A DNA stretch of 64,000 nt, taken from contig NC_014011.1 of assembly GCF_000025885.1 (NCBI RefSeq), positions 310,001 through 374,000 on the forward strand, read 5' to 3'. The stretch is from Aminobacterium colombiense DSM 12261. GTDB taxonomy: Bacteria > Synergistota > Synergistia > Synergistales > Aminobacteriaceae. Positions 1 through 64,000 of the stretch are shown piece by piece. Under the pieces are notes generated by a model. That model did not search any database and was not told the origin of the DNA. It was given only the letters and a program-made list of their open reading frames with translations. Position 1 is the first letter of the stretch; the number at the start of each line of letters is the position of its first letter. A program made the position numbers and the translations under genes.

Positions 1-2
1 AA

Positions 3-932
3 AAGGATTCGAGGGTTCTCTCTGTGCGGAGTGCGTCATGGAATGATGGGGAAGGGGCAACCTTTTACATGGCATCTACCGGAGTAAAAGGTTGGTATGA
101 TGGAAGCGGCGTAGCAGCAGGCCTGAGCCTTGTCATGAGTGATGGGGTAAATATGGAGATGGGGGGATACGGAGAAGACTTCCGATTCCTGGAAGATATC
201 TCTCTTCAACGTATTGTTGAAAAAGCGGTAACACAAACAGCCTGTACTTTAGGCGGTCGTCCCATTCAAACGAAGCGTTATACATTAGTCCTTTCTCCAG
301 AAGTTTCCGCTTCTCTTCTCTCTGTGATAGGTGAGCTTTTTTGTGCGTCGAATGTACATAAGAATCGATCCCTCTACAAAGGGAAGTTAGGTAAAAAGGT
401 GGCGAGTCCTCTTCTATCTCTTGTAGATGATGGGCTGATGCCTAGAAAACTCGGGACTGTGCCCTTTGATGGAGAGGGTGTTCCCAGTCAAAGAACCGTA
501 TTAATGAAAGAGGGCATTGTAGAAGGGTACCTCTACAACCTTAAACATGCTCAAAAAGACGGTGTAGAGTCTACTGGAAATGCCGCAAGAAGTATTTCCT
601 CCCTCCCGGATGTGGATATTTCAAATTTTTATATGGAGCCAGGAAATATTTCCAGTGAAGAAATCTTTGTTTCTGTTCAAAGTGGAATTTATATAACGGA
701 GTTTCTTGGCCTTCACACCGTAAATCCTGTGAGCGGCGATTTTTCTCTCGGCATAAAAGGTGTTAGCCTTTCTGGAGGTTTATTTGCCCAACCCGTTGCG
801 GGAATGACCATAGCTGGTAATTTGCTCGACTTGCTCAACCGCATTGTCTTTATAGGCAACGACCTTTCCTTTTTTGGCGATACTGGAGGGTGCACTATGG
901 TGATCGATAATGTTACAGCGGCCGGGTTATAA
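3..932 (+). CDS. TldD/PmbA family protein, C-terminal part (5' truncated by window)
   Basis: The reading frame is open to the left edge, so the N-terminus lies outside the window. The visible ~309 residues match the C-terminal half of PmbA/TldE-type proteins: the segment ending in GNAARS followed by a metal-site-like region, then the typical Gly-rich end with GDFSLGIKGV and the NDLSFFGDTGGCT stretch. In other bacteria the TldD/TldE pair is a metal-dependent peptidase that processes small peptides. PmbA/TldE is usually the partner lacking the HExxxH site, and none is seen here, which favours TldE over TldD. Its stop overlaps the start of the downstream amidase by 23 bases, so the two are probably translated from one mRNA. 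Confidence 0.85.
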   Translation, partial: KDSRVLSVRSASWNDGEGATFYMASTGVKGWYDGSGVAAGLSLVMSDGVNMEMGGYGEDFRFLEDISLQRIVEKAVTQTACTLGGRPIQTKRYTLVLSPEVSASLLSVIGELFCASNVHKNRSLYKGKLGKKVASPLLSLVDDGLMPRKLGTVPFDGEGVPSQRTVLMKEGIVEGYLYNLKHAQKDGVESTGNAARSISSLPDVDISNFYMEPGNISSEEIFVSVQSGIYITEFLGLHTVNPVSGDFSLGIKGVSLSGGLFAQPVAGMTIAGNLLDLLNRIVFIGNDLSFFGDTGGCTMVIDNVTAAGL

Positions 933-2592
933 AAAATTCATATTTTCTTTTCTTCTCATATTATGTCTTTTCTTATCTGTCACTCCAGTGATGGCTGATT
1001 CGGCCTGGAATCTTGCCCTCGATGGCAGAATCCTCGGCGGAGTTCCTGTTAGGGATAATGGACGAATGACCATGGTTTCTATTGGTGTCATGGGGCGTCT
1101 TCTGCAATTGAAACTCGAACACAAAGATGATACCCTGCTAATTTTTTATAAGAACAACAAACTGCAGCTTGTTAATAAAGCGACGGCCGTCTGGCTAGAT
1201 GTTCAACTAGTACCGATGGCATCAGCACCTGTCTTTGAAGGAGGAAACTGGTGGCTGGATTCTCGTTCCGCCATTAAAATACTCCAGGCTCTTTATCAGG
1301 CTGCAGGGTCCGCCGCTTCTTTATCCTGGGCTGGAGATGCAGTAGAGGCTTCTTCTCTGAATAAGAATGTGAAAAACCCTGAGAAAAAGCAGGATGAGGC
1401 AGAAGCAGCCATTTTGCCTGCAAGTATCCCCGTCGTGCCATCTTCCACACCTGCCTCTTTGGTTTCCTCAGGCGGAATGAGGCCTTGTGAACTGAAAGCG
1501 CTGAGATGGGGACGGTATGACGACAAAATAAGGGCAGTTTTCGATTACCAGGGGGAGACAGAGCCTCAATCAAGTCAAACGGGGCAAAATGTATCGATAG
1601 CCTTTACGGAAGGCAGTCTTTCTAAGACAGAAACCCTTTCACCCTTCCCTACTGACGTCCTAATAGAAACTGCGTCTTCTGAAGGAAAATATATTATTAC
1701 GCTGAGCTCTATAAAGGGAGGAGAATTAAAGGTTTTCACCCTTCCTAACCCTGCTCGGCTCGTGGTCGATATTTACAACCCAAAGAATGAAGTCTTGCCT
1801 GCGCCAGTGGCAGTGTCAAATTTGAAACCAGCCCCAAAACCAGTGGCAGAGCAAGCCTCAGAACCGAAGGAGCCAGTTTTTGTTCCTGCAAAGGTTGTTC
1901 CTCGGAAATCCGCGCCTCTTGTAGTAATAGATGCTGGTCATGGGGGAAAAGATCCTGGAGCTGTGGCGAATGGCTACCGCGAAAAAGATTTGAATCTGCA
2001 ATATGCGAGACAGCTGGCTGAATGTGTCAAGAAACGAGGGTTCAGAGTTCGTCTCACTCGTGATACGGATGTATATCTCAAGTTAGGGGAACGTACGGAT
2101 TTAGCCAACAAATGGGAAGCTGACATGTTTATCAGCATCCATGCCAACGCCCTTCCTAAAGGAAGACATGCCAATGGGACAGAAATCTATATTATGGCAT
2201 TGCCCACTGATAAAGATGCAATGGAGCTCGCATTGATAGAAAACCGTGAGTTGACAGGGGATAATGGAAGCGAAAGTTCAGCCCAGGTGGATAAAAAGAC
2301 TAAAATGCTTTTAAATATTCTTGGGAATATGCAACAAAATGCGAAAATTAGCGATAGTACAGAAGTCGCGGAGCATTTATTCAAGTCCGGGCAAAAGCAG
2401 AAAATAAATATGAGGCGGGTTGCCCAGGCTCCTTTCTTTGTGTTGCGAGGGGCCACTATGCCGGCAGTTCTTATAGAAACAGGTTTTTTAACAGAGCGTA
2501 GCGAGGCAAAAAAACTTGCGACGCCATCTTTTCAGAAACAGTTTGCAGAAGCCATTGCACAGGGTGTAGAAACGTATTTTAATGGCAGATAG
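910..2592 (+). CDS. N-acetylmuramoyl-L-alanine amidase (Amidase_3) with N-terminal copper-amine-oxidase-like and AMIN-like domains
   Basis: A 560-residue exported enzyme that should cut the amide bond between MurNAc and the peptide stem in the periplasm. A signal peptide covers about residues 8-30. Residues ~30-130 look like a copper amine oxidase N-terminal-like domain, ~190-300 like an AMIN domain that directs amidases to the wall, followed by a Pro/Ala/Lys-rich linker. The catalytic domain starts near residue 336 with VVIDAGHGG. Expected zinc ligands are visible: His344, Glu358 and His411 (SIHAN), and the catalytic Glu523 lies in LIETGF. The ATG lies inside the end of the pmbA-like gene. 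Family assignment is firm; a specific role in division or recycling is not shown by the sequence. Confidence 0.93.
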   Translation: MLQRPGYKKFIFSFLLILCLFLSVTPVMADSAWNLALDGRILGGVPVRDNGRMTMVSIGVMGRLLQLKLEHKDDTLLIFYKNNKLQLVNKATAVWLDVQLVPMASAPVFEGGNWWLDSRSAIKILQALYQAAGSAASLSWAGDAVEASSLNKNVKNPEKKQDEAEAAILPASIPVVPSSTPASLVSSGGMRPCELKALRWGRYDDKIRAVFDYQGETEPQSSQTGQNVSIAFTEGSLSKTETLSPFPTDVLIETASSEGKYIITLSSIKGGELKVFTLPNPARLVVDIYNPKNEVLPAPVAVSNLKPAPKPVAEQASEPKEPVFVPAKVVPRKSAPLVVIDAGHGGKDPGAVANGYREKDLNLQYARQLAECVKKRGFRVRLTRDTDVYLKLGERTDLANKWEADMFISIHANALPKGRHANGTEIYIMALPTDKDAMELALIENRELTGDNGSESSAQVDKKTKMLLNILGNMQQNAKISDSTEVAEHLFKSGQKQKINMRRVAQAPFFVLRGATMPAVLIETGFLTERSEAKKLATPSFQKQFAEAIAQGVETYFNGR

Positions 2593-2639
2593 AATGGTGA
2601 GAGCGAAAGGAGGTGTGTGGCGCATTTGCGCTATACGAA

Positions 2640-3365
2640 ATGGTTCGTAGAGAAGATGATTTCATTGATGATTTTGAAGATGATTTAACAATTCGTAAGG
2701 AGATCGACGAACAGGTAGAAGAGTCAAAAACCATACATAAACCCAAACCTCGTTCAAGAAGAGGAAGACGTTATGCCGATAAGCAGTCTTCAAAAAAAGC
2801 CCCTCTTGCCCTCCGTGCCATCGCATGGGTGGCCCTTTTGTTTTTATTTTTCGGGGTGGGGTATTGGGGAACATCATTTACACTTAAAGTTTTAAATAAA
2901 AAAAATCTTGTCCGCCAGGAGGAAATTGTTCAAAATCAGCAAGAGCTTTCTGAGCTCGTAGCTTCAGAAACAAATGCTGGAAGAAAGGTCACCTTCCCTC
3001 TATATATTCCCATGAACGGCGATGTGGTGCGAAAGGACATTGTCGTTCTTTCCAGCCTTATGGAAGATGACATGGAACGACTCATTCTCAAACTCTTTGA
3101 AGAGTGCGGAGATTCTTTGCGCGGGGTCAACATCCTCCATATATTCAGGAACGGTGATACAGCTTACGTTGATATAAGCGGAGGATTCATGTCTGCACTG
3201 AATGCTCTTGGAGAAGAAACTAGCACCTTGCTCATTACAGGTGTTGTTCGGACTCTGAAAGAAAATTTTTCCCCGGTTTCAAAGGTACGTTTCCTTGTTG
3301 AAGGAAAGATTCCTCAGAGCGGCGCGCCTGTAAATCTTTCAGTTCCCTGGGAACTGCGTTCATAA
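2640..3365 (+). CDS. GerMN domain protein with one membrane anchor
   Basis: About 241 residues. An acidic then Arg/Lys-rich cytoplasmic N-terminus (residues 1-55) is followed by one hydrophobic segment (LRAIAWVALLFLFFGVGYW) and an extracytoplasmic GerMN domain (about 105-225) with the typical FRNGDTAYVDISG core. GerMN proteins are found in spore germination and in cell-envelope proteins; here the position after the amidase favours an envelope role. The start is uncertain: the strong AAAGGAGG site ends at 2613, where a GTG would overlap it, while the next in-frame start is ATG 2640 with no close ribosome site. I chose 2640. It sits 12 bases before rph, so it belongs to the same operon. Confidence 0.75.
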   Translation: MVRREDDFIDDFEDDLTIRKEIDEQVEESKTIHKPKPRSRRGRRYADKQSSKKAPLALRAIAWVALLFLFFGVGYWGTSFTLKVLNKKNLVRQEEIVQNQQELSELVASETNAGRKVTFPLYIPMNGDVVRKDIVVLSSLMEDDMERLILKLFEECGDSLRGVNILHIFRNGDTAYVDISGGFMSALNALGEETSTLLITGVVRTLKENFSPVSKVRFLVEGKIPQSGAPVNLSVPWELRS

Positions 3366-3383
3366 AGAGAAAGGACTGTGGTG

Positions 3384-4166
3384 ATGGAAGACACTCTTCT
3401 TCGAAGTGACGGCAGAAAGTTCAATGAAATACGTCCCATCAGCTTCCAGCGTCACTTTACCTGTTATGCCGAAGGGGCAGTGTTAGCCTGCTTTGGTGAT
3501 ACGAAAGTCATTTGCACGGCGTCTGTGGAAGACAGGGTTCCTCCTTTTCTGAGGGGGTCTGGCCAGGGGTGGATAAGCGCAGAATACGCTATGTTGCCTC
3601 GTGCTACAGCAGAGAGGACATCACGGATGACCTCAAAAGGAGCGATTAGCGGGAGAAGTCATGAGATACAGCGCCTTATTGGCCGCTCTCTTCGAGCCTC
3701 CGCGGATCTTTCTCTTCTGGGAGAGAGAACCATATGGCTTGACTGCGATGTTATCCAGGCAGATGGTGGAACGCGTACAGCAGCCATATCCGGAGCCTTT
3801 GTAGCCCTATTCGACGCTATGCGGTGCCTGAAAGCCCAGGACGTGATAGAGAAAATTCCGGTAAAGTCTTTTGTGGCCGCCGTCAGTGTAGGGAAAATAG
3901 AAGGAAGCCTTCTTCTTGATCTTTGTTACGAAGAAGACAGCTGCGCTGATGTAGACTGCAATGTGGTGATGAACGGGGACAAACAGCTTATTGAAATACA
4001 GGGCACAGGGGAGCGGGGGACTTTTGCCAGGGATGAATTCGACGCTATGCTCGATCTGGCTGAAGATGGAATTCAAACTATAATGTTCAGTCAAGCTGAG
4101 GTTCTTCAGATTAGCGAGGAGGAACGACATGCTTGCGTCGGGAAAATCTGTAGTTTTTGCAAGTAG
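3384..4166 (+). CDS. rph: ribonuclease PH
   Basis: About 260 residues, full length for RNase PH, a phosphate-dependent 3'-5' exonuclease that trims tRNA 3' ends. Recognisable family segments are RSDGRKFNEIRPI at the N-terminus, GSGQGWISAEYAMLPRAT, GRSHEIQRLIGRSLRA, the DCDVIQADGGTRTAAISG core and QGTGERGTFARDEFD. Three consecutive start codons occur (GTG 3378, GTG 3381, ATG 3384). GAGAAAGGA ends eight bases before the ATG, so I chose it. The 3' end overlaps the start of rdgB by 38 bases, an arrangement (rph-rdgB) common in many bacteria. Confidence 0.97.
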   Translation: MEDTLLRSDGRKFNEIRPISFQRHFTCYAEGAVLACFGDTKVICTASVEDRVPPFLRGSGQGWISAEYAMLPRATAERTSRMTSKGAISGRSHEIQRLIGRSLRASADLSLLGERTIWLDCDVIQADGGTRTAAISGAFVALFDAMRCLKAQDVIEKIPVKSFVAAVSVGKIEGSLLLDLCYEEDSCADVDCNVVMNGDKQLIEIQGTGERGTFARDEFDAMLDLAEDGIQTIMFSQAEVLQISEEERHACVGKICSFCK

Positions 4167-4719
4167 TAATCGAAACAAGTACGAAGAGGTTGCGGAACTA
4201 CTTGCTCCTCTCCAGATACATCTTATCTTTGGCCCTGAGTGCCAGGCCATTGATGTAGAAGAAACAGCACAAACCTATATGGGGAATGCCTATATCAAAG
4301 CTGTGACGTGGGCAAAAAAGACAGGGATACCTGCTTTAGCAGATGATAGCGGTCTCGAAGTGCGTGCCTTAGGCTGGAAGCCAGGTATCTTTTCCGCACG
4401 GGTAGCCCCCTCTACAGATGGGAGGAATGAATGGCTCTTAAAATCCCTCGAAGGAATTGAGGATAGGGTAGCCAAATACGTGGCATCCTTCGCTCTTTGC
4501 CTTCCAGAGAATGGACTGGTTTTGATTACAGAAGGTGAGTGCTGGGGAAGGATTGCTCACGAGAGGAGCGGTAGAGGCGGTTTTGGATACGATCCGCTTT
4601 TTATTCCCCATGGGTACGAACGTCCTTTTGCAGACCTTCCTGATAAAATAAAAGCTCGAATATCCCATAGGGCTATAGCTTCTTATCAATTAATACATAT
4701 TATTCATCAACAAATATGA
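4129..4719 (+). CDS. rdgB: XTP/dITP diphosphatase (RdgB/HAM1 family)
   Basis: A 196-residue protein that removes non-canonical purine nucleotides (dITP, XTP) from the pool by hydrolysing them to monophosphates. Family motifs are clear: FASSNRNKYEE at the N-terminus, the ADDSGLEV metal/phosphate site, GYDPLFIP and the C-terminal SHRAIA. Length is normal. The ATG follows a good GAGGAGGAA site inside the end of rph, so translation is probably coupled to it. Confidence 0.96.
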   Translation: MLASGKSVVFASSNRNKYEEVAELLAPLQIHLIFGPECQAIDVEETAQTYMGNAYIKAVTWAKKTGIPALADDSGLEVRALGWKPGIFSARVAPSTDGRNEWLLKSLEGIEDRVAKYVASFALCLPENGLVLITEGECWGRIAHERSGRGGFGYDPLFIPHGYERPFADLPDKIKARISHRAIASYQLIHIIHQQI

Positions 4720-4776
4720 TAAAATAATCTACTGTCTGTATTTTCAGTGTCGTATAGTGTGTAGGGGGTGTAGAAG

Positions 4777-5007
4777 GTGAAAATGTTCATTGGCGTCGTG
4801 CATATGGTTTTAAGTATTGCATTGATTGGCATAGTACTTCTTCAGCAACGTAAAGAAGGCGGCTTTTCGGGTATCTTTGGCGGTGGAACGCAAGCTGACA
4901 TGGGTGGAAGCCAGTGGCAGCGATTGAGTGGCTTAACGAAAATAACGGTTGTTCTGACCAGTCTTTTCATGCTAACGTCTCTTGTCCTCGTAATGATGTC
5001 AAAATAA
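4777..5007 (+). CDS. secG: preprotein translocase subunit SecG
   Basis: A 76-residue inner-membrane protein with two hydrophobic segments (about residues 4-21 and 54-73) separated by the conserved loop containing LLQQRKEGGFSGIFGGG. It stabilises SecYE and helps SecA-driven export. Two starts are possible: GTG 4777 (eight bases after AGGGGG) and ATG 4783 (five bases after GAAGG). SecE is encoded elsewhere in this window, next to nusG, as is usual. Confidence 0.95.
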   Translation: MKMFIGVVHMVLSIALIGIVLLQQRKEGGFSGIFGGGTQADMGGSQWQRLSGLTKITVVLTSLFMLTSLVLVMMSK

Positions 5008-5019
5008 AGGAGAATGGAT

Positions 5020-6063
5020 ATGGTAAAAAACGGGAATCTTGATTCCCTGGAGGATATCTCCTCTATTACGGTTGATATGGACCGTTTGTACAGTGCCACT
5101 CACGAGGAAATCATGAGCGGCCTCACTACCGATGTGTATTTTTTGAAAACGAGAGATGTGTTGCGCCGGGCCGGAAAGATTAATACGCCTGTGGTTGCAG
5201 AATTCTTTGCTCGAGGTAATGGCGTTTATGCCGGTTTGACCGAGGCAATGCAAATTTTGAGACATAAAAATGTTTCAGTTTATTCTTTAAACGAAGGAGA
5301 CACTTTTACTCCTAAAGAAGTCGTTATGAGAATAAGCGGGCCTTATTCTGAATTTGGGTTGTATGAAACCGTCTTACTTGGTTTTTTGGCTAGTTCAAGC
5401 GGTTGGGCCACAGCTGCTCGGCAGTGCGTAGAGGCAGCTGATGGCAAGCCTGTCCTTTGTTTTGGGGCGAGACATGTCCATCCTGCTATTGCGCCTGTTA
5501 TGGAGCGTGTTGCAATGGAAGCCGGCGGATGCTCCGGCGCGAGCTGCATGCTTGGCGCGAAACTGGCTGGCCACAATCCTATGGGGACCGTTCCCCACGC
5601 TGCCGTCCTTATTGTTGGAGATACAGTTGAACTGGCTAGGTTCTATGATGAAGAAATTCCTGAAGGAGAGCCTAGAATTGTCCTTATTGATACTTTTAAG
5701 GATGAAGCGGAAGAGTCTTTGCGAGTAGCGCAAGCACTCGGAAATCGTCTTTATGGAGTTCGTCTTGACACTCCTGGAGAACGTGGGGGAGTTACTGCTG
5801 AACTGGTTAGAGAGGTTCGTTATCGTTTAGATATTGCAGGCTTTTCCCATGTAAAGATTATTGCTTCCGGTGGCCTTAACCCCGAACGAATTAGAGTTCT
5901 TTCTGAAGCAGGGGTTGATTCTTTTGGCGTAGGAAGTTATATTGCCCATGGAACTCCACGAGATATGACCATGGACTTGAAGGTTGTAGATGGAATTCCT
6001 ATAGCAAAAAGAGGAAGATTGCCAGGGATTATTGAAAACCCGAGGCTAAAACGTGTAAAATAA
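5020..6063 (+). CDS. pncB: nicotinate phosphoribosyltransferase (short form)
   Basis: About 347 residues. It makes nicotinate mononucleotide from nicotinate and PRPP in NAD salvage. Recognisable segments are the N-terminal YSATHEEIMSGLTTDVYFLKT, which resembles the substrate-binding region of short-type NAPRTases, AEFFARGNGVYAG, the central CFGARHVHPAIAPVMERVAM, and the C-terminal barrel strands with IIASGGLNPERI and DSFGVGSYIAHG. The protein belongs to the shorter branch rather than the ~400-residue E. coli type. AAAGGAG is one base from ATG 5014 but seven from ATG 5020, so the latter is preferred. It begins 12 bases after secG. Confidence 0.9.
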   Translation: MVKNGNLDSLEDISSITVDMDRLYSATHEEIMSGLTTDVYFLKTRDVLRRAGKINTPVVAEFFARGNGVYAGLTEAMQILRHKNVSVYSLNEGDTFTPKEVVMRISGPYSEFGLYETVLLGFLASSSGWATAARQCVEAADGKPVLCFGARHVHPAIAPVMERVAMEAGGCSGASCMLGAKLAGHNPMGTVPHAAVLIVGDTVELARFYDEEIPEGEPRIVLIDTFKDEAEESLRVAQALGNRLYGVRLDTPGERGGVTAELVREVRYRLDIAGFSHVKIIASGGLNPERIRVLSEAGVDSFGVGSYIAHGTPRDMTMDLKVVDGIPIAKRGRLPGIIENPRLKRVK

Positions 6064-6109
6064 GCTGGTTCTACGAATGCCTTTTTGTGAAGAAGATGTG
6101 TTTTTTAGC

Positions 6110-6160
6110 GGGAATGCCGCCACCATTCCCTGATGCGGCTAAAAGAATGCAGCTTCCGCA
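6110..6160 (+). promoter_or_regulatory. structured leader upstream of rplM (candidate L13 autoregulatory leader)
   Basis: Two hairpins are visible in the 159-base gap before rplM. One pairs GGGAATG (6110-6116) with CATTCCC (6124-6130) around a 7-base loop. The next pairs TGCGG (6134-6138) with CCGCA (6156-6160). Ribosomal protein L13 operons in other bacteria carry structured leaders to which the protein binds. Whether this one belongs to a known leader family cannot be decided by eye. Confidence 0.4.
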
Positions 6161-6222
6161 AGAGTCGGCGTTCTTTGAACTTTTCTCTATAAATTTACTT
6201 GAAGTTAAAGGAGGAAATGAAC

Positions 6223-6654
6223 ATGGCAAGCAATCGTACCTACATGGCTACTCGTGAAAAAGTTGTTCGCGAGTGGTATGTAGTAGATGCTACCGATAAA
6301 CCTATGGGACGTCTTGCTGTAAAGGTAGCCAGAATTCTCATGGGAAAACATAAAGCAACCTACACCCCTCACGTTGATTGTGGAGACTTTGTCATCGTTA
6401 TTAACGCAGAGAAGGTGAAATTAACGGGGAATAAATTAATGAACACCAGAAGGTATCACCATACGGGGCACCCTGGCGGTATTAAGAGCCAGACCTACGG
6501 TGAAATGATTGCAAAAAAACCAGAGCGGCTTATGGAGCTCGTCGTGAAGGGAATGCTTCCCAAATCACGCCTTAACTTCCAGAGGAAACTTAAGGTATAT
6601 GCAGGGGATCATCATCCGCACTCAGCTCAGCAGCCTGTAGCTCTTGATATCTAA
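6223..6654 (+). CDS. rplM: 50S ribosomal protein L13
   Basis: 143 residues, the normal L13 length, with the family signatures [15 protein letters not shown] near the N-terminus, [28 protein letters not shown] and the [19 protein letters not shown] segment. It is part of the large ribosomal subunit. An upstream in-frame TTG and an ATG at 6217 exist, but AAAGGAGG at 6207-6214 is spaced eight bases from ATG 6223, which also gives the expected N-terminus. It is followed 21 bases later by rpsI, the usual pairing. Confidence 0.97.
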
Positions 6655-6675
6655 TTTGAGAAAGGAGGAACAAGA

Positions 6676-7071
6676 ATGCCAACTCCTTCCTATTTTTGGG
6701 GAACAGGAAGACGTAAAAATGCTATTGCTCGAGTAAGAGTTTGCCCGGGTGATGGATCTATAGAAATCAACGAAAGAACGGTTGAAGATTATTTCCCTCG
6801 CGAGGTCTGGCAGTCTCAGGCCCTTGCCCCTTTAAAAGTTGCGGGTATTGAGGGTAGAGTGAATGTCTTTGTCCGTGCCAATGGGGGCGGTCTTACCGGG
6901 CAAGCTGGAGCAGTTCGCCTTGGTATAGCAAGAGCCCTTTTAAAACTGAATCCGGAACTGCGCCCCGCTCTTAAAAAAGCTGGGTTGCTTACTCGGGATC
7001 CTCGCATGGTCGAAAGAAAGAAATTCGGTCAGAAAGGTGCTCGTGGGCTTCGTCAGTTCTCCAAACGTTAG
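6676..7071 (+). CDS. rpsI: 30S ribosomal protein S9
   Basis: 131 residues, full length. It shows the S9 signatures FWGTGRRKNAIARVRV at the N-terminus, NGGGLTGQAGAVRLGIARAL, and the basic C-terminal tail ending QFSKR whose final Arg reaches the ribosomal P-site tRNA. AAAGGAGG lies at a standard distance before the ATG. It is cotranscribed with rplM and followed by a hairpin terminator. Confidence 0.97.
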   Translation: MPTPSYFWGTGRRKNAIARVRVCPGDGSIEINERTVEDYFPREVWQSQALAPLKVAGIEGRVNVFVRANGGGLTGQAGAVRLGIARALLKLNPELRPALKKAGLLTRDPRMVERKKFGQKGARGLRQFSKR

Positions 7072-7092
7072 TTTTTTACAAAAAACACAATA

Positions 7093-7125
7093 CATACGGG
7101 GCGTTTTGTTAAAAAGCCCCGTATG
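7093..7125 (+). terminator. terminator-like hairpin after rpsI
   Basis: CATACGGGGC (7093-7102) pairs perfectly with GCCCCGTATG (7116-7125) across a 13-base T/A-rich loop. The run after it is only CTATCTTAATT, so it is a weak intrinsic terminator on the plus strand, or a 3'-end stabilising hairpin. Confidence 0.6.
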
Positions 7126-7164
7126 CTATCTTAATTAAAGCAGCTTTCTTTTCTAAAAGGAGCG

Positions 7165-7318
7165 ACACATGGATAGCGGTTTAGTCCCTTTATCGTGTAA
7201 CTACATTAAAATTTTAATGAACTAACTGGCGTCGAGTACGTTTTCACTCCTCATGGCAGGTTCGATAACGCCCGACGCCCGTCGGGTGTGAACTGATTCT
7301 CACCCTTTAAAAAAACTG
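7165..7318 (+). promoter_or_regulatory. structured leader with mutually exclusive hairpins upstream of mgtE (candidate riboswitch)
   Basis: The gap before mgtE contains several pairings: a possible ACAC/GTGT-based stem at ~7165-7199, the 16-base palindrome at 7204-7219 (ATTAAAATTTTAAT core), GGCGTCG (7228-7234) with CGACGCC (7273-7279), CCCGACG with CGTCGGG (7271-7277 with 7280-7286), and GGGTGTGA (7284-7291) with TCTCACCC (7298-7305, one T-T mismatch) followed by TTTAAAAAAA. The last three share bases and cannot all form, the usual design of a leader that switches between two folds. I do not see the conserved segments of the M-box magnesium riboswitch, so the class is unassigned. Confidence 0.45.
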
Positions 7319-7339
7319 TAACAAAGGGGGGAGATGCCG

Positions 7340-8692
7340 ATGAATGATTTGCACCACAAATTTCTCGAAAGCATCGATAAGCTTTTCCAGGCTAAAAAGT
7401 TTAAAAGTTTGAAAGAGCTGCTAAGCACTATGGAGCCTGCTGACATTGCTGAAATAATGGGTGAAAAACCTCCTGTTGAACGGGTTTTTCTCTTCAGGCT
7501 TTTAGCAAAAGACCTGGCCATAGAAGTGTTTGAGTTTATGGACAGCACAGAGATAGAAGAAATGCTGGCCCATTTCTCTGATAGTGAAGTTTCAGAAATT
7601 ATGGAAGAAATGTCAGATGACGACAGAACAGCTCTTTTCGATGAACTGCCCGCGAAAACCGTGAAAAAACTTCTATTGCGCCTTTCCCCAGATGAACGCA
7701 AAGTAGCAAACATGCTGCTGAATTATTCCCCAAGCTCTGCGGGGAGAATAATGACCCCGGAATATATAGATTTGAAAGAGGAAATGACAACAGAAGAGGC
7801 TGTTGGTCGAATTCGGAGGAATGCGCGCAGCAAAGAAACCATCTACACTTGTTTTGTTGTTGACACACAACGCTACCTAAAAGGCGTTGTCGATCTGGAA
7901 ACCCTTATTATGGCAGAACCTCACACCTTGGTGGGGGCTGTTATGGATGATCCTGTCTACGCTACAACGACTACAGACCAGGAAGAAGTGGCTCAGGTCA
8001 TGTCGAAATATGACTTGCAGGCCATTCCTATCGTAGATACCGAGAAGCGGCTTGTTGGCATAATAACCTTTGACGACGTTCTTGACATCATCGAGGAAGA
8101 GGCAACGGAAGACTTCGAACGAATGGCAGGTATCCAGCCGGTAGAAGAAAGCTATCTTGATGCGAGTGTATTTACGTTAGCAAGAAAACGTTTCATGTGG
8201 CTTTTTATCTGTATTTTAACAGAGGCGGTAACTTCAGTAGTATTAAAGAGGTATTCCTTCGCTCTCCAGAGTGTCGTAGCACTCACCTTCTTTATTCCTC
8301 TACTTATAGGAACCGGGGGCAATGCCGGCACCCAAGCCTCAACTCTTGTCATCCGCGGCTTGACCCTCGGCGATATAGAGTGGGAAGATATTGGCAAGGT
8401 GATTTTCAGGGAGATTCTTACCGGGATATTGCTGGGGGGAGCTCTAGCCATTTTTGGTCTTGGAAGAGCCTATATGCTTCATACAGGATATGGAGTGGCC
8501 TTGACAGTTGCTTTTGCCATCATCGCCGTAGTTCTTCTTGGGAACATGGCTGGAACTTTATTACCTTTCATTGCACAAATGCTTCATATAGATCCGGCAA
8601 TAATGTCTGGTCCCTTTATTACAACTATCGTAGACGTATTTGGGCTCATCGTTTATTTTGAAATAGCTCGAAACATCTTATCCCTTTCTTAA
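7340..8692 (+). CDS. mgtE: magnesium transporter MgtE
   Basis: About 450 residues with the standard MgtE order: a helical cytosolic N domain made of acidic repeats (residues ~10-130, with EIMEEMSDDDRTALFDEL), two CBS domains (~130-255) that sense magnesium, a plug helix, and five membrane helices from ~280 including the conserved LIGTGGNAGTQAS pore segment. It is a Mg2+ channel that closes when cytosolic Mg2+ is high. Two ATGs exist at 7334 and 7340; the G-rich ribosome site suits 7340. A complex leader precedes it, which suggests control at the RNA level, in keeping with other Mg2+ transporter genes. Confidence 0.95.
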   Translation: MNDLHHKFLESIDKLFQAKKFKSLKELLSTMEPADIAEIMGEKPPVERVFLFRLLAKDLAIEVFEFMDSTEIEEMLAHFSDSEVSEIMEEMSDDDRTALFDELPAKTVKKLLLRLSPDERKVANMLLNYSPSSAGRIMTPEYIDLKEEMTTEEAVGRIRRNARSKETIYTCFVVDTQRYLKGVVDLETLIMAEPHTLVGAVMDDPVYATTTTDQEEVAQVMSKYDLQAIPIVDTEKRLVGIITFDDVLDIIEEEATEDFERMAGIQPVEESYLDASVFTLARKRFMWLFICILTEAVTSVVLKRYSFALQSVVALTFFIPLLIGTGGNAGTQASTLVIRGLTLGDIEWEDIGKVIFREILTGILLGGALAIFGLGRAYMLHTGYGVALTVAFAIIAVVLLGNMAGTLLPFIAQMLHIDPAIMSGPFITTIVDVFGLIVYFEIARNILSLS

Positions 8693-8708
8693 AAGACTCT
8701 AGTTGGCA

Positions 8709-8740
8709 CGGGTTATCCTTTAGGGTAACCCGCTTTTTAT
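8709..8740 (+). terminator. intrinsic terminator after mgtE
   Basis: CGGGTTATCC (8709-8718) pairs with GGGTAACCCG (8723-8732), allowing one G-U pair, around the loop TTTA, and is followed by CTTTTTAT. It separates mgtE from the efflux operon. Confidence 0.9.
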
Positions 8741-8749
8741 GTCTTCCAT

Positions 8750-8797
8750 TTGACAGACCGATCAGTATGGCCTATGATATCCACATACCGAACGGTC
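8750..8797 (+). promoter_or_regulatory. promoter and overlapping TetR operator for the efflux operon
   Basis: TTGACA (8750-8755) and TATGAT (8773-8778) are separated by exactly 17 bases, a near-consensus housekeeping promoter. The inverted repeat GACCGATCAGTATG (8756-8769) and CATACCGAACGGTC (8784-8797) covers the spacer, the -10 and the start point; 12 of the 14 bases of each arm match in complement. This is where a TetR repressor would block transcription of its own operon, which starts at 8811. Confidence 0.85.
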
Positions 8798-8810
8798 GGG
8801 AGGTGAGGAA

Positions 8811-9419
8811 GTGAAAGACAGCGGACAAGATACAAAAGCTCTTATTATTTCTATAGCCCGCGAGCACTTTGCCGAAAAAGGGTTCTATGGAACAAGTATT
8901 GACGCCCTTGTAAAAGAAGCGGGTTTGAGTAAAGGGGCATTATATTGGCATTTCCCGGGGAAGCTCGATCTTTATAGAGCGGTTATAAAAGAAGAGGTAG
9001 AGCGTATCCGTCATATTATGGTTCCAGAACAGCCAGAAAAGCCTGAAGAACGAGAGGGGCTTTTCATTGCTCGAGGAGAGCAACTTATTGATGCAGTGAT
9101 GAAAGACCGGTTGTGGCGAATGTTCAGCGTCCATATGGCCTTGGAGTCTATTAGGGGCAATAAAGAAATTCAGGATTTGAATCGTCTTATTAGTCTATCC
9201 TTTGTGGAAGAATTTGAGTCTATTCTTATGAGGATGTATCCCTCCCTGAAATATGGAGCGGGAGGACTTTCTCTTAAAGAACTGATTCAAATTTTCGAGA
9301 ACTTTATTGCGGGATTAGTCTCTAACGTAGGAACAACCCTCTCTGTCGATGAAGCTAAACGTTCTTGGAAATTTTTAGTAACACGAGTCCTTAAAGGAGG
9401 GGCACCATATGCGCCATAG
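8811..9419 (+). CDS. TetR/AcrR family transcriptional repressor of the efflux operon
   Basis: 202 residues. The N-terminal 55 residues form a TetR helix-turn-helix (ISIAREHFAEKGFYGTSIDALVKEAGLSK..., then GALYWHFPGK), and the rest is the helical ligand-binding/dimer part with no detectable sequence identity to a named regulator. The GTG start follows GGAGGTGAGG. The operator overlapping its own promoter suggests autorepression relieved by a pump substrate. It is the first gene of the operon and overlaps the TolC-like gene by 11 bases. Confidence 0.93.
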   Translation: MKDSGQDTKALIISIAREHFAEKGFYGTSIDALVKEAGLSKGALYWHFPGKLDLYRAVIKEEVERIRHIMVPEQPEKPEEREGLFIARGEQLIDAVMKDRLWRMFSVHMALESIRGNKEIQDLNRLISLSFVEEFESILMRMYPSLKYGAGGLSLKELIQIFENFIAGLVSNVGTTLSVDEAKRSWKFLVTRVLKGGAPYAP

Positions 9420-10740
9420 AAAATATTTTTATGTGATTGCGATAATAGCACTATTCGCTTGCCTCTTTTCGAAAAAGCAAATTTTATTGGCTCAGGAAAG
9501 AGAATCTCTCACAGAGGCGCTAGTATTGGAGCTTGCAGAGGAAAACAATCCAATCCTGGCGGCAGAGGCAGAGCGAGTAAATCAGGCGCAAGCCAGGTAC
9601 TTAGGTTCCAAATCAGCACAAAAACCCCAATTGGCAGCGTCTTTAACGTACCAACAATTAGGTGAGGAGCCAAGGTATCCTGTAATTCCTACGGGGGGAG
9701 AGGCTATAGCGGGGTTTGAAAAAACCTATCGTGCAGCACTATCTCTTGACTACCTTCTCTATAGTAGCGGCGCTGTAGAAAACTCTGTGCGGAGTCAGAA
9801 ATTGGCTTTAGAGGGGGCAAAAGCACAAGAAACCAGGGTATCACAGACTGTGGAAAGCAATGTATTAGCGAGTTATTACAATCTTCAGCGAGCTCGAGCA
9901 AAACTTGCTGTAGCGGAAGATGTATTAGATCTCACAAAAGAACACCTGAAGCAAGTGGAGTCTTTTTATCATCATGGTGTTGTAGCTAAAAATGAGGTTT
10001 TGCGAATTCGTGTAGATGTGTCGGAAGCCGAGCTAAACAGAATAAAGGCTGCCAATGGAGTAGATGTGGCCTGGAGTGCCTTAGAACGAGCTGTAGGGGT
10101 CTCTTTGCATTCTCAATATGCTTTGCCGGATCCAGATCAGTCTCGACCCGATGTTCCTATAATTGAGGATCCTTTTACTCTTGCCCTAGAAATCAGGCCA
10201 GAGCTTCAAGCTTTAGACCATGCTGTTCAAGCATCTCTATCTCTTTCTAAGGCGGCGGCAGCACAAAGCAAACCGCAGGTGATTTTGCAGGCTGAGAGCT
10301 ATGTTGCTGATAACACTTTTTTCCCAAGCGAAAAAGATGACTGGAAAATCTCACTTACAGCACTTTGGAGATTTTACGATGGTGGAGCGAGTCAGGCCAA
10401 GGGCCAAGAAGCGAAGGCGACAGCAAATGAGTTCCTTTTCAGGACAGAAGACCTTAAAAAACAGATTAACTTGGAAGTTTCTGTCGCGAAACTTAACCTG
10501 GAATCTGCTTCGCAACGGATATCTGTCGCTGCGGATCAGGTGCAAAGTGCCGAAGAAGACTATCGTATGGCTTTAAAACGGTATAGTTCCCAGGTAGGCA
10601 CAAATATAGATGTTCTTGATGCTCGTGTAGCTCTCACCAATGCTCGAACTCAGCTTGTTGACGCAATTTATGATACGCACATATCTAAAACAGAACTTTT
10701 ATACGCAGTAGGCCTTCCTCTAAGTACAGCTGAAGAATAG
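9409..10740 (+). CDS. TolC-family outer membrane efflux protein
   Basis: 443 residues with an N-terminal signal segment (about residues 6-29, without an obvious lipobox Cys) followed by two TolC-type repeats rich in long amphipathic helices (for example the regions around residues 130-225 and 330-430, ending in the NARTQLVDAIYDTH motif typical of the family). It should form the outer-membrane and periplasmic channel of a tripartite pump with the two genes that follow. Start ATG sits after AAAGGAGG inside the end of the regulator gene. The second RND system in this window has no such gene, so it might share this channel; that is inference. Confidence 0.92.
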   Translation: MRHRKYFYVIAIIALFACLFSKKQILLAQERESLTEALVLELAEENNPILAAEAERVNQAQARYLGSKSAQKPQLAASLTYQQLGEEPRYPVIPTGGEAIAGFEKTYRAALSLDYLLYSSGAVENSVRSQKLALEGAKAQETRVSQTVESNVLASYYNLQRARAKLAVAEDVLDLTKEHLKQVESFYHHGVVAKNEVLRIRVDVSEAELNRIKAANGVDVAWSALERAVGVSLHSQYALPDPDQSRPDVPIIEDPFTLALEIRPELQALDHAVQASLSLSKAAAAQSKPQVILQAESYVADNTFFPSEKDDWKISLTALWRFYDGGASQAKGQEAKATANEFLFRTEDLKKQINLEVSVAKLNLESASQRISVAADQVQSAEEDYRMALKRYSSQVGTNIDVLDARVALTNARTQLVDAIYDTHISKTELLYAVGLPLSTAEE

Positions 10741-10758
10741 GAACGGGAGTGATTTTGA

Positions 10759-11850
10759 GTGAAAAAGAGTTTGATGCTCTTTAGTGTGGTTATTATCTTT
10801 ATTGCCCTCATAGGTTTTAGAGCCTATCAGCAACATCAAATAGAAAGCACTGTAGGTGAAATAGAACGGATAAAAGTAGAAGTAGTTTCTCCAGCGCAGA
10901 GAACTTTCGTGGATACTGTTCGTTTTGTGGCTACTCTTGAACCAGAAGAAGAAGCTGCTGTTATAAGTAAGGTTCCAGGTAAGACAGTTCTTCAAGTCCT
11001 AGTTCATGAGGGCGATAAAGTACAGCAGGGAGATGTTCTCGCCATTCTTGATACAAGCCTTATAAAGCAGCAGATAAATCAGGCTCAGGCAAGCCTTGCC
11101 AAGGCTGAGGTTTATAAACAGACCGCGTCAAACGATTACCGAAGATTTTCTCAGCTCTATAAAGAAGAAGTTATCAGTCGCCAACAGTACGATCATGTAG
11201 AAGGAGAGTATAAAACCTCTGTCAAGCAAGTGGCTGAGGTGAGGGCAGTTCTGGAACAGCTTAAGATAACGATGGGATATCATCGAATAGAGGCCCCGAT
11301 TTCCGGCACTATTATAGCTCGAAATGTTGATGCTGGAGACACTACCTCCTCTTATCCTGCCTTTGTGATAGCTAAGCAGGAGCAGGTTAAAGCCGTAGGA
11401 GTAGTTCCAGAGAAACTCTACTCTAAGGTAAAAAGAGGTCAAGAGACACAAATTTCACTGGATGCTTTCCCTGGACGTTCTTTTAAAGCGAAAGTGTCTA
11501 GAATTTCTCCTGTTTTGGACCCTCTTACCCGAACAGGAAAAGTTGAGGTTGCTGTTGATGCTCTTTCCCTTATGAAACCTGGAATGTATGCTCGAGTAGA
11601 AATTCAAGTTGGAACACATGAAGGTCTTGGTATTCCTTTGGAAGCTGTTGTAAAAATGCCGGGCACCGGCATGCCTATTTGTTATATATCTACAAAAGAA
11701 GGAACTGCTAAAACTAAACACATTACTCTGGGAGGGGAAGGTCCAGATGCTGTTGAGGTAATCGAAGGAATATCTCCTTCCGATAACATTATTGTTACCC
11801 GTTCGGAAAAACTTTCTGAGGGAGCGCCAATTGAGGTGGTTCAGCGATGA
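10759..11850 (+). CDS. RND efflux periplasmic adaptor (membrane fusion protein)
   Basis: 363 residues: N-terminal membrane anchor/signal (residues 1-20), then the usual order of half-motifs: a lipoyl-like half (KVPGKTVLQVLVHEGDKVQQGDVLA), a helical hairpin (~90-150), the second lipoyl half (RIEAPISGTIIARNVDAGD), a beta-barrel domain (~195-275) and a membrane-proximal domain. It links the inner-membrane pump to the TolC channel. Its end overlaps the start of the pump gene by four bases, so stoichiometric coupled translation is expected. Confidence 0.94.
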   Translation: MKKSLMLFSVVIIFIALIGFRAYQQHQIESTVGEIERIKVEVVSPAQRTFVDTVRFVATLEPEEEAAVISKVPGKTVLQVLVHEGDKVQQGDVLAILDTSLIKQQINQAQASLAKAEVYKQTASNDYRRFSQLYKEEVISRQQYDHVEGEYKTSVKQVAEVRAVLEQLKITMGYHRIEAPISGTIIARNVDAGDTTSSYPAFVIAKQEQVKAVGVVPEKLYSKVKRGQETQISLDAFPGRSFKAKVSRISPVLDPLTRTGKVEVAVDALSLMKPGMYARVEIQVGTHEGLGIPLEAVVKMPGTGMPICYISTKEGTAKTKHITLGGEGPDAVEVIEGISPSDNIIVTRSEKLSEGAPIEVVQR

Positions 11851-14800
11851 ATTTGCCAGAGTTTTCAGTCAAAAGGCGAGTAACCACCCTTATGATTTTT
11901 CTCGTGGTCATGTTGCTTGGGGGTATTGTTTTTACGTCTTTAAAAGTAGATTTATTGCCTGAAATAGAACCTCCAGTTATTAATATTTTGACTTCATGGC
12001 CAGGAGCCTCTGCAAGCGATGTAGAGCAGCGGGTTTCCAAAATAGTAGAAAATCACATAGCCATGATTGAAGGGGTGGATACTATCCTTTCAAAGTCCCA
12101 AGATAACATATCCGTTGTCTCTGTGAAGTTTGACTGGGGAGAAGACTTAGATGTCAAAATCGGAGATGTTCGAGACGCGGTGAACTTCGCTAAGCGAGAT
12201 TTACCTAGCGATGCAGAGGAGCCCATCTTACTGAGAATAACTTCAGGAACGGTTCCTGTTCTTGTAATGTCTCTAACGGCAGACGAATCCTTGCCTGGCC
12301 TTTACCATTATGCAAATAAAACTATTTCTGAAACAATTTCCCGTATTTCTGGTGTAGGACAAGTTCTAATCTATGGCGGAGATCGACGGGAGATACAAGT
12401 ACAACTCAATATAGATAAAATTGAAGCATATGGACTTGCTCCACAAGCAGTAGTGCAAGTGCTTGAACGAGAGAATATTAACATTCCTTCAGGATCTCTG
12501 AAGGATGGGCAAATTGAATATTATCTACGTGTTCCTGGCAGATTTCAAAGTGTAGAAGATATGCACAAAGTAATTGTAGGTGTATCGAAAAACCGTCCTA
12601 TATATCTTTCTGATGTGGCGACTATTTCCGATAGTTTTAAAGATCCTGACATTCAAGGATATCATGCGGGAAAGCAGTCAGTAATTCTCATTGTTCTCAA
12701 AAACAGTGACGCCAATACAGTGGAAGTGAGCCAAGCTGTTCTTAAGAAGATGGAGGATATGAAGAATCGAGAGTTCCCAGGCGACGTAGAGTATCATGTG
12801 GGGCTTGACGCCGCTGATTTTATTCAAGATTCTGTACGCAATTTAAGTTTCTCTCTTTTTATGGGAATACTTTTGGTGTTCCTTGTGACATGGGCCTTTT
12901 TAAAACGACTTCCAGCCTCGCTTATTATTTGCGGAGCAATCCCCTTCTCTCTTGTCATTACTTTTATAATTATGGGATGGCTCGATTATACTATCAATAT
13001 TTTCACCCTTTCGGCTCTAGCCGTAGCAAGTGGCATGGTTGTGGATAATTCCATTGTCGCTACTGATCAGATTGTTTACCACTTAGAACTTGGAGAGCGA
13101 CGGAATGTGGCAAGTATCCTTGGTGCACAGGAAGTACAGTCTGCCCTTTTCGCTTCGACGCTTACCACGGCTGTTGTGTTGCTCCCGTTAGCTTTTATTT
13201 CAGGGCTTGTGGGTGTTTTCTTTTCAGCATTGACTATTGTGATGGTTGTAGCCGTTATGGCATCGCTCTTTGTCAGTCTTACCTTTGTTCCAATGATGGG
13301 AAGCCGGTTTTTCAAGCGCGAAGAAGATCGCTTAAAAATGCACCAATATACGGAACGACTCCTCGTATGGCTTGAACAAAGTTACAAGAACATCCTTTCA
13401 TGGAGCCTTTTTAACAGGAAAAAAGTTATTGCCGCAGCTATATTGCTTTTGGTTCTTACTTTAACTGGATTTCGTTTCATAGGTACTGAACTGACACCGG
13501 AACCGGATACGGGAGATATCTCCATTACCTTTACACTCTCAGAAGGAATCAGGATTGAAAAAACTGAAGAACTTCTTAAAGAAATAATGGCATATGCTGA
13601 AAAAACAGTACCGGAGGCAACAAATATATTTGCTTATGATGGCCGGGATGAGAAGGGCTATGCAGTAGCTGTCGGGCAAGAAGCTGGTCCTAACGTGGGA
13701 ACTGTGGGGCTTAAGCTTGTAGAGAAAAAGAAAAGAGAGCGCAGTGCTTTTGAAGTAGCCAATGAATTGCGTAATTGGCTACAAACAAAACCTGGCATTG
13801 AAAAAATGACAGTTGTGGTCACGTCTCCTATTAAAGCTATGTTGCTTGGGTCGAAACCCTTGAATATAGAAGTATATGGAGACAACCTTGATCATGTTAT
13901 AGAAACGGCAAATACGATCAAGAATAGCCTCATGAAGATACCAGGAGCTGTTGATGTGACGTTGAGCCAAAAACAAAATCGCCCAGAAGTATGGGTACAG
14001 GTTGATAGAGAAAAGGCGGCTTTGACAGGTGTAAGTACGGCATCTGTTGCACAGACTCTGAGGACGTATTATTACGGATATGAAACAGGCGAAAGTTATT
14101 GGGAAGGTGATGATGATTATCCCATTCGAGTTCGGTTGAACACTGATGAACGAAACTCTCGCGAGGTTTTAAATCGTCTGATGGTTCCGAATGTAAATGG
14201 GGAGCTTATTCGCCTTTCTACAGTAGCACAACTAAATGACACAGTAGGTCCACCGGAAATACAGCGCAAAAATAAACAGCGCTATGTAGTCGTTGAAGCA
14301 AATGTTCATGGGAGATCGTTAGGCCAGCTGACGCAAGATGCAAGAGCAACTATCGAAAAAATGGATATCCCTCAAGATATTCGCATCGATTTTGGTGGAG
14401 AGGTGGAAGAAAAAGACAAGGCTTTTCGTCAAATGGGATATTTAGTTTTGTTGGGGGTCCTTTTGGTCTATATGGTTATGGCAGGGCAATATGAAGCTTA
14501 CCTCGATCCCTTTGTCATCATGTTCAGCATCCCCTTTGCCCTTACTGGCGTGGCTTTCGCCTATCTTCTGACGGGGATGTATCTTTCGTTACAAGCACTG
14601 CTCGGGGTCATTATGCTGGTCGGGATTGTGGTCAATAACGCCATTGTACTTGTAGACTATATCAACCTTCTCAGAGCTCGAGGCTTAAAATTGAGAGAGT
14701 CTCTTCTTGAGGCAGGGGAACGTCGTTTACGCCCTGTTTTAATGACGACACTCACCACATTTTTTGGCATGTTGCCAATGGCTATTAGCCAGGACCAGGG

Positions 14801-14951
14801 AGCAGAACTCTGGCGTCCGCTTGCAATTTCTGTAATGGGAGGATTGCTCGTTTCTACCATAGTAACGTTAGTAATTGTACCTGTAATTTACAGCTTGTTT
14901 GAAGAAAAGCTTCGTCGTAAAAAGCGTTTCGCTGAGGCAGAGGAGGTTTAG
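11847..14951 (+). CDS. RND efflux pump permease
   Basis: 1034 residues, the full size of an RND permease with 12 membrane helices and two large periplasmic loops. Visible family features: N-terminal helix then KVDLLPEIEPPVI, the porter-domain entry SWPGASASDVEQRV, TM2 to TM6 around residues 330-480, and the TM10 motif GIVVNNAIVLVDYI. In TM4 the conserved Asp pair of AcrB is replaced by Asp400-Asn401 (VVDNSIV), a pattern seen in some relatives. Substrate cannot be told from sequence; the TetR gene in the operon favours small toxic compounds. Confidence 0.95.
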   Translation: MNLPEFSVKRRVTTLMIFLVVMLLGGIVFTSLKVDLLPEIEPPVINILTSWPGASASDVEQRVSKIVENHIAMIEGVDTILSKSQDNISVVSVKFDWGEDLDVKIGDVRDAVNFAKRDLPSDAEEPILLRITSGTVPVLVMSLTADESLPGLYHYANKTISETISRISGVGQVLIYGGDRREIQVQLNIDKIEAYGLAPQAVVQVLERENINIPSGSLKDGQIEYYLRVPGRFQSVEDMHKVIVGVSKNRPIYLSDVATISDSFKDPDIQGYHAGKQSVILIVLKNSDANTVEVSQAVLKKMEDMKNREFPGDVEYHVGLDAADFIQDSVRNLSFSLFMGILLVFLVTWAFLKRLPASLIICGAIPFSLVITFIIMGWLDYTINIFTLSALAVASGMVVDNSIVATDQIVYHLELGERRNVASILGAQEVQSALFASTLTTAVVLLPLAFISGLVGVFFSALTIVMVVAVMASLFVSLTFVPMMGSRFFKREEDRLKMHQYTERLLVWLEQSYKNILSWSLFNRKKVIAAAILLLVLTLTGFRFIGTELTPEPDTGDISITFTLSEGIRIEKTEELLKEIMAYAEKTVPEATNIFAYDGRDEKGYAVAVGQEAGPNVGTVGLKLVEKKKRERSAFEVANELRNWLQTKPGIEKMTVVVTSPIKAMLLGSKPLNIEVYGDNLDHVIETANTIKNSLMKIPGAVDVTLSQKQNRPEVWVQVDREKAALTGVSTASVAQTLRTYYYGYETGESYWEGDDDYPIRVRLNTDERNSREVLNRLMVPNVNGELIRLSTVAQLNDTVGPPEIQRKNKQRYVVVEANVHGRSLGQLTQDARATIEKMDIPQDIRIDFGGEVEEKDKAFRQMGYLVLLGVLLVYMVMAGQYEAYLDPFVIMFSIPFALTGVAFAYLLTGMYLSLQALLGVIMLVGIVVNNAIVLVDYINLLRARGLKLRESLLEAGERRLRPVLMTTLTTFFGMLPMAISQDQGAELWRPLAISVMGGLLVSTIVTLVIVPVIYSLFEEKLRRKKRFAEAEEV

Positions 14952-14956
14952 GCAGC

Positions 14957-15256
14957 ATGAAGATGTTCTGGATTTTTTGTAATGAAAGTGTCGCGGAAGA
15001 CCTCATGGATGTTCTCAATAAAAACGGAATCACGGGATATTTTGTTTGGAAAAATGTTTTGTTCCGTGATAACGAGAGTGGGAAAACCCATTGGGATGAT
15101 GCAATATATCCCGGCAAAGACTGGGCTTTTATGGTCTTTTGTGATGATGAAGATGTTTTGGTCTTAAAAGAGAAACTCGAACACCTAGAAGAAGAACCGT
15201 ATATAAAGCAGGCAGGGATAAAAGCTTTTATTGCAGAAGCAAAAAAAGTAATGTAA
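14957..15256 (+). CDS. small PII-like protein of the RND operon (PG0541-like)
   Basis: 99 residues, directly after the pump gene (5-base gap) and so probably in the same mRNA. The alternation of short strands and helices, with NESVAEDLMDVLNKNGITGYFVWKNV at the start (helix after a strand, then a strand), fits a ferredoxin-like PII-like fold, and I recall proteins of this size and pattern next to RND pumps in other anaerobes. It has no signal peptide, so it is cytosolic. It may sense something and act on the pump, but that is inference. Confidence 0.65.
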   Translation: MKMFWIFCNESVAEDLMDVLNKNGITGYFVWKNVLFRDNESGKTHWDDAIYPGKDWAFMVFCDDEDVLVLKEKLEHLEEEPYIKQAGIKAFIAEAKKVM

Positions 15257-15281
15257 AATAATGCTCTGTTGATGACTGGTG

Positions 15282-15309
15282 TTGACAGATTCTTTTCTCC
15301 CGCTATAAT
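15282..15309 (+). promoter_or_regulatory. promoter of the tRNA Thr-Tyr-Thr operon
   Basis: TTGACA (15282-15287) and a perfect TATAAT (15304-15309) lie 16 bases apart, 14 bases before the first tRNA. This is as strong as expected for stable RNA. Confidence 0.93.
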
Positions 15310-15322
15310 ATACCAGCGGCGA

Positions 15323-15398
15323 GCCGGTGTAGCTCAGTTGGTAGAGCAGCTGACTTGTAATCAGCAGGTCCCCAGTTCGAGTCTGGGTGCCGGCTCCA
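15323..15398 (+). tRNA. tRNA-Thr (anticodon TGT)
   Basis: 76 bases folding as a full cloverleaf: acceptor GCCGGTG/TGCCGGC, D-arm GCTC/GAGC, anticodon stem GCTGA/TCAGC around CTTGTAA, T-arm CCCAG/CTGGG. The 3' CCA is encoded. Confidence 0.98.
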
Positions 15399-15413
15399 GT
15401 AAATTGACAACGT

Positions 15414-15499
15414 GGTGGGATGGCCGAGTGGTCAAAGGCTGCAGACTGTAAATCTGCTGGCGTTCGCCTACGTAGGTTCGAACCCTACTCCCACCACCA
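15414..15499 (+). tRNA. tRNA-Tyr (anticodon GTA)
   Basis: 86 bases with the long variable arm expected for bacterial tRNA-Tyr. Acceptor GGTGGGA/TCCCACC, anticodon stem GCAGA/TCTGC around CTGTAAA, T-arm GTAGG/CCTAC, encoded CCA. Confidence 0.98.
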
Positions 15500-15515
15500 T
15501 TTATATATTATGAAA

Positions 15516-15591
15516 GCCGACTTAGCTCAGCAGGTAGAGCACATCCATGGTAAGGATGGGGTCTCCGGTTCGAGTCCGGAAGTCGGCTCCA
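15516..15591 (+). tRNA. tRNA-Thr (anticodon GGT)
   Basis: 76 bases: acceptor GCCGACT/AGTCGGC, anticodon stem CATCC/GGATG around ATGGTAA, T-arm TCCGG/CCGGA, encoded CCA. Last tRNA of the cluster, next to a decayed accessory region. Confidence 0.98.
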
Positions 15592-15599
15592 GTGTTAGC

Positions 15600-15632
15600 A
15601 AAGGGTCCCCGGTTATTTTCGGGACCCTTTTT
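15600..15632 (+). terminator. intrinsic terminator of the tRNA operon
   Basis: AAAGGGTCCC (15600-15609) pairs perfectly with GGGACCCTTT (15621-15630), followed by TTC. It ends the three-tRNA transcript. Confidence 0.9.
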
Positions 15633-15686
15633 CTATTTGTATGTCATATGACTGTTTGCACAATTTAACTTTCCTGCCAAATTGTC

Positions 15687-15965
15687 TTGTTTAAACTCCC
15701 CACCAGCAGGCAACCTTCCTACTATCCGCATGACCGGCCAGATAAAAAATCGTTTGGGGCCCCACCACCACATATTTGTGTAGGAAAAGCCCGGCGATAC
15801 GTAAAAGAAGATTTAGATAAGTGGATTGATGCTCAACCAAGAAAGTTTTGCCTATCTTACAAGGGGGAATTTAATAGCATATATTCACAAAATAATACGA
15901 AAACACTATACGTTTATATCTGTTTTGGCGAGAAAGGGTTGAAATATTGGCCTCTTTTCGCTTAA
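15687..15965 (+). pseudogene. remnant of an AlpA/HTH_17-type DNA-binding protein (excisionase-like)
   Basis: A 92-codon open frame with only a TTG start and no ribosome site. Its middle (PPPHICVGKARRYVKEDLDKW, positions ~15755-15825) resembles the C-terminal half of small excisionase/AlpA helix-turn-helix proteins, where a 'RY.keDld.W' ending is typical. The N-terminal helix-turn-helix half is not recognisable and the tail looks like random sequence. Lying between a tRNA and a broken AbiE locus, it is best read as debris of an integrated element. An intact small gene cannot be excluded. Confidence 0.4.
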
Positions 15966-16013
15966 TTAGATATTAAAATGTGTTAAGCACTTTGTTTTTA
16001 AGGGGAAATTACG

Positions 16014-16593
16014 ATGAAGTATTATGAGAAGCTCGTCGATATGAAATGTTTCACACGGCAGGATGTGAAAAATTGACAGGGAATAAAGAGACCGCAAAAT
16101 CCCTTTTGAACAACTATAAAAAGAAAGGGTACATTGAAAGTGTCCGGCGGAACCTCTTCGTTTCCATCAGCATGGAGACAGGCGAGCCTCTAGCGGACCG
16201 TTTCGTGATTGCCAGCCATATCGTTCCAGAGGCCTGCGTCACCCATCATTCGGCCTTTCAGTTTCACCGGGATGACAAACCAGGTCTTTTACGAACTGTA
16301 CGTCGCGATCTCCGGCAACAAAAAGTTTTCCGAGTTCACATACAACGGCATCACCTACCGTTACATACCGTCGCGCCTCGATATCGGGGTTGAAACAAAA
16401 TACGACGGGATGATTCGCTGAGCGTACTGTCATCGACAGCATTGATGATATACATAAGATTGCGGGCCTCGAGGAGGTTTTAAACTGCATAGAGGCCATT
16501 CTCCCCCGCTGGCTGAGCGCACAAAAACTGGTTTCATACCTCAAGGAATATAGGAAATCCGGCAAAGGGTTTTTATATAAAAAGATGGGCTTC
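16014..16593 (+). pseudogene. broken AbiEi-type antitoxin gene
   Basis: Starting at ATG 16014 after AAGGGGAA, the frames together give an AbiEi-like protein: N-terminal winged helix (KYYEKLVDMKCFTRQDV, then LTGNKETAKSLLNNY and KKGYIESVRRNLF), the middle domain (THHSAFQFHG, NQVFYELYVAIS, YRYIPSRLDIGVETKY) and the C-terminal ERTVIDSIDD region. At least three frame breaks interrupt it: a lost A near 16074, an extra C near 16270, and a shift near 16416-16420 where a stop occurs. AbiEi normally represses the operon and neutralises AbiEii. No functional product is expected. The last segment runs in frame into the AbiEii fragment. Confidence 0.75.
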
Positions 16594-16974
16594 GTTGCAA
16601 ACACCCTTGAGAAGGTATGCCGTCTCACGCGCGTCCTGCATTTCATAGAGAAAGACCCCTTTCTTTATAAAAGCCTCGGATTTAAGGGCGGGACGGCTAT
16701 CAACCTGGTGATATTCGAATGCCCTCGGTTGTCTGTAGATATTGATTTGGACTTCTGTTTAGAAACTTCGCGGGGCGAGATGCTTGAGGCGCGGCGTGAT
16801 CAGCTTAAAGCTAGTGGTTATCGCTGGAACGTCGAAGAAAAAATTTGGCAGCGTTCAATGATCGCAGATAATTTTAACTTTAAAGAATTTTATTCCCAAC
16901 CGTGGGTGCAGACAGGAATATGCATCAAGGTTTATTCGGAGGATGGCGATCAGATGTATGTCCACCGAGGATGA
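16594..16974 (+). pseudogene. truncated AbiEii/AbiGii nucleotidyltransferase toxin fused to foreign 3' sequence
   Basis: The segment NTLEKVCRLTRVLHFIEKDP, then LGFKGGTAINLVIF and PRLSVDIDLDFC, is the N-terminal nucleotidyltransferase core of AbiEii toxins, including the GG and DxD active-site residues. The upstream frame is open without a stop into AbiEi, so a deletion has removed the end of AbiEi and the start of AbiEii. After about position 16790 similarity stops; RRDQLKASGYRWNVEEKIWQ resembles a short C-terminal module of some 3'-5' exonucleases, suggesting another deletion junction. Family length is ~300 residues, so most of the toxin is missing. Confidence 0.7.
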
Positions 16975-17007
16975 TTTTTTGTGTTTTTATCTAGGAGAGA
17001 GGTTCCT

Positions 17008-18441
17008 TTACGAAAAGATTCTCTGCACGTCTTCTCTTCCAGAGGCCTTTGTCTTGCGATAAATGTTTCTCAAATGGGTTTTTAAAGTGTTTTCAGAGAT
17101 ATTCAGGCTATCGCAGATCTCGCTATTGTTGAGGTTCTCTGCCAGCAGCAGGGCAATTTTTGTTTCCTGCTTCGTGAGATCATAGGGCAAAAGTAACAAA
17201 TGGTGTCTTTCAGTTTGAGAAAGAGGAGCGAGGCCATGTTTCTCCTGTTTATCAAGATTTTCGTTTGCAAAAGTTTCGGGATTATCGTGAAAGAAAAGTC
17301 CTGCCAGCAGGAGTGAAATTACACCGGCGACCCACAGGAGCTGGTTATTTGGAATGTTCCATGTTCCTGAGACGCGGTTCAAGAGAAAAATAAGATTCTG
17401 ACCTATAAAGACAGATCCGGCGATAAGAGCGAGGCCCTTACTTGCGACAGAGAGGGCATGTTCTTTAGGAGCTCGTGAAGCCAAACCAACTAAAGTCGCC
17501 CAGGCATAAGCACCAAAACACCCAAATCCGAACTGGAGGAGTGTTATGGGAAGTATGCTGATCCAGCCAGAGAAGCCATAAAAAGGTGAGATCAGAAGGA
17601 ATCCGGTTCCAATAAGTATTTGGGCCAAGATATAAATGTGCCGCAATTTTATTTTTGGAATCTTATAAACCAATAGCGCTGCCGTTAAAGCTCCTGCCCC
17701 GTACATAAGTTCTGAGAAAAAGAAATGAGAAATGGTTTCTGTTCCAGAACTGCTCAAAATATGATGATGAAAGATGCTGCAGGCCAAAAAGAAAAGAAAG
17801 ATCCGTATTGCCAGCCCAAAATGCAGGGGGGCAAGCCATTTACCCTTAAAGGATGTCTGAGGCCGCAGGTGGGGGGGCTCTGAAGAAGAGAAAGAGAAAT
17901 TAAAGCTTTTTCCCCAAAAAAGTGCAGAAACCAGGGGAAATGCTCCTGTTATAAGCAGCAAAAATGAAGGCGGGAACCAGGGGTGAACTGCCATAATAAG
18001 AGAGGCGAGCATGTTGGCTGCCGAAAAAACAAGAACTGCTTTTTGGGGAGAGAGATTTGTTCCAAGCCACATCCAGCCCCCATCAAAAAGAGCAAGGGCT
18101 GCGCTTGCAATCGAGATGCTTGCAAAGTCCATCCATATACTTAAGTGGGAAGGGGTTCGAGGCAGCAAAAGAAAGAGAGAAAAAACACTAAAGAGTAAAA
18201 GCTGTTTAAAGAATTTATTGCCATTGAAAAAGAAGGTATATTTTGCCATCAGGGTAAAAAAGATAGCATTGAATAAAGGGAAAAAGAAAAAAGCATGTTC
18301 TGGTGATATGGAAAGAAGCTGAGGAAACTGTATAAAAAGGTGTCCCTCCTGAAATGTCCCCCAGCTCCAGGCAGTCGTGAGCCCCAGTCCAACTATAATC
18401 AAAAAAAGGAAATATTTATCTTTGTCGTAAGGTGTTTTCAT
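17008..18441 (-). CDS. LuxR-family regulator with N-terminal 12-TM membrane domain
   Basis: 477 residues. Residues ~8-395 contain about twelve hydrophobic helices arranged like a small transporter or MFS protein; residues ~410-477 form a LuxR/GerE helix-turn-helix (LTKQETKIALLLAENLNNSE, then ICDSLNISENTLKTHLRNIY). Such membrane-tethered LuxR proteins are common in some anaerobes, including Synergistota and Eggerthella relatives, where the membrane part probably senses a small molecule. The target is unknown; the divergent secreted-protein pair that starts at 18586 is a natural candidate. A TACAAT with an upstream TG lies near 18485 on the minus strand as a possible extended -10. Confidence 0.85.
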   Translation of the reverse strand: MKTPYDKDKYFLFLIIVGLGLTTAWSWGTFQEGHLFIQFPQLLSISPEHAFFFFPLFNAIFFTLMAKYTFFFNGNKFFKQLLLFSVFSLFLLLPRTPSHLSIWMDFASISIASAALALFDGGWMWLGTNLSPQKAVLVFSAANMLASLIMAVHPWFPPSFLLLITGAFPLVSALFWGKSFNFSFSSSEPPHLRPQTSFKGKWLAPLHFGLAIRIFLFFLACSIFHHHILSSSGTETISHFFFSELMYGAGALTAALLVYKIPKIKLRHIYILAQILIGTGFLLISPFYGFSGWISILPITLLQFGFGCFGAYAWATLVGLASRAPKEHALSVASKGLALIAGSVFIGQNLIFLLNRVSGTWNIPNNQLLWVAGVISLLLAGLFFHDNPETFANENLDKQEKHGLAPLSQTERHHLLLLPYDLTKQETKIALLLAENLNNSEICDSLNISENTLKTHLRNIYRKTKASGREDVQRIFS

Positions 18442-18585
18442 TTTTCCTTTTCACCAACCTTATTAGGTATATGGTCTCAAGCCTTATTGTAACAGGATTT
18501 TCATGGAGGGGTGAGAAAATTCATCCTTTATCCGATGTGGTTCATATGTTAACTTCCAGAGGAATTCATGGAGGGAGGTAAAGGA

Positions 18586-19020
18586 ATGAGAAGAAAATTC
18601 TGTGTTTTTGGGCTTCTGCTGCTAGTGCTCTTTTTTGCGGGAAGTGCTTGTGGGGCGGAAGAGAAGTTTGTCTGGATTTATAAGGATGATGGGTTTGATA
18701 TGTATCTTCACAAGGGAACTCTTAATAAAAATAAGGATGAGATCTCTTGCTGGGTCAAAAGTGTTTATTCTGAAAAAGGCAAAGCGTGGGTGTTGAAAAA
18801 TATGCCATCGAAATATCGTAAAAAGCCCATAGAGTATGGCATGGACTTTTTTGTCCTCAATACGAAAACAGGAAAATATCAGATAAAAGTGTCTATTGTC
18901 CATAGCCCTAACGGAGACGGAATATATCGTGAAGGCAGCAAGGCATGGCTTCCCGTAAAACAAGGAACTCTTGCCGCCCTGATTGCAAACAAGCTACCCG
19001 AAGAACTAAAAAACAAATAG
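18586..19020 (+). CDS. secreted protein, surface-adhesin-E-like fold (unknown role)
   Basis: 144 residues: a clear signal peptide (residues 1-24, ending GSACGA; the Cys could mark a lipoprotein, though the -3 residue is not ideal) and a compact beta-rich domain with KFVWIYKDDGFDMYLHKGTL, VWVKS-like WVKSVYS and a C-terminal GSKAWLPVKQGTLAALIANK. This resembles small periplasmic 'surface-adhesin E' family proteins found in many bacteria. ATG 18586 follows GGAGG at a good distance; the ATG at 18568 precedes that site and is less likely. It is followed 16 bases later by the next gene, so they form an operon opposite the LuxR gene. Confidence 0.65.
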   Translation: MRRKFCVFGLLLLVLFFAGSACGAEEKFVWIYKDDGFDMYLHKGTLNKNKDEISCWVKSVYSEKGKAWVLKNMPSKYRKKPIEYGMDFFVLNTKTGKYQIKVSIVHSPNGDGIYREGSKAWLPVKQGTLAALIANKLPEELKNK

Positions 19021-19036
19021 GGGGGAGGAAGAGGAA

Positions 19037-20302
19037 ATGAAGAATACAAAAATAATAAAGAGGCTGAGCGCTGTCCTTACCGTTATAGTTTGTCTTCAAG
19101 GGATAGTTGGTGTTGCTGATGCGGCCCTCAGATCAAGATATGAACAGAAAATAGGCGATATTCCAGGAGCTAGTGTGCCAGTAACCATTGCGCCTGCGGC
19201 ACCGGTACCTCCTCCTGCGGCTCCGGCACAAGCTTTGGCTCCCGCGCCGCAGTCTCCACAAAAAAATGGCGAATTGGTGGCTTCCTGTGGAATCCCCGCA
19301 ATCTATGTAAAAGCCATGGCCAAGGAACATGAAAACTTTCGAGAAGCCTTTATTCGCGCGGAGCTAAGCCTTCGGTACTACATCAGGAAGGGGAAAGAGA
19401 GACAAGAACCCTCTTCGCAGCAACTCAAAAATCTGCGATTCCAGATAACGCAGAATTTAAAAGCTCTAGAGTCCAGTGCCAATCGTTATTCTCGAAATAT
19501 ACGATATGCTAAATTAGCAATGTTGCAGATGGATGAAGAAGAGCGTTCGATATTTGCTGAGGCTTTGGCCTCCCTTTATGGAACGCCAGCATGGGCAAGT
19601 TCACAAGGAGTACCGATGAGTGCAAATTTGGCTCCTATGGATGTTATGAACAGGCTTGAGAACACTATGACCAATGTGGGAGTTGCGTCTGGCACAGCCC
19701 AGCTTGCCATTGATCAGAGGTCGCTTGTGGAAACAACAGGCGCTTGGGAGGCTTTTAAGAGCAGCTATGGCGCTCAAGTCCTGGCTTCTGGCGCAAAATT
19801 GGGGGCCACTGTGGCTGGTACTATTGGCGGAGCCGCTTTGGGGGTTATCGCTATTGGGTCATTGCCAGTTACTGCTACTGGCGCGGCGATCGTAGGGGTG
19901 GCTGGCCTTGGCGTGGGTATTCTTGGCGGAACCATTAGTATCATTGGTGCTACAGATGACTTTGTCAAAGCTGTTAAGGATGACACGAGTTCCGGCATAG
20001 ATGCGGGTGAAAGAGAAAAATTGGAAAATTTGGGTAACGCTGTGTCAGCGGTCAATATTACGGTAGGTCTCCCGGGTCTTGCCCAGTCATCAAGCACAGC
20101 CGAATTTGTGCAGGGCGGGCTTTCCTCAGTATCAGATGCTATGGGCTTCTGGGGAGAAGAAGAAAATAGAAATGATGAGAAGGCAAACGAAATAAACAGA
20201 GAACTTGACAGTGTTATGAAAGAAGGCGGAAGCGGCGGCGGCAACGATAGCGGAGGCGGAAGTGGCGGCGGTTGCGGTGGAGGTTGCAGTGGCAGCTTTT
20301 GA
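19037..20302 (+). CDS. secreted protein with glycine-rich hydrophobic hairpin and Gly/Cys tail (unknown role)
   Basis: 421 residues, family not recognised. Signal peptide at residues 1-29; a Pro/Ala-rich linker at ~48-78; a helical charged region at ~100-185; a long Gly/Ala hydrophobic stretch at ~255-305 (SGAKLGATVAGTIGGAAL onwards) that could insert in a membrane as a hairpin; a charged segment; and a C-terminus of Gly/Ser repeats ending GGGCGGGCSGSF. The hydrophobic hairpin in an otherwise soluble exported protein recalls pore-forming or presented toxins, but this is only a resemblance. GGGGGGAGG precedes the ATG. A strong terminator follows, so the operon has two genes. Confidence 0.55.
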   Translation: MKNTKIIKRLSAVLTVIVCLQGIVGVADAALRSRYEQKIGDIPGASVPVTIAPAAPVPPPAAPAQALAPAPQSPQKNGELVASCGIPAIYVKAMAKEHENFREAFIRAELSLRYYIRKGKERQEPSSQQLKNLRFQITQNLKALESSANRYSRNIRYAKLAMLQMDEEERSIFAEALASLYGTPAWASSQGVPMSANLAPMDVMNRLENTMTNVGVASGTAQLAIDQRSLVETTGAWEAFKSSYGAQVLASGAKLGATVAGTIGGAALGVIAIGSLPVTATGAAIVGVAGLGVGILGGTISIIGATDDFVKAVKDDTSSGIDAGEREKLENLGNAVSAVNITVGLPGLAQSSSTAEFVQGGLSSVSDAMGFWGEEENRNDEKANEINRELDSVMKEGGSGGGNDSGGGSGGGCGGGCSGSF

Positions 20303-20333
20303 TGAATTCGGTTATAATTTAGCAGGTTTTTGT

Positions 20334-20361
20334 AAGACCCGGCATAATGCCGGGTCTTTTT
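20334..20361 (+). terminator. intrinsic terminator of the secreted-protein operon
   Basis: AAGACCCGGC (20334-20343) pairs perfectly with GCCGGGTCTT (20349-20358) around ATAAT, followed by TTT (20359-20361). Confidence 0.95.
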
Positions 20362-20483
20362 ACTCTCATTGAATAAAAACAAGCCGGAAGTTCAGAAGGA
20401 TCTGCCATGTTGTTGAAGGTAGATTTGGAAGGGATGTACTTCTGGGTCTTTTCCTATGGGCGGATATGGATATTTTTGATTCA

Positions 20484-20494
20484 TATGATAAAAT
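20484..20494 (+). promoter_or_regulatory. possible extended -10 promoter of tuf
   Basis: TGATAAAAT (20486-20494) fits an extended -10 (TG-N-TAAAAT). No good -35 is seen at the right distance. The 280-base gap from 20303 to 20582 otherwise shows only the upstream terminator; the tuf ribosome site is GGGAGG near 20569. Confidence 0.35.
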
Positions 20495-20582
20495 CTCTTC
20501 AGTAAATAGGGGTTTTTTTAACGAAGGAATACAGAGCCTGGAAGGGCGAAGATTCTATATATGCAGGGAGGCCTGAGAAAAA

Positions 20583-21785
20583 ATGGCAAAAGAGAAATTT
20601 GAAAGAGCGAAGCCCCATCTTAACGTGGGCACCATAGGACACATTGACCACGGTAAGACGACACTTACAGCAGCGATCACGAAGTGTTTGTCGACGAAGG
20701 GTTGGTCGAATTTTGAGGCGTACGACATGATCGACAAGGCGCCAGAAGAGCGTGAGAGAGGCATTACGATCAACATTTCTCACGTAGAGTATCAGACAGA
20801 GAACCGTCACTATGCCCATATAGACTGCCCAGGTCACGCAGACTACATTAAGAACATGATTACAGGTGCCGCGCAGATGGACGGGGCTATTCTTGTTGTA
20901 TCCGCGGCAGACGGTCCCATGCCCCAGACCCGCGAGCACGTTCTTTTGGCCCGGCAGGTCAACGTGCCGGCCGTAGTCGTTTTTATGAACAAGACAGACC
21001 AGGTAGACGATGATGAGCTTCTTGATCTTGTAGAGATGGAGATCCGCGAGCTTCTGAGCAAATACGATTTCCCCGGAGACGATGTCCCCATCATTCGCGG
21101 TTCAGCTTTGAAGGTATTGGAAGAGGGAACAGGAGAAGAGAACGACCCTGTGAGCAAATGCATCTGGGAGCTCATGGCCGCCTGTGACAGCTATATTCCA
21201 GCGCCTCAGCGGGAAACAGACAAGCCTTTCCTTATGCCTATCGAAGACGTGTTCACCATCACAGGCCGTGGCACAGTTGTAACGGGCCGAGTAGAGCGGG
21301 GCATGATCAAGTCAGGAGAAGAAGTGGAGATCGTGGGCATGAAGGCGGATACGACCAAGACAGTGGCCACATCCCTTGAGATGTTCAGGAAGATTCTTGA
21401 CGAAGCCATTGCCGGCGACAACGTGGGCATTCTTCTTCGCGGCATAGACAAAGAGGATGTAGAGCGCGGCCAGGTATTGGCTAAGCCGGGTTCCATAACG
21501 CCTCACACGAAGTTCAAGGCAGAGGTATACGTACTGAAGAAAGAGGAAGGCGGCCGACACACCCCGTTCTTTGCGGGCTACAAGCCTCAGTTCTACTTCC
21601 GTACCACAGACGTAACAGGAGGCATCAAGCTTCCGGAAGGTGTAGAAATGGTTATGCCGGGAGACAACGCGACCTTTGAGGTTGACCTTATTGTACCTAT
21701 CGCCATGGAAGCGGGACTTCGTTTCGCAGTCCGTGAAGGTGGTCACACAGTGGGTGCTGGCGTTGTCACCGAGATTCTTGGGTAA
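20583..21785 (+). CDS. tuf: elongation factor Tu
   Basis: 400 residues, full length. It delivers aminoacyl-tRNA to the ribosome as a GTPase. The G-domain motifs are intact: [10 protein letters not shown] (P-loop), the RGITI switch I, DCPGHADY (G3), NKTD (G4) and a SALK-type G5 (GSALKVLE). Domains 2 and 3 follow from about residue 210. Codon use is strongly biased, as expected for a highly expressed gene. It heads the translation/export cluster. Confidence 0.99.
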
Positions 21786-21805
21786 ACTGGAAGAGGGGAA
21801 GTATT

Positions 21806-21955
21806 ATGGCAGATATAGTGGGTCTGCAGTGCACTGAATGTAAGAGAAGAAACTACTCAACAACAGTCAATAAGAAAAAGCAGGCCAAAAAACTGGAACT
21901 CAGCAAATACTGCAAATGGTGCGATAAACACACCTTGCATAAAGAAACTAAGTAG
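21806..21955 (+). CDS. rpmG: 50S ribosomal protein L33
   Basis: A 49-residue protein: [17 protein letters not shown] at the start and [16 protein letters not shown] at the end, with the two CxxC pairs that bind zinc in the C+ form of L33. ATG follows GAGGGGAAG. Position between tuf and trnW-secE is standard for bacteria. Confidence 0.97.
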
Positions 21956-21976
21956 TGTAAAATACTCACTGCTCGC

Positions 21977-22052
21977 AGGTCCGTAGCTCAATTGGCAGAG
22001 CACTGGTCTCCAAAACCGGGGGTTGCAGGTTCGAGTCCTGCCGGGCCTGCCA
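21977..22052 (+). tRNA. tRNA-Trp (anticodon CCA)
   Basis: 76 bases: acceptor AGGTCCG/CGGGCCT, anticodon stem CTGGT/ACCGG around CTCCAAA, T-arm GCAGG/CCTGC, encoded CCA. It lies between rpmG and secE, the common arrangement. Confidence 0.98.
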
Positions 22053-22084
22053 TTTTTTTTTGCCTAAAGATAGGAGGCCGAGGT

Positions 22085-22267
22085 ATGGATAAGATCCTCA
22101 GCTTCGTGCGTGAAGCAAAAGCCGAACTTAAAAAAGTGACATGGCCAGGAAAAAAACAAGTGTGGTACTCTACCCTTGTGGTAATTGCTTTTACACTTTT
22201 CGTTGCCGCATATCTTGGTATTGTTGACCTGGCTTTGACCGGTATCTTTACGAAGATCATTAGTTAG
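22085..22267 (+). CDS. secE: preprotein translocase subunit SecE
   Basis: 60 residues, the short form with one membrane helix (about residues 28-55) and the conserved cytosolic amphipathic helix ending in AELKKVTWPGKKQV. It clamps SecY. ATG follows GATAGGAGG. Confidence 0.97.
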   Translation: MDKILSFVREAKAELKKVTWPGKKQVWYSTLVVIAFTLFVAAYLGIVDLALTGIFTKIIS

Positions 22268-22312
22268 GCTTTGTTCTGCATGGATTATTTGATGGGGTTA
22301 AATAGATTGCGT

Positions 22313-22353
22313 GGGGAGGTGAGGGGGCCAAAAGAGACCCCCTTTGTGTGATG
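22313..22353 (+). promoter_or_regulatory. distant Shine-Dalgarno and bridging hairpin at the nusG start
   Basis: The only good ribosome site before nusG, GGGGAGG (22313-22319), is 31 bases from ATG 22351, too far to work directly. Between them AGGGGG (22322-22327) can pair with CCCCCT (22338-22343), extended by a G-T pair at 22321/22344. With this 24-base hairpin folded, the gap shrinks to seven bases. Confidence 0.45.
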
Positions 22354-22893
22354 GAGAGTAGCAGCGAACGGCGCTGGTATATAGTACAGACATATGCAGG
22401 GTACGAAAATAGAGTGAAGGCGAATCTTGAACAGAGGATCGCCACTATGGGCATGGAAGAAGAGATATTTAGTGTTTTAGTGCCTGTGGAGGAACGTGTT
22501 TTTGTCAAAGATGGCAAAAGCAAAAAAGTCACCCGTAAGCTTTACCCAAGCTACGTGCTTGTAGAGATGAAGCTGAATGATCAGTCCTGGTATGTTGTGC
22601 GTCACACTCCCGGTGTAACAGGTTTTGTAGGGGCAGGAAATCATCCCATTCCTCTTTCCGAAAAAGAAATAAAAGAAATTATGAGCAAAATCGGCAAGGA
22701 CCATGCGAAGCCCAAGATTGAGATGAATCTAAAACCTGGGGATATTGTTAAAGTTAAAAGCGGCCCCTTTGAAGGTCAGGTTGGTCCTGTTGTTGAAATC
22801 GTTCCAGAGAAGGGAAAGGTCAAGTTTACAATTACAGTTTTTGGCCGTGAAACTGTAGTGGAAACAGACTATACGGAGCTTGATAAGCTCTAG
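22351..22893 (+). CDS. nusG: transcription termination/antitermination factor NusG
   Basis: About 180 residues: NGN domain (RRWYIVQTYAGYENRVK..., YPSYVLVEMKLNDQSWYVVR, TPGVTGFVG) and a C-terminal KOW domain (KPGDIVKVKSGPFEGQVG, TVFGRETVVE). It binds RNA polymerase and links it to Rho or the ribosome. ATG 22351 (or GTG 22348 just before it) has no close Shine-Dalgarno. Confidence 0.97.
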   Translation: MESSSERRWYIVQTYAGYENRVKANLEQRIATMGMEEEIFSVLVPVEERVFVKDGKSKKVTRKLYPSYVLVEMKLNDQSWYVVRHTPGVTGFVGAGNHPIPLSEKEIKEIMSKIGKDHAKPKIEMNLKPGDIVKVKSGPFEGQVGPVVEIVPEKGKVKFTITVFGRETVVETDYTELDKL

Positions 22894-22915
22894 AGATAAA
22901 TGAATCTAAAAGCGG

Positions 22916-22950
22916 GCACTCCTCTTCCTCATAGTGGGAGAGGGGAGTGC
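22916..22950 (+). promoter_or_regulatory. hairpin upstream of rplK
   Basis: GCACTCC (22916-22922) pairs with GGAGTGC (22944-22950), with further inner pairs TCTTCC against GGGAGAGG. Only TTTG follows, so it is not a strong terminator. It lies 30 bases before rplK and could be a processing site, a weak attenuator or part of an L1/L11 control region. Confidence 0.45.
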
Positions 22951-22979
22951 TTTGCCGTGATGAGAGGAGATAAGTAGTA

Positions 22980-23405
22980 ATGGCAAAAAAAGTTATTGCG
23001 CAGATCAAGTTGCAGCTGCCCGCCGGAAAGGCTACTCCTGCGCCTCCTGTAGGACCAGCACTTGGTCAGCATGGCGTGAACATTATGGAATTTTGCAAGC
23101 AGTTTAACGCCAAAACATCAGATCAGGCGGGGATGATTATTCCTGCAGTATTGACAGTATATGCTGACCGGAGTTTCACCTTTATCCTTAAGACACCTCC
23201 AGCAAGTGTTCTCTTGAAAAAAGCTGCTGGTCTTGACAGGGCTTCAGGTGAGCCTAACAAGGTTAAGGTGGGTAAAGTAAGCCGTGAAAAGGTAAGAGAA
23301 ATAGCAGAGCTTAAAAAAGAAGATTTGAATGCTAACGACGTGGAAGCAGCCATGCGCATGATTGAAGGTACGGCTCGTTCCATGGGTATTGATATCGTCG
23401 ATTAA
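22980..23405 (+). CDS. rplK: 50S ribosomal protein L11
   Basis: 141 residues, full length. N-terminal [23 protein letters not shown]-type sequence (proline pair at the thiostrepton site), and the RNA-binding C-terminal domain with [18 protein letters not shown] and [14 protein letters not shown]. Part of the GTPase-associated centre. Confidence 0.98.
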
Positions 23406-23479
23406 TTTAGTAGAGCTCTCAGGGTTATTCAGTGGCAGGGTCTGCAAAGCCCGTTATGACCACAAGGAGGGAATTTGTC

Positions 23480-24190
23480 ATGGCAAAGAAAAGTAAAAGA
23501 TACAGTGAGATAGCGGCGAAGGTAGACAGCACAAAGCTTTATGGGCTTCGTGAAGCAGTAGACCTTTACAAGGAAGTTGCTACAGCGAAGTTCGATGAGA
23601 GTCTGGAAGTTCACATCCGTCTCGGCGTTGATCCCCGCCATGCGGACCAGCAAGTTCGTGGAACCATCGTACTTCCCCATGGTACGGGAATCACGAAGAG
23701 AGTTCTGGTCTTGGCCGTAGGGGAAAAGGTAAAAGAAGCAGAGGACGCAGGTGCGGACATCGTCGGCGGAGATGACCTGATTCAGAAAATAAGCACTGGC
23801 TGGCTCGATTTTGATGCGGTTATCGCGACCCCAGATATGATGAAGAGCGTAGGACGCCTTGGAAAGATCCTTGGTCCCCGAGGACTTATGCCAAGCGCAA
23901 AAGCGGGCACCGTCACCTTTGATGTGGCTGACGCTATAAAGGAAATCAAAGCGGGTCGTGTAGAATTCCGCGTTGATAAAACTGCTATCATTCACAACAT
24001 GGTAGGAAAGAAAAGTTTTGAAGCTGAAAAACTTTTTGAAAATCTGAAGGTCCTTTATCGAGCGATTTTGAAAGCACGTCCAGCATCGGCAAAGGGAACC
24101 TACGTAAGAAGCTTTTACATTGCGCCAACAATGGGTGTAGGAATAAAGATAGATCCTGTTGCAGCTTCTAAAGAAGTAGCAGAAGCATAA
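23480..24190 (+). CDS. rplA: 50S ribosomal protein L1
   Basis: 236 residues. Signatures include [20 protein letters not shown] near residue 40, [12 protein letters not shown], and [19 protein letters not shown] in the middle. An in-frame start exists at 23432, but AAGGAGGG at 23473-23480 region suits ATG 23480 and gives the standard N-terminus MAKKSKRY. Confidence 0.97.
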
Positions 24191-24202
24191 AAAAACAAAA
24201 TA

Positions 24203-24211
24203 TGCTACAAT
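24203..24211 (+). promoter_or_regulatory. possible extended -10 promoter for rplJL
   Basis: TGCTACAAT forms an extended -10 (TG-N-TACAAT) just after the rplA stop and just before the L10 leader. No good -35 is visible. It would give rplJL its own start in addition to readthrough. Confidence 0.4.
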
Positions 24212-24224
24212 AAGCACCTGACAA

Positions 24225-24365
24225 ACCAGAGACAGTGGGCGCGTTTAACGCCTAATGAATTCATATCACCCACCGAGGTTTGGAGAAAGACCCATAGAGT
24301 AGCCGTATAAGCTGCTTTCTTTGTGTACTTATCTCCCGGCCTTGATGGTTGGGAGATTTTTTTTG
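24225..24365 (+). ncRNA. L10 leader with terminator-type attenuator
   Basis: The 190 bases between rplA and rplJ carry the hallmarks of a ribosomal L10 leader: GGCG-TTTAA-CGCC hairpin region near 24240-24253, the CCCACCGAGGTTTGGAG stretch, and at the end ATCTCCC (24331-24337) pairing with GGGAGAT (24351-24357) followed by eight Ts. In other bacteria the L10(L12)4 complex binds such leaders to shut down the operon; the terminal hairpin suggests transcription attenuation here. Confidence 0.8.
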
Positions 24366-24380
24366 GGAGGAGGTGAACTC

Positions 24381-24911
24381 ATGCCTGCAAATGTAAAGTA
24401 TGAGCGAGTTAATGAATTGAAAGAAATGCTTGATAAAAGTGAAGCTGTTTTTGTAGCTGAATATCGAGGGCTCACCGTAGCGAAAATTACAGAGCTCCGC
24501 GCTAAAGTACGTCAGGCTGGCGGCGAGATGAAAGTTGCTAAAAACACGCTGTTTAAAATAGCCCTTCAGGAAAAAGATATGCCTGTTCCTGAGGATATTA
24601 TGGCAGGGCCGAATGTTTATACAGTTGTATATGATGATCCAGTTGCAGTGGCGAAGGTTTTTGCGGAATTTTCAAGAGATAAGTCTAATAAGGCCTTTGT
24701 TATGAAGGGTGGCATAATGGGTACCAGCATACTTGATGCGGCACAGGTTGGTGCTTTGGCGGATCTTCCTTCCAGGGAAGTTCTTATTGCTCAGGTGGTC
24801 AGTACCATTGCTGCTCCTCTGTCAGGACTGGTTACCGTGCTTTCCGGTTCCATCAGAGGGCTTGCCACATGCCTCTCTCAGATCAAGGAGAAAAAAGAGC
24901 AGGCTGCCTAG
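24381..24911 (+). CDS. rplJ: 50S ribosomal protein L10
   Basis: 176 residues. N-terminal rRNA-binding domain with EAVFVAEYRGLTVAKITELR and KVAKNTLFKIAL, and a C-terminal helix that carries L7/L12 dimers. ATG 24381 follows GGGAGGAGGTGA; upstream in-frame starts fall in the attenuator and are rejected. Confidence 0.97.
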   Translation: MPANVKYERVNELKEMLDKSEAVFVAEYRGLTVAKITELRAKVRQAGGEMKVAKNTLFKIALQEKDMPVPEDIMAGPNVYTVVYDDPVAVAKVFAEFSRDKSNKAFVMKGGIMGTSILDAAQVGALADLPSREVLIAQVVSTIAAPLSGLVTVLSGSIRGLATCLSQIKEKKEQAA

Positions 24912-24984
24912 CAGCAGCATAACCCGAAAGATTTGGGAAAACCTAAACTTGACAAAAGTTTTAATTTAAGGAGGAACAATAGAA

Positions 24985-25365
24985 ATGACTCACGAAGAAA
25001 TTATCCAGGCTATTGAAGGTATGACAGTACTTGAGCTTTCTGAACTTGTGAAGGCTCTTGAGGACAAATTTGGGGTTTCTGCTTCCGCTCCTGCCATGGC
25101 TATGCCCATGATGATGCCCGGCGCAGGCGCAGCAGTTGCAGCTGAAGAAGAGAAGACAGAGTTTGACGTGGTTCTTAAGGGCCCCGGTTCCAACAAAATC
25201 GCAACCATTAAAGTTGTTCGCGAACTTACCGGACTTGGCCTGAAAGAAGCCAAAGAGCTTGTTGACAATGCTCCCAAACCTGTCAAAGAAGCAGTCAGCA
25301 AAGAAGAGGCCGACGAAATTAAGGCCAAACTTGAAGAAGCTGGAGCAGAAGTCGAAGTTAAGTAG
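24985..25365 (+). CDS. rplL: 50S ribosomal protein L7/L12
   Basis: 126 residues: N-terminal dimerisation helices, an Ala/Met/Gly-rich hinge (about residues 35-52), and the C-terminal factor-binding domain with [29 protein letters not shown] and [15 protein letters not shown]. Strong AAGGAGGA precedes it. A terminator follows and rpoB is not downstream. Confidence 0.98.
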
Positions 25366-25386
25366 CCTTGAGCCGCGTATAAACAA

Positions 25387-25419
25387 CAAAGGGCTGTCCC
25401 AAAAAGGGCAGCCTTTTTT
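25387..25419 (+). terminator. intrinsic terminator after rplL
   Basis: GGCTG-TCCC (25391-25399) pairs with GGG-CAGCC (25405-25412, one bulged T), followed by six Ts (25413-25418). It closes the ribosomal protein operon. Confidence 0.88.
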
Positions 25420-25440
25420 GTTCATGGGGGAGGGGTTTTT

Positions 25441-26130
25441 TTGGAGTTTAAAATACCGCAATCCTATAAGGCTGCCATAGCGGAGCAACGTAAATTAGCG
25501 CAAAACGTTTGTATAGAAGATGAAGAGATTCTTCTTAAGATAGTAGCCGGTGTAGATGTTGCTTACAGCAGAAGGGGAAAGGAAGCTTGGGCTATTGTAG
25601 GGATTGTAACAATGGAGTGGGAAACATTTCAGCCCATAGAGTTTGTTCATGCCATATGTCCCGTTTCATTTCCCTATTTAACCGGACTTCTTTCCTATCG
25701 CGAACTTCCTGTTCTCATTGAAGCATTAAATAAACTTCAATCTGCTCCAGACCTCTGGATGTTTGATGGGGCGGGTATAGCCCACCCTCGAAAAATAGGC
25801 TTAGCGTCTCACTTTGGAGTTCTTACAAACTCTGTTACTATTGGTGTAGCAAAAAGCCGCCTTGTTGGGGAGTATGAGGAGCCAGCAATTGAAAAAGGCA
25901 GTGTTTCCCCTCTTTATTTCAATAGCGAGCAAGTTGGAGTTGTATTGCGCTCAAGAAGAGCTGTAAAGCCCCTTTTTATAAGCCCGGGGCATAGGATTTC
26001 TATAGAGAAGGCTGCTCTGCTTGTTTTAAAAGCATGTGTTCGTTACAGGCTTCCAGAGCCAACGCGAGCAGCTCACTGCTATGTGACAGAAGTTCGTCGG
26101 AAGTTTGTTGAAAGAGGTGTAGAGGCATGA
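25441..26130 (+). CDS. nfi: endonuclease V (deoxyinosine 3'-endonuclease)
   Basis: 229 residues. It nicks DNA one base 3' of deoxyinosine. Family features: AGVDVAYS with the catalytic Asp near residue 39, VSFPYLTGLLSYRELPVLIEAL with the conserved YRELP, MFDGAGIAHPRKIGLASHFG (the DG and H-P-R motif), SRRAVKPLFISPGHRIS and the C-terminal PTRAAH. The start is TTG 25441 after GGGGGAGGGG, with a six-T spacer. Its end overlaps the next ORF by four bases. Confidence 0.93.
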   Translation: MEFKIPQSYKAAIAEQRKLAQNVCIEDEEILLKIVAGVDVAYSRRGKEAWAIVGIVTMEWETFQPIEFVHAICPVSFPYLTGLLSYRELPVLIEALNKLQSAPDLWMFDGAGIAHPRKIGLASHFGVLTNSVTIGVAKSRLVGEYEEPAIEKGSVSPLYFNSEQVGVVLRSRRAVKPLFISPGHRISIEKAALLVLKACVRYRLPEPTRAAHCYVTEVRRKFVERGVEA

Positions 26131-26969
26131 TTATTGATACCCATGTTCATGTATATCCACCAGATGTGATAAGAGATTTTGAAAAGATATCTGAACGAGA
26201 GGGTTATTTTAAGTTACTTTGTCATGGCAAGATTCACAAGTGGGCCACCTATGAAGATGTAATAGAACAAATGGACAAGGATGGCATTGAGAAGTCGTGG
26301 ATATTTGGTTTTGCCTTTAAGGACCTTGGGTTATGCAGACATTGTAACAATTATGTTATAGAGGCCGTAAAGAAGCATCCAAACCGCTTTCAGGGCCTCG
26401 CTGTAGTTCCTCCTCTGAGTCTGGGAGCTGATGAAGAAATAGCGCGCTGTGCGGAAGAGGGTCTTATTGGGGTGGGAGAACTTTTCCCCGGGGGGCAGGG
26501 TTTTGACATAGACGATGTTCGTCAGACATGGCGTTTGGTAGGAACGACACAAGAGGCGGGTATGGTTTTATTATTCCATACCGCAGAACCTGTAGGTCAT
26601 GATTATCCTGGCAAGGGAAATGTGGGTCCCAGAGAAGGGGCTCAGTTTTGTATGAATCACCCGGAAGCGAAGGTTGTTTTTGCTCATTTTGGAGGAGGTT
26701 TATGGCTTTACGAGTTAATGCCCGAAATGAAACGTTACTTGAGAAATGCAAGATACGACACGGCAGCTTTACCGTGGTTATACACCCCCCACATTCTTCA
26801 GGCCATGAAGAGCGCTGACGTGCTAGAAAAATTGTTTTACGGGTCAGACTTCCCTATATTGTCTTTTGGAAGGTATGAAAGGGCTATAAAGGGTGTTCTT
26901 GAAATGGGAAAAGACATAAGCGATCTTCTTGGACATAATGTTGAAAAATTCCTTGTGCCAAGGGGTTGA
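26127..26969 (+). CDS. amidohydrolase 2-family metal-dependent hydrolase
   Basis: 280 residues with a TIM-barrel amidohydrolase pattern: IIDTHVHVYPP at the N-terminus (HxH metal ligands), LLFHTAEP (third His), VVFAHFGGG (fourth His) and LFYGSDFPI (catalytic Asp). Similar proteins decarboxylate or hydrolyse aromatic or cyclic acids; the substrate cannot be told. It overlaps endonuclease V by ATGA, so both are in one operon, an unexplained pairing. Confidence 0.85.
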   Translation: MIIDTHVHVYPPDVIRDFEKISEREGYFKLLCHGKIHKWATYEDVIEQMDKDGIEKSWIFGFAFKDLGLCRHCNNYVIEAVKKHPNRFQGLAVVPPLSLGADEEIARCAEEGLIGVGELFPGGQGFDIDDVRQTWRLVGTTQEAGMVLLFHTAEPVGHDYPGKGNVGPREGAQFCMNHPEAKVVFAHFGGGLWLYELMPEMKRYLRNARYDTAALPWLYTPHILQAMKSADVLEKLFYGSDFPILSFGRYERAIKGVLEMGKDISDLLGHNVEKFLVPRG

Positions 26970-26994
26970 CGAGTGCAAGAATGGACGATATACT
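26966..26994 (+). promoter_or_regulatory. promoter of the six-tRNA operon
   Basis: TTGACG (26966-26971) and TATACT (26989-26994) with a 17-base spacer, 29 bases before tRNA-Val. The -35 overlaps the stop codon of the amidohydrolase gene. Confidence 0.85.
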
Positions 26995-27022
26995 ATCCTT
27001 CGCGTTGGTCGAGTGGCGAACG

Positions 27023-27097
27023 GGGCGGATAGTTCAGCGGAAGAACACTTGCCTTACACGCAAGGGGTCACAGGTTCGAACCCTGTTCCGCCCACCA
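27023..27097 (+). tRNA. tRNA-Val (anticodon TAC)
   Basis: 75 bases: acceptor GGGCGGA/TCCGCCC, anticodon stem CTTGC/GCAAG around CTTACAC, T-arm ACAGG/CCTGT, encoded CCA. Confidence 0.98.
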
Positions 27098-27138
27098 ATC
27101 AGCAATAAATCGTTTTTGTATTTTGATAGATTTATGGT

Positions 27139-27215
27139 GGGGTCGTAGCTCAGTCGGTTAGAGCGTCGGCCTGTCACGCCGAAGGTCGCGAGTTCGAGTC
27201 TCGTCGGCCCCGCCA
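27139..27215 (+). tRNA. tRNA-Asp (anticodon GTC)
   Basis: 77 bases: acceptor GGGGTCG/CGGCCCC, anticodon stem TCGGC/GCCGA around CTGTCAC, T-arm GCGAG/CTCGT (with G-T), encoded CCA. Confidence 0.98.
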
Positions 27216-27230
27216 TTTTAATAGGGACAG

Positions 27231-27306
<76 letters not shown>

Positions 27307-27321
27307 TCTCGGTTAAGTTAC

Positions 27322-27396
27322 GCGGAAGTAGCTCAGGGGTAGAGCACAACCTTGCCAAGGTTGGGGTCGCGGGTTCAAATCCCGTCTTCCGCTCCA
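27322..27396 (+). tRNA. tRNA-Gly (anticodon GCC)
   Basis: 75 bases: acceptor GCGGAAG/CTTCCGC, anticodon stem CAACC/GGTTG around TTGCCAA, T-arm GCGGG/CCCGT, encoded CCA. Confidence 0.98.
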
Positions 27397-27412
27397 TTGA
27401 AAGTTCTATAAT

Positions 27413-27486
27413 GGCGGCATAGCCAAGTGGTAAGGCAGAGGACTGCAAATCCTTTATCCCCGGTTCGAATCCGGGTGCCGCCTCCA
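27413..27486 (+). tRNA. tRNA-Cys (anticodon GCA)
   Basis: 74 bases: acceptor GGCGGCA/TGCCGCC, anticodon stem GAGGA/TCCTT around CTGCAAA, T-arm CCCGG/CCGGG, encoded CCA. Confidence 0.98.
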
Positions 27487-27508
27487 CTATGATAAAAAAG
27501 TTTAACGT

Positions 27509-27584
27509 TCCTCGGTAGCTCAATCGGCAGAGCGGGTGGCTGTTAACCACTAGGTTGCAGGTTCGAGTCCTGCCCGAGGAGCCA
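27509..27584 (+). tRNA. tRNA-Asn (anticodon GTT)
   Basis: 76 bases: acceptor TCCTCGG/CCGAGGA, anticodon stem GGTGG/CCACT around CTGTTAA, T-arm GCAGG/CCTGC, encoded CCA. Last member of the array. Confidence 0.98.
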
Positions 27585-27589
27585 GTTTT

Positions 27590-27625
27590 AAAAGAGCCAC
27601 TTCGGATATCCGAAGTGGCTCTTTT
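27590..27625 (+). terminator. terminator of the tRNA array (bidirectional palindrome)
   Basis: A perfect 36-base palindrome: AAAAGAGCCACTTCGGAT followed directly by its complement, giving a long stem with T-tracts on both strands. Confidence 0.93.
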
Positions 27626-27690
27626 GTTACTATAGTTAATTCCTACCGATTCGCGGATTACGCCATAAGAGAACAGGGGAAGAAGTGTTT

Positions 27691-27886
27691 ATGGTTAATT
27701 TCTCAGCTCTCTTATCTTATGTCCTTATTGCAAACTTTGTGCCAGGACTCAATGTTATTATGTCAATGTCAAATGCAAGTTGATATTGATTTAAGAAGAG
27801 CATCTTGTTAATGTAGGCATAGCCTTTGGTGTTTTATCGGGGTTGTTGCTTGTCTACTACGCAGTATTCCTGCCCCTCCAGCAGTA
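27691..27886 (+). pseudogene. LysE/RhtB-family exporter remnant
   Basis: ATG 27691 opens MVNFSALLSYVLIANFVPGL then NVIMSMSNAS and a stop at 27781. This is the N-terminus of LysE-family amino acid exporters. A second piece in another frame (about 27810-27886) reads VNVGIAFGVLSGLLLVYYAVF, which fits the next membrane helix. The rest of the ~200-residue gene is missing. It fills most of the 320-base stretch between the tRNA array and YwbE. Confidence 0.65.
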
Positions 27887-27907
27887 ATAATCCATTCTTG
27901 CAGCAAG

Positions 27908-28102
27908 CTATTCCAATATCTCCTGAACCCTTCCGATGATGCCGCTTTCCAGGCGCACCTTTATGCCGTGGGGATGGGTGGGGCTTTTCGTCAGCAGGTC
28001 TTTGACTATTCCTTCTGTCAACTGTCCTGTTTTCTGGTGTTGCTTCTGTACGATGTTTACTCTAAGACCGACTTTTATGTCTTTGCGTATGGTTCCGGAC
28101 AT
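27908..28102 (-). CDS. YwbE family protein (DUF2196)
   Basis: 64 residues, with the pattern SGTIRKDIKVGLRVNIVQKQ, then TGQLTEGIVKDLLTKSP, HPHGIKVRLESGIIGRVQEI. This is the small conserved YwbE protein, a basic KOW-like beta protein of unknown function. ATG follows AGGAGGAATT. It stands alone on the minus strand. Confidence 0.88.
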   Translation of the reverse strand: MSGTIRKDIKVGLRVNIVQKQHQKTGQLTEGIVKDLLTKSPTHPHGIKVRLESGIIGRVQEILE

Positions 28103-28268
28103 TTTAATTCCTCCTGTTGTTTATGATTTACTGAACTCACAGATTATGACATTTTTTGTTAAGAGGTCAAATTGCCAAGTTAACGGCGGTTTGATTTTAT
28201 AAAAGAAAGCGGTAAATGAAGTTATTGTATAATCACAATAATCTCATATTTCGGCTCAGGAGGATCAA

Positions 28269-28869
28269 ATGTTAACAAATCTTTTTCTTAAGATGCTTAA
28301 CCGGGAAGCCTCTTCGCCTAAAAGAGGAGCCGTGCGAATCATTGAAAGCCTTCGTCTCTATGAAGGAGAGAAAATAGCTGATATAGGCTCCGGGGGAGGA
28401 TTTTTTACCCTCGCCTTCGCGAAGAGGGTTGGTAAAAGAGGGGTTGTATATACTGTTGATACCAAGCTTGAGTATTTAGAGTTCGTAAAACGCCAGGCAG
28501 AAAAAACTGGGGTGGACAACGTTATAACCGTTCTGGTGGAAAACGATGATGTCCCTTTACCCGAGGGGGGCTTTAGACTTGATTTTCGCAAGGGATGTTT
28601 TTCATCATTTGCCTGATCCGGAGCATTATTTTCGCATTATTAAAAGGACGCTTAAACCTAATGGAATTGTTGCGATTATTGATCATGCGCCAGCGCGAGG
28701 CATTGGTTTTGTAAATTTATTTAAGCACTTCACTCCACTTGAGACCATTCAGAAAACCATGGAAATGGCCGGATACGAGCTTTCCGAGTCCTTTGATTTC
28801 CTCCTGCCTGAACAGACCTTTACTCTTTGGAGGCGGTACGATTTGATGCCCGAACCGAGTGAACAATGA
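28269..28869 (+). pseudogene. class I SAM-dependent methyltransferase, interrupted by a one-base frameshift
   Basis: The first frame (28269 to ~28565) gives the N-terminal half of a SAM methyltransferase: IADIGSGGGFFTLAFAKRVG (motif I), GVVYTVD and VLVENDDVPLPEG. The second (from ~28567) gives LDLIFARDVFHHLPDPEHYF, RTLKPNGIVAIIDHAP and a complete C-terminus to 28869. They join if one G is removed from the six-G run at 28564-28569. Together ~200 residues, the normal length. This may be a sequence error, a phase-variable tract or a true mutation. The last codons overlap the start of mprF by four bases. If repaired, it resembles UbiE-like small methyltransferases. Confidence 0.75.
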
Positions 28870-31454
28870 ACAAGAAAAAGAGCCAAGTTAGAAGATTGAG
28901 CTGGTTACGTTTCGTGGCCTCGGTGTTTAAAGGAATTATCTTTGTAGCGGCGTTAGTTGTAATAGCCCACGAATTGGAGGGCGTGCGCCTTCACGATGTA
29001 TTTATACAATTGCGGCGGATAGGGCGCTGGCATTTGGTTGGGGCAGTTGTACTGACTGCCCTGAGCTATATACTGATGATCGGCTACGATGATCTTGGAC
29101 TTCGTTATCTTGATCATCGGCTGGGGTTTATGCAGATAAGCTTCACTTCATTTCTTGGCTATGCATTCAACAACAATCTTGGCACCCTTCTAGGGGCCGG
29201 AACTGTGAGGGTTCGTATATATGGTGCTTGGGGACTCTCAAACAAACAAATTCTTTCACTTATCCTCTTTTCGAGCAGCTGTGTCTGGTTGGGGTTGGCG
29301 ACACTTACCGGCTCCGTTCTCCTCATACACCCCATTCCCTCCAATGTTAATCTGCCGCTGTTTGTTGATTCTATCTCCCTTTGGGGGTTTGCTCTTATGG
29401 CACTGGTAGCGGGATACCTTGGGATGTGCCTATGGTGGAGAAAGATTATCCACATTTGGAGATGGTCGTTTCAATTGCCGTCGATCAGGTTGGCTGTGAT
29501 ACAAATACTTATCGGTTCGTTAGACTGGTTTTTGGTAGCGCTGGTTCTCTATGTATTGCTGATCTATATCACTGATGTACCGTTTATCACGTTTCTTGCG
29601 GTGTTTCTGCTGGCACAATTTGCTGGCATAGTCAGCAATGTTCCCGGCGGACTAGGTGTGTTTGAGACGGTACTGTTAGTGATGCTTAGTGCGCAGGTAG
29701 AGCATCAGGCTATACTTAGAGCCCTCGTTTTGTTCAGGGCAATCTACTACTTACTGCCGCTAGCCATCGCCGGGCTATCTTTGGGGGGATTAGAGTTGTT
29801 ACGGCACCGTCGGTCATTGGGGATGGCCTATAGCGTATACCAGCGATTCGCAAGGCCAGTTGTGCCATTGGCGATGGCAGTGCTGGTGTTTGTCGCGGGG
29901 CTGTCAATGCTTTTCGCTGGAGTTTTGCCAACGAGTTACACGCGACTGCATCTTTTGCACGATTGGTTACCCCTTACGGCAATTGAAATTTCACACTTAT
30001 TGGGCAGTGTGGTAGGGACGCTGCTGTTATTCCTTGCGATAGCACTCTATCGCAGGATTAATGTGGCCTATGGCCTAGGGATAACACTACTTGGTGCTGG
30101 AATGGTGCTATCTCTGCTGCGTGGGTTGCATTGGGAAGTTGCCCTGACGCAGGGTATAGTGCTGATGGCCTTGTTGCCCTGCAGAAGTTGCTTCTACAGG
30201 CGTGCGAGGCTGCTAGAGCCTCGCACCAGTTCTTCTTGGCTAGCGGCAGTAGGATTGGCAGTGGGAGCGTCGATTGCTCTCGGACTCTTTGCGTTTAGAC
30301 ATGTTCCCTATCGTAACGAATTATGGTGGCAAGTTTCGTTGACTGGCGATGTGCCGCGTTTTCTGCGTGCCGCTCTGGCTAGTGTATTGGTGGTACTGGC
30401 GTTTTCTGTCGTGTGGCTGTTGCGACCAACACGCATTGTGCCGTTGTGGCCGGGTAAGTACGAGCTGGATATAGCACAGCGTATTGCGGGTGGTTTCCCC
30501 CATACCTATGCACACCTGGCACTGTTGGGCGATAAGCAGTTGCTGTTCAATCCCCAGCGAAACGGTTTTATCATGTATGGTGTGCAGGGCGGAAGCTTAA
30601 TTGCAATGGGTGATCCAGTGGCTGCCGATAGGCAACAGGAAGAACTAGCATGGCAGTTTCGAGAACTATGTGATCGATACGGTATGCGTTGTGTGTTTTA
30701 CCAGGTTGATGGGGCTAATCTTCCTCTGTACGTGGACATGGGCTTGTTCCTTGTCAATCTTGGAGAAGAAGCACGTGTGCCTCTTAAAGATTTCTCTTTA
30801 GAAGGCAGTAAACGCAAATCGTTACGTCAAGATGTCAATCGAGCCGTTAAAGCTGGTTGCAGTTTTGAAGTAGTGCCCGCTGAACAAGTTGCTCTGCTTA
30901 TTCCTTACCTTAAAACCATCTCTGATGCCTGGCTTACCCTTAAGCATGGACAAGAGAAGGGGTTTTCTCTTGGTTTCTTTAATGAAGACTACTTGTCACG
31001 GCTCTCGATCGCTGCAGTACGGCACGAAGGCAAAATCGTAGCCTTCGCTAATCTCTGGTTAGGTGGTGACGAAGAGCTTTCTCCCGATCTAATTCGTCAT
31101 CTGCCCGATGCTCCGCCCGGCACAATGGACTTTCTTATCACGCAACTACTGCTTTGGGGTAAAGAAAAGCAATATCAGTGGTTCAATCTCGGAGGTGCGC
31201 CATTCTCCGGTTTAGAAGATCGTACCCTAGCGCCGCTATGGCATCGATTGGGAACACAGCTCTACCGTCATGGTGAGCATTTCTACAACTTTAAAGGACT
31301 CCGCCAATTCAAAGAAAAATTCGACCCTGTTTGGGAGCCAAAGTATCTGGCTACATCAGCAGGGTTGAGTCTACCAGCGGTGTTGGTAGATCTGACTCTG
31401 TTGATCGGCAAACATGCAGTCAGGAATAACGGCGGAATAAAGTTGCCGAAATAA
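28866..31454 (+). CDS. mprF: MprF-like bifunctional phosphatidylglycerol flippase/aminoacyltransferase
   Basis: 862 residues. The first ~530 residues hold about fourteen membrane helices, including the flippase-type segment with AQFAGIVSNVPGGLGVFE. The C-terminal ~330 residues form a cytosolic DUF2156/GNAT-like transferase (GGFPHTYAHLALLGDKQLLF, KRKSLRQDVNRAVKAG, LGGAPFSGLE). MprF uses aminoacyl-tRNA to add Lys or Ala to phosphatidylglycerol and flips the product outwards, lowering the negative surface charge. Amino-acid choice cannot be seen. It is translationally coupled to the methyltransferase. Confidence 0.92.
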   Translation: MNKKKSQVRRLSWLRFVASVFKGIIFVAALVVIAHELEGVRLHDVFIQLRRIGRWHLVGAVVLTALSYILMIGYDDLGLRYLDHRLGFMQISFTSFLGYAFNNNLGTLLGAGTVRVRIYGAWGLSNKQILSLILFSSSCVWLGLATLTGSVLLIHPIPSNVNLPLFVDSISLWGFALMALVAGYLGMCLWWRKIIHIWRWSFQLPSIRLAVIQILIGSLDWFLVALVLYVLLIYITDVPFITFLAVFLLAQFAGIVSNVPGGLGVFETVLLVMLSAQVEHQAILRALVLFRAIYYLLPLAIAGLSLGGLELLRHRRSLGMAYSVYQRFARPVVPLAMAVLVFVAGLSMLFAGVLPTSYTRLHLLHDWLPLTAIEISHLLGSVVGTLLLFLAIALYRRINVAYGLGITLLGAGMVLSLLRGLHWEVALTQGIVLMALLPCRSCFYRRARLLEPRTSSSWLAAVGLAVGASIALGLFAFRHVPYRNELWWQVSLTGDVPRFLRAALASVLVVLAFSVVWLLRPTRIVPLWPGKYELDIAQRIAGGFPHTYAHLALLGDKQLLFNPQRNGFIMYGVQGGSLIAMGDPVAADRQQEELAWQFRELCDRYGMRCVFYQVDGANLPLYVDMGLFLVNLGEEARVPLKDFSLEGSKRKSLRQDVNRAVKAGCSFEVVPAEQVALLIPYLKTISDAWLTLKHGQEKGFSLGFFNEDYLSRLSIAAVRHEGKIVAFANLWLGGDEELSPDLIRHLPDAPPGTMDFLITQLLLWGKEKQYQWFNLGGAPFSGLEDRTLAPLWHRLGTQLYRHGEHFYNFKGLRQFKEKFDPVWEPKYLATSAGLSLPAVLVDLTLLIGKHAVRNNGGIKLPK

Positions 31455-31469
31455 CTCGTTTTGCCGGTG

Positions 31470-31820
31470 CTACTTCTTTCGGACCAGATGGATAGTCAGC
31501 CGCCTATTTTCTTCATCCCTTTCGATTGTTACTTCGTCAGTCATGATGCCTACCAGGTGAAGCTCGGCATCGGTATCGCTTTCTCCCGACAGACTCCAAT
31601 ACATTTCTTCCAATTCGTAATTGCGAGGCTGACAAAGTAAATTTTTTAGCCGTTCGAGTCGCTCATCAGTGAGATGATTATATGTCCCTGAGATTTCGAT
31701 ACGAAAGGCATCGGGATCTTCCTGTATGACCAGGCTTATCTTGTTACATTTGAGAAAGGTAAGAAAATCGTTAATCAATTCTCCAGCCATTTTTGTCACT
31801 CGTATCCGCTCATGTTTCAT
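31470..31820 (-). CDS. conserved hypothetical cytosolic protein
   Basis: 116 residues, no recognised family. It is acidic, with no signal peptide or membrane segment. Predicted alternation of helix (MAGELINDFLTFLKCNKI) and strands (DAFRIEISGTY, AELHLVGIMTDEVTIERD, RRLTIHLVRK) suggests a small alpha/beta fold. Its ATG overlaps the stop of the DUF1576-like gene by four bases, so it is the last gene of a three-gene operon. Confidence 0.6.
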   Translation of the reverse strand: MKHERIRVTKMAGELINDFLTFLKCNKISLVIQEDPDAFRIEISGTYNHLTDERLERLKNLLCQPRNYELEEMYWSLSGESDTDAELHLVGIMTDEVTIERDEENRRLTIHLVRKK

Positions 31821-33091
31821 CTATTATTCCCTCCTCTGGCAAAAGTTTCGATTAAAGGGAGCAGAAAAGCAGCAACTAAGCCTCCTGAAAAACCGTTATT
31901 ATAAAGATTAAACCCCGAATGGAGCATTCCCACATTTAAGACAACAGATGAATGGACAAATCCGGCAATAAGGCCGTATTTCCATCCGAATTCACCACTT
32001 ATTGGAGCAAGGGTGGTTCCAAAGAGGGCTGCAAGTTGTATTGAAGGTTCCGCAAGGCCCCAACGTTTTGTTATTGCTCCTAACATGATGCCAAGAATTA
32101 CTGGGATTATGTTTCGCGGGTGCTTACCAAAAGCGCTAAAGCCAACAACAGTAAGAATCCCGCCGATGGTCGGGCCGTTGAGATCCCCGCCAATAAAAAG
32201 GATGTATGATGTGGTGATCACGCCCATAATGCCCATGTTGAAAAGGGTAGCTCCCCATCCTTCCAAAATGACGAAATCCGAAACGGCTCTTCCACTATAC
32301 CCCATAATCCACTTAAATTTGTTCCAACGCGGTAGAAAAAGGGAGAAAAGCACAAGAGCTGCGAAAGATATGTAAAGAAAAATCGCTAAAAGCAGGTTGT
32401 TGCCTGTGGTCCATATCATTCGAGATTCTACAAGAAGTCCGAAAGACTTCAAGAGAGAAACGTATACGGTGCCAATGGTTCCAGTTACAAAACCTACGTT
32501 ATAGAGGCTATATCCCTGATGGAAACGAAGAAATGCCGTAGATAGGGGGGGAAGTATCATGCCAATAGAGAGACCAACGAGAATGCCCGCAAAGAGGTTG
32601 AAAGGCCCAAAGGGGAGGAGATTTCCAAAGAGCATCAAGCTGACGAGGGGGGAAAGGGCTGTCCCAAAAAGCGCTATATAAATGTACCTTGAGAAAGGCT
32701 CTTTTCTATATTTGGCAAAAAGATAGACGCCAGCAAGAATGGGCCAGACATTTAATATGTTTTTCCCGAAGAGGGCAAATCCGGCAACAGTGAGGAGAGC
32801 AGAAATAGAAATGCCCGTTATCTGGGTGCCAGATAAAAAGAGTATCCCTGTCATTGATAAGGTCAATAAGCCGCTATTGAAGAAAGCGGCGCCCAGGCCG
32901 CCAACGCCAACATAATCACTAATGAGGTAATCAGGGTCTAAAATAATAGACCAAAGGCCGCTAAAAATCTCTCTAGGAGAAGATATGATAAAAGGAAAAA
33001 TGATGAATAGAAAACAGAAAGCGCAAAGTCCAATATAAGGACCATACCTCATTTGCATTAGGGGTTGTTTTTTCTTTGCGAACTTAAACAA
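31817..33091 (-). CDS. polytopic membrane protein, DUF1576-like, with internal duplication
   Basis: 424 residues with about eleven to twelve membrane helices. Two halves resemble each other: VGGLGAAFFNSGLLTLSMTG, then GISISALLTVAGFALFGKN, against EGWGATLFNMGIMGVITTSY, then GPTIGGILTVVGFSAFGKH. Such repeats are typical of transporters with inverted or tandem repeats. I recognise it as DUF1576, but transport is inference. The start is TTG 33091 after AGGAGGAAA, overlapping the end of the radical SAM gene by eight bases. Confidence 0.75.
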   Translation of the reverse strand: MFKFAKKKQPLMQMRYGPYIGLCAFCFLFIIFPFIISSPREIFSGLWSIILDPDYLISDYVGVGGLGAAFFNSGLLTLSMTGILFLSGTQITGISISALLTVAGFALFGKNILNVWPILAGVYLFAKYRKEPFSRYIYIALFGTALSPLVSLMLFGNLLPFGPFNLFAGILVGLSIGMILPPLSTAFLRFHQGYSLYNVGFVTGTIGTVYVSLLKSFGLLVESRMIWTTGNNLLLAIFLYISFAALVLFSLFLPRWNKFKWIMGYSGRAVSDFVILEGWGATLFNMGIMGVITTSYILFIGGDLNGPTIGGILTVVGFSAFGKHPRNIIPVILGIMLGAITKRWGLAEPSIQLAALFGTTLAPISGEFGWKYGLIAGFVHSSVVLNVGMLHSGFNLYNNGFSGGLVAAFLLPLIETFARGGNNR

Positions 33092-34403
33092 TGTTTTTTC
33101 CTCCTGTCTCTAGAGGGTTGTGTATATGGTGAGCCATATTTTTTAATATCTGAAGCTCTTCCGGAGAAATTTCTTTTGATATGTAGCCACAATAAGCGGT
33201 GTTGTTTTGAAGAAGAGGTTCAGTTGTTAACTGGGGGTGCTTTTGAGCGCTTGCCTCAAACATCATAGTACCGGGGATAGGGGAGTATTCTGCCGTTTTT
33301 GCTACAGCGCCAAGGGAATGAACAAATTCAATGGCATTTTTTACACTTTCGAAGCGCTGCCCAGGCAGGCCAATGAGAATATATGTTTCAATGTCTTCTT
33401 GGGAATATCCTGCCCTTAGAAGATGGGTTACAGCTTTGACGTATTGGTGTTCTGAAACTTTTTCTGAACTTGCTTTTTGTATGATGGGGTCAGTGCTTTC
33501 CAGGCTCAGTCGTATTGTTTTAAAACCAGTATCAAATAAAACCCTGGCACATTTCTCATCAATTTCTCTAACATGTAATCCGTTAGGCGTGTGAAAACGA
33601 AGGTGTGAAAAAGATTTCCGCAATCTTCCACACAGCGGATAAAAATGGAATTCTTTATTGATAAGAAGCGCATCGTCATAAAAGGCCATATCACGAACAG
33701 TAGGAATCCTTTCCTGAAAAGATATTTCGTGTATAATCTCTTCTACCTCTCTTTGTCGGAAGCAGGGCCAAAGCAGTTTGGAAGCGCAATATTGACAGTG
33801 TAAAGGGCATCCCCAGGAAGTCATAATGACTCCATATTCTGGCTGGTTGTATAAATCTAGAGCAGGATAGGGGCTTTCCAGACAGAGGGGGGCGGTTTGA
33901 ACTCCATTGGCTCCGATGGTTCGGGCATGCTCCGGGCAGAGCTGGGCATAAAAGCCTCCTAGCAGCACGGGAGTGTGTGGAAATATTCTTTTGACACGGT
34001 CAAGGCACCACTGGATTCCGGGATACCAGTAGGTCATCCCCGAAGTAAGCAGAATAACATCAGGTGTGGGAGTTTTTTTAAGCCTTTCCAGGAAATCTTC
34101 TTCTTCCATTCCAAAGTGGTAATATTTTCTGGGGATATGACTATAGCAAGCCGGTTTTTCAACCTTGCGTCGCAAAGGCTTGTAACGGCCAAAGGTCTTT
34201 GGCGTTTCTCGTCCTTCATAGATGCAATCGATAAGATAGACAGAGTTTTTTTGTTCTCGGAGGGTTTCTAAAATGTACAAAAGACCTAATGGCTTAGCCC
34301 AAAAATCGAAATAGGCGAAGTCAAAAACAGGAGGGTTAATCCCTAGAATAGTTTTGTTATGAAGACTTTTTAAGTACAGACTGTAATCACTCATTTCAAG
34401 CAC
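33084..34403 (-). CDS. radical SAM protein with N-terminal cobalamin-binding-like domain
   Basis: 439 residues. Residues ~15-170 form a Rossmann-type domain like that of B12-binding radical SAM enzymes, though the DxHxxG base-off motif is not evident. The iron-sulphur motif CPLHCQYC (Cys-x3-Cys-x2-Cys, near residues 198-206) follows SWG, and TIRLSLESTDP and IGLPGQ are the usual later motifs. The substrate is unknown. It is first in an operon with the DUF1576-like protein. The start could be 34403 (GTG) or ATG 34394 (MSDYSLYL); neither has a clear ribosome site. Confidence 0.85.
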   Translation of the reverse strand: MLEMSDYSLYLKSLHNKTILGINPPVFDFAYFDFWAKPLGLLYILETLREQKNSVYLIDCIYEGRETPKTFGRYKPLRRKVEKPACYSHIPRKYYHFGMEEEDFLERLKKTPTPDVILLTSGMTYWYPGIQWCLDRVKRIFPHTPVLLGGFYAQLCPEHARTIGANGVQTAPLCLESPYPALDLYNQPEYGVIMTSWGCPLHCQYCASKLLWPCFRQREVEEIIHEISFQERIPTVRDMAFYDDALLINKEFHFYPLCGRLRKSFSHLRFHTPNGLHVREIDEKCARVLFDTGFKTIRLSLESTDPIIQKASSEKVSEHQYVKAVTHLLRAGYSQEDIETYILIGLPGQRFESVKNAIEFVHSLGAVAKTAEYSPIPGTMMFEASAQKHPQLTTEPLLQNNTAYCGYISKEISPEELQILKNMAHHIHNPLETGGKNIV

Positions 34404-34460
34404 AGTATAGCAGATTTGTTAAAGAGTCGAGAGAATAGTCTGGCCAGGGAGTGAAAAGAT

Positions 34461-35366
34461 ATGGGAAAAACAGAATTTGAAAAGGGGTTTTTGGCAGCGC
34501 TCGCGGCTTTTGGCGCGTGGGGGTTGCTTCCTGCCTACTGGAAACAGCTGGATAACTTACAGCCCCTCCAGATTCTATGTCACAGGATCGTTTGGTCTTT
34601 GTTATTTGTCGCCATGGTTTTGACTGTTCAACGTCGCTGGGGAAGCGTCGTTAAAGCCATAAAAACACGAAAGACACTGGGGCTCCTGTTGTTGAGTGGC
34701 CTTGCCATAGGGGTGAACTGGTTTATTTATATCTGGGCAGTCAATTCGGGGAAGGTGATCGAAACAAGTCTGGGTTATTTTATCAACCCCCTTGTAAGCG
34801 TGTTGTTTGCTGTTCTTTTTCTACGGGAGAAGCTGAGCACTTTACAGTGGAGTGCTATTGTTCTCGCTGGTCTAGCTATCTTGTATCAGGTTATTTTAGT
34901 AGGCAGGGTCCCCTTTGCGGCCCTTAGCATTGCCGTGTCTTTCGCCTTATATGCCCTTATCCGAAAAGTGGCCGAGGTAGAGTCTTTTCCCGGACTTTTC
35001 ATAGAAACCCTTCTTTTGGTTTTTCCCGCGTTATTCTATCTTTTTGTTGGACTTCCGGAAGAACCGTTCCTGGCAGGGGAAACGGCACAGCAGAAGATAT
35101 GGCTATTAAGTAGCGGAATTGTAACATCACTGCCTCTGATATGTTTTGCATATGGAGCGAGGCGGCTTCCATTAAGTATGTTGGGTATTATGGAGTATTT
35201 GGCTCCCACATTGTCATTTCTGCTGGGCTTCTTTGTTTATAAAGAGCCGTTTGATCGAGTACAGTTGCTTACTTTTGTTTGTGTATGGGTGGCGCTTGCT
35301 CTCTTTACGGGAGAGAAATTGTTACGTTGGCGCAGAATGCAGCATCCTGACAAAGATTTGGTGTAA
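34461..35366 (+). CDS. rarD: EamA-family permease RarD
   Basis: 301 residues, ten hydrophobic segments and two EamA repeats. The N-terminus (KGFLAALAAFGAWGLLPAYW, then KQLDNLQPLQILCHRIVWSL) and the mid-region GVNWFIYIWAVNSGKVIETS are typical of RarD, a drug/metabolite-type exporter of unknown substrate. Confidence 0.92.
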   Translation: MGKTEFEKGFLAALAAFGAWGLLPAYWKQLDNLQPLQILCHRIVWSLLFVAMVLTVQRRWGSVVKAIKTRKTLGLLLLSGLAIGVNWFIYIWAVNSGKVIETSLGYFINPLVSVLFAVLFLREKLSTLQWSAIVLAGLAILYQVILVGRVPFAALSIAVSFALYALIRKVAEVESFPGLFIETLLLVFPALFYLFVGLPEEPFLAGETAQQKIWLLSSGIVTSLPLICFAYGARRLPLSMLGIMEYLAPTLSFLLGFFVYKEPFDRVQLLTFVCVWVALALFTGEKLLRWRRMQHPDKDLV

Positions 35367-35437
35367 AATAATAGAAATCGAAACAATTTTCACTCGTGGG
35401 AGTGAAATAAGAAAAAGGTTCTGAAGAGGTGAGGATT

Positions 35438-35896
35438 ATGAAAAGACCTTTGTTAATATTGGCGATATGTATGGCTATTTTTGCGGCATTAGGCGTAAGT
35501 GCTGCGGACGCAAGCGATTTCTCTCTTTTTGAGATTCGAGAGATAGCAGTAAAGGGGTCCAAGCTTCATATTAGAGGAGATGCGGACCTCCCGGAAGGTG
35601 CGATGCTGAATATAGCTCTTCACTTTCCAGGGTTTGATGGAAAACCAGGGAATAAAAAAGACATTAAGGTACATGTAAACAAGAACCATTTTTTTATACA
35701 GGTCCGTTTGCCAAAAGATAGAAAGGATTGTCCCTGGATTGGAATTTTGCGGGCAATCTTCAGGCCATCTTTACAGGAAGAGAAAATAAAAAAACAAGTT
35801 GGACCCAAAGGGGAACATTTAAAAGGCATCAAGGTTCGCTTTGAAAATGGGGAAAACATTTTTTTTGACGAAAGAGATTTCTCCTTAGAACTTTAG
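35438..35896 (+). CDS. small secreted hypothetical protein
   Basis: 152 residues with a signal peptide (about residues 1-22, ending VSAADA) and a beta-rich body; no family recognised. ATG 35438 lies after GAGGTGAGG. Its last four bases overlap the stop of the opposite-strand mutY gene. Confidence 0.65.
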   Translation: MKRPLLILAICMAIFAALGVSAADASDFSLFEIREIAVKGSKLHIRGDADLPEGAMLNIALHFPGFDGKPGNKKDIKVHVNKNHFFIQVRLPKDRKDCPWIGILRAIFRPSLQEEKIKKQVGPKGEHLKGIKVRFENGENIFFDERDFSLEL

Positions 35897-36978
35897 ATAT
35901 CTTCATGTGGCAGGCCTTTAATAGAGGAGGGCCTGCTTTTTTTAATGAAAAGGTGAAGCAGTTTCGCGCTTCCTCCCTGAAGAGGCAGCTTGCTGAGCTC
36001 TTTTGGCATCACCCATTTGAAAGGGGTTTCAACGTGAACAAGAGACGGCAGGGATGCCACATAGCCATTGAGATCAATCTGAGTGTTCATAATAGAGTGG
36101 CGAACCCTTCCGAGGCTCCGGAGTGTAAAAGAAGCTGTTCCCAGTACTTTGTCTATTTCTTTCATAAGTACTTCCTCTGCAGCTAGATCATCATGTTCAA
36201 AACCCCATGGGAATTCCCATAGGCCACCCCAGGAACCGTCTGTTTCCCTTTGTCTCAATAATATAAATTTATCGCAATAGAAAATCCCTGCCACAGCCTT
36301 CTTTTTTTGAATTCCAGCTTTTTTATTTGTAATAGGTCGATTATTTTGTTCCCCTTCTTGGAAAGCCTGGCAGAATTTCTGCAAGGGGCAAAGAGGACAT
36401 CGCGGCGACCGTGGAATGCATACAAGAGCGCCTAGTTCCATTACGGACTGGTTGAAGTCCCGAGCATTTTCAGAAGGGAGTGTGGATAATACATAATTGT
36501 TTAGAAGATCCAGCCCCATCCCACTTATAACCGGCATATCTATATTGAAAAGTCGAGCGAAAACCCTTCGTACATTTCCGTCTACAGCTGGAAAGGGCAG
36601 ATTATAGGCAATGCTCAGAATAGCTCCTGCGGTATATGCGCCAATGCCTGGCAGTTTTCGTAGCACGGCTTCATCTGGAGGAACTGTAGAATACCCCATA
36701 TGCACAAGCTGTTTTGCGGCTTTTAGAATATTTCTGGCTCGAGAATAATATCCTAACCCCTCCCACAACTTTAAAATTTCTTCCTCTGATGCTTCAGTGA
36801 GTTCTGCAAGGTTCGGAAACCGTTCCATCCAGTGGTTGAAGAAGGGTATCACTCTATCTATTTGAGTCTGCTGCAACATTATCTCTGAAATCCAAACCTC
36901 ATAGGGATTGTAGGAATGGCGCCATGGAAGGTTTCGCTTGTGGCAGTAGAACCATTCAAGCAATATTTTTGAGATCAT
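35893..36978 (-). CDS. mutY: A/G-specific adenine glycosylase MutY
   Basis: About 361 residues. It removes adenine mispaired with 8-oxoguanine. The N-terminal domain has RNLPWRHSYNPYEVWISEIM and LQQTQIDRVIPFF; the helix-hairpin-helix LRKLPGIGAYTAGAI; and the [4Fe-4S] motif Cys-x6-Cys-x2-Cys-x5-Cys (CIPRSPRCPLCPLQKFC). A NUDIX-like MutT domain follows (about 225-350) that reads 8-oxoG. GTATGG precedes ATG 36978; a TTG six codons earlier is also possible. Confidence 0.95.
   Translation of the reverse strand: MISKILLEWFYCHKRNLPWRHSYNPYEVWISEIMLQQTQIDRVIPFFNHWMERFPNLAELTEASEEEILKLWEGLGYYSRARNILKAAKQLVHMGYSTVPPDEAVLRKLPGIGAYTAGAILSIAYNLPFPAVDGNVRRVFARLFNIDMPVISGMGLDLLNNYVLSTLPSENARDFNQSVMELGALVCIPRSPRCPLCPLQKFCQAFQEGEQNNRPITNKKAGIQKKKAVAGIFYCDKFILLRQRETDGSWGGLWEFPWGFEHDDLAAEEVLMKEIDKVLGTASFTLRSLGRVRHSIMNTQIDLNGYVASLPSLVHVETPFKWVMPKELSKLPLQGGSAKLLHLFIKKSRPSSIKGLPHEDI
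35910..35943 (+). terminator. terminator embedded in the 3' end of mutY
   Basis: GCAGGCC (35910-35916) pairs with GGCCTGC (35930-35936), followed by seven or more Ts. It ends the plus-strand secreted-protein transcript while lying inside the last codons of mutY on the other strand. Confidence 0.85.
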
Positions 36979-37042
36979 ACCCCATACCTCGTCCAAAAGA
37001 TGCCAGGTGTTTTGTTAAATAGTCTATAATAATCGATGAGGA

Positions 37043-37170
37043 AGCAGCCTTTTTTGCTGGCTGCTCTCTTCTTTCTCTGAAAAGGATGGATAGCGGTTTC
37101 TTGTACATAGATAGTCTCCTCGAGAATATAGTACCTTTCTTTCATAGGTATTATATAGCTTCAAGTATGG
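37043..37170 (+). promoter_or_regulatory. leader/control region upstream of pcm
   Basis: A hairpin AGCAGCC/GGCTGCT (37043-37049 with 37059-37065) and an imperfect inverted repeat, AATATAGTACCT (~37126-37137) against AGGTATTATATA (~37147-37158), lie before pcm. The second arm holds a TATTAT that could be a -10. Function not assigned. Confidence 0.3.
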
Positions 37171-37183
37171 CAGGGGGTGCAAT

Positions 37184-37852
37184 ATGGATTTGGAAAAATG
37201 GCAAGACTTTGCGTGGCTAATGGTAAAAACCCAAATAGAGAGCAGAGGGGTGGAGGATGAAAGAGTTCTTCAGGCTATGAAGAAGGTTCCAAGGCATCTT
37301 TTTGTTGCCGAAGAGTATCAGTCCCTTGCCTATGTTGACGCACCTCTTCCAATTGGGGAAAGTCAGACTATTTCACAGCCTTACATGGTGGCATTAATGA
37401 CAGAGCTTCTTCAGGTTTCTCCAGGTATGAAGATTCTCGAAATAGGAACAGGATCCGGTTACCAGGCTGCAGTTTTAGCTGAGATTGGAGCAAAAGTTTT
37501 CTCAATAGAACGCATTTCATCTCTTGCAAAAAAGGCGAGAAATGTGTTAAGTAAAGCTGGTTATGAAGTAGTTGTTGTTACTGCTGACGGCAGGGAGGGG
37601 TATGCCCAGGAAGCTCCCTATAATGGAATTATTGTAACAGCGGCGGCAGATAGAGTAGAAGAGGCATGGAGGGATCAACTTTCAATAGGAGGGCGTCTTG
37701 TAGTGCCATTGAGTGTGGATGTTGGGTTACAGCGTTTGGTAGTTTTGTTAAAAAAGAAAAATCAATGGATCGATACGTGGCATGATTATTGCCGTTTTGT
37801 GCCGGTTATGCCAGGAACAAGAACAGAGAAAAGGGAAGGAGCCGATGGGTGA
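37184..37852 (+). CDS. pcm: protein-L-isoaspartate O-methyltransferase
   Basis: 222 residues. It methylates isoaspartyl residues in aged proteins to start their repair. Features: RGVEDERVLQAMKKVPRHLF at the N-terminus, DAPLPIGESQTISQPYMVA, the SAM motif ILEIGTGSGYQAAVLAE, and GIIVTAAADRV. The stop overlaps the start of the next gene by one base. Confidence 0.95.
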   Translation: MDLEKWQDFAWLMVKTQIESRGVEDERVLQAMKKVPRHLFVAEEYQSLAYVDAPLPIGESQTISQPYMVALMTELLQVSPGMKILEIGTGSGYQAAVLAEIGAKVFSIERISSLAKKARNVLSKAGYEVVVVTADGREGYAQEAPYNGIIVTAAADRVEEAWRDQLSIGGRLVVPLSVDVGLQRLVVLLKKKNQWIDTWHDYCRFVPVMPGTRTEKREGADG

Positions 37853-38217
37853 TGGACATACGAATTCGAACAGGAGAAATTGAAATCAACGCTGCCTTAA
37901 ATAATTCTGTGACTGCTTCTCGTATCTTAAAAATATTACCTATAAAAAGTAGGGCAAACACGTGGGGAGAAGAAATTTATTTCATGATCCCCCTTATTGC
38001 AGACTTAGAGGATGGAAAAGAGGTAGTAGAAGCCGGGGACATCGCTTTTTGGCCTACTGGAAGTGCATTCTGCATTTTTTTTGGTCCAACTCCTGCCAGT
38101 AAAGGGGACGAAATCAGGCCAGCCAGCGCAGTGACAGTTGTGGGAAAGATCAAAGGAAACCTGGAAATTTTAAAAACAGTGAAGAATGGGGACCCTATTA
38201 TTATTGAGCGAGCCTGA
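37852..38217 (+). CDS. cyclophilin-like fold protein (TM1367-like)
   Basis: 121 residues. IRTGEIEINAALNNSVTASR, WGEEIYFMIPL, EAGDIAFWPTGSAFCIFFGP and SAVTVVGKI fit the small cyclophilin-like beta-barrel proteins of the TM1367 type, which lack proof of isomerase activity. Start ATG overlaps the pcm stop (TGATG). Coupling with pcm hints at protein repair or folding, which is inference. Confidence 0.8.
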   Translation: MDIRIRTGEIEINAALNNSVTASRILKILPIKSRANTWGEEIYFMIPLIADLEDGKEVVEAGDIAFWPTGSAFCIFFGPTPASKGDEIRPASAVTVVGKIKGNLEILKTVKNGDPIIIERA

Positions 38218-38230
38218 TAAAAGAATGGAT

Positions 38231-38264
38231 AAAGAGGGGCGGCATTTTTTAGCCGCCCCTCTTT
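38231..38264. terminator. bidirectional terminator between the pcm operon and the TonB receptor gene
   Basis: AAAGAGGGGCGGC (38231-38243) pairs perfectly with GCCGCCCCTCTTT (38252-38264), with A/T flanks on both sides, between convergent genes. Confidence 0.93.
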
Positions 38265-38279
38265 ATCTTTAATTTTTCT

Positions 38280-40112
38280 TTAAAAACTATACTTCCATGT
38301 GATGTAAATACTTCGTTCAGGGCCGTAATATTCCCAGCCAGCGGAATCGTACATAAATTCTTCATCGAAGAGATTGTAGCAGCTTAGGCGAAGGGTATGA
38401 TCTCCAGAGCGCCACTCCGCAAAAACATCGGTCTGGAAATAATCATCGCCGGAGGGGTAGCCGTTGCGGTTAGCCAGATAAGAGAAATCGACCCCGGCAG
38501 TCCATGGACCAGAATGATATTCAGCAGAAGTTTTTAAAAGCCATTCGGGGAACCCGTAGCTGTTAACCCATTCGTCATTTGATTTTTCCTGAGCCTTCAT
38601 CCAGGTGCCGCTAAGGCTCAGAGTCCACTTCGACGTGATGTCCCATCTCCTTAAGGCTTCCAATCCATAGGATTTGAACTGATCAACGTTTTCGTAGGTG
38701 CTGTTTCGCCAAATAATCTTGTCTTCCATGTCGGAGTAAAAAAGTCCAAGGTTCCAGCTGCCGGAGTGGTCAGCCCCTTTTATGCCGAGGTCATAGCTCC
38801 AACCCTTTTCTGGCTTGAGGTTTGGATTTCCAACAGTTCCCCACGGCCCTTTGGCGTAGAGTTCGTAAATGCTTGGCATGGCGAAGAAACGTCCCGCAGA
38901 CAGATACCATGTGCTTCCATTGTCCAGAGGGTACTGAAGGGTCAATTTAGGCATGAGCTCATTGTGGTTTTCCGCATCATCCTGGCGCCAGATTTCGTAT
39001 CTTAGCCCAAGGGTTCCTATAAAATCGCCGATGGGGCGGGAAAACTCTGCGAAGGGAGCGTAATTTGTTCGGTTCTGTTCCACTTCCGGATCAAAAGAGG
39101 AACCACGGAATGTTGATTCTTCTCTTCTAAAAAACAGTCCCCATGAAGCCAAAGTTTCTCCCCATTGTTTCTGTTTTGCGAATTCTGTGGTGAAAGCCCG
39201 ATCCTTATAGTAATTATCAGGATTTTGCAAAATATAATATCGCTGGTCATCGTATCCCATAAGAATGTAGTAATTGCTGCCGGCATAGCGGAGGGCGTAT
39301 CTTTGATATTGCCCCTTTTCACTATTTATATCCACGGGTGTAAACCAGCCGGGAGTTTCATATTCATTTTTATATTCTCCGATTTCACTTTTTAAAAACC
39401 AGTTTTTCCCGCTAAAAGTGAAACCGTAAGCGTCCTCTCGATACTTAAGAGCATAAAAATCTTCCATGGAGAACGTATCTTTTAAAAGACGGTGTCTGCC
39501 TTCTTCTTTTCGAGAGTACCAGAGTCCCGCATTTAGACCGTTATCAGCGGCATTTCCTTGAATAGCATAGCGTCGCCAGTCATTAGGGCCGATTTCTCCT
39601 TCCAAAAAGCCGCCCTGAGCGCCTTTCTTGGTAATGATGTTAATAACGCCTCCCGCAGCCATAGAACCGTAAACAGCAGAACCCGCACCTTTTACAACGT
39701 GTATCTCCTCGATATTGCTGATCGGAAAGCTTCTGAAATCAACGGTTGCAGCTCCAGCGCCATGAGAGGATCTGTAATAAGGGATACCGTCAACGAGAAC
39801 CAGTATTTCCGTTAAAAAACCACGGATTGTAACCTGAGAAGCGTTTGAAAAGCCAGATTTTTGCTTTACAAACATTCCTGGTACATGCTTTTCAAGAACA
39901 GTTGCCAGATCCTTTGAGCCGCTTTGATCTATCTGGCCGCGGGTAATAACGTAGGTTGGCGCGGGCACTTCTTCCAGACTTGTAGCCAAACGGCTTCCCG
40001 TTACTAGTTCCTCAGGAACCTCGTAGACTTTTTCTGTCCCTGTTGCGCTTGTTGCAAAAAATGCTAGCAACAAAACCATAGACAACATGATGAGTCTCTT
40101 TTTCTGAATCAC
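38280..40112 (-). CDS. btuB: TonB-dependent outer membrane receptor, BtuB-like (cobalamin)
   Basis: About 610 residues: signal peptide (QKKRLIMLSMVLLLAFFATS), a plug domain (~40-150: VPAPTYVITRGQIDQSGSKD, LVDGIPYYR, VVKGAGSAVYGSMAAGGVIN), and a long C-terminal beta barrel ending in Phe (ITWKYSF). GTG 40112 follows GGAGGG; longer upstream extension has no signal peptide and is rejected. A cobalamin riboswitch and terminator lie just upstream, so vitamin B12 or a related corrinoid is the likely ligand. TonB, ExbD and ExbB genes are encoded nearby. Confidence 0.92.
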   Translation of the reverse strand: MIQKKRLIMLSMVLLLAFFATSATGTEKVYEVPEELVTGSRLATSLEEVPAPTYVITRGQIDQSGSKDLATVLEKHVPGMFVKQKSGFSNASQVTIRGFLTEILVLVDGIPYYRSSHGAGAATVDFRSFPISNIEEIHVVKGAGSAVYGSMAAGGVINIITKKGAQGGFLEGEIGPNDWRRYAIQGNAADNGLNAGLWYSRKEEGRHRLLKDTFSMEDFYALKYREDAYGFTFSGKNWFLKSEIGEYKNEYETPGWFTPVDINSEKGQYQRYALRYAGSNYYILMGYDDQRYYILQNPDNYYKDRAFTTEFAKQKQWGETLASWGLFFRREESTFRGSSFDPEVEQNRTNYAPFAEFSRPIGDFIGTLGLRYEIWRQDDAENHNELMPKLTLQYPLDNGSTWYLSAGRFFAMPSIYELYAKGPWGTVGNPNLKPEKGWSYDLGIKGADHSGSWNLGLFYSDMEDKIIWRNSTYENVDQFKSYGLEALRRWDITSKWTLSLSGTWMKAQEKSNDEWVNSYGFPEWLLKTSAEYHSGPWTAGVDFSYLANRNGYPSGDDYFQTDVFAEWRSGDHTLRLSCYNLFDEEFMYDSAGWEYYGPERSIYITWKYSF

Positions 40113-40143
40113 TGTAGTCCCTCCTAAATGAAATAAAAAATAA

Positions 40144-40184
40144 GTGGCGAGGAAAGGATTGATACGACAACCTTTCCTCGCCAC
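40144..40184 (-). terminator. riboswitch-controlled terminator before btuB
   Basis: A perfect 14-bp stem: GTGGCGAGGAAAGG (40144-40157) with CCTTTCCTCGCCAC (40171-40184), 13-base loop. On the minus strand it is followed by TTATTTTTTATTT, so it ends transcription after the cobalamin riboswitch when B12 is bound. Confidence 0.9.
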
Positions 40185-40185
40185 A

Positions 40186-40395
40186 CAGAAGGGCAAAAAG
40201 AAGAGTTATCATATCACGCCCTCGCATGATAATGAACCACCAAGCTTTCCGATCGGTCTCCTGACTCCAGTTCATCCTCCCTCGCGCCTTCCCGGAAATT
40301 CCAGTGGCTTTGCGAGTTCGTCGCTGTTACAGTGGCGGGGCCGTTCTGGCTTTGCACCAGATTCCCTATACCGGAAAACAGACTTTCTTATTTGA
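40186..40395 (-). ncRNA. cobalamin riboswitch
   Basis: On the minus strand the sequence has all the hallmarks of an AdoCbl aptamer: GGTGCAAAGCCAGAACGG near its 5' part, CCCGCCACTGTAA, AGCCACTGG, GGGAAGGCGCGAGG, and the B12 box GTCAGGAGACC (40255-40265). It precedes the TonB receptor gene and its terminator, so B12 shortage should raise receptor expression. Confidence 0.95.
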
Positions 40396-40406
40396 TTTTA
40401 TCAGAT

Positions 40407-40434
40407 ATCATAGCCATAATTGATTGCTAGTCAA
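40407..40434 (-). promoter_or_regulatory. promoter of the riboswitch/btuB transcript
   Basis: On the minus strand TTGACT (40434-40429) and TATGAT (40412-40407) are 16 bases apart, placing the start just before the riboswitch. Confidence 0.8.
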
Positions 40435-40441
40435 GTGTTTT

Positions 40442-40471
40442 TTGATTTACAGCCGATGTAAACCGTATAGT
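40442..40471 (+). promoter_or_regulatory. possible promoter of the btuFCD-like operon
   Basis: TTGATT (40442-40447) and TATAGT (40466-40471) with an 18-base spacer. It lies back to back with the btuB promoter and after the riboswitch, so the importer operon is not under that riboswitch. Confidence 0.5.
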
Positions 40472-40508
40472 AAAATCTTTTTTGAAGGCCCTGAGTGTGA
40501 GGATAAAT

Positions 40509-41648
40509 ATGATAAAAAGAATTTCTCTCTTATTTTTATTTTTTTTCGTCATTACCCCTTCTGTGTGGGGATCTCCCCATCCCTTTCCAGAAGTTTCTTT
40601 GCAATATGCCCATGGCTTCAGAGTAGAGTGCGGAAATGGTTATTATGTGGTTACAGTAGACAGACCGTGCTCAGATGCCGCGGATTCCCAGTCCTATCTA
40701 TTGTTGTCAAAGGGAGGATCTGTGCCTGAAGCCCATAAGGATTTGCCGGTCATATATATACCAGTCAAGCGGATTATTACGACTTCCATGACGATGCTTC
40801 CTTTTATAGAAAGACTTACGGATAAGAGTTCTCTCGTTGGTGTGGGGGGGAAGCGCTATGTTTATTCCGAGGACATCAGAAACTTGAACCTCCTCGATGT
40901 GGCATCAGATGCCGGATCAGGGCTTCGTATCGACGTTGAGAAGATTCTTTCCCTCCAGCCGGATGTAGTGTTTGTCTATACCTACACTGCAACGGAAAAA
41001 GAAGCAGCAGAAAGATTGGCCGCGCTAGGAGTTCCTATTGTCATTGCCTCTGATTATCTGGAAGAAACGCCCCTTGGCATGGCAGAGTGGATCAAGTTCG
41101 TTGCGCTTTTTCTAGGAGAAGAAAAAAAAGCTGAGATTTTTTTTAGAGGAGTATCAGAGCGATATAATTGCCTGAAAGAGCTTGCAAATAAGGCAGAGGC
41201 CCGCCCCACTGTTATGGTTAACGCAGCTATAGGCGGTATGTGGTATGTTTCAGGGGGGCGAAGCTGGCCTGCCCTTCTCATCCGAGATGCTGGCGGTGAA
41301 TATTTGTGGTCGGAAGTGGATCTTCCCGGGAGTATCCCCATAGATTTTGAAAAGGTGCTGGAACGGGCGCTGAATAGCGATTTTTGGATTAACCCCACGA
41401 CCTGGCGGAACCTTGACGAGGGGAGGGGGCAGGATTCCCGTTATACAGCATTTCGCCCTTTTCGAGAGAAAAAAGTTTACAATAATAATGCCAGGATTAA
41501 TGGGGCAGGAGCTAACGACTATTACCAACAGGGCGTCATGCGTCCTGATCTGATACTTGCAGATCTTATCTCTATTTTCCATCCAACCCTGCTTCCAAAT
41601 CATGAGCTTTATTTCTATCGTCTCTTAGAGGAGGGAACAGGCAAATGA
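40509..41648 (+). CDS. ABC transporter substrate-binding protein (BtuF/FepB family)
   Basis: About 379 residues with a signal peptide (IKRISLLFLFFFVITPSVWG) and no lipobox Cys. The Peripla_BP_2 fold is shown by PVKRIITTSMTMLPFIERL, SLVGVGGKRYVYS, DVEKILSLQPDVVFVYTYTA, WIKFVALFLGEEKKAE, and RPDLILADLISIFHP at the C-terminus. It should bind a corrinoid or siderophore in the periplasm for the permease that follows. ATG 40509 is preferred over TTG 40482. It overlaps the permease gene by four bases. Confidence 0.9.
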   Translation: MIKRISLLFLFFFVITPSVWGSPHPFPEVSLQYAHGFRVECGNGYYVVTVDRPCSDAADSQSYLLLSKGGSVPEAHKDLPVIYIPVKRIITTSMTMLPFIERLTDKSSLVGVGGKRYVYSEDIRNLNLLDVASDAGSGLRIDVEKILSLQPDVVFVYTYTATEKEAAERLAALGVPIVIASDYLEETPLGMAEWIKFVALFLGEEKKAEIFFRGVSERYNCLKELANKAEARPTVMVNAAIGGMWYVSGGRSWPALLIRDAGGEYLWSEVDLPGSIPIDFEKVLERALNSDFWINPTTWRNLDEGRGQDSRYTAFRPFREKKVYNNNARINGAGANDYYQQGVMRPDLILADLISIFHPTLLPNHELYFYRLLEEGTGK

Positions 41649-42649
41649 GACGCTATCCTTTCATTTTTTTTATAGCAGTGTCTTTTCTGGGAATTTTTTT
41701 TGCTGCTTTGTCCCTTTCTTTAGGGTCGGTTTCTATCCCTTTTTACGAGCTATGGAATGTGATCTTTAACCATGGTGGTATAGAAAATGGGTGGAGGATT
41801 ATTGTTCTTGAATTACGTCTGCCCCGTATTCTTACTTCCCTGGCAGCAGGCAGCGCATTATCTGTAGCCGGGTTGGGAATGCAGACCCTTTTTCAGAATC
41901 CCCTTGCTGGCCCATTTGTCCTTGGCATCAACGCGGGAGCCAGTTTAGGCGTAGCATTAGCGACCCTCCTTACCGGGGCTTTAGCAAGCTTAGGCCTAGC
42001 GGCATCTTCATGGCTTGGAAGTTCTCTTGTCCTTTTCGTAATGATAGGTATTGCAGGACGGCTCAAAAATAACATAACACTTTTAATATTAGGTCTTATG
42101 TTCGGGTACGGTGTTAGCGCCCTTGTGAGCGTTTTGATTCATTTTAGCTCCCCTGAACAAATACAACAGTTTGTTTTATGGAGTTTCGGTAGTTTTTCTT
42201 CCGTAACATGGCAACAGCTCTCTCTTTTCGTGCCAGTTTCTTTGTCAGGTGTAATGGCGATGTTTTTTCTCGCCAAACCGTTGAATGCCCTTTTGCTAGG
42301 GGAATCTTATGCTTCAACTATGGGAGTATCTGTACGCCATATACGCCTGGCATTGGTTTTTGTTACAGCCATTCTTGCTGGAACCGTAACTGCCTTCTGC
42401 GGTCCCATTGCTTTTCTTGGAATGGCAGTTCCCCATTTATGCAGACACTTCTTGAAAAGCGGGGATCATCGTCTTCTTATTCCTGCCAGTGCTCTAAGTG
42501 GGGGAGTCCTCGCCCTTGCCGCAGATTTTTTTGCCCATTTGCCTGGAAGTGCTCTTGTATTGCCTCTTAATGCCGTTACGTCCCTTGTGGGGGCTCCTGT
42601 TGTTGTCTGGGTTATACTTCGAAGCCCATATGGAGCAAAAGTATCATGA
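41645..42649 (+). CDS. ABC transporter permease (BtuC/FecCD family)
   Basis: 334 residues, about ten membrane helices. Typical family segments are ELRLPRILTSLAAGSALSVAG, GMQTLFQNPLAGPFVLGINA, LWSFGSFSSVTW, and GPIAFLGMAVPHLCRHF. Forms the membrane channel of a vitamin B12/iron-complex importer. Overlaps the ATPase gene by four bases. Confidence 0.93.
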   Translation: MRRYPFIFFIAVSFLGIFFAALSLSLGSVSIPFYELWNVIFNHGGIENGWRIIVLELRLPRILTSLAAGSALSVAGLGMQTLFQNPLAGPFVLGINAGASLGVALATLLTGALASLGLAASSWLGSSLVLFVMIGIAGRLKNNITLLILGLMFGYGVSALVSVLIHFSSPEQIQQFVLWSFGSFSSVTWQQLSLFVPVSLSGVMAMFFLAKPLNALLLGESYASTMGVSVRHIRLALVFVTAILAGTVTAFCGPIAFLGMAVPHLCRHFLKSGDHRLLIPASALSGGVLALAADFFAHLPGSALVLPLNAVTSLVGAPVVVWVILRSPYGAKVS

Positions 42650-43677
42650 GTTTGAAGCGGCCCCTACTCGCAACCCAAGACCTCTCTATAGGGTATGGTC
42701 CGAAAAAAGGAACAACTCTTGTCGCTGGTCCTATCGCAACATCCCTTTATGAAGGAGAGTTGGTTTGTCTTATTGGTCCCAACGGTGTTGGTAAAACAAC
42801 ATTGCTGAAAACCCTGGCAGGAACCCAAAACCCTTTAGGTGGGGAAATAAGGGTTTTGGAATCTTCTCTGGCAGAACTTTCTCATAAGAAGCGGGCACAA
42901 TTGCTGAGTTTCGTCATATCTGGCCGGCCCGCGATCCAGGGTTTCTCTGTCTTTGAATTAGTCGCCCTTGGACGGCACCCCTATACAAACTGGAAGGGAG
43001 AACTTGAAGACAGGGATATAAAAGCAGTGGAGAAGGCTCTTGTAGAGGTGAATGCCTGGCATTTGTCAGGGCGCGATTTTGCAAAGCTGAGCGATGGAGA
43101 AAGTCAACGTGTCCTTATAGCGAGGGCCCTTGCCCAGGATACCCCTATTTTGCTCCTTGACGAGCCTACGGCATTTCTTGATTTGCCCCGAAAAGTGGAA
43201 CTTCTTTCTCTTTTGAGGCAGTATGCCTGGAAGATGAACAAAGGAGTTCTTATGTCGGTGCACGACATAGATTTAGCCTTGCGTTTTGCTGATCGCATCT
43301 GGGTCATGTCCCCCAGTCATTCTTTTACTGTTGGGATTCCGGAGGATCTGGTGCTGTCCGGCGTTATAGAGGAAGTATTCTCATCAGAAACCATCAGATT
43401 TGACAAAGAAAAAGGCGGATGGAAGTTAAAGGAAACGCCAGGTATGGGTATATGGATCGAGGGAGATCCTGTTGCGGTCATATGGACAGGCAGGGCTCTG
43501 GAAAGAAAGGGGTATAAACTCCTTTCAGAATTAGAAAGAAGTATTCAATCATGGCATGCCTCTATAAAAGTAACCGTAGACCCTGACCCTTTGTGGGTTC
43601 TTTCCTTTCCCAGTGGGCAAGTAGCTCATGCAGCTTCTCTAGAGGAAGCTCTCGCCCTTCTTTCGTATTATCTTTAG
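42646..43677 (+). CDS. ABC transporter ATP-binding protein (BtuD/FecE family) with C-terminal extension
   Basis: 343 residues. Walker A is GPNGVGKTT, the signature is LSDGESQRV (D in place of G), Walker B is ILLLDEPTAF, and the H-loop is MSVHD. The usual protein is ~255 residues; here an extra ~90 residues (from about 255) end in a small strand-rich domain (GMGIWIEGDPVAVIWTGRAL and the region up to the stop). Its role is unknown. It energises the BtuFC-like importer. Confidence 0.92.
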   Translation: MSLKRPLLATQDLSIGYGPKKGTTLVAGPIATSLYEGELVCLIGPNGVGKTTLLKTLAGTQNPLGGEIRVLESSLAELSHKKRAQLLSFVISGRPAIQGFSVFELVALGRHPYTNWKGELEDRDIKAVEKALVEVNAWHLSGRDFAKLSDGESQRVLIARALAQDTPILLLDEPTAFLDLPRKVELLSLLRQYAWKMNKGVLMSVHDIDLALRFADRIWVMSPSHSFTVGIPEDLVLSGVIEEVFSSETIRFDKEKGGWKLKETPGMGIWIEGDPVAVIWTGRALERKGYKLLSELERSIQSWHASIKVTVDPDPLWVLSFPSGQVAHAASLEEALALLSYYL

Positions 43678-43680
43678 TTT

Positions 43681-44433
43681 TCAATCTTTTAAGGAAAAAA
43701 TAACAGGGATGCGAACTTTTCCTGTGAAATCTTCAGAGAAAAGCCACGTCTTAAGGGCGCGATAGGCAGCTTTATCTAAACGGTCATAACCGCAGCTTTG
43801 TTCCGTTTCTATTGTTATAACCTTTCCTTTCTCTACAATAGCTATAAATATGCCCTTTCCCTCTTCCCCCTTCCGCCGGCTTAATAGGGGATAGAGCGGC
43901 TTTTCCCTCTTCTTTATAGAAAGAGATGCCACGTCAACTGGTTCGATGGCGAGATTGCTTTCCTGATGCTGAGGAAGGGGCGCTCTACTTTTATTCATAC
44001 TCATTTTTTTCGCTGTTGAACCTTGAGTTTCGTTGGCAGCGGCATTAAGCACATTTGCTGATTTTTGTTTTACAGGCGTCTGGCGCTGAGTAGTAGTTTT
44101 TTTCTGAGAAACATCTTTTTTTTCTGAGAGTTCTGACGGTTTTGTTTTTGCTTTAGGAATAGATTTTGCTGGTTTTTCTTCCTTTATTTTTGTTTCTGTT
44201 TTTTGAGTCGGCTTTGTTTCTTCTTTGTAGTTTTCCCTGGGTGTATCGTAAAGACTGCTATTGTCTTTAGGTCTTTCGGACTTTGGAAAGGGGACACTTA
44301 CCAGCCTAAGGGTCATTGTCTTTTGAGGAGGGGCAAAGGGCGCAGTTGCCCCTGTGGCGAGCACTGAGAGGCCTATCAATAAGCATATATGAAGAAAAAA
44401 ACTGCAAATAAAGGGGAGCATGAAACGCTTCAA
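43681..44433 (-). CDS. tonB: TonB family energy-transducing protein
   Basis: 250 residues: a short N-terminal membrane segment (FMLPFICSFFLHICLLIGLS), a long Lys/Pro/Thr-rich periplasmic spacer (~55-165), and a C-terminal TonB domain (KGIFIAIVEKGKVITIETEQ, LDKAAYRALKTWLF). It transmits energy from ExbBD to the outer membrane receptor. The start is TTG 44433 after AGGAGGAG. Confidence 0.88.
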   Translation of the reverse strand: MKRFMLPFICSFFLHICLLIGLSVLATGATAPFAPPQKTMTLRLVSVPFPKSERPKDNSSLYDTPRENYKEETKPTQKTETKIKEEKPAKSIPKAKTKPSELSEKKDVSQKKTTTQRQTPVKQKSANVLNAAANETQGSTAKKMSMNKSRAPLPQHQESNLAIEPVDVASLSIKKREKPLYPLLSRRKGEEGKGIFIAIVEKGKVITIETEQSCGYDRLDKAAYRALKTWLFSEDFTGKVRIPVIFSLKD

Positions 44434-44436
44434 TTA

Positions 44437-44826
44437 TTACTCCTCCTGTAGCATAAGGGCTATTTGTATGAGCCCTTTTTCATGGAGGCGGCTTAAAAAG
44501 GCGGCAACAGTTCCATAAGGGACCTCACGGTCAGCAGCCAATAGAATGGTCCTGTTGTTTTTTTCTGCCTCTATAGCTCGAAGAGCAAGTTTCTCTTCAG
44601 ATATGGGCTCATTCTCCCAGAGAAGGGTGCCATCGATTTTAAGGGTAATATAGATGTCCTGATCTGATTCTAGAGCATCCGCCTTGCCTTGCGGAAGTTG
44701 AACCTGCAGCTGGCTTTGGCCAAAAGTAGTCGTCAGCACGAAAAAGATGATAAGGATAAATAGAATGTCAACAAGAGGTGTTATGTCAATCTCTGGGAGT
44801 TTGCTTCGCGTGGGACGGGAGGCCAT
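44437..44826 (-). CDS. exbD: biopolymer transport protein ExbD
   Basis: 129 residues: one membrane helix (about residues 14-33, containing DITPLVDILFILIIFFVL with the proton-relay Asp) and a periplasmic domain ending with TVAAFLSRLHEKGLIQIALM. Works with ExbB and TonB. Three-base gap to both neighbours. Confidence 0.95.
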   Translation of the reverse strand: MASRPTRSKLPEIDITPLVDILFILIIFFVLTTTFGQSQLQVQLPQGKADALESDQDIYITLKIDGTLLWENEPISEEKLALRAIEAEKNNRTILLAADREVPYGTVAAFLSRLHEKGLIQIALMLQEE

Positions 44827-44828
44827 TA

Positions 44829-45458
44829 TTATTTGTCCTTTCCGTGAGGAGCTTTCGTTCCTGCCGTAAGCTTTTCCCTTATTAAAAAATCAGCCCCCCG
44901 GTAGAGGGTTTCCTCCTGATCATCGATCTTGGCATTTAGATATGTATAAGCCAATACTGTTGGTACGGCAATGCTCAGTCCCGCAACGGTCGTTAAAAGG
45001 GCCTGCCATATTCCTCCGGAAAGGGCGATCATGGGGGATTGGCTTGCCTGAGGAAGGCCGCGAAAGATTTCTACCATGCCTAGTACCGTTCCCAACAGCC
45101 CCAGGAGGGGAGCCACTCGGGAAATAGTGCCCAGGAGAGTAAGCCCCTTTATCCATCGGAAGAGCTCTCTTCGAATCTGTTGTTCGAGAAGAAGTTTGAA
45201 TGCTTCTGTATCAACTTGCCAGTGAGCTACAGCAGCAATAAAAAGACGGTGAAGAGAAGAATCTCCAGACTTTGCTATTTGAGTTGCTTTCTCAGCGTCA
45301 TTTTCATAAAGGGCCTCGCTAAGCGCCAGTTCAAGCTTTTCTGGATCAGTTGAAGACCGTCGAAAAAACAGTACTCGCTCAATAAAGACTCCCAAAGCGA
45401 TTATAGAAAGAACGAATATAACCCACATTATAGGGCCGCCTGCCCTCATTATTCCCAT
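44829..45458 (-). CDS. exbB: MotA/TolQ/ExbB proton channel family protein (ExbB)
   Basis: 209 residues with three membrane helices and the family core TLLGTISRVAPLLGLLGTVL, then GMVEIFRGL and IALSGGIWQALLTTVAGLSI. It is the five-fold proton channel that powers TonB. First gene of the exbB-exbD-tonB operon. Confidence 0.95.
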   Translation of the reverse strand: MGIMRAGGPIMWVIFVLSIIALGVFIERVLFFRRSSTDPEKLELALSEALYENDAEKATQIAKSGDSSLHRLFIAAVAHWQVDTEAFKLLLEQQIRRELFRWIKGLTLLGTISRVAPLLGLLGTVLGMVEIFRGLPQASQSPMIALSGGIWQALLTTVAGLSIAVPTVLAYTYLNAKIDDQEETLYRGADFLIREKLTAGTKAPHGKDK

Positions 45459-45495
45459 AAGCAGTTCACCTCATTACTCAAAAGTTTACTCTGCA

Positions 45496-45524
45496 AGTAT
45501 GATAAATCTTTAGGGGAATGTCAA
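45496..45524 (-). promoter_or_regulatory. possible promoter of exbB-exbD-tonB
   Basis: On the minus strand TTGACA (45524-45519) and CATACT (45501-45496), 17-base spacer, 38 bases before exbB. Confidence 0.65.
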
Positions 45525-45541
45525 AGAAAGCTTTTTAGATG

Positions 45542-45570
45542 TTGACTCAGAAGAACCCATGATTTAAAAT
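45542..45570 (+). promoter_or_regulatory. promoter of the NSS transporter gene
   Basis: TTGACT (45542-45547) and TAAAAT (45565-45570) with a 17-base spacer. It gives a leader of about 105 bases before GTG 45683. Confidence 0.75.
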
Positions 45571-45682
45571 TCGATACAATTTCCTTTTTGCGGCTAAGTA
45601 CGCAGTATACAAGGACTTTTATTATGAATACGTTTTATTATGGCGCTTTGCCTGACATCATCATTTCAAGGGAGTGGTAAAA

Positions 45683-47089
45683 GTGGAAAAATCAACATCG
45701 CCCAGAGAAGGTTTTTCGTCTGGGCTGGCTGTTTTTTTAGCCGCACTGGGTTCTGCAGTTGGATTGGGTAATATCTGGAAATTCCCCTATTTAACAGGTG
45801 CTAACGGTGGTGGAGCTTTTTTATTTGTTTATTTCATTTGTGTCCTTTTCGTAGGAATTCCAGTTTTGCTCTGTGAGTGGTATGTAGGACGCTATACTCG
45901 CCGCAACGCAGTTGGAGCTTTTGAAAGCCTTAAGCCTGGTTCTGCCTGGAAAGGAATTGGAGTAATGGGAGTTTTGGCGTCATACTTGATTATGTTTTTC
46001 TATACGTGCGTGGCTGGATGGGTCTATTTTTACTGTTTCAAGGCTTTTACCGGATCTTTCGCATCAGTGACGGCCAATACGGTAGAAGAACTCTTTGGGC
46101 AGGTTATAGGCGTAGGGACTGCCGGTAAATCATTCTTTTCAAAAGATGTTCTTTCTCCCATTTTTTGGCAGGTGATAGTTCTTTGTGTTGTGGGGACAGG
46201 AATCTCTATGGGGGTCAGGTCTGGTATAGAAAGAATTACAAAAACCCTCATGCCATTGCTTTTTATGCTCATTATTATTTGTGATATTCGTGCTCTTACG
46301 TTGCCAGGAGCAGGGGAAGGCATTCGATTTCTGTTTCATATAGACTTCTCTCAGATTACACCTGCAGTTGTATTGAGTGCTTTGGGGCTGGCTTTCTTTA
46401 AGCTTTCGCTGGCTATGGGAGTTATGATTACCTATGGTTCTTATTTCACAGAAGATGTCCATCTGTTTAAGACCGCTGGCAAGATCGCCTTTTCTGATAC
46501 CCTTGTCTCTATGTTGGCGGGAATAGCCATATTTCCCACCGTTTTTTCTTTTGGGATGGAGCCTTCCGCGGGGCCAGGGCTGCTTTTCATGACTATTCCT
46601 CTTGTTTTTTCCAAAATGCCACTGGGCGCTTTTTTACTTGCAGCCTTTTTCCTTCTGACTTCTTTTGCCGCAACAACGGCATTACTCTCCCTTATGGAAG
46701 TTCCCGTGGCTTTCTGGACCGAGGAGTTTAACATTTCGAGGAAAAAAGCAACGTTTCTTAATTGCCTCTTTATCGGCCTAGTTGGTGTCACAGCCGCCTT
46801 ATCTGTGGATAGCTCAAGCTTGCTTGGTGGATATAAGCTATGGGGACGGGGCTTCTTCGATTTCTTTGACCATCTGTCTTCAAACATTATTATGCCTTTG
46901 GGCGGTCTACTCATCGCTATTTTTGTGGGATATTTTGCTAAAAAAGATGACGTTGCTTGTGAATTATCCAATCATGGAAGCCTTCAAAATGATACGTACG
47001 TTTCTTTTTTCAATTTCGTAATTCGTTATGTTTCACCAGCTCTTCTTGTAATTATTTTCCTAAACACTATCGGCGTTATTTCCTTTTAG
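45683..47089 (+). CDS. sodium-dependent amino acid/neurotransmitter-type transporter (NSS family)
   Basis: About 468 residues, eleven to twelve membrane helices. TM1 is GSAVGLGNIWKFPYLTGANG, with the Na+/substrate-binding residues, and TM6 onwards includes LSLAMGVMITYGSYF. Imports an amino acid or related solute with Na+; in this amino-acid-using type of organism that fits its lifestyle. GTG 45683 is placed nine bases after AAGGGA; GTG 45674 is too close. Confidence 0.93.
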   Translation: MEKSTSPREGFSSGLAVFLAALGSAVGLGNIWKFPYLTGANGGGAFLFVYFICVLFVGIPVLLCEWYVGRYTRRNAVGAFESLKPGSAWKGIGVMGVLASYLIMFFYTCVAGWVYFYCFKAFTGSFASVTANTVEELFGQVIGVGTAGKSFFSKDVLSPIFWQVIVLCVVGTGISMGVRSGIERITKTLMPLLFMLIIICDIRALTLPGAGEGIRFLFHIDFSQITPAVVLSALGLAFFKLSLAMGVMITYGSYFTEDVHLFKTAGKIAFSDTLVSMLAGIAIFPTVFSFGMEPSAGPGLLFMTIPLVFSKMPLGAFLLAAFFLLTSFAATTALLSLMEVPVAFWTEEFNISRKKATFLNCLFIGLVGVTAALSVDSSSLLGGYKLWGRGFFDFFDHLSSNIIMPLGGLLIAIFVGYFAKKDDVACELSNHGSLQNDTYVSFFNFVIRYVSPALLVIIFLNTIGVISF

Positions 47090-47100
47090 TCAATAATGTA

Positions 47101-47136
47101 ACAGCCCCCGCAGTAAAACGGGGGCTGTTGTTTTTT
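47101..47136 (+). terminator. intrinsic terminator after the NSS gene
   Basis: ACAGCCCCCG (47101-47110) pairs with CGGGGGCTGT (47119-47128), followed by TGTTTTTTAT. Confidence 0.93.
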
Positions 47137-47986
47137 ATGCCTTATCAAGTAGTTTTTTTAAAAAAGGCGGAAGGACAAATGCTGCCTTGTGTATTTCTGT
47201 AGTGTAATATTTTGTCCCTTCCGGAGCTGGGCAACGAGGAACAGAAGGATCCAGTTTTTTTGAGCCGATTGTATAGGTCCATATTCCCGTTGGATAAGTT
47301 GGCATAGCTCCCCAGCAGAGGGAAGTGATGGGGTAGACTTTTTTTATCTCCTGAAAAGCTCCCACAACGACATTGGAGTCAGAGAAAGGAGATTCTGTCT
47401 GGGCCAACATCATGCCGTCCTCTTTCAATGCTCTTTTTACATCGCTGTAAAAATCAGCTTCAAATAGCCCTGCCGCAAAATCCACAGGGTCAGTGCTATC
47501 TATAATAGCTACATCAAATTCATTTGATACAGAGCTTATATAGGCCAGAGCATCCATGGATTGAACATCAGCCCTGGGATCGTCCATAGCGCAGCTTATA
47601 GTGGGGAGGTATTTTTTAGAAGCATTAATTACCTCTTTGTCAATATCAATCAAAGTAGCTTTTTCTACCTCTTTATGTCGTAGTACTTCACGAAGCACAC
47701 CGCCATCGCCGCCGCCAACAATAAGAACTCGCTTAGGGCTGGGATGAGCACAGAGAACAATATGGGCCATCATTTCTGAGTAGCAGAATTCGTCTCTTTC
47801 GGCTATCTGAATGGCGCCATCAAGAATAAGCATCCGGCCATATTCAAATGTTTCTACAAGCAGAATATCCTGATACTCTGATTTTTTGTTTATCAAAATC
47901 TGATTGATACGAAGACTTAACTTCATATTAGAAGTTTGTTCTTCTGTCACCCAGAGTTCATTGTATCGCTTCGCCCTACGTTCCAA
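47135..47986 (-). CDS. speE: spermidine synthase (polyamine aminopropyltransferase)
   Basis: 283 residues. It transfers an aminopropyl group from decarboxylated SAM to putrescine. N-terminal beta domain, then the SAM-binding motif RVLIVGGGDGGVLREVLRH, the D-containing LIDIDKEVI, and the DAIIDSTDPVDFA-like DVAIIDSTDPVDF active-site region. The start is TTG 47986 after GGAGATGAG. It follows the decarboxylase gene by 29 bases. Confidence 0.93.
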   Translation of the reverse strand: MERRAKRYNELWVTEEQTSNMKLSLRINQILINKKSEYQDILLVETFEYGRMLILDGAIQIAERDEFCYSEMMAHIVLCAHPSPKRVLIVGGGDGGVLREVLRHKEVEKATLIDIDKEVINASKKYLPTISCAMDDPRADVQSMDALAYISSVSNEFDVAIIDSTDPVDFAAGLFEADFYSDVKRALKEDGMMLAQTESPFSDSNVVVGAFQEIKKVYPITSLCWGAMPTYPTGIWTYTIGSKKLDPSVPRCPAPEGTKYYTTEIHKAAFVLPPFLKKLLDKA

Positions 47987-48015
47987 TGCTTCTCATCTCC
48001 TTTAGCTTTAGCTAT

Positions 48016-49203
48016 TTATTCCTCCCGTGGCAAAATATATGCCGCAAGGGGAGGAAATCCATTAAAATACACTGATGAATAACTCTGTGTATAGGCCCCC
48101 GTTGTAAGGATGTAAACACGGTCTCCCTCTTCCAGGGTCAGAGGTAGTTCATATTTGTATTGTTCGTAGAGGATGTCCATGCTATCGCATGTGGGGCCTG
48201 CAATGATCGCTTCTTGTACTATCCCTTTTTTCTCTACATAGATAGGATATTTAATGGACTCATCAAGAGTTTCAATAAGTCCTCCGAACTTTCCCGCATC
48301 AAGGTAAATCCACCGATATTGACCAAATTCAGACTTTCTTGAGATAAGAACAACTTCGGTGACCATGACCCCTGCGTCTCCTGCCATATATCGGCCAGGT
48401 TCAAGAATGATTTCCGGCAAATTTTCTCCAAAATCTTCTTTTAGGTATCGCGTTATTTCTGTTCCGTAAACTTCTGCCCCGACTGTAGGATAAATGTACT
48501 GAGAAGGAAATCCCCCGCCAAGGTTGATCATCTTGAGGCGAATTCCTTTTTCAGCTACAGAGTCAAAAAGATATTTACATGTTGAAATAGCATGATCCCA
48601 CTGCCCTAAATCCCGTTGCTGGGACCCTACGTGAAAAGAAACTCCATAGGGTTCAAGGCCGAGCTCTTTAGACATTAGAATAAGCTTGTAGAGAGTATCA
48701 GGATGGGCGCCAAATTTTCGTGATAGGGGCCAGTCGGCTCCGCTTCCGTCTGTTAGGATTCTAAAAAAGACCTTTGAACCGGGAGCATGTTTTGCCAGCT
48801 TGTATAAGTCGCTTTCCGAGTCGGTAGCAAAAAGACGAACCCCTTTTTCGTATGCGTAGGCGATATCTTTAGCCTTCTTTATAGTGTTGCCGTAACTAAT
48901 GCGGTCTGGTGTGGCTCCGAGAGCTAGAACCTGGTTGAGTTCGTATACCGATGCGATATCAAAACAGCTTCCCTTTTCAACGAGCAGTTTCACCACGTCA
49001 TCGAGCGGATTAGCCTTTACGGCATAGTAGATTTTTGCAAAGGGCATGCCTTTCTTTAATGAATCATATTGTTTCTCGATAACATCAAGATCGATGATGA
49101 GGCAAGGTGTTTCCTTATCTGCCGCAAAAGCCTTAATTCGTTCGAATTTTTCTCTCGTCATAAATCTTTCGAGATCAAACTCGTAGTGATGGGATGTTTC
49201 CAC
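48016..49203 (-). CDS. PLP-dependent ornithine/lysine-type decarboxylase (group IV, alanine-racemase fold)
   Basis: 395 residues. The PLP Lys is Lys63 in YYAVKANP; the PLP phosphate-binding region is LKMINLGGGFPS and EPGRYMAGDAG; the catalytic Cys339 is in GPTCDSMD, a feature of ornithine/lysine/diaminopimelate-type decarboxylases. Together with the adjacent speE, the most likely job is putrescine formation from ornithine. Lysine or dual use cannot be excluded. GTG 49203 follows GGAGGTGC. Confidence 0.85.
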   Translation of the reverse strand: METSHHYEFDLERFMTREKFERIKAFAADKETPCLIIDLDVIEKQYDSLKKGMPFAKIYYAVKANPLDDVVKLLVEKGSCFDIASVYELNQVLALGATPDRISYGNTIKKAKDIAYAYEKGVRLFATDSESDLYKLAKHAPGSKVFFRILTDGSGADWPLSRKFGAHPDTLYKLILMSKELGLEPYGVSFHVGSQQRDLGQWDHAISTCKYLFDSVAEKGIRLKMINLGGGFPSQYIYPTVGAEVYGTEITRYLKEDFGENLPEIILEPGRYMAGDAGVMVTEVVLISRKSEFGQYRWIYLDAGKFGGLIETLDESIKYPIYVEKKGIVQEAIIAGPTCDSMDILYEQYKYELPLTLEEGDRVYILTTGAYTQSYSSVYFNGFPPLAAYILPREE

Positions 49204-49295
49204 TGCAGCACCTCCAAATAAATTTTTTTATACTACGCTATACTAATGGTAACGTTTTAATACCTTTCATACAAGGAATGTAAGAGGACTTTTTC

Positions 49296-49325
49296 TTGAC
49301 AGCCTTATTAAATTCTCTCTACACT
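49296..49325 (+). promoter_or_regulatory. promoter of the MBL-hydrolase/glucokinase operon
   Basis: TTGACA (49296-49301) and TACACT (49320-49325), 18-base spacer. The start is about 75 bases before ATG 49405. Confidence 0.7.
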
Positions 49326-49404
49326 AGGCAATGTACAAAACCATGTCGAGTATAAGAAGATACATAATTTTAGTTTAAAAAGAAAGCTCTTGGAGGAAAA
49401 AATA

Positions 49405-50370
49405 ATGTTGAATATTCACAGTTTCTACCAATCAAAGTTCCCCCATCTCGCTGCGGAATTTGAGGGAGGTTCTCTATATCTTATTGATCTGCCCATTGCA
49501 CGTCCAGGTTTTGAGAAATTCATATCGGCATGGCTTATTAGGGATCAGACAAGAAATCGAACCCTCTTGATCGATCCGGGCCCGGCCTCAACTCTGCCCC
49601 GGCTCTATGGGGCTTTAGAAGAGTTGGGAACCCCTTCCATAGATTATGTACTGCTCACTCATGTTCATATGGATCATGCCGGAGGGATGGGAGATTTCAT
49701 GGACACTTTTCCAAAAGCGAAAATAGTTGCTCCTTCCAATGGCATCAAACATCTTGTAGACCCTTCAAAGCTTCTGGCTGCAAGTCTCGAAACATTACGG
49801 GACATGGTGGAAGTCTATGGGGAGATGGAGGCTATTTCTGAAGATGCCTTTGCAGATCCTGGAGATGTGGAAGGAGTAAGATTTTTCATGACCCCAGGTC
49901 ATGCTGCCCACCATCAGGCGATTTTTTATGATTTGGAAGAAGACTTCCCGATCCTTTTCGCGGGAGAAGCCGCAGGAACGTATATAGGAGATGTAGAAGG
50001 GAAAACTTTCTATATGCGCCCTGCAACCCCGCCTCGTTTTTTCTTTCACAGTGCTGAGGAGTCCATTGAATTTTTGATAAAGAGCTCTTTCTCCATGTTA
50101 TGTTACGCCCATTATGGTTGGGTTCGGGATGGGAAGAGATTTTTGTTGAAAGCTCTTGAACAGATGAGATTATGGAGAAATTTTGTAGAAAAACATTCAG
50201 GAACACGGGAAGAACTAATAGATATAGTTTTGGACAAGGATGCAAATCTCAAGGGGTTTTTTGAGTTCTCCACTGAAATGCAACGAAGAGAAAGGTATTT
50301 TATTGACAACAGTCTCAAGGGGTTTATAGAAGGGGCTATTTCTGAGAAACGAAAAAAGGCAATTCCATGA
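49405..50370 (+). CDS. MBL-fold metallo-hydrolase
   Basis: About 321 residues. The HxHxDH motif is clear (LLTHVHMDHAGGMGDF), with later metal ligands His in FFMTPGHAAHHQAI and the Asp/His at the C-terminal side (CYAHYGW). The substrate is unknown; distant relatives are glyoxalase-II-like or phosphonate-type enzymes. ATG 49405 follows GGAGGAAA. It overlaps a 31-codon ORF by ATGA. Confidence 0.88.
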   Translation: MLNIHSFYQSKFPHLAAEFEGGSLYLIDLPIARPGFEKFISAWLIRDQTRNRTLLIDPGPASTLPRLYGALEELGTPSIDYVLLTHVHMDHAGGMGDFMDTFPKAKIVAPSNGIKHLVDPSKLLAASLETLRDMVEVYGEMEAISEDAFADPGDVEGVRFFMTPGHAAHHQAIFYDLEEDFPILFAGEAAGTYIGDVEGKTFYMRPATPPRFFFHSAEESIEFLIKSSFSMLCYAHYGWVRDGKRFLLKALEQMRLWRNFVEKHSGTREELIDIVLDKDANLKGFFEFSTEMQRRERYFIDNSLKGFIEGAISEKRKKAIP

Positions 50371-50462
50371 AAAACAAGTTGAAATTGCTCTGTTTCGTTT
50401 TTCTCTTTGTTATTTTGATTGCCTGGTTGAATGTTTACCTGGCTCGTTTTTTTCCTCAGTGA
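50367..50462 (+). CDS. 31-residue single-helix membrane peptide
   Basis: ATG 50367 overlaps the stop of the hydrolase gene (ATGA), and the TGA at 50460-50462 overlaps the start region of glucokinase. The peptide has three Lys at the N-terminus, one strongly hydrophobic helix (LLCFVFLFVILIAWLNVYL) and a short tail. No ribosome site is needed if translation is coupled. It could be a small membrane protein or chance. Confidence 0.4.
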   Translation: MKNKLKLLCFVFLFVILIAWLNVYLARFFPQ

Positions 50463-50473
50463 GGAGGGAGATA

Positions 50474-51463
50474 GTGCATATTCTAACTGCGGATATTGGC
50501 GGAACTACAAGTCGTTTTGCACTTTTTTCCGTAAGGGATAAGAAGGTCTTTCTCGAAAAGATTATTCGAAAGGCAACGGCCAGATATGCGTCTTTCTTTG
50601 AAATTTTAGAAGAGATTCGTATGGAAGACGGCAGATTTTCCTTTGATGAAGTGCTGTTTAGTGTGCTTGCTCTTCCTGGCCCTGTAAGAAAACAAGATGA
50701 CATCGCTTTGACCAATGTGACCTGGCCCATACCAATAGCCTCTCTTCGACGAGCTTATAGTCAAGCCCCTCTTTTGGTAGTAAATGATTTTATTGCCCAA
50801 GCCTATGGTTGCTTAACCCTCCATAAGGGGGACTATTTCACAGTCAATGAAGGACAGATGGATCCGGAAGGACATGTTGCAGTGATAGGGGCAGGAACAG
50901 GTCTAGGATGCGGCGTGCTTGTTCCATATGCTTTTCAGAAATATGCCCCCCTGCCATCTGAGGGGGGCCACACAACCTTTGCTTTTCTCAAAGAAGAGCA
51001 GTCTTTCGAGGTTTTTCTCAGGAAAAGGACTTCGGCCTCTTACATCACAAAAGAAATGGTGGTTTCCGGAAAAGGCCTGTCCCTTCTTTATGAGTTCTTA
51101 ACGGGACACTCTTTAACCCCTCTGGAAGTAGCGGAAAAGATAAGTCCGTCATCTCTTACTGCCATGCTATTTGCTACATTTTATGCCAGAGCCTGCAGGG
51201 ATTTTGCTTTAACCGTAACCCCTTCCAGAGGACTTTTTATCTCTGGCGGCGTGGCTATCTCCAATCCATGGATCGTTGATAACGATATTTTCAAGAAAGA
51301 ATTCACTTTTTCCTCTTCCCATAGCGCCTTTCTCAACACTATCCCGGTGTTGTTGCTTAAAAATGTCGATAATGGGCTCTGGGGCGCAGTACATTATGGC
51401 ATTCACTGTTTACCGGAGTTTGAGCAAACTATGGGAGTTGAAGATTCTTTTTCATATTTGTAA
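50474..51463 (+). CDS. glk: glucokinase (E. coli Glk family)
   Basis: About 329 residues. It phosphorylates glucose with ATP. N-terminal ATP-binding phosphate-1 region ILTADIGGTTSRFALF, LALPGPV, VNDFIAQAYG, GAGTGLGCGVLVPYA, and LPSEGGHTTFA (glucose-binding Glu/His). The C-terminal GLFISGGVAI is the adenosine motif. GTG 50474 is chosen because GGAGG at 50463-50468 suits it. Its 3' end overlaps the convergent DUF2993-like gene by 61 bases. Confidence 0.9.
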   Translation: MHILTADIGGTTSRFALFSVRDKKVFLEKIIRKATARYASFFEILEEIRMEDGRFSFDEVLFSVLALPGPVRKQDDIALTNVTWPIPIASLRRAYSQAPLLVVNDFIAQAYGCLTLHKGDYFTVNEGQMDPEGHVAVIGAGTGLGCGVLVPYAFQKYAPLPSEGGHTTFAFLKEEQSFEVFLRKRTSASYITKEMVVSGKGLSLLYEFLTGHSLTPLEVAEKISPSSLTAMLFATFYARACRDFALTVTPSRGLFISGGVAISNPWIVDNDIFKKEFTFSSSHSAFLNTIPVLLLKNVDNGLWGAVHYGIHCLPEFEQTMGVEDSFSYL

Positions 51464-52200
51464 ACAACCCCCTCAAAAGGTTCAGGTTCTTTAGCGCTTG
51501 ACAAAGTTATAGATGTGTCACTATAAGAGATTGACGTTAGTTTCAACGGAAACACGAACTTGCTGAGGTCCAAAAGGGGCTGTATTTGAGAGACAGCCTT
51601 TTCTGTTATGAACTCAGGTACATCCACTCTGTTAACCCGAACCTTATAGTTATCAAGCCATATTTGCTGAAAATCCACTATTTTGAGCCGGCTTTCTATT
51701 TCGATAAGGATGTCAAGCTTGAATAACAAGCGGACAAGATAGTATCCTTTGGCGTAAATGCCTTCAGGATGGATGTCCAACTGTATGTTGTGCCAGTGAT
51801 CATCGTTTCCAAACTCTTTTTGGATCAGGTTCCTGTTGATGTCATCCTCATCAATAATGCCTTTAGCGAGAATGTTCATAATGTAGTCTGCTTCCGGCCC
51901 TTTTTCTCCCCAGTCTCTCATGGGGGTGAGCTGTACACCCATGGCTCGAAGAGAGAGATTGTCAATTCGAACACCACCAATGATGGCCCCTTCCAAATTC
52001 ATATATATATCGCGGATATATCCACTTTCATCTGGTTCTTCGTCAAAAATTATTGTCATTTTTTCGGGGTCCAGTTCTTTTATGAAATGGTGCTGGAGCC
52101 TTTGGCTAGGGGTCATGATTTCCGCTTGTCCCCCCCAAAGAGGATTTGAGAAGAATATAAGTATGATTGAAACAAGACATATAAGGGAACGTTTCATCAT
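51403..52200 (-). CDS. exported DUF2993 (LmeA-like) lipid-binding-type protein
   Basis: 265 residues with a signal peptide (residues 1-24, SNPLWG end). A repeating strand pattern with NLEGAIIGGVRIDNLSLRAM, KLDILIEIESRLKIVDFQQI, and KFVFPLKLTSISYSD is the DUF2993 pattern, which in mycobacteria (LmeA) binds lipids. Likely periplasmic; role here unknown. Converges on glk. Confidence 0.7.
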   Translation of the reverse strand: MMKRSLICLVSIILIFFSNPLWGGQAEIMTPSQRLQHHFIKELDPEKMTIIFDEEPDESGYIRDIYMNLEGAIIGGVRIDNLSLRAMGVQLTPMRDWGEKGPEADYIMNILAKGIIDEDDINRNLIQKEFGNDDHWHNIQLDIHPEGIYAKGYYLVRLLFKLDILIEIESRLKIVDFQQIWLDNYKVRVNRVDVPEFITEKAVSQIQPLLDLSKFVFPLKLTSISYSDTSITLSSAKEPEPFEGVVYKYEKESSTPIVCSNSGKQ

Positions 52201-52251
52201 AAAGTACCCTCCTAGAGAGTTAATTTAAATAGACCGACAGTCATTTTATCA

Positions 52252-52836
52252 TTAAAGGGTCAGTTTTTTGTAGACGTGGATAAACCAGTACAAGCCATAG
52301 GTTTCTTTGTCAAGAACGTAGTTCCTTTTTAAGATCTTTTCTTTAAGATGCTGGGGGGTAGTATAAAACACAGGAGAAATGAATAGTTTTTCAAGGCAAC
52401 CTATCAATGCGGTAAGAATTGAGTTCTTGTCAAAATCGTGAATGAGCAAAAAACCGCCGGGAGCAAGTATTCTGTCTATTTCCTGAAGCAACATGTTTTG
52501 CTCTTCTATGTGATGATAGGTGTCTGAAAGAATAACCCCATGAAAAAAATCTTCTTTGTAGGGAGTTGCTCGTCCATCTCCAAGTGTAGTTATAACTGGA
52601 GTATTTTGTAAAAAGCGGGTCATATGAGGGCTTGTGTCAAGTACGTGTATTTCCCTTTTTTCTCCGAGGAGTTTGCGGGCTAAATAGCCGGTTCCTCCTC
52701 CCAGATCCAGTATTCTTTGTTCCGGCTCAAGGGGAACCATTTTAAGTATGGTATTTGTTTTGTAAAGACCAGCTTTAATCATAAAAAGATCGTAATAAGG
52801 TGCTAATTTTTTAAAAGGGTCTTGATCCTTTTTCAT
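52252..52836 (-). CDS. class I SAM-dependent methyltransferase
   Basis: 194 residues, motif I ILDLGGGTGYLARKLLG, then GDGRATPYKEDFFHGVILSD and LAPGGFLLIHDFD. Substrate unknown; UbiE-like. Start ATG overlaps the stop of the ABC-F gene by four bases. Confidence 0.85.
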   Translation of the reverse strand: MKKDQDPFKKLAPYYDLFMIKAGLYKTNTILKMVPLEPEQRILDLGGGTGYLARKLLGEKREIHVLDTSPHMTRFLQNTPVITTLGDGRATPYKEDFFHGVILSDTYHHIEEQNMLLQEIDRILAPGGFLLIHDFDKNSILTALIGCLEKLFISPVFYTTPQHLKEKILKRNYVLDKETYGLYWFIHVYKKLTL

Positions 52837-54806
52837 GATGAGCTCTTTTGTTTCACTTTTTCTTCCACAGTTTCAATTTGTTCCATGAGCATTTCCCATT
52901 CTTTCATGTACGTAACGAGCAGCCCCATAATTTCGTTATGCCGCATCATAATTTTCTGAACCTCAAGAGTGTTTTCTAAAAATGAGGGGTCGCAAAGAGA
53001 GGTTTCAATCTGCAGCTTTTCTTCTTCCAGCTCTTCAATTATTGTCTCCAGAGGTGTGAGATCTTTCATGATTTTCTGCTTTTCTCTGTATAGAAGGTTT
53101 CTTACTTCGGCCTCTTGCCGCCTTCTTTCTTTTTCATCATTTTTAGAGGGAGTAGCATTCTCTCTGCTGGATTCTTCGGTGAGGGATAGTTTTTCAGTTT
53201 CGAGCCTTTCTGCTCTTTTCTGGATGAAATAAGAATAGTTTCCTGGATACTCAAGAATTTTCCCTTCCCGTATCTCAATAACTCGTGATACAAGTTTGTC
53301 GAGGAAATACCGATCATGAGATACGATAATAATAGTACCATGATATTCTGTTAATGCTTGCTGAAATATATCTCGAGTTCGCATATCAAGGTGGTTCGTC
53401 GGCTCGTCAAGAATGAGCAGGTTTGTTTCTTCCAGAAGAAGCTTAAGGAGAGCTACCCGGGATTTTTCTCCACCGGACAGAACAGATATTAATTTATAAA
53501 TATCATCACCGGAAAAAAGAAAAGCTCCAAGAAGACCTCTCTTTTCTGTATCTGTTCCGAGATAGCCAGTATTGGAAATTTCCTCCCAGATAGTTCGATT
53601 GTAGTTGAGGTTTTGAGCGCTTTCCTGGGAGAAAAAACCCATCTTTACATTATAGCCGTAAGAAATATTTCCCTCTGTAGGAACTTCTGACTGACTGATG
53701 AGTCTTGAAAGAGTAGATTTCCCGGCACCGTTCACGCCGACGAGAGCGATTTTTTCTCCTCTGTGGACAGAAAAAGAAATGTCCTTGAAAATGAGGTTGT
53801 CACCATATGTTTTTTTGACATCCTTGACAGAAATAACTTCTTGGCCGCTTCTAGGGCATTGGGGAAAATGGATAGCGACCGCCTTTTCTGAGCTATCAGT
53901 GTCTACAAGGCTCATCCTTTCGAGTTTTTTAATACGGCTCTGAACTTGTGTCGCTTTTGTTGCCTTATATCGGAAACGTTCGATGAAAGCGAGGTTTTTA
54001 TCCATTTCGGTACGTTGTTTACGGGCTATACGTTCTCTTTCTTCGTTTCGCCGGGCCTTTTCTTCCAGAAACCACGAAAAATTCCCTTTATACAGAGAGA
54101 TGGCGCCTTGTGAAAGCTCCGCAGTTGATGTGCAGATTTTGTCGAGAAAATGTCTGTCGTGAGAAATGGCGATGAGAGTGCCATTAAAATTTAAAAGCCA
54201 ATCCTCAAGCCACTCCATGCTTTCAGTGTCGAGGTGGTTGGTGGGCTCATCGAGCAGAAGGATATCAGGTGAAGAAAGTAGCATGGCTGCTAGAGAAATA
54301 CGCATTTTCCAGCCCCCTGAAAACGTACTTGTGTACCTCTGGCCATCGCCATCAGAGAAGCCAAGCCCCTTCATTACCTTTTGTGCCATGGCGGCAAATT
54401 CGTAACCCCCTAGCTGTTCATAACGATGTGAGAGGTGATCATGCCTTTTGAGCAAAGAATGATACTCTTCCTCGTTTTTAGCAGCTCTGGCTATATCCTC
54501 TTCTGTAGCTCTCAGCTCTTTTTCCACAAGGGCTATCCCGGCCTGTTTTTTAAGATAGTGAAGGAGGACTGTGTCTTCTATCTCTACGAGATCCTGGGAG
54601 AGATACCCAATACGGATGCCTTTGGGAAAGTAAACATTTCCTTCACGGGGTTCTACCAGTCCCATAATGATTTTAAAGAGAGTTGTTTTTCCAGTGCCGT
54701 TACTCCCAATGAGGCCTGTTTTACTTCCGTGTGTAATAGACCAATTCAGAGAGTTATAGAGCCCTTGTTCCCCGTAAAAATGAGTAATATTTACAAGTTG
54801 AATCAT
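52833..54806 (-). CDS. ABC-F family ATP-binding protein (Uup/YdiF type)
   Basis: About 657 residues, two ABC domains on one chain and no membrane segment. Walker A: GSNGTGKTT and GVNGAGKST; signatures FSGGWKMR and LSGGEKSR; Walker B: ILLLDEPTNHLD and LLILDEPTNHLD. The linker between domains (about 235-310) is long and charged, and a C-terminal coiled coil (~560-650) is present, as in Uup/YdiF. ABC-F proteins act on the ribosome; a role in antibiotic protection is possible but not shown. ATG 54806 after AAAAGGTG is chosen. Confidence 0.93.
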   Translation of the reverse strand: MIQLVNITHFYGEQGLYNSLNWSITHGSKTGLIGSNGTGKTTLFKIIMGLVEPREGNVYFPKGIRIGYLSQDLVEIEDTVLLHYLKKQAGIALVEKELRATEEDIARAAKNEEEYHSLLKRHDHLSHRYEQLGGYEFAAMAQKVMKGLGFSDGDGQRYTSTFSGGWKMRISLAAMLLSSPDILLLDEPTNHLDTESMEWLEDWLLNFNGTLIAISHDRHFLDKICTSTAELSQGAISLYKGNFSWFLEEKARRNEERERIARKQRTEMDKNLAFIERFRYKATKATQVQSRIKKLERMSLVDTDSSEKAVAIHFPQCPRSGQEVISVKDVKKTYGDNLIFKDISFSVHRGEKIALVGVNGAGKSTLSRLISQSEVPTEGNISYGYNVKMGFFSQESAQNLNYNRTIWEEISNTGYLGTDTEKRGLLGAFLFSGDDIYKLISVLSGGEKSRVALLKLLLEETNLLILDEPTNHLDMRTRDIFQQALTEYHGTIIIVSHDRYFLDKLVSRVIEIREGKILEYPGNYSYFIQKRAERLETEKLSLTEESSRENATPSKNDEKERRRQEAEVRNLLYREKQKIMKDLTPLETIIEELEEEKLQIETSLCDPSFLENTLEVQKIMMRHNEIMGLLVTYMKEWEMLMEQIETVEEKVKQKSSS

Positions 54807-54942
54807 TTTCTTCACCTTTTTATCTATTCTGCGGCAGAAATTATATCATGTATGAGAAGCTAGAAGTATTCTTGTCTTTATGCTATGGTACTGTTTTTTA
54901 GAGATTAAAGAAGGGATGCTTGTTGTTAGGGAGGTGCTTTAT

Positions 54943-56244
54943 GTGGGAAAAGATGAGGAGATGGAAAGAGGCTTACGCTACAGATGGATTGTATGGGGAG
55001 TAATGGTCTTATCCTATGTGGTTGTATTCTTTCATCGGCTTGCCGCTGGGGTAGTGCGTAACGATTTAGTCGAAGCTTTCGGTTTAAGCGGAGCGGCTTT
55101 TGGAACCCTGGCATCCCTTTACTTTTATGCCTACATGATGATGCAAATCCCCGTTGGCCTCCTGGTAGACTCTCTTGGTGCAAGAATAACTATTTCCGTC
55201 GGTACCCTCATCGCTGGAGTAGGAGCGCTATTTTTTGGGTATGCCCCTACTGCGTCCGTGCTTTTCTTGGGGCGTTTCCTAGTGGGTATTGGTGTTGCCA
55301 CAGTATTTGTTTCTATTTTGAAAGTTCAATCACAATGGTTTCGTGAGCGAGAATTTGCAACGCTCTCTGGAATGACATCCCTTATTGGTAATGGAGGGGG
55401 GCTTTTGGCCCAGACACCTCTTGCTTTAGCTGTAGCTTTTCTTACGTGGCGGACGACGTTTGCTGCCATAGGAGTTTTTTCAGTTTTCCTTGCTGGTGTT
55501 TGCTATCTTTTTGTTCGCAATAGCCCTCAGGATATGGGGTTCCCCTCTATTAACGAATCAGAGAGGAAGCGCAACGAATCTTCAGACAAGAGCATTGGGG
55601 GGAAAATTAGCCTAAAAGAAGGATTTAAACAAGTGGTGCGTGTGCGCCATCTGTGGCCAGTGATTTTTTTCTTTTCCTTCAATCAAGGAGCCAGTCTGTC
55701 TTTTACAAGTGCCTGGGGAGTTGCTTATATGGAATCGGTATATGGTCTTCCTACTACTAGCGCTTCTTCTTATATTGCAGTCATATTAATAGGGCTGATG
55801 GTAGGCAGCCTTTTTTCAGGATGGTTTTCAGATAGGATGGGGAGGCGTAAATGGCCCATGCTTTTTCTTGCCTCCCTGAATGTCGCAACATGGGCAATCC
55901 TTGTCTTTTACAATGGAGGTCAACCGCCACTTGCAATACTCAAACCTCTTTTTTTTATAATGGGCTTTACTGCGACAGGTTACGTTGTATCATGGGCTCT
56001 TGCTAGAGAAGTAACTCCTTCTAACTTCACAGGTATTGCTATTTCCCTTATGAATACGGCGTGTTTTCTTTCCATCGGTCTTTTTACAACATTGTTAGGA
56101 AAAATCCTTGATCGTTATGGAAACCTTCTTCAGGGTCCTCTCTTATTTCAGCGGGTGTTATTCCCATGTTTTGCGGCAGTCCTTCTGAGTTTTGTATGTG
56201 CGTTATTTGTTCCTGAAACAAAAGGGGAAAATATCTATAGATGA
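54943..56244 (+). CDS. MFS transporter
   Basis: About 433 residues, twelve membrane helices and the N-half motif GLLVDSLGARI and SGWFSDRMGRRKWP in the second. Resembles the ACS/OPA-type or nitrate/cyanate-type permeases; substrate unknown. GTG 54943 follows GGGAGGT at eight bases; ATG 54961 is an alternative. Confidence 0.88.
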   Translation: MGKDEEMERGLRYRWIVWGVMVLSYVVVFFHRLAAGVVRNDLVEAFGLSGAAFGTLASLYFYAYMMMQIPVGLLVDSLGARITISVGTLIAGVGALFFGYAPTASVLFLGRFLVGIGVATVFVSILKVQSQWFREREFATLSGMTSLIGNGGGLLAQTPLALAVAFLTWRTTFAAIGVFSVFLAGVCYLFVRNSPQDMGFPSINESERKRNESSDKSIGGKISLKEGFKQVVRVRHLWPVIFFFSFNQGASLSFTSAWGVAYMESVYGLPTTSASSYIAVILIGLMVGSLFSGWFSDRMGRRKWPMLFLASLNVATWAILVFYNGGQPPLAILKPLFFIMGFTATGYVVSWALAREVTPSNFTGIAISLMNTACFLSIGLFTTLLGKILDRYGNLLQGPLLFQRVLFPCFAAVLLSFVCALFVPETKGENIYR

Positions 56245-56304
56245 GTTTTGCCAGGAAGAATAGGAGTAGAGCCCAGCTGAGTAGCGCAAAATCTTAAATA
56301 TTGC

Positions 56305-56333
56305 TTGACAGTATTTACTCGATCAGGTATCGT
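56305..56333 (+). promoter_or_regulatory. promoter of the cold-shock protein gene
   Basis: TTGACA (56305-56310) and TATCGT (56328-56333), 17-base spacer. The leader before the ATG is only ~50 bases, much shorter than the long cold-responsive leader of E. coli cspA. Confidence 0.75.
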
Positions 56334-56390
56334 CTAGGAGCCGTGTTTGTATAGACGGCTCCATATTCTTCATTAGGAGGATTCTTTTTT

Positions 56391-56591
56391 ATGGCTCAGG
56401 GCACAGTGAAATGGTTCAACGATAGCAAGGGGTATGGTTTTATTACGACAGATGAGGGAAAAGACGTCTTTGTCCATTATAGTGCAATCATGGGTGACGG
56501 CTTTAAAACATTGGCTGAGAATCAGAGAGTTTCCTTCGATGTTACTCAAGGAGAAAAGGGGCCACAGGCTGCCAACGTTCAGAAGCTGTAG
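56391..56591 (+). CDS. cold-shock domain protein
   Basis: 66 residues: [13 protein letters not shown] (RNP1) and DVFVHYSAI (RNP2), full length for CspA-family RNA chaperones. Convergent with a DEAD-box helicase that often shares its biology. Confidence 0.97.
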
Positions 56592-56625
56592 TTTTAGGGT
56601 ATTAGAGAATAAGAAGATAATAAAG

Positions 56626-56656
56626 AAAAGCGGAGCTTTCAAGGCTCCGCTTTTTT
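56626..56656 (+). terminator. terminator after the cold-shock gene
   Basis: AAAGCGGAGC and GCTCCGCTTT pair around TTTCAAG (56626-56656), with a six-T run at the end of the plus strand. Confidence 0.93.
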
Positions 56657-56657
56657 A

Positions 56658-58325
56658 TTATCTTTTCTTCCGCTGACGGAAAGGCTTTTTCCCACGTTTT
56701 TCTACCGCTTTATATGATTTTCTTCCTTCGGTTATTAGTCCTCGTTCAATAAGACGATGGCCAAAACGCTCAAAATCTTTTTCTATAGACGGGAGCAATT
56801 CCACCTGGGCATGGTCATTTTGTAAACGAATAGCACCCACTCCCGACTTGTCAATGTTCAACGTGGAGCAAATGACCCTCAAGATTTTGCCAACATCCCA
56901 ACCCTGGTCTCTGCCACGTTCGATCCTAATGGTGGTCTGAAGAGATGATCCCGCGCTTCCGCTTTCTTTGCTTCTGCTTCTTCGGGGTGTGCGTCCCCGT
57001 TTCAAATCTTGTTCGAGATCGGCAGTTAATTCGTATCCGGCATTCTTTCTGGAGAAAAGCAATCCCAGAAGCCGAGCGATCATAGCTCTGCTCTCGTTGC
57101 ACTCCAGCAGAGAATCTGCCCACTCTAGATTCTCTGGGGTTTCATAATGCTCAGCGGCAAAGACTCTTTCTTCATAGCTAATGCGCTGTTTCTTGCGGAT
57201 ATCTTTAGGATCAGGAACATTCTTCCATGTAATTGGAATGGTGGATGTTTTCACCATGCTCTTGAAGCCCGTTGCTTCTTTTGGAGAAAGGACAAGCAGG
57301 TTGCGCCCTTCATGCCCGGCTCGTCCAGTTCTGCCGCTCCTATGGACAAACGTTTCACGATTATCAGGCAATCCCATTTGTATAACATGAGAAACCCCTT
57401 CCACATCAAGACCTCTGGCTGCAACATTCGTTGCTACAAGGAGGGGAGTCCGTCCACTTCTAAATTGTGAGAGGGCCATATTCCTCTCCCTTTGGCTCAT
57501 CTCTCCATGAAGGCACATGGCCTGGAAGTTCTCATCATGAAGCCGTCGAGTCAGCTCTACCGTTTCAGCCCTGGTGTGACAAAAAACAATAGCTCGTGAG
57601 GGCTTTTCCCACAAGAGTACATTAATAAGGCCTTCTTCCTTGTGCCGTGTGGGTACCAAATATACTTCATGAGTAATATCCTCATGAGCCTCCCCTTCTT
57701 CTGTAAGAGAAATAAAGACAGGGGTTTTAAGATATCGTTTTGCCAGATTCTTAATTTCCGCCGGCATAGTTGCTGAAAAAAGCCATACTCTCTGACAGTT
57801 TGGAAGGCTATCTAGAATTGCTTCCAGCTCCTCCTTGAATCCCAGATCAAGCATATGATCCCCTTCGTCGAGAACGACTATTTTTATGCCAGACGTATCA
57901 AGAGTACCCCTTCTGATATGGTCAAGGACACGACCAGGCGTTCCCGTTACAACGGCGGAACCATCTCGAAGAGAGCGTATCTGCTGAGACATATCCATTC
58001 CACCAACGAGGGAGGCGGCAGATACATTAATATAGTTTCCAAACCATTTGGCTTCTTTCCATATTTGCTGGGAGAGTTCTCTTGTAGGAGAAAGAATGAG
58101 AACCTTAGATTCCCTTTCTCCCGCCGTGATTTTTTGCAGTAGAGGGAGAAGAAATGCGAGAGTTTTCCCAGATCCCGTCTTAGCTCTGACAATAATATCC
58201 TTTTCAAAAATCTTTTCAGACAGAACCCGATCTTGCACAGGGGTTGGTGTTGAAAATCCCTTTTCCGCGAGGGCTTTTAGGAGTTCTGCCCGTAACTCGT
58301 ATTGCTCAAAATTGTTTTGTTCCAT
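56658..58325 (-). CDS. DEAD-box RNA helicase with C-terminal RNA-binding domain
   Basis: 555 residues. Q-motif GFSTPTPVQ, Walker A AKTGSGKT, motif II reads DEGD rather than DEAD, SAT (SATMP), and HRSGRTGRAG (motif VI). Residues ~470-525 (RDQGWDVGKILRVICSTLNI and IRLQNDHAQVELL) look like a DbpA-type RNA-binding domain, followed by a Lys/Arg tail. Similar proteins act in ribosome assembly and cold growth. ATG 58325 follows GGAGG at ~58340. Confidence 0.93.
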   Translation of the reverse strand: MEQNNFEQYELRAELLKALAEKGFSTPTPVQDRVLSEKIFEKDIIVRAKTGSGKTLAFLLPLLQKITAGERESKVLILSPTRELSQQIWKEAKWFGNYINVSAASLVGGMDMSQQIRSLRDGSAVVTGTPGRVLDHIRRGTLDTSGIKIVVLDEGDHMLDLGFKEELEAILDSLPNCQRVWLFSATMPAEIKNLAKRYLKTPVFISLTEEGEAHEDITHEVYLVPTRHKEEGLINVLLWEKPSRAIVFCHTRAETVELTRRLHDENFQAMCLHGEMSQRERNMALSQFRSGRTPLLVATNVAARGLDVEGVSHVIQMGLPDNRETFVHRSGRTGRAGHEGRNLLVLSPKEATGFKSMVKTSTIPITWKNVPDPKDIRKKQRISYEERVFAAEHYETPENLEWADSLLECNESRAMIARLLGLLFSRKNAGYELTADLEQDLKRGRTPRRSRSKESGSAGSSLQTTIRIERGRDQGWDVGKILRVICSTLNIDKSGVGAIRLQNDHAQVELLPSIEKDFERFGHRLIERGLITEGRKSYKAVEKRGKKPFRQRKKR

Positions 58326-58360
58326 GAATATAAAAGTGCCTCCTGTTTCTCATAGGGCAT

Positions 58361-58390
58361 AAAAAAATGGCCTCCTTCAAAAGGGGGCCA
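58361..58390 (-). terminator. terminator-like attenuator in the helicase leader
   Basis: On the minus strand TGGCCCCCTT (58390-58381) pairs with AAGGAGGCCA (58377-58368) around a three-base loop and is followed by seven Ts (58367-58361). It lies after the promoter and about 20 bases before the ribosome site of the helicase, so it would stop transcription before the gene unless read through. Confidence 0.7.
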
Positions 58391-58420
58391 CATCTTCACT
58401 ACCCTTTCTTGTATCTTACT

Positions 58421-58448
58421 ATTATGCAGAAGTTTTTCGTTTTGTCAA
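58421..58448 (-). promoter_or_regulatory. promoter of the helicase gene
   Basis: Minus strand TTGACA (58448-58443) and CATAAT (58426-58421), 16-base spacer. It gives a ~90-base leader that contains the terminator-like hairpin. The 349-base gap from 58326 to 58674 holds this and the divergent pump promoter. Confidence 0.8.
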
Positions 58449-58498
58449 TCAAATTCGAAACCTTCAGTTTTAGATATCGGGGTATCATGTATTGCGTC

Positions 58499-58528
58499 TT
58501 GACAGATTTTAAATTATTAGAATATTAT
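58499..58528 (+). promoter_or_regulatory. promoter of the second RND operon
   Basis: TTGACA (58499-58504) and TATTAT (58523-58528) with an 18-base spacer. The leader to ATG 58675 is about 140 bases; no clear operator palindrome is seen and no regulator gene is attached. Confidence 0.7.
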
Positions 58529-58674
58529 ACTTTCTAGCATCCTTTATGTCCAGAGTTTTTGGCTTCTGTTCGGAAAACGCATCAGGCATTGGCGAATCTA
58601 AAGAAAGCGGCAGGATTATATTGTCCTCTCACGGCAGGATTGTCGAAACAGGACAATGAAAATGAGGGGCAGCC

Positions 58675-59748
58675 ATGAAAACACGCAAAGAAGTGATGTT
58701 TCTTCTGCTTGTTATCATTTTATTAGGAATAGGGTGTATTTTTTTCTTCAGTCAGAAGAGAGAAGAGCAAAAAAGCCAGACCTCTATGAAAGAAGAGATA
58801 GCGGCAGCTGGAATTCCTGTTACTTCCTATGTAGTGGAACGAGCCTACTGGGATTATTGGAAAACCTATTATGGCAAGATCAAGGCTGCTTCGGAGCAGT
58901 CTATAACAGCCTATGTTCGGGAGTTTGTGTCATCTGTCCATGTAGATGTGGGAGATATGGTCATTCCAGGGGATATTCTCTGCGAGCTTGAGAAGGTCAC
59001 TCAGACATCGGTATTGACCTCTCAACAGACTGAGTTCGAGAATGCCCGGCGAGATCTCGAAAGGAAGAAGCATCTTTACCAGGCTGGCGGCATATCAAAA
59101 CAAGAAGTAGAGCAGGCTGTTGCCCTTCTTAATGAGAGAAAAGCCCGTCTGCAAGAGGCGAGAACAGTATTCCAGCGAACAGCGATCCGCTCGTCGACAA
59201 AGGGAGTGGTTCTCTCAAAGAACATTCATGTAGGGGAAATTGCGGAGCCTGGAATGGAACTTTTCCGTCTAGCCAGTCTGGAGGACCTGGAACTGGAAGT
59301 CATGATCGCTTCTTCCGATGCCCTCCACATTGATGTTGGCGTTCCTTGCAGAGTTCTTTATAGTGAAACAGTAACCCGAGGAGTAATAAAGCGCATTGAC
59401 CCAGAGGCCCAGGCTGAAACAGGAATGTATAAAGGAGTGATATCTCTCGAACGCACGCTGAATCTTTATCCCGGTACCTTTGTAGAGGTTCAGATTCGTA
59501 TGGATTCGAGAAGAAATGCTATTGTAATTCCCGATGATTTGTTACGGAGGGAAAGAAACGAAGCGTACGTTTTTGTCATTATCGAAGATAAGGCTTTTCG
59601 AAGAAAAATTAATCCAGGGAAGAGTCAGGATGGCCTATTGGAGGTTCGTGGAGAGCTTGATGAAGGAGAAGTGTTAGTTAGAGAGGGAGTAGACCGAGTA
59701 TATGACGGAGCGACGGTAGTGGTCATTCAGAAAGGGCAAAAGCCCTAG
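58675..59748 (+). CDS. RND efflux periplasmic adaptor (second system)
   Basis: 357 residues with an N-terminal membrane helix (residues 8-26), lipoyl halves (SVHVDVGDMVIPGDILCELE and RTAIRSSTKGVVLSKNIHVG), a helical hairpin between (~105-160), a beta-barrel (GVPCRVLYSETVTRGVIKRI) and a membrane-proximal part. Partners the following pump; no outer-membrane gene is next to it. Confidence 0.92.
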   Translation: MKTRKEVMFLLLVIILLGIGCIFFFSQKREEQKSQTSMKEEIAAAGIPVTSYVVERAYWDYWKTYYGKIKAASEQSITAYVREFVSSVHVDVGDMVIPGDILCELEKVTQTSVLTSQQTEFENARRDLERKKHLYQAGGISKQEVEQAVALLNERKARLQEARTVFQRTAIRSSTKGVVLSKNIHVGEIAEPGMELFRLASLEDLELEVMIASSDALHIDVGVPCRVLYSETVTRGVIKRIDPEAQAETGMYKGVISLERTLNLYPGTFVEVQIRMDSRRNAIVIPDDLLRRERNEAYVFVIIEDKAFRRKINPGKSQDGLLEVRGELDEGEVLVREGVDRVYDGATVVVIQKGQKP

Positions 59749-59766
59749 GTACATGGGGTGTTTGGC

Positions 59767-62700
59767 ATGAAATTTTTGCGAGTATTTATTTGTCGGCCAG
59801 TATTTACAAGTGTTACCGTCCTTATGGCTATTGTCTTGGGAGTGTATAGTTATTTAAATCTCGGGATAGCCCTTGTTCCCGACGTAGACATACCGGTCAT
59901 CTCTGTTACGACAACCTACTTAGGGGCAGGGCCCTCTGAAATTGAACTTTTAGTGAGCAAGCCAATAGAGGATGCTGTTTCTCAGGTTGAAGGAGTCAAA
60001 CGTATCCGCAGCTATTCTTTAGAAGGGATTTCCTTTGTCGTAGTGGAATTTGAGTATGATATCAATATTTCAGAAGCCACTATGGATGTTTCCAATCGCG
60101 TAAAAGCAATAAGCGGAACTTTGCCAGAAGATTCTAAGGATCCCATTACGGAAAAATTTGATATTAACGCCTTCCCCTTCATGACTATCGCTATTTCATC
60201 AAATCTCCCCCCGGAATATGCTTTTGATATTGTGGAAGACAGAATTCAGCGTAGACTGACCCAATTACAAGGGTTGGCAAGGGCTGAGATTATTGGCGGG
60301 TTAAAAAGGGAGATCCATGTTTATCTTGATCCGGTGGAATTACATCAATATCAGATCTCTCCAGACAAGATTATTCAGGTTTTGCAAAGAAATAATTTCA
60401 ATGATCCTTCGGGCCACATAGTTCAGGGACGTAAAGAGCTCTCCGTCCGCGTTCTAGGAGAAGTGGAAGACCCCTTAGAGCTGGAGAATATACGAATTCC
60501 GCTGCATGGATCCACTTCCATACGTCTTGGTGACATCGGCAAAGTGGCAGATACCACGGAAGAGAGAAGAGGGTACGCTAGATATGAGGGAAAAGAGGCT
60601 ATCCTTCTCGATTGCATTGCCACTCCAGGAAGCAATATTGTTGAAGTGAGCGATAGAATCAAAGAAGAACTGGAAGATATTAAACTTCTTTTGCCAGAGG
60701 GGTTTGAAGTTACAATTACAGATGACATCTCAACTTTTGTCAGAGAATCAATACGAAATGTTTTTCGCGACATGGTCGTGGGTATTCTTCTTACGGGCCT
60801 CGTTCTTTTCCTGTTTTTGCAACGCATTTCTCTCACCTTTGTTGTTGCTGTGGCAATGCCCACTGCGATTATCTCAACATTTATTCCCATGTTTGTCTCA
60901 GGCATAACGATGAATATGATGAGCACTCTCGGCATTGCCATTTCTGTCGGAATTCTCGTTAACAACTCTATTCTAGTTCTTGAGAATATCTATCGGTACA
61001 GGGAAATGGGAGAAGGACCTTTTGAAGCATCTGAAAAGGGGACGGCAGATATTGCCCTTTCTGTTTTTTCTACCACGGCTACAAATTTAGGAGTGTTTAT
61101 CCCTGTAGTTTTCATGAAAGGCATAGCGGGACAGTTTTTGCGTGATTTCGCTTTGACTATTGTCTTTGCTACAATTTTTTCACTTTGGGTGGCCATGACG
61201 TTAACTCCTATGGTTGCGGCGCGAATCAGATATGGTTCAAAACCTTCAGTTTTCAGTCAGAAAGCAACAGCCTGGTGGTCGTGGATGTACGATAAGTTTG
61301 ATAAAGCCCATGATATTCTTGTAAGGAAAGCTATTGATAGCCGTTATCTGACCCTTGCTCTCTTCCTTTTTGCTTTTATAGCATCTCTCTTTCTTCTTCC
61401 TATGTTGGGAACAGAATTTATTCCTCGGGTTGATCGCGGACTCATGGAAATATCCATGGAACTATCTTCTGCTTCGTCTCTCTCTTACACAGAAGAAGTG
61501 ACGGAAGCTGTGGAGAAACATGTTCGCTCTTTACCTGGAGTGGCGGCAATAGAAGTAGCGGTGGGAGGCAGTCGAGCAGATGTAGGAGTGAATCAAAGCC
61601 GCCTCAGAATCATCCTTTCTGACGATCCAAGGCGCCCCACTTCCTTTGCTTTAGCTGAGCAGCTGCGGGAATATTTCAAAATGATTCCAGATGTAAACGC
61701 GAGTATCACAGCCTCTGTAAGTGGCGGAGGGTCTCCTGGCAAACCGATCCAGATTCTTGTTTCAGGGGAAAACATCGAAGAACTCAATAAAATTGCCAGT
61801 CAAGTTGTTGCTACAATGCGAAGTGTCCGGGGAGTAGTTGATGTAGATACAAACTGGCGGTTGGGACGTCCTGAATTTCAAGTTATCCCGGAACCTTGGC
61901 GCCTGGGGATTTTAGGGGTTTCAGTAAAAGATGTTGCCGATACGGTGCGCAACTATATTACAGGGAAAAAAGCAGGTGTTTTTAGATTAGAAGGAAGGGA
62001 ATATGATATTTTGACCCTCCTTGATCCCGGCCACATATCCCAAATGAGCGATGTGGAGGAATTTCCTGTTGCTACGTCCGCAGGTTTCGTTCCTCTTTCA
62101 TCAATGTCAGAGTTTACTCACGGAGTGGGCCCAACAAGTATTCTCCGTTCTGATCGGACACGTGCTATTACCATAGAAGGGGATGTGAACGGTCGAAGTG
62201 TAGGTTCCGCTTTTGAAGAAATACAGGTAAAACTCAAAGAAGTAACCTTACCCAGAGGCTATCGTTTTTCCTATGCAGGCGAGGTAGAAGATATTAAAGA
62301 AAATTTTTATTACCTTTTTGTGGCTTTTGCCATGGCTATTGTACTCACTTTCCTGATGATTGCCGCTATCCTTGAATCCTACATCTATGCCTTTATTATT
62401 ATGGTCACCTTGCCTCTTTCCGCAATTGGTGTTCTCCCGTTTCTGTACATCACAAACACTGCTATTTCTCTCTATGGTTTGCTTGGTGTAGTTATGCTTG
62501 TAGGCCTTGTGGTGAACAATGCCATTGTAATCATAGATTACGCTGAAAAAAAGAGAAAAGAAGGGGTTTCTCCCAGAGAAGCAATTCGTGAAGCCTGCTC
62601 TGTGCGATTGCGCCCTATCGTTATGGCTGATTTGACATCTATTATTGCCATGATTCCGTTGGCTTTAGGAGAGGGGGCAGGAGGCCCTTACCGCGCCCCT

Positions 62701-62811
62701 ATGGCCATTGTAGTAATAGGGGGTCTACTCGCTGGAGGAACCCTCGCGCTCTTTGTGGTACCGCCCGTGTACGGGATCCTTCACAGAAGGACTTGGCATG
62801 ATGACGGTTGA
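59767..62811 (+). CDS. RND-family permease lacking TM4 aspartates
   Basis: About 1014 residues, twelve-helix RND layout with two periplasmic porter domains. The pore-helix TM4 reads SVGILVNNSILVLENIYRY: the two Asp (AcrB 407/408) are Asn399-Asn400. TM10 reads GLVVNNAIVIIDYA. N-terminal FICRPVFTSVTVLMAIVLG and VPDVDIPVISVTTTYLGAGP are typical for HAE1-like proteins. ATG 59767 is used; GTG 59758 also possible. Substrate unknown. Confidence 0.93.
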   Translation: MKFLRVFICRPVFTSVTVLMAIVLGVYSYLNLGIALVPDVDIPVISVTTTYLGAGPSEIELLVSKPIEDAVSQVEGVKRIRSYSLEGISFVVVEFEYDINISEATMDVSNRVKAISGTLPEDSKDPITEKFDINAFPFMTIAISSNLPPEYAFDIVEDRIQRRLTQLQGLARAEIIGGLKREIHVYLDPVELHQYQISPDKIIQVLQRNNFNDPSGHIVQGRKELSVRVLGEVEDPLELENIRIPLHGSTSIRLGDIGKVADTTEERRGYARYEGKEAILLDCIATPGSNIVEVSDRIKEELEDIKLLLPEGFEVTITDDISTFVRESIRNVFRDMVVGILLTGLVLFLFLQRISLTFVVAVAMPTAIISTFIPMFVSGITMNMMSTLGIAISVGILVNNSILVLENIYRYREMGEGPFEASEKGTADIALSVFSTTATNLGVFIPVVFMKGIAGQFLRDFALTIVFATIFSLWVAMTLTPMVAARIRYGSKPSVFSQKATAWWSWMYDKFDKAHDILVRKAIDSRYLTLALFLFAFIASLFLLPMLGTEFIPRVDRGLMEISMELSSASSLSYTEEVTEAVEKHVRSLPGVAAIEVAVGGSRADVGVNQSRLRIILSDDPRRPTSFALAEQLREYFKMIPDVNASITASVSGGGSPGKPIQILVSGENIEELNKIASQVVATMRSVRGVVDVDTNWRLGRPEFQVIPEPWRLGILGVSVKDVADTVRNYITGKKAGVFRLEGREYDILTLLDPGHISQMSDVEEFPVATSAGFVPLSSMSEFTHGVGPTSILRSDRTRAITIEGDVNGRSVGSAFEEIQVKLKEVTLPRGYRFSYAGEVEDIKENFYYLFVAFAMAIVLTFLMIAAILESYIYAFIIMVTLPLSAIGVLPFLYITNTAISLYGLLGVVMLVGLVVNNAIVIIDYAEKKRKEGVSPREAIREACSVRLRPIVMADLTSIIAMIPLALGEGAGGPYRAPMAIVVIGGLLAGGTLALFVVPPVYGILHRRTWHDDG

Positions 62812-62836
62812 TAAGATTTTGAATATCAATTAAAAT
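62808..62836 (+). promoter_or_regulatory. promoter of the lytic transglycosylase gene
   Basis: TTGATA (62808-62813) and TAAAAT (62831-62836), 17-base spacer; the -35 overlaps the stop codon of the RND gene. The start near 62843 gives a ~95-base structured leader. Confidence 0.75.
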
Positions 62837-62874
62837 ACCTCCAATCATTAAATCTAATTACGGCCTATAAAAAC

Positions 62875-62919
62875 AAGGTTCAACTTGAACCTTTAAGACC
62901 TTTGAATAAAGGCTTAAAG
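62875..62919 (+). promoter_or_regulatory. double hairpin in the transglycosylase leader
   Basis: AAGGTTCAA-C-TTGAACCTT is a perfect palindrome at 62875-62893. CTTTAAG-A-CCTTT (62891-62903) pairs with AAAGG-CTTAAAG (62908-62919) around GAAT with one bulged A. The two share three bases. The second ends a few bases before the AGGAAAGGGG ribosome site. Neither is followed by a T-run. Confidence 0.6.
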
Positions 62920-62937
62920 AGGAAAGGGGAGTTGATA

Positions 62938-63603
62938 ATGGCTTGGCGTTTCCTGAGGGTAACTTTCTTTCTCGCTCTTACACTTTTCTGTATGGAAGTA
63001 AGAGGGGCATCTCCTTCCTGGGCTGAGGGGCAATATCTGACCCTTCCTTCTGAAATACACGCCCACCATGAAAATTTCCAAAGAGAAAAGGAGAGAACCG
63101 TTGTCGTTCAGAAAAGACGGCAGAAAGAGGCGGAACATCAAGTTCGCAAAGAAGCCATTGCTGAGTTTTTTCAGGAAAAGAACAAACATCTTGAGTCAGA
63201 ACGGGCTGAAAGCTACGCGCACTATGTTTTAGAAGCAGCCCATACTTTCGGTGTTGACCCATTTCTCATAGCGGCAATAATTATCAAAGAATCAAGAGTG
63301 CGAGACAGCGCAAAATCCCGGGTAGCCTATGGCCTCATGCAGATCAATTGGAAAGTGCACAGGCATAACATCGGAAAGGCATTCTCCCATATTAGGACCC
63401 TCACAGAAATGATGAAACCTAAAAATAACATTTTAGTGGGAACATATATATTTTCATGTTATCTCAGTTCTTCCAATGGAGATTTGGGACGGGCGCTGCT
63501 GAAATACTATGGGGGGAAAAATGTGAAATATGTGAATAAAATATACTCCTATCGCCATGAGCTGGATAAGCGCTTTGCAAAAAAACTAAACTCCTTCTAT
63601 TAG
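62938..63603 (+). CDS. exported lytic transglycosylase (SLT domain)
   Basis: About 221 residues: signal peptide (residues 1-28), a charged coiled region (~45-90), and an SLT domain (~100-210) with DPFLIAAIIIKESRVRDSAK (catalytic Glu in KES), YGLMQIN, and the closing ALLKYYGGKNVKYVNKIYSY. It should cut the glycan strand of peptidoglycan. ATG 62938 is preferred over TTG 62902. Confidence 0.88.
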   Translation: MAWRFLRVTFFLALTLFCMEVRGASPSWAEGQYLTLPSEIHAHHENFQREKERTVVVQKRRQKEAEHQVRKEAIAEFFQEKNKHLESERAESYAHYVLEAAHTFGVDPFLIAAIIIKESRVRDSAKSRVAYGLMQINWKVHRHNIGKAFSHIRTLTEMMKPKNNILVGTYIFSCYLSSSNGDLGRALLKYYGGKNVKYVNKIYSYRHELDKRFAKKLNSFY

Positions 63604-63623
63604 GAGGGACAGGAGTTCTATAA

Positions 63624-64000
63624 GTGACATCTTCTACCCATCCGCGACTTAAGGTGCTTCTTGCGGTTCTATTTTGGGGAGGGTCTTATACAGCTACTAA
63701 AATAGCTGTATCTCGGGTTTCTCCAGTAGCTGTTTTGTGGCTTCGTTTTGGAATTGGGGCAGCTGTACTTGGGCTAGTCCTTTTTCTGAAAAAGAGGCTC
63801 CAGCTCCTTCCCCTCCATCAAATGACAGAGCTGTGCTTTCTGGGTTTCTTTGGGGTTTTTCTGCATAATTACATCCAAGCATGGGGCCTTCGCACAGCAG
63901 CTGCTGGAATATCCGCGCTTATCATAGCCTGCACCCCCGTTATCATCGCATTGCTCAGTGCTTTTTTACTTAAAGAAAAACTCGTCCAAAGACAATCTTT
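63624..64000 (+). CDS. EamA-family transporter, N-terminal part (cut by window end)
   Basis: Opens at GTG 63624 after AGGAGTTC and stays open to the right edge. LKVLLAVLFWGGSYTATKIA and VSPVAVLWLRFGIGAAVLGL, then FGVFLHNYIQAWGLRTAAAG, SALIIACTPVIIALLSAFLL match the first EamA repeat of DMT-type exporters. At least 125 residues are visible; the rest lies outside. Confidence 0.88.
   Translation, partial: MTSSTHPRLKVLLAVLFWGGSYTATKIAVSRVSPVAVLWLRFGIGAAVLGLVLFLKKRLQLLPLHQMTELCFLGFFGVFLHNYIQAWGLRTAAAGISALIIACTPVIIALLSAFLLKEKLVQRQS

Follow-up and report, generated by a model that had tools for sequence, protein, structure and literature searches.

A putative leader-peptide attenuator ahead of the Mg2+ transporter gene mgtE in Aminobacterium colombiense and other Synergistota

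The mgtE locus and the parts of its leader

The window analyzed here is a 64,000-nucleotide stretch covering positions 310001 to 374000 of the complete 1.98-Mb genome of Aminobacterium colombiense DSM 12261. Within it, rpsI precedes mgtE (in the region 6676-7340), and the encoded MgtE belongs to the Mg2+ transporter family by its Pfam domains, transport activity itself being a prediction. Of two candidate start codons, ATG 7340 is more likely than ATG 7334, because the latter directly abuts the Shine-Dalgarno (SD) sequence GGGGGGAG and congeners begin at the position of 7340; the choice is thus drawn from SD spacing and congeners. The earlier note on this DNA described three overlapping pairings in the mgtE leader but overlooked the key element, an SD-led upstream open reading frame (uORF) at 7169-7225, which is evident both in the sequence and in its relatives. 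The features of the leader, all on the plus strand, are as follows.

7157-7162, plus strand: SD sequence AAGGAG of the uORF; an SD precedes the uORF in all related leaders
7169-7225, plus strand: uORF encoding the putative leader peptide MDSGLVPLSCNYIKILMN, with stop codon TAA at 7223-7225; its N-terminal codons are conserved, with synonymous change
7228-7234, plus strand: segment 1, GGCGTCG, the 5' strand of P1 (1:2), 2 nt past the uORF stop
7235-7272, plus strand: interior of P1; sequence not conserved and without an Rfam aptamer match
7271-7279, plus strand: segment 2; CGACGCC (7273-7279) pairs with segment 1 and CCCGAC (7271-7276) with segment 3
7281-7286, plus strand: segment 3, GTCGGG, forming the 3' side of P2 (2:3), with a GGG that also begins P3
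7284-7305, plus strand: P3 (3:4), GGGTGTGA (7284-7291) with TCTCACCC (7298-7305), one U-U mismatch
7299-7308, plus strand: anti-SD CTCACCCTTT, which can pair with AAAGGGGGGAG at 7323-7333 (P4, containing the mgtE SD)
7326-7333, plus strand: SD sequence of mgtE, GGGGGGAG
7340-8692, plus strand: mgtE; Pfam MgtE (7e-35), MgtE_N (1.1e-24), and CBS (3.8e-16)

The three pairings proposed earlier are present where they had been placed, with two corrections. The stem described as CCCGACG/CGTCGGG is real, although it has 6 bp (7271-7276 with 7281-7286) around a GCCC loop rather than 7 bp, since a seventh pair would leave a loop of 2 nt; the third pairing, 7284-7291 with 7298-7305, holds apart from a U-U mismatch (7289/7300). 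Together they make up a four-segment arrangement in which 1:2 plus 3:4 compete with 2:3. The anti-SD is found in 3/3 congeneric leaders, and P4 is predicted in full-length folds. Segment 1 (7228-7233) is also able to pair with GATGCC at the mgtE start (7333-7338; GACGCC in L004), a third alternative that stands outside the explanation developed below.

The order rpsI-mgtE recurs in several families of the phylum (L043, L044, L055, and L058), where the RpsI C terminus was read upstream, and a hairpin (7093-7102/7116-7125) lies between the two genes in the window. A promoter scan of the window leader found no canonical promoter; the only possible extended -10 element, TGCTATCTT, lies near 7125. 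In several genera, a promoter-like TCGACA-N17-TACTTT was read by eye 5' of the uORF (L005, L007, and L014). Elsewhere in the window, a cobalamin riboswitch (40234-40390, minus strand) and an L10 leader (24208-24371, plus strand) scored above the Rfam cutoff.

A conserved putative leader peptide before mgtE in Synergistota

We gathered mgtE leaders across Synergistota, labeling genera g2, g5, g8, etc., and numbering leaders with the prefix L. Many genera have an SD-led uORF ahead of mgtE that is conserved as a peptide, with the phylum-wide consensus M-[D/E]-x-G-x-x-P-L. The uORFs begin MDSGIVPLS or MDSGTVPLS within the genus of the window; MDSGAQPLS, MESGPQPLS, or MDSGSQPLS in g8; MDSGPQP or MDSGPHP in g2; MDSGPQR in g5; MESGSVPLC in g30; MDQGAVPLG or MDHDSVPLY in g27; MEEGASPL in g56; and, from reading the leader, MDQHADGIPL in g29. 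An acidic residue at position 2 is common to the Synergistota peptides, and Pro7-Leu8 is frequent. Among ungapped variants, codons 7 and 8 (Pro-Leu) show 53 synonymous and 0 nonsynonymous pairwise differences, and codons 2 to 4 show 268 differences at third positions versus 56 at first and 68 at second positions; these counts are descriptive, as they are pairwise over related sequences and the pairs are not independent. Given this synonymous excess, the uORF peptide is, by codon comparison, under selection, as befits a leader-peptide attenuator.

A search with a regular expression derived from the pattern and fixed in advance (M[DE].{1,5}P, strict SD) found such uORFs in 26/83 mgtE leaders outside g10, against an expectation of 1.3 in dinucleotide shuffles. 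A uORF of this type is absent from many mgtE leaders of Synergistota; in g10, the same search gave 0/16. Upstream stretches inspected at 20 mgtE loci of other phyla had no uORF of this type, and an MDSP... ORF in a Clostridia metagenome-assembled genome (L124) was dismissed as chance after its leader was read, as it lies far upstream. A longer DNA pattern for the uORF had 10 of its 61 matches across 188 genomes in mgtE leaders, with the rest near the control level; because of these many matches elsewhere, we rejected the DNA pattern alone as a specific marker.

The same genome carries a paralogous mgtE, ∼34% identical, with its own uORF, MDDVPSSRECLKFITSFRQASSFQYR followed by a stop codon (MDDVPSS...). 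The uORF of a congener's second mgtE is MDDVPGSSTCLKSAALFKQTSTRHFFSEV, also closed by a stop (MDDVPGS...), and uORFs of this paralogue type in genus g53 begin MEDPSSRSCVPLC and MDDPSSNVPLKC. The paralogue uORFs are consistent with selection for early acidic residues. Both second-gene leaders, L088 (G000:C1:1214274-1214784, minus strand) and the congener's L089, have SD-led uORFs that end near inverted repeats (CAGGCCTCC/GGAGGCCTG in L088). The uORF type first described also occurs in a form beginning MDAGP..., in g12 to g15, g17, g22, and g41. In these variants (L017, L018, L021 to L024, L029, and L061 to L065), the start region GCGCATGGACGC pairs with sequence 60 to 85 nt downstream, e.g., GGCGGGCCATGCGC, often better than in shuffled sequences and with sequence changes on both sides; this pairing could represent a different architecture that closes the uORF start. 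Four of five g8 genomes (L006, L008, L011, and L012) carry a tandem mgtE pair with the uORF leader before the first copy, and the fifth (G019) has one mgtE match.

Competing pairings in comparison and in folding

In 11/13 leaders from five genera, segment 1 lies within 4 nt of the uORF stop and pairings 1:2 and 2:3 compete; 10/13 show the full arrangement, including a 3:4 pairing that overlaps 2:3. With these criteria, which were chosen after the pattern was seen, dinucleotide shuffles of the same sequences gave rates of 0.7 to 4.3% without 3:4 and 0 to 2.3% with it. The distance from stop to segment 1 is 0 to 4 nt in 11 of 12 leaders analyzed and 12 nt in L032. The g30 segment 1, GGCATG pairing with CATGCC, stands 12 nt from the stop and follows the same logic with another sequence.

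Compensatory change and conserved pairings in related mgtE leaders, the check that the earlier note had named, were both found. Because a MAFFT alignment of whole leaders misplaces segment 1 in g2, pairs were tabulated from a hand-anchored alignment instead of a covariance model. One base of segment 2, in the fifth pair of both P1 and P2, covaries with its two partners: it is A in two congeners (U-A and A-U), G in a third (U-G and G-U), G facing C in either stem in g8 and g2 (C-G and G-C), and G paired with U in P1 and with C in P2 in g5. The sequence of P3 differs wholly between genera with complementarity kept (GGGTGTGA/TCTCACCC, GGGAT/ATCCC, and GGGTTTT/AAAACCC). Within the genus of the window, identity is 87 to 97% over uORF codons 1 to 10 and 48 to 67% over the rest of the uORF, 100% in segment 1, and 86 to 92% from the 3' strand of P1 to P3. 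The conserved islands thus coincide exactly with uORF codons 1 to 10, segment 1, segments 2 to 4, and the ribosome-binding site (RBS).

In the window, the predicted fold of 7224-7312 consists of P1 and P3 (-30.5 kcal/mol; z, -2.9; 2/200 shuffles as good). When leaders were folded at growing lengths with RNAfold, P1 stood at 0.86 to 1.0 in 12/12 once the 5' strand of P2 had emerged. Masking the first 14 nt of the 12 leaders, which mimics a ribosome at the stop codon, abolished P1 and gave P2 at 0.8 to 1.0 in 11/12 when the 3' strand of P2 had just emerged; in L032, with its larger gap, the flip came some nucleotides later. The mutually exclusive structures are therefore predicted to be chosen by ribosome position, in line with the comparison across leaders. 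The 1:2 and 2:3 pairings are close in predicted energy. In L002, P2 is transiently favored even without the mask, after P2 is complete and before segment 4 emerges; after segment 4 emerges, P1 and P3 return in unmasked L002 and L003, and P1 reaches only 0.29 in L004. At full length, equilibrium folds leave the mgtE SD mostly paired with or without the mask (unpaired, 0.03 to 0.15), and the switch must therefore be kinetic; since the SD is paired in every case, sequestration by P4 and its timing are put forward as a proposal. We rejected a further pairing, between the uORF SD and the interior of P1, because in no leader did it exceed shuffles. The P2 hairpin of g8 and g5 leaders has AUUUUC, UUUUCUC, or UUUUUC after it and may therefore act there as a transcription terminator. 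Comparison and folding thus establish a coding, conserved uORF in a fixed position, covarying alternative pairings, and a predicted flip upon masking.

What the leader may sense and how it relates to known systems

We consider it very probable that a leader-peptide attenuator precedes mgtE. That the leader is transcribed and translated, that it is coupled to the ribosome, and in which direction and to which signal (Mg2+) it responds, we infer. A ribosome at the uORF stop (7223-7225) would cover segment 1 (7228-7234), leaving segment 2 to pair with segment 3 and segment 4 free, so that its anti-SD (7299-7308) could pair with the mgtE SD (OFF). If the ribosome instead dropped off or stalled in the first codons (Met-Asp-Ser-Gly-x-x-Pro), segment 1 would be free, and the emerging RNA would adopt 1:2 and 3:4, leaving the SD open (ON). 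Where the 2:3 hairpin carries a short U-rich tail, as in some related genera, it would act as a terminator. The position-2 acidic residue and the proline farther along suggest that low Mg2+ would weaken early elongation, which would make the ribosome the sensor of Mg2+, in the manner of mgtL and mgtQ. We lean toward Mg2+ sensing through the ribosome, with some reserve because the window peptide has one acidic residue (Asp2) and one proline, weaker than the EPDP of MgtL and than the known examples. As a whole, an attenuator that ties mgtE expression to ribosome progress through the uORF, with Mg2+ acting via the ribosome, is the likely explanation.

The same attenuator might answer to a charged tRNA, for proline or another early codon, or to EF-P or another translation factor. 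Most variants keep Pro7, the proline codons of mgtL are important (PMC11552253), and Salmonella mgtP responds to charged tRNA-Pro (PMC8092293). Most variants, however, have one or two proline codons and no run of them, conservation of the position-2 acidic residue is at least as broad, and an Mg2+ transporter gene lies downstream in every leader examined, the paralogue having MDDVP; we regard such a signal as unlikely.

The earlier note was right that a two-state RNA switch stands before an Mg2+ transporter gene, as the recurring and covarying alternative pairings attest, and mutually exclusive structures ahead of a typical riboswitch client would suit a riboswitch whose unknown aptamer, in the P1-enclosed region, binds a metabolite or metal. 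The ligand-sensing 38-base domain that it proposed there is not supported: within the genus of the window, the enclosed region is 63 to 78% identical versus 60 to 79% for the first 60 nt of the mgtE match, its own small stems are not evidently conserved, and in other genera it is shorter and unlike in sequence. No conserved aptamer core was found within or between genera. Rfam searches of the window, of the leader itself, and at 13 related loci detected no regulatory RNA at the leader; a Chlorobi-1 match (21.6 bits; gathering threshold, 50) was set aside as chance. The absence of an M-box (RF00380) match at the leader agrees with the earlier reading that it is not an M-box, and the Mg_sensor of the enterobacterial mgtA leader (RF01056) was not among the matches of a scan with every Rfam 15 family. 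The M-box was found in 1/188 Synergistota genomes, with Bacillus subtilis and Lactococcus lactis controls that worked; this sole case is L133 (G134:C201:3688-3858; 58.8 bits). A riboswitch would not need a conserved coding uORF, and because a peptide-coding uORF abuts the switch, the ribosome is the likely effector. The leader RNA is thus probably not a ligand-binding riboswitch but a conserved leader gene beside a two-state fold, and we rate an unknown aptamer as very improbable.

Mg2+ might also act directly on folding of the leader RNA and leave the uORF a modulating role alone, a view that has been advanced for enterobacterial mgtA. Whether RNA or translation is the Mg2+ sensor is not settled in the mgtA case (PMC11552253), and 1:2 and 2:3 here are nearly equal in predicted energy; yet the peptide sequence is conserved, not the RNA alone, and a conserved tertiary core is missing, which makes direct sensing hard to credit. 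Functionless pairings that arose by chance, despite a whole-leader fold in the window that is only moderately unusual (z, -1.4), have next to no likelihood and are refuted in the main by shuffle rates of 0 to 2.3%, the uORF codon pattern, and the recurrence and tabulated covariation in several genera.

More broadly, ribosome-sensed acidic/proline leader peptides before two diverged mgtE lineages may form a general Mg2+ sensor of Synergistota, replacing the M-box, having evolved independently of mgtL, mgtQ, and corL, and linked to varied expression platforms (SD sequestration, terminator-like hairpin, or start-codon hairpin); we give this reading even chances. Only for a few leaders of enterobacteria is it established that the ribosome gauges Mg2+, and even there RNA versus ribosome sensing is still debated. 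If the reading is true, short peptides that vary across a phylum, precede an unrelated transporter, and retain only an initial acidic residue and proline would be natural replicates for the Mg2+ sensitivity of nascent peptides, and control of Mg2+ uptake in a phylum nearly without M-boxes would be explained.

Searches of the open-access literature gave nothing relevant on mgtL with MgtE or on Synergistota mgtE riboswitches. As far as we searched, attenuators of this kind have been described in enterobacteria, controlling mgtA, mgtB, and corA, with no report for MgtE or Synergistota, and the transporter class, phylum, and outputs are new. Like the M-box (ykoK), the leader is a two-state element before an Mg2+ transporter gene, a class that for the M-box includes mgtE, but it has no match to that family. 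The mgtE motif, a candidate regulatory RNA reported only from Thioalkalivibrio, also lies ahead of mgtE (PMC11109978); unlike the leader here, it is described with its SD and AUG at the foot of a large P4 stem, and the description consulted mentions no uORF. In the corA leader of Escherichia coli and Salmonella, translation of corL is likewise inverse to Mg2+ transporter expression (PMC11552253), but transporter and peptide are different and control is Rho dependent.

The nearest parallels are mgtL and mgtQ, and here too an Mg2+ transporter gene, by its Pfam MgtE domain, lies downstream of the leader. The window peptide has a single early acidic residue, Asp2, and we therefore file the leader as working like MgtL and MgtQ, not as a member of their class; two such residues do occur in MDDVPSS of the paralogue and in MEDPSS, MDHDSVPL, and MEEGASPL of relatives. 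In the mgtA leader of E. coli and Salmonella, mgtL is similarly a short, SD-led uORF with early acidic residues and proline before an Mg2+ transporter gene, and its translation selects alternative RNA structures (PMC11282234, PMC11552253). The E. coli peptide, 17 residues long in the MG1655 record, resembles most variants in its position-2 acidic residue, Pro7, and Leu8, and MESGPQPLS in Pro5 as well; both Glu2 and Asp4 of MgtL are required for ribosome destabilization and mgtA control (PMC11282234). In contrast, the mgtA transporter is a P-type ATPase and the one here is MgtE, in Synergistota; the window peptide lacks the EPDP motif; and termination there is Rho dependent, whereas the output predicted here seems to be either sequestration of the SD or a hairpin of the intrinsic type. 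In the Salmonella mgtC-mgtB intergenic region, the 8-amino-acid ORF mgtQ, with Asp2 and Glu5, governs translation of mgtB by way of a four-segment RNA in which 1:2/3:4 opposes 2:3 and sets access to the transporter RBS (PMC8092293), the same layout as that described here. It differs in its transporter, its intergenic position, and a segment 1 that lies inside the mgtQ ORF, and the 2:3 pairing, which is the ON state in mgtQ, would be OFF ahead of mgtE.
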